Below are positions 1 to 9,536 of a stretch of 9,536 nucleotides of DNA, piece after piece. The position numbers and the translations under genes were made by a program. The notes below the pieces were generated by a model. It saw only the letters and a list, made by a program, of their open reading frames with translations. It was not told the origin of the DNA and ran no database searches. Source of the DNA: Nitrospinota bacterium (GTDB lineage Bacteria > Tectomicrobia > Entotheonellia > J063); NCBI GenBank assembly GCA_003696125.1, contig RFHZ01000416.1, forward strand, positions 1 to 9,536. The letters are read 5' to 3'. Position 1 is the first letter of the stretch, and the number at the start of each line of letters is the position of its first letter.

Positions 1-655
1 CCAGGGAGGCGGTAAGCTCCTCTACCTTTGCCTCTGCCACCTTGACCGCCTGCGCTTTGATCTCCCGCTCCCGCAGGCTGGCCAGAGCACTCTCGAAACG
101 CTTGCGGGCCACGGCATACTCGGTACGGGCCTGATCCATCGCCGACTCTGACACCAGCTTGCGGGCAAAGAGGGACTTGATGCGGGAGAAATTCCGCTCG
201 GCCTCCTCCATGCGAGCCTTCTCCTGGGCCAGGGTGGCATCGGTCAGAGAGGCGGTCATCTGCAAGGCGAGACGCGCCTGCTCTAACTGTTGTTGGGCAG
301 CGCGAAGACTGGCTTCCAGGGACCGCACCCGATTCCGTGCTTCGCGATCATCCAGCCGGGCAATGGTGGCTCCGGCCTCTACCCGTTCCCCTTCCCGTAC
401 CAGGATCTGCCTGATGGTTCCCGGGTATTCTGCACTCAGGATCACCTCTTTCCCCGGAGTAACGGTCCCAGATGAAACCGAAGGGACAAGGGATTCGACG
501 GTACCTCGCTGTACCAAGGCCACCTCAACGGCCAGGGGTTTTGCGGTCAAGAAGCGCTGGAGGATGAAGCCGCTCCCCAGCAGAACGAGGACCAGGAGTA
601 TTCCCAGCCTTCGTCTCCGTCCCTTCCTCCCGCTTTTTTGCTCTTCCCATTCCAC
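1..655 (-). CDS. RND-type efflux periplasmic adaptor (HlyD/AcrA-like membrane fusion protein), N-terminal part
   Basis: This is the adaptor that bridges an inner-membrane pump and a TolC-like outer-membrane channel. About 218 residues are present and the C-terminus lies beyond the left edge. Residues 10-16 are Arg/Lys-rich and precede one hydrophobic helix (about 17-32), which reads as an uncleaved inner-membrane anchor. A beta segment starting near SGTVTPGKEV (62-71) and continuing through EGERVEAG (88-95) is the first half of the lipoyl/barrel-sandwich domain. From about 104 to 215 the sequence is a charged alpha-helical hairpin. Its turn matches the TolC-docking RxxxLxxxxxxS signature at R158, L162 and S169. 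The start is GTG at 655-653: an in-frame TAG lies just upstream, and GAGGGGGG sits 5 nt before it. The gene follows the phosphofructokinase stop by 15 nt and is probably cotranscribed. The pump gene would be expected further left. The family is clear; RND versus MacB-type partner cannot be decided here. Confidence 0.9.
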   Translation of the reverse strand, partial: MEWEEQKSGRKGRRRRLGILLVLVLLGSGFILQRFLTAKPLAVEVALVQRGTVESLVPSVSSGTVTPGKEVILSAEYPGTIRQILVREGERVEAGATIARLDDREARNRVRSLEASLRAAQQQLEQARLALQMTASLTDATLAQEKARMEEAERNFSRIKSLFARKLVSESAMDQARTEYAVARKRFESALASLREREIKAQAVKVAEAKVEELTASL

Positions 656-668
656 CGATACCCCCCTC
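656..668 (-). promoter_or_regulatory. Ribosome binding site fixing the GTG start of the adaptor
   Basis: Read on the minus strand, GAGGGGGG (668-661) is followed by the 5-nt spacer TATCG and then GTG at 655-653. A TAG stop in the same frame just upstream leaves no other nearby start, so this site decides the start codon. It lies in the 15-nt gap after the phosphofructokinase stop (673-671), which supports translation from a shared mRNA. Confidence 0.7.
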
Positions 669-670
669 TA

Positions 671-2734
671 TCAGGTCCCCTCCGCTCCACGAGCCGATCC
701 GGCAAGGGACATGCGCTCAAAGAGCTGGCAGAATTCCTGTAGATTGGCCTGGCGCTGGATATCGACTACCGGCTGGATGCCGCTTTGATGCTCTTCACTC
801 ATCAGGATGAACTGGTTGATGGCTGCCACGCCATAAAGCGTGGCCAACCGACGATCATAGGCGGTCGGTTTTCCTCCCCGCTGCTGGTATTTGAGCGTAT
901 CGGTAACAGCGATCTGCCCCTGGGCGCTCAGCATCTGGGCCAGGGTCGCATCCTGCTTGATCTGGTCTTCCATCTGGGCCACGATCTCGGCAATCTCCTG
1001 ACTCCGCTCCTGCGTCAGGATCATGGTGGCATTGGTTCGTTGCTGTTGTCGGATACTCTCCAGCACATCGGCGATGGCCCGGGTGGTATCCTTGGGATAA
1101 TCCTGGATGAAGACCTGCTCGCATCCTCCCACAATGGCGGCCAGCAGGGAGAGGAAATCGGTTTCGGCATCGGCAAGCTGGACAAATCCCAGTCGCTTGG
1201 TTGCCGCCGTGGCCTGCACCATCATATCGAGGTGGCGCATGATCTGGTTGAGGGCAGTATCAAAGCCGAGGGAGCGCATGGTCAAGGAGAGGGGGCCGGC
1301 AAAACCGGCCGGGATGAAGAGGATCGGAAAGGGAGTGGGAAGGGCGAGATGGAGTTCTTCGGCATGCTTGAGGGTTTGCATATCACCGACGATTACCAAA
1401 CCCTCCATCCCGTATTTCTGGATATTCTCCACCATCTGCCCGATCTTTTCCGAGTGGAAATGGGGACTGGCCGTCATCTTGATATAGGTGGGGAGCAGCA
1501 CGTTCCGCATGGACAGGTGTTCCCACTGGAGCTCGTGTATCCACCCCTCTCCTGCGGCCAGGCCGTCAAATCCATCGGCGATACCGAGAACGGTGACATT
1601 TCGATGCCACCCCTCCCGGACCATGGCACGCAGGACGAGGTAGAGACCGGGCACATAATCGGTGCCCAGCAGTACCCCTATGGTCGAGGGGAGGTACTCT
1701 TTGCGCCGGCTCTTGTGCCGGTACGACATCCGCTGGCTGATGTCGAGGATTTCTCGCATATGCTGGGAGAGACGCTTGGTCCAGCGATTCGTCTCCGTGA
1801 TCACCTGGGCCAGAGGGGTGGTTACGACCTGCTGGCTGCGGATTCCGACCATGACCCCTCCCATTCCTTGCACCACCAGCTCTCCGGCAGCATCTCCCAG
1901 CCGGGTAGCGAGCAGGCGATCGTAAGCAGAAGGGATCCCTCCACGCTGGATATGGCCGAGCACAGCCGGACGGGTCTCCTTGCTCATGACCTTGTTTAAA
2001 TGGAGGGTCTGGGTGATATAATCGGTGGAGAAATCGACCCCTTCGGCACGGATGATGATGCCGCTGCTCTGCTGTTCCCTTCGCTCCCGGTCCTGCAGGA
2101 TCTCGATCATCTCCAGGAACTGCTCGAAGCGCTCCCCCCCTTCCCGTTCTGGCACGAAGATATAGTCGGCTCCAGAGGCCAGACCGCTGACCAGAGCCAG
2201 GTACCCGCAATTCCTCCCCATCACCTCAATAACAAAGGCTCGATTGTGTGACTCCGCGGTATCCCGGAGGTGATCGATACTCTCCACAATGGTATTGAGT
2301 GCCGTATCGGCGCCGATGGACATGTCGGTCCCGGCAATATCGTTATCGATACTTGCCGGCACCCCTACAACCGTCAAGGGGCTCTCCTGGTTCAACAGAT
2401 GGGCCCCCTGGAGCGACCCATCCCCTCCGATGACCACCAGACCGGTAAATCCAGCCTCCAGGTACCGCCGCAAGGCCCGCTGTCGCACCTCGGGCTCCTT
2501 AAAAAGCGGGTAGCGGGCCGAGCGGAGAAAGGTTCCTCCTTCACGGAGCCAGCCCCGCGGAGCCTTCCAGTCCATCTGTTTCCACTGGCCTTCGGCAAAT
2601 CCCTTGTACCCATCATAGATTCCCCAGACTTCGGCAGAAGGGTCACGCGAGAGAATGGAGCGAATCACCGCCCGCACCGCCGTATTCATGCCAGGAGAAT
2701 CTCCTCCACTGGTGAGTATTCCGATCTTCTTCAT
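671..2734 (-). CDS. Tandem-duplicated ATP-dependent 6-phosphofructokinase with a degenerate C-terminal half
   Basis: It is predicted to phosphorylate fructose 6-phosphate to fructose 1,6-bisphosphate in glycolysis, in the cytoplasm. The protein has 687 residues, about twice the usual bacterial PfkA (~320) and closer to eukaryotic PFKs. N-half (1 to ~335): TSGGDSPGMN (8-17), GGDGS (103-107), PASIDND (126-132) with catalytic-type Asp130, VMGRNCG (171-177), and GHIQRGG (260-266). Gly in GGDGS and the absence of Lys before SIDND point to ATP rather than PPi as donor. A basic linker (~336-348) leads to the C-half (~350-675), which keeps ADGFDGL (386-392) and YQQRGGKPTAYDR (616-628). There GGDG is replaced by VGDM (449-452), SIDND by GFAGP (477-481), and MGR is lost. 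The C-half is therefore probably non-catalytic and possibly regulatory. The start at 2734 is chosen because homology begins at MKKIGILTSGGD, GAGGAAAGGGAGG lies directly upstream, and the longer frame to 2866 would start upstream of the promoter. No gene symbol is given because of the fusion. Confidence 0.93.
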   Translation of the reverse strand: MKKIGILTSGGDSPGMNTAVRAVIRSILSRDPSAEVWGIYDGYKGFAEGQWKQMDWKAPRGWLREGGTFLRSARYPLFKEPEVRQRALRRYLEAGFTGLVVIGGDGSLQGAHLLNQESPLTVVGVPASIDNDIAGTDMSIGADTALNTIVESIDHLRDTAESHNRAFVIEVMGRNCGYLALVSGLASGADYIFVPEREGGERFEQFLEMIEILQDRERREQQSSGIIIRAEGVDFSTDYITQTLHLNKVMSKETRPAVLGHIQRGGIPSAYDRLLATRLGDAAGELVVQGMGGVMVGIRSQQVVTTPLAQVITETNRWTKRLSQHMREILDISQRMSYRHKSRRKEYLPSTIGVLLGTDYVPGLYLVLRAMVREGWHRNVTVLGIADGFDGLAAGEGWIHELQWEHLSMRNVLLPTYIKMTASPHFHSEKIGQMVENIQKYGMEGLVIVGDMQTLKHAEELHLALPTPFPILFIPAGFAGPLSLTMRSLGFDTALNQIMRHLDMMVQATAATKRLGFVQLADAETDFLSLLAAIVGGCEQVFIQDYPKDTTRAIADVLESIRQQQRTNATMILTQERSQEIAEIVAQMEDQIKQDATLAQMLSAQGQIAVTDTLKYQQRGGKPTAYDRRLATLYGVAAINQFILMSEEHQSGIQPVVDIQRQANLQEFCQLFERMSLAGSARGAEGT

Positions 2735-2836
2735 CCTCCCTTTCCTCACGCTGCTAGACAGGTTACTGTTTACAGAAACTCCCCTGTAGACCACCTCACC
2801 CTTATCCACAGCTCGACAGGCCTTGTCTTGTAGAGT

Positions 2837-2845
2837 ATTATAGCA
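2837..2845 (-). promoter_or_regulatory. Extended -10 promoter (TGCTATAAT) for the phosphofructokinase-adaptor operon
   Basis: The minus strand reads TGCTATAAT, a perfect TGn extension plus consensus -10 hexamer. No good TTGACA lies 16-18 nt upstream (the hexamer there reads TGGGAA), which fits an extended -10 promoter that does not need a strong -35. Transcription would begin near 2830, leaving a 5' leader of about 95 nt before the ATG at 2734. The leader contains a small imperfect palindrome, GACAGGCCTTGTC (2815-2827), near its 5' end, whose role is unknown. This is a motif-based inference. Confidence 0.6.
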
Positions 2846-2888
2846 CAAAAGAGGGAGAGTTCCCACCGCCAGGCAACCATCTTTCTCC

Positions 2889-2917
2889 TTGACGCGCTTA
2901 AAGAAAATGTGTTAGAA
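2889..2917 (+). promoter_or_regulatory. Candidate sigma70-type promoter for the ABC transporter-aminotransferase operon, with an FNR-like dyad over the -35
   Basis: TTGACG (2889-2894) is a near-consensus -35. Seventeen nt later, TTAGAA (2912-2917) is a weak -10. Transcription would start near 2924, giving a leader of about 50 nt. The -35 is part of TTGAC-GCGC-TTAAA (2889-2902), an imperfect dyad with the spacing of an FNR box (TTGAT-N4-ATCAA) and 7 of 10 half-site matches. A site overlapping the -35 would more likely repress than activate. The weak -10 makes this call tentative. Confidence 0.4.
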
Positions 2918-2974
2918 GGAATGTCATCAGTGGACGTGGAAGCCAAGGGACTTTTGTCAAGGGAGGAATAGGGT

Positions 2975-3943
2975 ATGCAATGGGGAAAAGTTGTGCTGTG
3001 GAGTTTTTTGCTCGTCTTTGCGCTCACGGCTGTGGTGGTGGCAGAGCCTTTACGGATTGCCATGTCTACCTGGGTCGGGTACGGTCCCCTGCACCTGGCC
3101 AAGGCAAAGGGGTTCTATGCCGAGGAGGGGGTGGAGGTGAAGCTGATTACCATGGAGGAGCCGACCCCCCGCTTTGCGGCCCTGGCAGCCGGCCGGCTGG
3201 ATGGCCTGGCCAGCACCATTGACACCATGATTCTCCAGAGTAAAAAGGAGATCCCCTATGTGATGGTCCTGGCTCTAGACGACTCGGCTGGTGGCGACGG
3301 TATTGTGGCCAACAAGGAGATCAAGAGCATTGCCGACCTCAAAGGGAAGAAGGTCGCCTTCAACCTGGGATCGGTAAGCCAGTTCTGGGTCAACGTCCTC
3401 CTGCAGCAACACGGTCTGAAAGAGTCGGATATCACGGTGGTCAACATGTCTGCCCCTGATGCCGGCGCCGCCTTTGTGGCCAAGAAGGTCGATGCCGCCG
3501 TCACCTGGGAACCCTGGCTGACGCGAGGGAAGCAGGCACCACATGGACACCTGCTCATCGACAGCAGCCAGACACCGGGACTCATCGTTGACATCCTGAT
3601 CTTCCGGAAGGATGTGGTAGAAAAGCGCTCTGCCGATATCCAGAAGGTGGTCAATGCCTGGTTCCGGGCCGTCGACTTCTGGAAGCAGCATCCACAAGAA
3701 GCCAATACCCTCATGGCCAAGGCGGTAGGGGGATGGCTGAAAGACCCGAAAGTCTTTGCCGAGACCTTGCAGGGAGTCAAGCTCTTGGGACGGGAAGAGA
3801 ATCGGAAGTTCTTCGGTACCAAAGAGAACCCTGGACCGATCTTTACCACGGCGGCCAAAGCGATCCAGATCTGGAAAGACTTTGGGAAACTGAGCTGGGA
3901 GCCGAAACCAGAGGAGATCATCGAGACGAAGTTCGTCCAGTAA
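2975..3943 (+). CDS. NitT/TauT-family ABC transporter periplasmic substrate-binding protein (NMT1/SsuA-like)
   Basis: The 322-residue protein should capture the ligand in the periplasm and deliver it to the permease and ATPase encoded downstream. It has a Sec-type signal peptide: Lys5, a hydrophobic core at 6-22, and a likely cut after VVVA (Ala23, before EPLRIA). There is no lipobox cysteine, so it should be a soluble periplasmic protein. Family landmarks in order are TWVGYGPLHLAKAKGFY near the N-terminus, AALAAGRLDG, a DLKGKKVAFNLGS segment that starts the second lobe, and DAAVTWEPWL. These are typical of the NrtA/TauA/SsuA group (COG0715). The start ATG has GGGAGG (2961-2966) 8 nt upstream. 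Substrate within the family (nitrate, taurine, sulfonates, pyrimidine precursors, others) cannot be read from the sequence. The adjacent aminotransferase suggests an amino compound, which is inference only. It is first in the operon and separated from the permease gene by a strong hairpin. Confidence 0.9.
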   Translation: MQWGKVVLWSFLLVFALTAVVVAEPLRIAMSTWVGYGPLHLAKAKGFYAEEGVEVKLITMEEPTPRFAALAAGRLDGLASTIDTMILQSKKEIPYVMVLALDDSAGGDGIVANKEIKSIADLKGKKVAFNLGSVSQFWVNVLLQQHGLKESDITVVNMSAPDAGAAFVAKKVDAAVTWEPWLTRGKQAPHGHLLIDSSQTPGLIVDILIFRKDVVEKRSADIQKVVNAWFRAVDFWKQHPQEANTLMAKAVGGWLKDPKVFAETLQGVKLLGREENRKFFGTKENPGPIFTTAAKAIQIWKDFGKLSWEPKPEEIIETKFVQ

Positions 3944-3957
3944 TCGCGCAATGAACT

Positions 3958-4005
3958 CCTTGCCCCCAGAAGGGGTGATACTGCCTGTACCCACTGGGGG
4001 CAGGG
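3958..4005 (+). other. Intercistronic 12-bp mRNA hairpin between binding-protein and permease genes
   Basis: The arms TGCCCCCAG (3961-3969) and CTGGGGGCA (3994-4002) are perfect 9-bp complements. A G-U pair and two further C-G pairs extend the stem to 12 bp (3958-3969 with 3994-4005). Inside the 24-nt loop, GGGT (3973-3976) can pair with ACCC (3989-3992). No T-run follows; the next bases are AAAGTCGCGGGG, so this is not a classical Rho-independent terminator. It starts 14 nt after the binding-protein stop and ends 12 nt before the permease ATG. In importer operons such structures commonly protect the upstream message and raise binding protein over permease. That role is inferred. Confidence 0.75.
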
Positions 4006-4017
4006 AAAGTCGCGGGG

Positions 4018-4896
4018 ATGAATACCAAGAGCAGGGGAATACCTTTCAGCAAGCAGGAAAGCAGGCTGTCTATGATGAAAAAAGGAGTGATCAGAGCCAA
4101 ACTCTCCCCCTATTTCGAGCCCAAGGTCCATATTCCGCAGCGTGTGTATCTCTCTACCAGTGTGCTCACCGTCTCCCTCCTCTTTGCCGCCTGGTGTAGC
4201 GTGACCTATACTGGTCTGGTGGAACCGATCTTTCTCCCCTCCCCCACCCAGGTCATCCAGGCCGGCATAAAGATGTTCCTGGCCGAAGACCTCCTGATCG
4301 ATGTCCTGGCCAGTGTGAAGGTGATCTTTACCGGATTTATCCTGGCCGCCATCCTGGCTGTTCCTTTAGGGATGCTCATGGGAAGCTTTAAGATTGTGGA
4401 GGCGGTGATCGAACCGATCACCAATTTTATCCGTTATCTGCCGGTCAGTGCCATGATCCCGCTCCTCATTCTCTGGGTAGGTATCGGCGATGAAGAGAAG
4501 ATCGCCGTGATCTTTATCGGTACCTTCTTCCAGTTGATCCTTCTTATCGCTGACGTTTCGGCCAATGTGCAAAAAGAGCTGCTGGAGATCTCCTATACCT
4601 TGGGAGCAACCAGGCGGCATGTGGTGACCCGGGTCCTGATCCCGGCCGCCTTACCCGGAATCATGGATAACCTGCGTATCACCATGGGTTGGGCCTGGAC
4701 CTATCTGGTCGTTGCCGAACTGGTGGCGGCGGATAAGGGACTGGGCTATGTCATCCTGCAATCGATGCGTGGACTCTTCACCGATAAGATCTTTGTCGGG
4801 CTCTTCGTCATCGGCTTTCTGGGTCTGGTAACCGACCAGACCTTCAAGATCCTGCACCATATCTGTCTCCCCTGGTCAGAAAAAGAGGGAGGATGA
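4018..4896 (+). CDS. NitT/TauT-family ABC transporter permease (SsuC/TauC-like)
   Basis: This inner-membrane permease (292 residues if started at 4018) forms the transport path of the importer, presumably as a dimer. Hydrophobic segments lie at about 46-60, 100-121, 144-156, 162-180, 222-236 and 257-272, consistent with the six-helix BPD_transp_1 fold. The cytoplasmic EAA loop that docks on the ATPase is seen at about 190-214 (EISYTLGATRRHVV, then IPAALPGI), with the conserved Gly at residue 196. LPSPTQV (73-79) before the core is characteristic of this subfamily. The start is uncertain. The ATG at 4018 has only GCGGGG abutting it, whereas the paired ATGs at 4072 and 4075 would give a 274- or 273-residue protein beginning MMKKG or MKKG. 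Neither has a strong ribosome site. The 6-nt gap to the ATPase gene and the ATPase ribosome site inside the end of this gene indicate cotranslation. Confidence 0.92.
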   Translation: MNTKSRGIPFSKQESRLSMMKKGVIRAKLSPYFEPKVHIPQRVYLSTSVLTVSLLFAAWCSVTYTGLVEPIFLPSPTQVIQAGIKMFLAEDLLIDVLASVKVIFTGFILAAILAVPLGMLMGSFKIVEAVIEPITNFIRYLPVSAMIPLLILWVGIGDEEKIAVIFIGTFFQLILLIADVSANVQKELLEISYTLGATRRHVVTRVLIPAALPGIMDNLRITMGWAWTYLVVAELVAADKGLGYVILQSMRGLFTDKIFVGLFVIGFLGLVTDQTFKILHHICLPWSEKEGG

Positions 4897-4902
4897 TCCC
4901 CG

Positions 4903-5715
4903 GTGTCTGCTGAACTTACTCCCAAACTGGTGCTGCGTAATGTCTCCATGGCCTATACTACCCGCTCGGGTTCTATCCTGGCCATCGATAATCTCTCCTG
5001 CCAGGTCTACGACCGGGAGATCGTCACCATTGTCGGCACCTCTGGATGCGGCAAATCGACCCTGCTCCGGATGATCGCCGGGCTGATCAAACCGACGGCC
5101 GGAGAGATGCTGCTCGACAACCGCCAGATTACCGGTCCGGGTCCGGATCGGGGGATGGTCTTCCAATCCTACACCCTCTTCCCCTGGCTTACGGTGCGGA
5201 AGAACGTCGAATTCGGCTTGAAGATCAAAGGGATTCCGGAAAAGGAACGCCGGGAGATCGCCTCGCATTTCCTCAATATCGTCGGGTTAAAGGGCTTTGA
5301 GAATGTCTATCCCAAGAGCCTCTCGGGGGGGATGAAACAACGCGTGGCCATTGCCCGCGCCCTGGCCAATGATCCGGATATCCTCTTGATGGACGAACCG
5401 TTTGGGGCTCTCGATGCCCAGACCAGATCCCTCATGCAGGAACTGTTACTCAAGGTCTGGGCAGAATCCCACAAGACGATCCTCTTTGTGACGCACGACG
5501 TGGATGAAGCCATCTTCTTAGGCGACCGCGTCTATGTCATGTCGGCCCGTCCTGGCCGGATTCGGGAGGAGATCGAAGTTCCCCTGGAGCGCCCCCGTAC
5601 CTACGAGATGCTGACCACAGAGACCTTCATGCGGGTCAAGCGAGCCGTGCTGCAGATCATCCATGAAGAGAGTGTCAAGGCCATACAACACGAAGCCATA
5701 GGAGGACAAGCGTGA
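4903..5715 (+). CDS. NitT/TauT-family ABC transporter ATP-binding protein (SsuB/TauB-like)
   Basis: This 270-residue cytoplasmic ATPase powers the importer. All nucleotide-binding motifs are intact: Walker A GTSGCGKST (45-53), Q-loop Gln88 in MVFQSYTLFPW, signature LSGGMKQ (140-146), Walker B ILLMDEP (160-166) with the D-loop GALDAQ, and the switch histidine His198 in FVTHDVDEA. The Q-loop TLFPWLTV and the length are typical of SsuB/TauB/NrtD proteins, which lack the long C-terminal regulatory domain of sugar-type ATPases. The start is GTG at 4903, with GGGAGG (4887-4892) 10 nt upstream inside the end of the permease gene. The TGA at 5713-5715 overlaps the GTG of the aminotransferase gene. 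I see no anomaly in the motifs, so the importer looks functional. Confidence 0.96.
   Translation: MSAELTPKLVLRNVSMAYTTRSGSILAIDNLSCQVYDREIVTIVGTSGCGKSTLLRMIAGLIKPTAGEMLLDNRQITGPGPDRGMVFQSYTLFPWLTVRKNVEFGLKIKGIPEKERREIASHFLNIVGLKGFENVYPKSLSGGMKQRVAIARALANDPDILLMDEPFGALDAQTRSLMQELLLKVWAESHKTILFVTHDVDEAIFLGDRVYVMSARPGRIREEIEVPLERPRTYEMLTTETFMRVKRAVLQIIHEESVKAIQHEAIGGQA
5700..5714 (+). promoter_or_regulatory. Ribosome binding site and GTGA overlap coupling the ATPase and aminotransferase genes
   Basis: AGGAGG (5700-5705) lies 6 nt before the GTG start of the aminotransferase gene (5712-5714), inside the last codons of the ATPase gene. GTG overlaps the ATPase TGA (5713-5715) in a GTGA junction. 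This strong site decides the start and implies translational coupling, tying the enzyme to the importer. Confidence 0.8.
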
Positions 5716-6890
5716 AGATAGCAGACCGGGTAACCCGCTTTACCGAGTCGGTGATCCGAGAGATGACTCGCCTCAGCGATCTCCACAACGGGATCAACAT
5801 GGCACAGGGATTTCCGGATTTCGATCCTCCCCAAGAATTACAGGAAGCGGCCATCCGGGCCATACAGGGCGGTTACAACCAGTACTCGATCACCTGGGGA
5901 GCCCTGCCCCTGCGGCAGGCCATAGCGGAGAAGGTGAAGTGGTACAACGGGATCGAAGCCGATCCTGAGCAGGAGATCACGGTGACCTGTGGAGCAACCG
6001 AAGCGATGATGGCTGCCCTGATTGCCGTCCTCAACCCGGGAGACGAGGTGATCATCCTGGAGCCATTTTACGAAAACTATGAACCGGGAAGCATCATATC
6101 CGGTGCCAGGGCGGTCTTTGTCCCGCTCCACCCTCCCGATTTCTCCTTTGACCGGGAAGAATTGCGAGCCGCCTTTGGTCCCCACACCAAGGCCATCGTC
6201 ATCAACAACCCGAATAACCCTACCGGCAAGGTCTTTACCCGGGAAGAACTGGAGGAGATCGCCTCCTTGTGCCAGGAGTTCGACGTGCTGGCCATCACCG
6301 ATGAGATCTATGAGCATATCCTTTACGACGACCGTCAACACATCAGCCTGGCCAGCCTTCCCGGCATGTGGGAGCGGACGATCACGATCAACGGGCTCTC
6401 CAAAACCTATAGCGTGACCGGATGGCGGGTCGGCTATGTGGTGGCCCAGGCGACCCTCTCCGATGCGGTCCGGCGGGTACACGACTTCCTGACCGTGGCC
6501 GCCCCTTCTCCCTTCCAGGAAGCCGGTGTTACTGCCCTCAGGTTCCCTTTAACCTACTACGAGGAGTTGAAAGCGGCCTATGCCCGGAAGCGACAGACTA
6601 TGCTCTCCATCCTGCAACAGGCCGGATTTCCTTTCTACCCTCCCCAGGGAGCTTACTATGTCCTGGCAGATATCTCCCCCTTCGGCTTTAGCGATGACTT
6701 CCAGTTTGCCCACTGGCTGGTGAAGGAGTGTGGTGTGGCCGTGGTACCGGGCACGAGCTTCTATCATCATAAGGAACTGGGAAGACAGCTGGTTCGCTTC
6801 GCCTTTCCCAAACGGGAAGAGACACTGCAGGAGGTAGGGAGGCGTCTGGCTCCCCTGGCCCAAAGGAGGAAGAGCGTTTCGACCGGGTGA
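5712..6890 (+). CDS. PLP-dependent class I/II aminotransferase
   Basis: This 392-residue cytoplasmic enzyme, fold type I (AspC superfamily), moves an amino group between an amino acid-like donor and a 2-oxo acid. Catalytic landmarks are complete: CGATEAM (93-99) binding the cofactor phosphate, Tyr120 in LEPFYENY stacking on PLP, NNPNNPTG (165-172), Asp197 in TDEIY pairing with the pyridine nitrogen, the Schiff-base lysine Lys231 in GLSKTYSVTGWRVGY, and Arg363 in VRFAF, the usual carboxylate-binding arginine. The N-terminal AQGFPDFDPP (31-40) resembles the kynurenine/glutamine/methionine aminotransferase branch. Substrate within that branch is not readable from motifs. The GTG start has a strong AGGAGG site and overlaps the ATPase stop, so it belongs to the importer operon. 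Acting on the imported compound or its product is the natural inference. Class III taurine aminotransferases are a different family, so taurine is not implied by this gene. Confidence 0.93.
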   Translation: MKIADRVTRFTESVIREMTRLSDLHNGINMAQGFPDFDPPQELQEAAIRAIQGGYNQYSITWGALPLRQAIAEKVKWYNGIEADPEQEITVTCGATEAMMAALIAVLNPGDEVIILEPFYENYEPGSIISGARAVFVPLHPPDFSFDREELRAAFGPHTKAIVINNPNNPTGKVFTREELEEIASLCQEFDVLAITDEIYEHILYDDRQHISLASLPGMWERTITINGLSKTYSVTGWRVGYVVAQATLSDAVRRVHDFLTVAAPSPFQEAGVTALRFPLTYYEELKAAYARKRQTMLSILQQAGFPFYPPQGAYYVLADISPFGFSDDFQFAHWLVKECGVAVVPGTSFYHHKELGRQLVRFAFPKREETLQEVGRRLAPLAQRRKSVSTG

Positions 6891-6929
6891 GATAAATAGA
6901 CTCCCAGAACAGAGTATTAGGGTATCGGC

Positions 6930-7604
6930 ATGCATCTCGAGGAACTACTCTGGTTAAAAACCGTTCCCCTCTTCAACAATCTGGAACTCCCTGACCTGAA
7001 ACAGCTCGCGTCGGCAACCCAGCTCCGGCAGTACGATAAACACCACATCCTCTTCTTCCAGGGAGACCCCTGCCACGGCTTCTTTTGCCTCAAAAGCGGT
7101 GCGGTAAAGATCTCCCGTTCCACGCCAGACGGGAAAAAGGTCGTGCTGCGTATCGCCCGTCCAGGAGAGAGCTTTGCCGAGGTTCCGGTCCTCGATGGCG
7201 GACCCTATCCGGCAACGGCAGAAACGGTGAAGCCCTCGCTTCTCTACTTCATCCAGAAGCAGGATTTCCTGGCCCTCCTCGACCGTTATCCTGCCCTGTC
7301 CCGCAAGCTCATCGCCAATCTCACCCGCCGTTGCCGCTATCTCGTCTCTGTCATCGAAGACCTGACCCTGAAACAGGCTCATAGCCGCCTGGCCAAATAC
7401 CTCTGGGAACAGGCCTACCAAAAGTCGAGCAACAGGGTACTCATCACGCTGACCCTGAACAAAGGAGAGCTGGCCTCTCTACTGGGAACCGCGCCAGAGA
7501 CCTTCTCCCGTATCCTGCGTCGTTTTCAGGAGGAGGGGATCCTCAGCGTGCAGGGGAAGCGGGTGACCATCCACGATTTGCAAAAGCTACAGGCCCAGAT
7601 CTGA
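6930..7604 (+). CDS. Crp/Fnr-family transcriptional regulator
   Basis: This 224-residue DNA-binding protein has an N-terminal cyclic-nucleotide-type beta-roll (about 10-115; GDPCHGFFCLKSG at 45-57, PGESFAEVPVLDGGPYPATAE at 78-98), a dimerisation helix (~118-157) and a C-terminal winged helix-turn-helix (about 170-216). The roll has Pro94-Ala95 where E. coli CRP has the cAMP-contacting Arg-Ser, so cAMP binding is doubtful. Cysteines are only at 48, 53 and 135, which does not match the four-cysteine 4Fe-4S pattern of FNR. The recognition helix reads ETFSR (190-194), matching the E-xx-SR contacts of FNR rather than CRP's RETxGR, so an FNR-like TTGAT-N4-ATCAA site is predicted. DNR/FixK-like haem or redox sensing is possible but unproven. 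The ATG at 6930 has a weak TTAGGG upstream. The gene follows the aminotransferase by 39 nt with no clear promoter, so readthrough is likely. Confidence 0.92.
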   Translation: MHLEELLWLKTVPLFNNLELPDLKQLASATQLRQYDKHHILFFQGDPCHGFFCLKSGAVKISRSTPDGKKVVLRIARPGESFAEVPVLDGGPYPATAETVKPSLLYFIQKQDFLALLDRYPALSRKLIANLTRRCRYLVSVIEDLTLKQAHSRLAKYLWEQAYQKSSNRVLITLTLNKGELASLLGTAPETFSRILRRFQEEGILSVQGKRVTIHDLQKLQAQI

Positions 7605-7658
7605 GGCGAGTTCCTTCTCCTCTCAGGCCACCACCCCATATCGGCGATGTATCATCGC
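7601..7658. other. Convergent gene ends with two weak inverted repeats, no convincing terminator
   Basis: The plus-strand regulator ends at 7604 and the minus-strand 544-residue gene ends at 7652. Two short dyads lie here: CTGAG (7601-7605) with CTCAG (7622-7626), loop 16 nt, and GCGATG (7644-7649) with CATCGC (7653-7658), loop TAT. The second contains the stop codon of the minus-strand gene. Neither is followed by a T-run on either strand, so efficient intrinsic termination is not supported. Confidence 0.3.
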
Positions 7659-9286
7659 AAGAGCCGGTACCACTTCCGTATCCGGGTCCAGAACCCGGTC
7701 ATACGCCCTCTGATAAACCGCTCCCATAAGCGGTAGAGTCCCCATCCTCCTCCCAGAAAGAGATACACCCCCAGAACCCAGAGGAAGAATTCCGGCCAGG
7801 TGGCCTGCCTGATCAGCGCACCGGCAAAGAGCTCGGTCAGGATACCGGCAGGGAGTCCAACAAAGGTGAGGAAGTAGACCAGGCTGTTGAGGCGCCGCTC
7901 GTACCGTCGCTCGTAATGCTCATGGAGTTCTCGCACCTCGGCGGTGACTTCCTCGTACAGGGGGGGTACACGCAACCCGTGTCGAAACCGCTGGTACAGC
8001 TCGTTGCCCTGGGGACGGTAGGTCACCTCGGTGAAGTAGTAATGATCACGAAACTGCAGAAACGCCTCCCACAAGAGACGAGCCTCATGGAGATTGCGGT
8101 AGAAGTGGGTGTGACGGCGTATCAGTTCACCATGCAGGAGACTCAGCCGGAGCTTCTGGTAGAGGACCAGGAGATAGAGATGAAAGTAGTCGCTCTCCAC
8201 GTTATGCGCCAGAGCATACCGGGTAAAGCGGGTCGGGTGAAGACCCAAGAAGACGACGTTCTGATGCAGGGCCATCCCCTGCCAATTCTCCCAGAGGGCA
8301 ATGCTGTTCTGCTCCCTCAGCCGGGTCACCTGCGTGGGGTGCGGCCTGTAATCCTCCTGCGTCGTATCGGTACCGGTGGCCAGCTCATACAATGCCTGCT
8401 CTGCCGGGGAGGCAAAGCCATGCGCTGTCCCCTGCTCTTCTTCTGCCTTGCGGAGAGCATCCTGAGCAAGACAGGCATAGGTATAAAGGTGGAACGCCTG
8501 GCCATAGACCTGCCCCTCTTTCCGGCCTGTGCTTCGAGGGGCCGTCGGATGATGCGCAAGATGCTCCAGGTATCTCTCTAAGGTTGGAACGATGGTGTCT
8601 GGCATTGCCAGACCTTGCAGGAGAAAGTCGATGAGATCACGGGTCTTGCAGGTAAGAGGATGCGCTCCCTGCAACTTGCACCTCCAGTCTGCCAACACCC
8701 AATCGATGGTCAGAGGATGAATCGGCCGAAGATAGAAGAGGAAATCGTTGAGGTCCCTGACGCTTCCTTCTCCTCCTGTCCGTTGTACCTTGAGGATCAA
8801 CACCCCGACCTGCTGGGGGAAGAGCACCACATCGACCCAGCAGAGATCAAAGGGGATAGTGAAATGCTCTATGCGCTCGCCAGCGACATTGCGACGGGTA
8901 AATTCCAGTTGCAGGGGTTTTAAGGTTGCCAGTTGTTCAGGATTGTAGGTGAGACGGAGTACGGCATCCTCAGAAACCCTATCCCCGAGCTCTGGCAGGG
9001 GGAGGCTGGCCCAGCGGGTGGCCTCGAGCAACTGTTGGGAGGGATCGCCAGGGGAGAGGTGAGTGGCCTCGGGAAAGAGCATCTCCCGCAGATAGGGGAG
9101 GAAGAAGTAGGTGTCGTCAAGAGTCCGTTTCAGGGCATCACGATCCAGTCGGCTCCACCAGGGGAGCCAGCGTCCTTCCAGGGCCTGGAGCAGGTCTCTC
9201 CGCTCTCCTCCGGCTAAGGCATGGCGGAAAGGGTAGACCAGCAGTGTAAAATGCCGGGCCAGGGGAAGATCTGGGGCCGGGTTCAT
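7652..9286 (-). CDS. Uncharacterised 544-residue protein with two C-terminal membrane helices (CorA-like layout)
   Basis: I do not recognise the family with confidence. The N-terminal ~460 residues are soluble-looking and mixed alpha/beta. The run FTIPFDLCWVDVVLFPQQV followed by GVLILKV (about 142-167) looks like a beta-rich core. Residues ~395-465 are long charged helices ending in EVRELHEHYERRYERR. Two hydrophobic segments follow at about 467-490 and 498-518, then a short basic tail (522-544). A large cytoplasmic domain, a long stalk helix, two C-terminal membrane helices and a basic tail are the CorA Mg2+ channel layout, but the signature GMN after the first helix is absent; GLPAGI (477-482) lies inside that helix. 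It may be a divergent CorA-like membrane protein; transport is not shown. There is no signal peptide. The ATG at 9286 has GGAGG within GGGGAGGAGC 6-7 nt upstream and overlaps the preceding stop as ATGA. Confidence 0.85.
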   Translation of the reverse strand: MNPAPDLPLARHFTLLVYPFRHALAGGERRDLLQALEGRWLPWWSRLDRDALKRTLDDTYFFLPYLREMLFPEATHLSPGDPSQQLLEATRWASLPLPELGDRVSEDAVLRLTYNPEQLATLKPLQLEFTRRNVAGERIEHFTIPFDLCWVDVVLFPQQVGVLILKVQRTGGEGSVRDLNDFLFYLRPIHPLTIDWVLADWRCKLQGAHPLTCKTRDLIDFLLQGLAMPDTIVPTLERYLEHLAHHPTAPRSTGRKEGQVYGQAFHLYTYACLAQDALRKAEEEQGTAHGFASPAEQALYELATGTDTTQEDYRPHPTQVTRLREQNSIALWENWQGMALHQNVVFLGLHPTRFTRYALAHNVESDYFHLYLLVLYQKLRLSLLHGELIRRHTHFYRNLHEARLLWEAFLQFRDHYYFTEVTYRPQGNELYQRFRHGLRVPPLYEEVTAEVRELHEHYERRYERRLNSLVYFLTFVGLPAGILTELFAGALIRQATWPEFFLWVLGVYLFLGGGWGLYRLWERFIRGRMTGFWTRIRKWYRLLR

Positions 9287-9536
9287 GCGTGCTCCTCCCC
9301 TTCCAGGAGTTCCTGTACCAGATCCGCCCTCTCCCCGAGGGCGGCGTACATATGGACTCGTTCTTCAGCAGAGAAGTTCCGTACCCGGGAAACGAAGCGA
9401 ACAAACTCCTGTCCCAGCGATTGGGAAGGGGAATCGATCTGTAACACGTGGTGCAGGGCATGGTGCACATCCCTTGCCGCTGCTTCCCATTCCCTGTATC
9501 GCCGCCACAGGGCACAGCGCACCCCCAGCCCTTTCA
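9283..9536 (-). CDS. Small hydrophilic protein of unknown function, 5' end possibly outside the window
   Basis: The reading frame is open to the right edge. The last ~79 residues are visible from a possible GTG at 9522, and four further in-frame codons (KGLG) precede it, so the true start may lie beyond 9536. The visible part is charged and mostly helical, with no membrane segment, signal peptide or recognisable motif. It has a His-rich patch, DVHHALHHVL, and an acidic end, ELLEGEEHA. Its TGA (9285-9283) overlaps the ATG of the 544-residue membrane protein (ATGA), and the ribosome site of that gene lies inside this one. The two products are therefore probably made together and may interact. 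Function is unknown. Confidence 0.7.
   Translation of the reverse strand, partial: KGLGVRCALWRRYREWEAAARDVHHALHHVLQIDSPSQSLGQEFVRFVSRVRNFSAEERVHMYAALGERADLVQELLEGEEHA

What the first reader, a model, noticed from the sequence alone, without database searches (positions are those of the whole stretch)
671..2734. Eukaryote-like tandem phosphofructokinase in a bacterium, with a catalytically dead second half
Seen: two PFK-like halves in one 687-residue chain. The first keeps GGDGS, SIDND, MGR and GHIQRGG. The second keeps YQQRGGKPTAYDR and ADGFDGL but has GFAGP where SIDND should be and VGDM where GGDG should be. Known: eukaryotic ATP-PFKs arose by duplication and fusion, and their second half became allosteric; typical bacterial PfkA is a single ~320-residue unit. 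Inference: this is either an independent duplication or a relative of the eukaryotic architecture, and the second half may bind an effector.
Basis: partly seen in the sequence, partly recalled or inferred. Interest (0 to 1): 0.7.

Follow-up and report, generated by a model that had tools for sequence, protein, structure and literature searches.

The report
Bacterial double phosphofructokinase with dead half
This bacterial gene makes a glycolysis enzyme built from two copies of phosphofructokinase fused end to end, the first apparently working and the second stripped of its catalytic residues, a layout usually credited to animals and fungi but which turns out to occur in a fair number of bacteria, this copy being an unusually divergent one.

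Summary
On the minus strand, 671-2734 encodes a single 687-residue chain with two PFK domains (28% identical, E 6e-26). The N-half keeps every ATP-PFK residue checked. The C-half has lost the ATP, Mg, catalytic and most F6P residues, yet models as a PFK fold. It is the only PFK found in its metagenome-assembled genome, and the contig's composition fits that bin. It is not a member of the curated eukaryotic PFK1 family: it scores well under the cut-off, lacks the N-half insert, and its C-half is more degraded. No second copy of this form turned up in about 690 sampled genomes. However, true eukaryote-type tandem PFKs are present in 31 of 301 genomes of one bacterial phylum and in two small phyla, so the bare headline is not unique. 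Origin is unresolved: shared ancestry with the eukaryotic-type tandem is not rejected, and a Trp at E. coli position 54 is shared by all tandem halves but by only 2 of 66 single PFKs. Best reading: an ATP-dependent PFK whose second half is a pseudoenzyme scaffold. The eukaryote-style sugar effector pocket is mostly gone from it. New variant of a known kind; interest moderate.

The parts
671..2734 (-). tandem phosphofructokinase gene, 687 aa, ATG start, TGA stop
1730..2734 (-). N-terminal half (aa 1-335): intact ATP-dependent PFK domain
   Evidence: 337 bits to PF00365; all catalytic residues present
1685..1717 (-). short basic junction between the halves (HKSRRKEYLPS, aa 340-350)
674..1705 (-). 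C-terminal half (aa 344-687): degenerate PFK domain; AlphaFold2 model is a PFK fold
   Evidence: 149 bits to PF00365; Z 27.2 to E. coli PfkA 1pfk
2414..2428 (-). GGDGS in the N-half (ATP/Mg; Gly104 = ATP type)
2339..2353 (-). SIDND in the N-half (catalytic Asp127, Asp129 of E. coli numbering)
2213..2221 (-). MGR in the N-half (F6P binding)
1937..1957 (-). GHIQRGG in the N-half (F6P binding, His249, Arg252)
1373..1390 (-). VGDMQT in the C-half where GGDGS stands: ATP/Mg motif lost
1292..1306 (-). GFAGP in the C-half where SIDND stands: both catalytic Asp lost
1157..1177 (-). LADAETD in the C-half where VMGR.. stands: F6P motif lost
851..889 (-). YQQRGGKPTAYDR in the C-half: Arg252 kept, His249 replaced by Tyr
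2567..2578 (-). QMDW in the N-half: Trp at E. coli position 54, shared with all tandem PFK halves examined
1523..1534 (-). ELQW in the C-half: Trp at E. coli position 54

Best explanation
The gene encodes a fused double phosphofructokinase. The N-half is an ATP-dependent 6-phosphofructokinase. The C-half is a PFK-fold pseudoenzyme that can no longer bind ATP or catalyse. By analogy with solved PFKs, whose active and effector sites lie between neighbouring PFK units, the C-half most likely stands in for a neighbouring subunit: it completes the (pseudo)tetramer, supplies the retained Arg162 equivalent to the N-half's F6P site, and fixes the quaternary geometry that sets cooperativity. Shown: the fusion, the intact N-half motifs, the loss of the C-half motifs, the PFK fold of the C-half model. 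Inferred: ATP rather than PPi as donor (from Gly104 and no Lys at 124), the oligomer, the scaffold role. Because it is the only PFK found in the genome, it is probably the cell's glycolytic PFK.
For: N-half has G11, R72, D103, G104, D127, D129, M169-G170-R171, E222, H249, R252, R162, R243; the protein matches ATP-PFK family PFKA_ATP above its cut-off (459 v 371 bits, whole protein). C-half has D, A, GDMQT, GFAGP, ADA, Q, Y at the corresponding places and keeps R162, R252, R21, R25. The C-half AlphaFold2 model (pLDDT 71.5, pTM 0.70) aligns to E. coli PfkA at Z 27.2, 2.8 A over 291 residues, against about 9 for unrelated folds. Both halves show the same coding pattern. Only PFK in the genome. 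Arg162 of a neighbouring subunit binds F6P in bacterial PFK (PMC12203962).
Against: The C-half has lost Arg243 (Gln), the second neighbour arginine that eukaryotic-type C-halves keep, so its help to the N-half active site is reduced, or N-half sites pair with each other. No model of the full-length or assembled protein was obtained (single-sequence model failed, pLDDT 39). No close relatives were found with which to test selection on the C-half.
Confidence: 0.65

Rival explanations
1. The C-half is a regulatory half in the eukaryotic sense: its former pockets or the inter-half sites bind an effector that switches the N-half on or off.
For: The fusion architecture matches eukaryotic PFK1, where the former C-half F6P site binds fructose 2,6-bisphosphate (PMC12203962). 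R21 and R25 of both halves, R154 and D187 of the N-half and E187 and R213 of the C-half remain at bacterial effector-site positions.
Against: The C-half sugar pocket has lost MGR, E222 and H249, more than human, yeast or bacterial eukaryote-type C-halves have lost; K211 and K213 are gone from the N-half; R54 is Trp.
Confidence: 0.25
2. The C-half is merely decaying: a duplicate on its way out, with no role.
For: Very long branch (7.8-9 changes per column) in every half-by-half tree that holds it; most conserved motifs lost.
Against: 342 in-frame codons without a stop, the same third-position GC as the N-half, a confident PFK-like core in the model (blocks with pLDDT about 90) and no frameshift. 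Retained QRGG..P.AYDR and GFDTALN motifs.
Confidence: 0.1
3. Assembly or binning artefact: two genes joined, or a contig from another organism.
For: The bin has 990 contigs and 8% contamination; the four same-class genomes carry only a different PFK (open frames of 427-539 aa) or none, and the neighbouring aminotransferase has no strong match there.
Against: One continuous frame with matching codon bias in both halves; the C-half has no close homologue as a separate gene in 386 genomes. Tetranucleotide correlation with the bin is 0.88-0.89 for 4-kb pieces, inside the 0.83-0.92 range of its own contigs and above the best other genome (0.78).
Confidence: 0.06

Closest known systems
Eukaryotic ATP-dependent PFK1 (NCBIfam TIGR02478 6PF1K_euk; human PFKP/M/L, yeast PFK1/2)
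   Same: Two fused PFK domains, catalytic first half, second half without the ATP site; Trp at E. coli position 54 in both halves.
   Different: 413.6 bits against a cut-off of 708.4; no insert of about 22 residues between GGDGS and SIDND in the N-half, which all eukaryote-type N-halves examined have (23 v 45 residues); C-half sugar pocket far more degraded; shorter, 687 aa.
Bacterial eukaryote-type tandem PFKs (e.g. L134-L161, L027-L030)
   Same: Tandem PFK in bacteria, about 740 aa, dead or dying C-half.
   Different: Those listed score about 980-1040 bits to TIGR02478 and group with human and yeast PFK by half; the window protein stands far outside.
Bacterial PfkA (PFKA_ATP, TIGR02482)
   Same: The N-half: all active-site residues, no eukaryotic insert, 42-47% identity to the closest single PfkAs.
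   Different: PfkA is a single domain of about 320 aa; here a second, degenerate domain is fused.

Membership tests
PFK superfamily (PF00365) | match to the PFK domain above the curated cut-off | tested here: met
   337 and 149 bits v 30.9
ATP-dependent PFK (TIGR02482 / E. coli PfkA type), N-half | score above the equivalog cut-off | tested here: met
   459 v 371.35 bits for the whole protein
ATP-dependent PFK (TIGR02482 / E. coli PfkA type), N-half | Gly104 and catalytic Asp127, with MGR and GH.QRGG | tested here: met
ATP-dependent PFK (TIGR02482 / E. coli PfkA type), N-half | ATP-dependent activity in an assay | not testable with these tools
   needs purified protein
Eukaryotic-type PFK1 (TIGR02478) | score above the equivalog cut-off | tested here: not met
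   413.6 v 708.4 bits
Eukaryotic-type PFK1 (TIGR02478) | two fused PFK domains with a non-catalytic second half | tested here: met
   by sequence:
Eukaryotic-type PFK1 (TIGR02478) | insert of about 22 residues between GGDGS and SIDND in the N-half | tested here: not met
   23 residues between anchor positions, against 45 in all six eukaryote-type N-halves
Eukaryotic-type PFK1 (TIGR02478) | C-half sugar effector pocket (Gly170, E222, H249) kept | tested here: not met
   D, Q, Y in the window C-half
Eukaryotic-type PFK1 (TIGR02478) | common ancestry of the fusion (N with N, C with C in a tree) | tested here: inconclusive
   N: AU p 0.498; C: AU p 0.495; N-only tree joins winN to the eukaryotic N-halves at 81/77

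The most novel reading that the evidence does not exclude
The window protein is a surviving early branch of the very tandem lineage that also gave eukaryotic PFK1: the duplication and fusion happened in bacteria, before the N-half insert and the C-half sugar-effector pocket of the eukaryotic type took shape, and eukaryotes received the enzyme from bacteria. Support: Trp54 in both halves, as in all 12 eukaryote-type halves but only 2 of 66 singles; winN beside the eukaryotic N-halves in the N-only tree, 81/77; eukaryote-type tandems spread over many bacterial families.
Probability: 0.22. Interest if true: 0.7.

Novelty: new variant of a known kind. Interest (0 to 1): 0.42.

Why it matters
A 2025 review of the superfamily (PMC12203962) presents the duplicated, half-dead PFK as a eukaryotic feature that enabled complex allostery. 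A bacterial tandem PFK with a different, more reduced dead half, next to the finding that eukaryote-type tandems sit in many bacterial genomes, makes the order and place of that invention testable, and offers a simpler enzyme in which to ask what a dead half does when it has not become a eukaryote-style regulatory one.

Tried and rejected
Close relatives: genome-contig scan with the full protein found none. A degenerate DNA scan for the C-half motif QQRGGxPxA[YF]DR found 24 places; blastp recognised single-domain PFKs or fragments of them in 23, with no tandem among them. The C-half against 386 diverse genomes gave at best 31% identity among the listed matches, nearly all single-domain PFKs; the tandem frames matched were the known eukaryote-type ones and the window itself. 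Plasmids: listed matches are ordinary PFKs. Viral contigs: none. Other long open frames with a PFK match (G104, G242, G308, G029, G017) proved to be single PFKs in over-long frames. Full-length AlphaFold2 without an alignment failed (pLDDT 39) and is not used. In-lineage duplication (winN sister to winC): 12 log units worse, but AU p 0.22, so not rejected. Signature residues of eukaryotic N- or C-halves taken as a class: the window halves match hardly more than the best singles, so only Trp54 is noteworthy, and it was noticed after the fact. Literature: no paper found on bacterial tandem PFK.

Full report
What is there. A purine-rich stretch (GAGGAAAGGGAGG) precedes the ATG. Pfam finds two PFK domains and nothing else, 337 bits for the first and 149 for the second. 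The halves are homologous to each other, 28% identity over 301 residues, E 6e-26.

Residue by residue, in E. coli PfkA numbering (sequence from NC_000913; alignment). N-half: G11, R72, GGDGS 101-105 with Gly104, D127, D129, M169-G170-R171, E222, H249, R252, and the neighbour-site arginines R162 and R243 are all kept. Gly104 and the absence of Lys at 124 point to ATP rather than PPi (established knowledge of the family; inference here). C-half: G11 is D, R72 is A, GGDGS is GDMQT, TIDND is GFAGP, MGR is ADA, E222 is Q, H249 is Y, R243 is Q; R162, R252, R21 and R25 remain. So the second half should not be a PFK by the known mechanism. It is also worse off than the second halves of human, yeast or bacterial eukaryote-type PFKs, which keep E222, H249 and R243; in eukaryotes that pocket became the fructose 2,6-bisphosphate site (PMC12203962).

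Fold. An AlphaFold2 model of the C-half with 19 single PFKs as alignment has pLDDT 71.5 and pTM 0.70. It matches E. coli PfkA at Z 27.2 (2.8 A over 291 residues) and human PFKP at 26.7, while the first unrelated fold in the list has 9.4; Foldseek agrees. The alignment consisted of PFKs, which steers the model, so this confirms rather than discovers the fold. The stretches around GFAGP and the QRGG loop are low in confidence, so pocket geometry should not be read from it. No usable model of the fused chain was obtained.

Is it real? The reading frame is unbroken, third-position GC is 0.70 and 0.72 in the two halves and 0.68-0.74 in the neighbours, and a chance stop-free run of 342 codons has p about 6e-6. 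The genome is a bin of 990 contigs, 94.8% complete, 8% contaminated, with no other PFK. The contig's tetranucleotide profile fits the sampled contigs of the bin (4-kb pieces 0.88-0.89; bin contigs 0.83-0.92; best foreign locus 0.78). The four same-class genomes have only a distinct PFK type, or none. Misbinning is unlikely but not excluded.

How common is it? Nothing of this form was found in the 85,000-species contig set by exact peptide patterns or by a degenerate C-half motif. None was found in 386 genomes sampled across the domain or in 301 genomes of the phylum of G064 (where a protein scoring like the window's 5.5e-84 would have been listed). Peptide scans find only close relatives and the genome sample is a small part of known species, so distant relatives may exist.

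But the general architecture is not unique. Proteins that exceed the curated cut-off for eukaryotic PFK1 (TIGR02478, 708 bits), mostly by about 300 bits, occur in 4 of 386 sampled genomes and in 31 of 301 genomes of one phylum, several of these being single-contig assemblies. One genome each of two small phyla has one too. They can carry plainly bacterial neighbours, for example a ribose-phosphate pyrophosphokinase-like gene and a second PFK (the naming of neighbours there is by eye). The window protein scores 413.6 bits, below that cut-off, lacks the N-half insert and has a more degraded C-half. It is not a member of that family, though it has the same layout.

Origin. In a tree of halves and single PFKs the eukaryotic-type N-halves and C-halves each form a starred clade and the window halves fall outside both; winC has an end branch of 7.8-9 and its place is meaningless. 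Holding winN with the eukaryotic N-halves costs 0.9 log units (AU p 0.498); holding winC with their C-halves costs 0.9 (p 0.495); holding winN with winC, as a private duplication, costs 12 (p 0.22). Without the C-halves, winN joins the eukaryotic N-halves at 81/77, short of a firm result. One residue stands out: Trp at position 54 in all 12 eukaryote-type halves, in both window halves, and in 2 of 66 singles. Of eight columns shared by at least 10 of the 12 eukaryote-type halves and scarce in singles, winN has four and winC two (singles: 35 of 66 have none, maximum four). This favours common ancestry a little, or convergence imposed by the fused arrangement; it was seen after the fact and should be tested on fresh sequences. 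A tree of full-length tandems did not resolve whether eukaryotes nest among the bacterial ones.

How it most likely works. The N-half carries out F6P + ATP to FBP + ADP. In PFKs the active site is completed by Arg162 of a neighbouring unit (PMC12203962); the C-half keeps that arginine and the fold, and most likely acts as the built-in neighbour of a pseudotetramer (inference). The eukaryote-style sugar effector role is not supported by the residues. An effector at the inter-half sites remains possible.

Surroundings. 15-16 bp downstream of the PFK stop, on the same strand, an RND/HlyD-type adaptor begins (2-655, cut by the window end), so they may be co-transcribed. Divergently, 2975-5715 encodes an SsuA/TauC/TauB-like ABC importer, followed by a class I/II aminotransferase whose start overlaps the ATPase's stop, and a Crp/Fnr-type regulator. 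None of these points to a special role for the PFK.

Noticed in passing
L027-L030 and L134-L161 (genomes G064, G108, G205, G290, G509 and others): Full eukaryote-type tandem PFKs (mostly 980-1040 bits to TIGR02478) in bacterial genomes, 31 of 301 in one phylum including single-contig assemblies. Some C-halves still hold the catalytic Asp (PATIDNN), others Asn (PATINNN). The superfamily review consulted treats this architecture as eukaryotic.
   Followed up: partly
window 7652-9286, minus strand: 544-residue ORF with no Pfam or NCBIfam match, hydrophobic C-terminal segments; only weak matches (E 1e-6 to 1e-10) over residues 331-514 in 4 of 145 genomes.
   Followed up: partly
window 2975-6890, plus strand: SsuA-like binding protein, TauC-like permease and ABC ATPase followed by an aminotransferase that overlaps the ATPase stop by 4 bases; a second copy of the aminotransferase (59%) lies on another contig of the same genome.
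   Followed up: no
L028 and L029: The eukaryote-type tandem PFK lies directly beside a second, 400-residue PFK gene and a phosphoribosyl-pyrophosphate synthase-like gene in G205 and G064.
   Followed up: no
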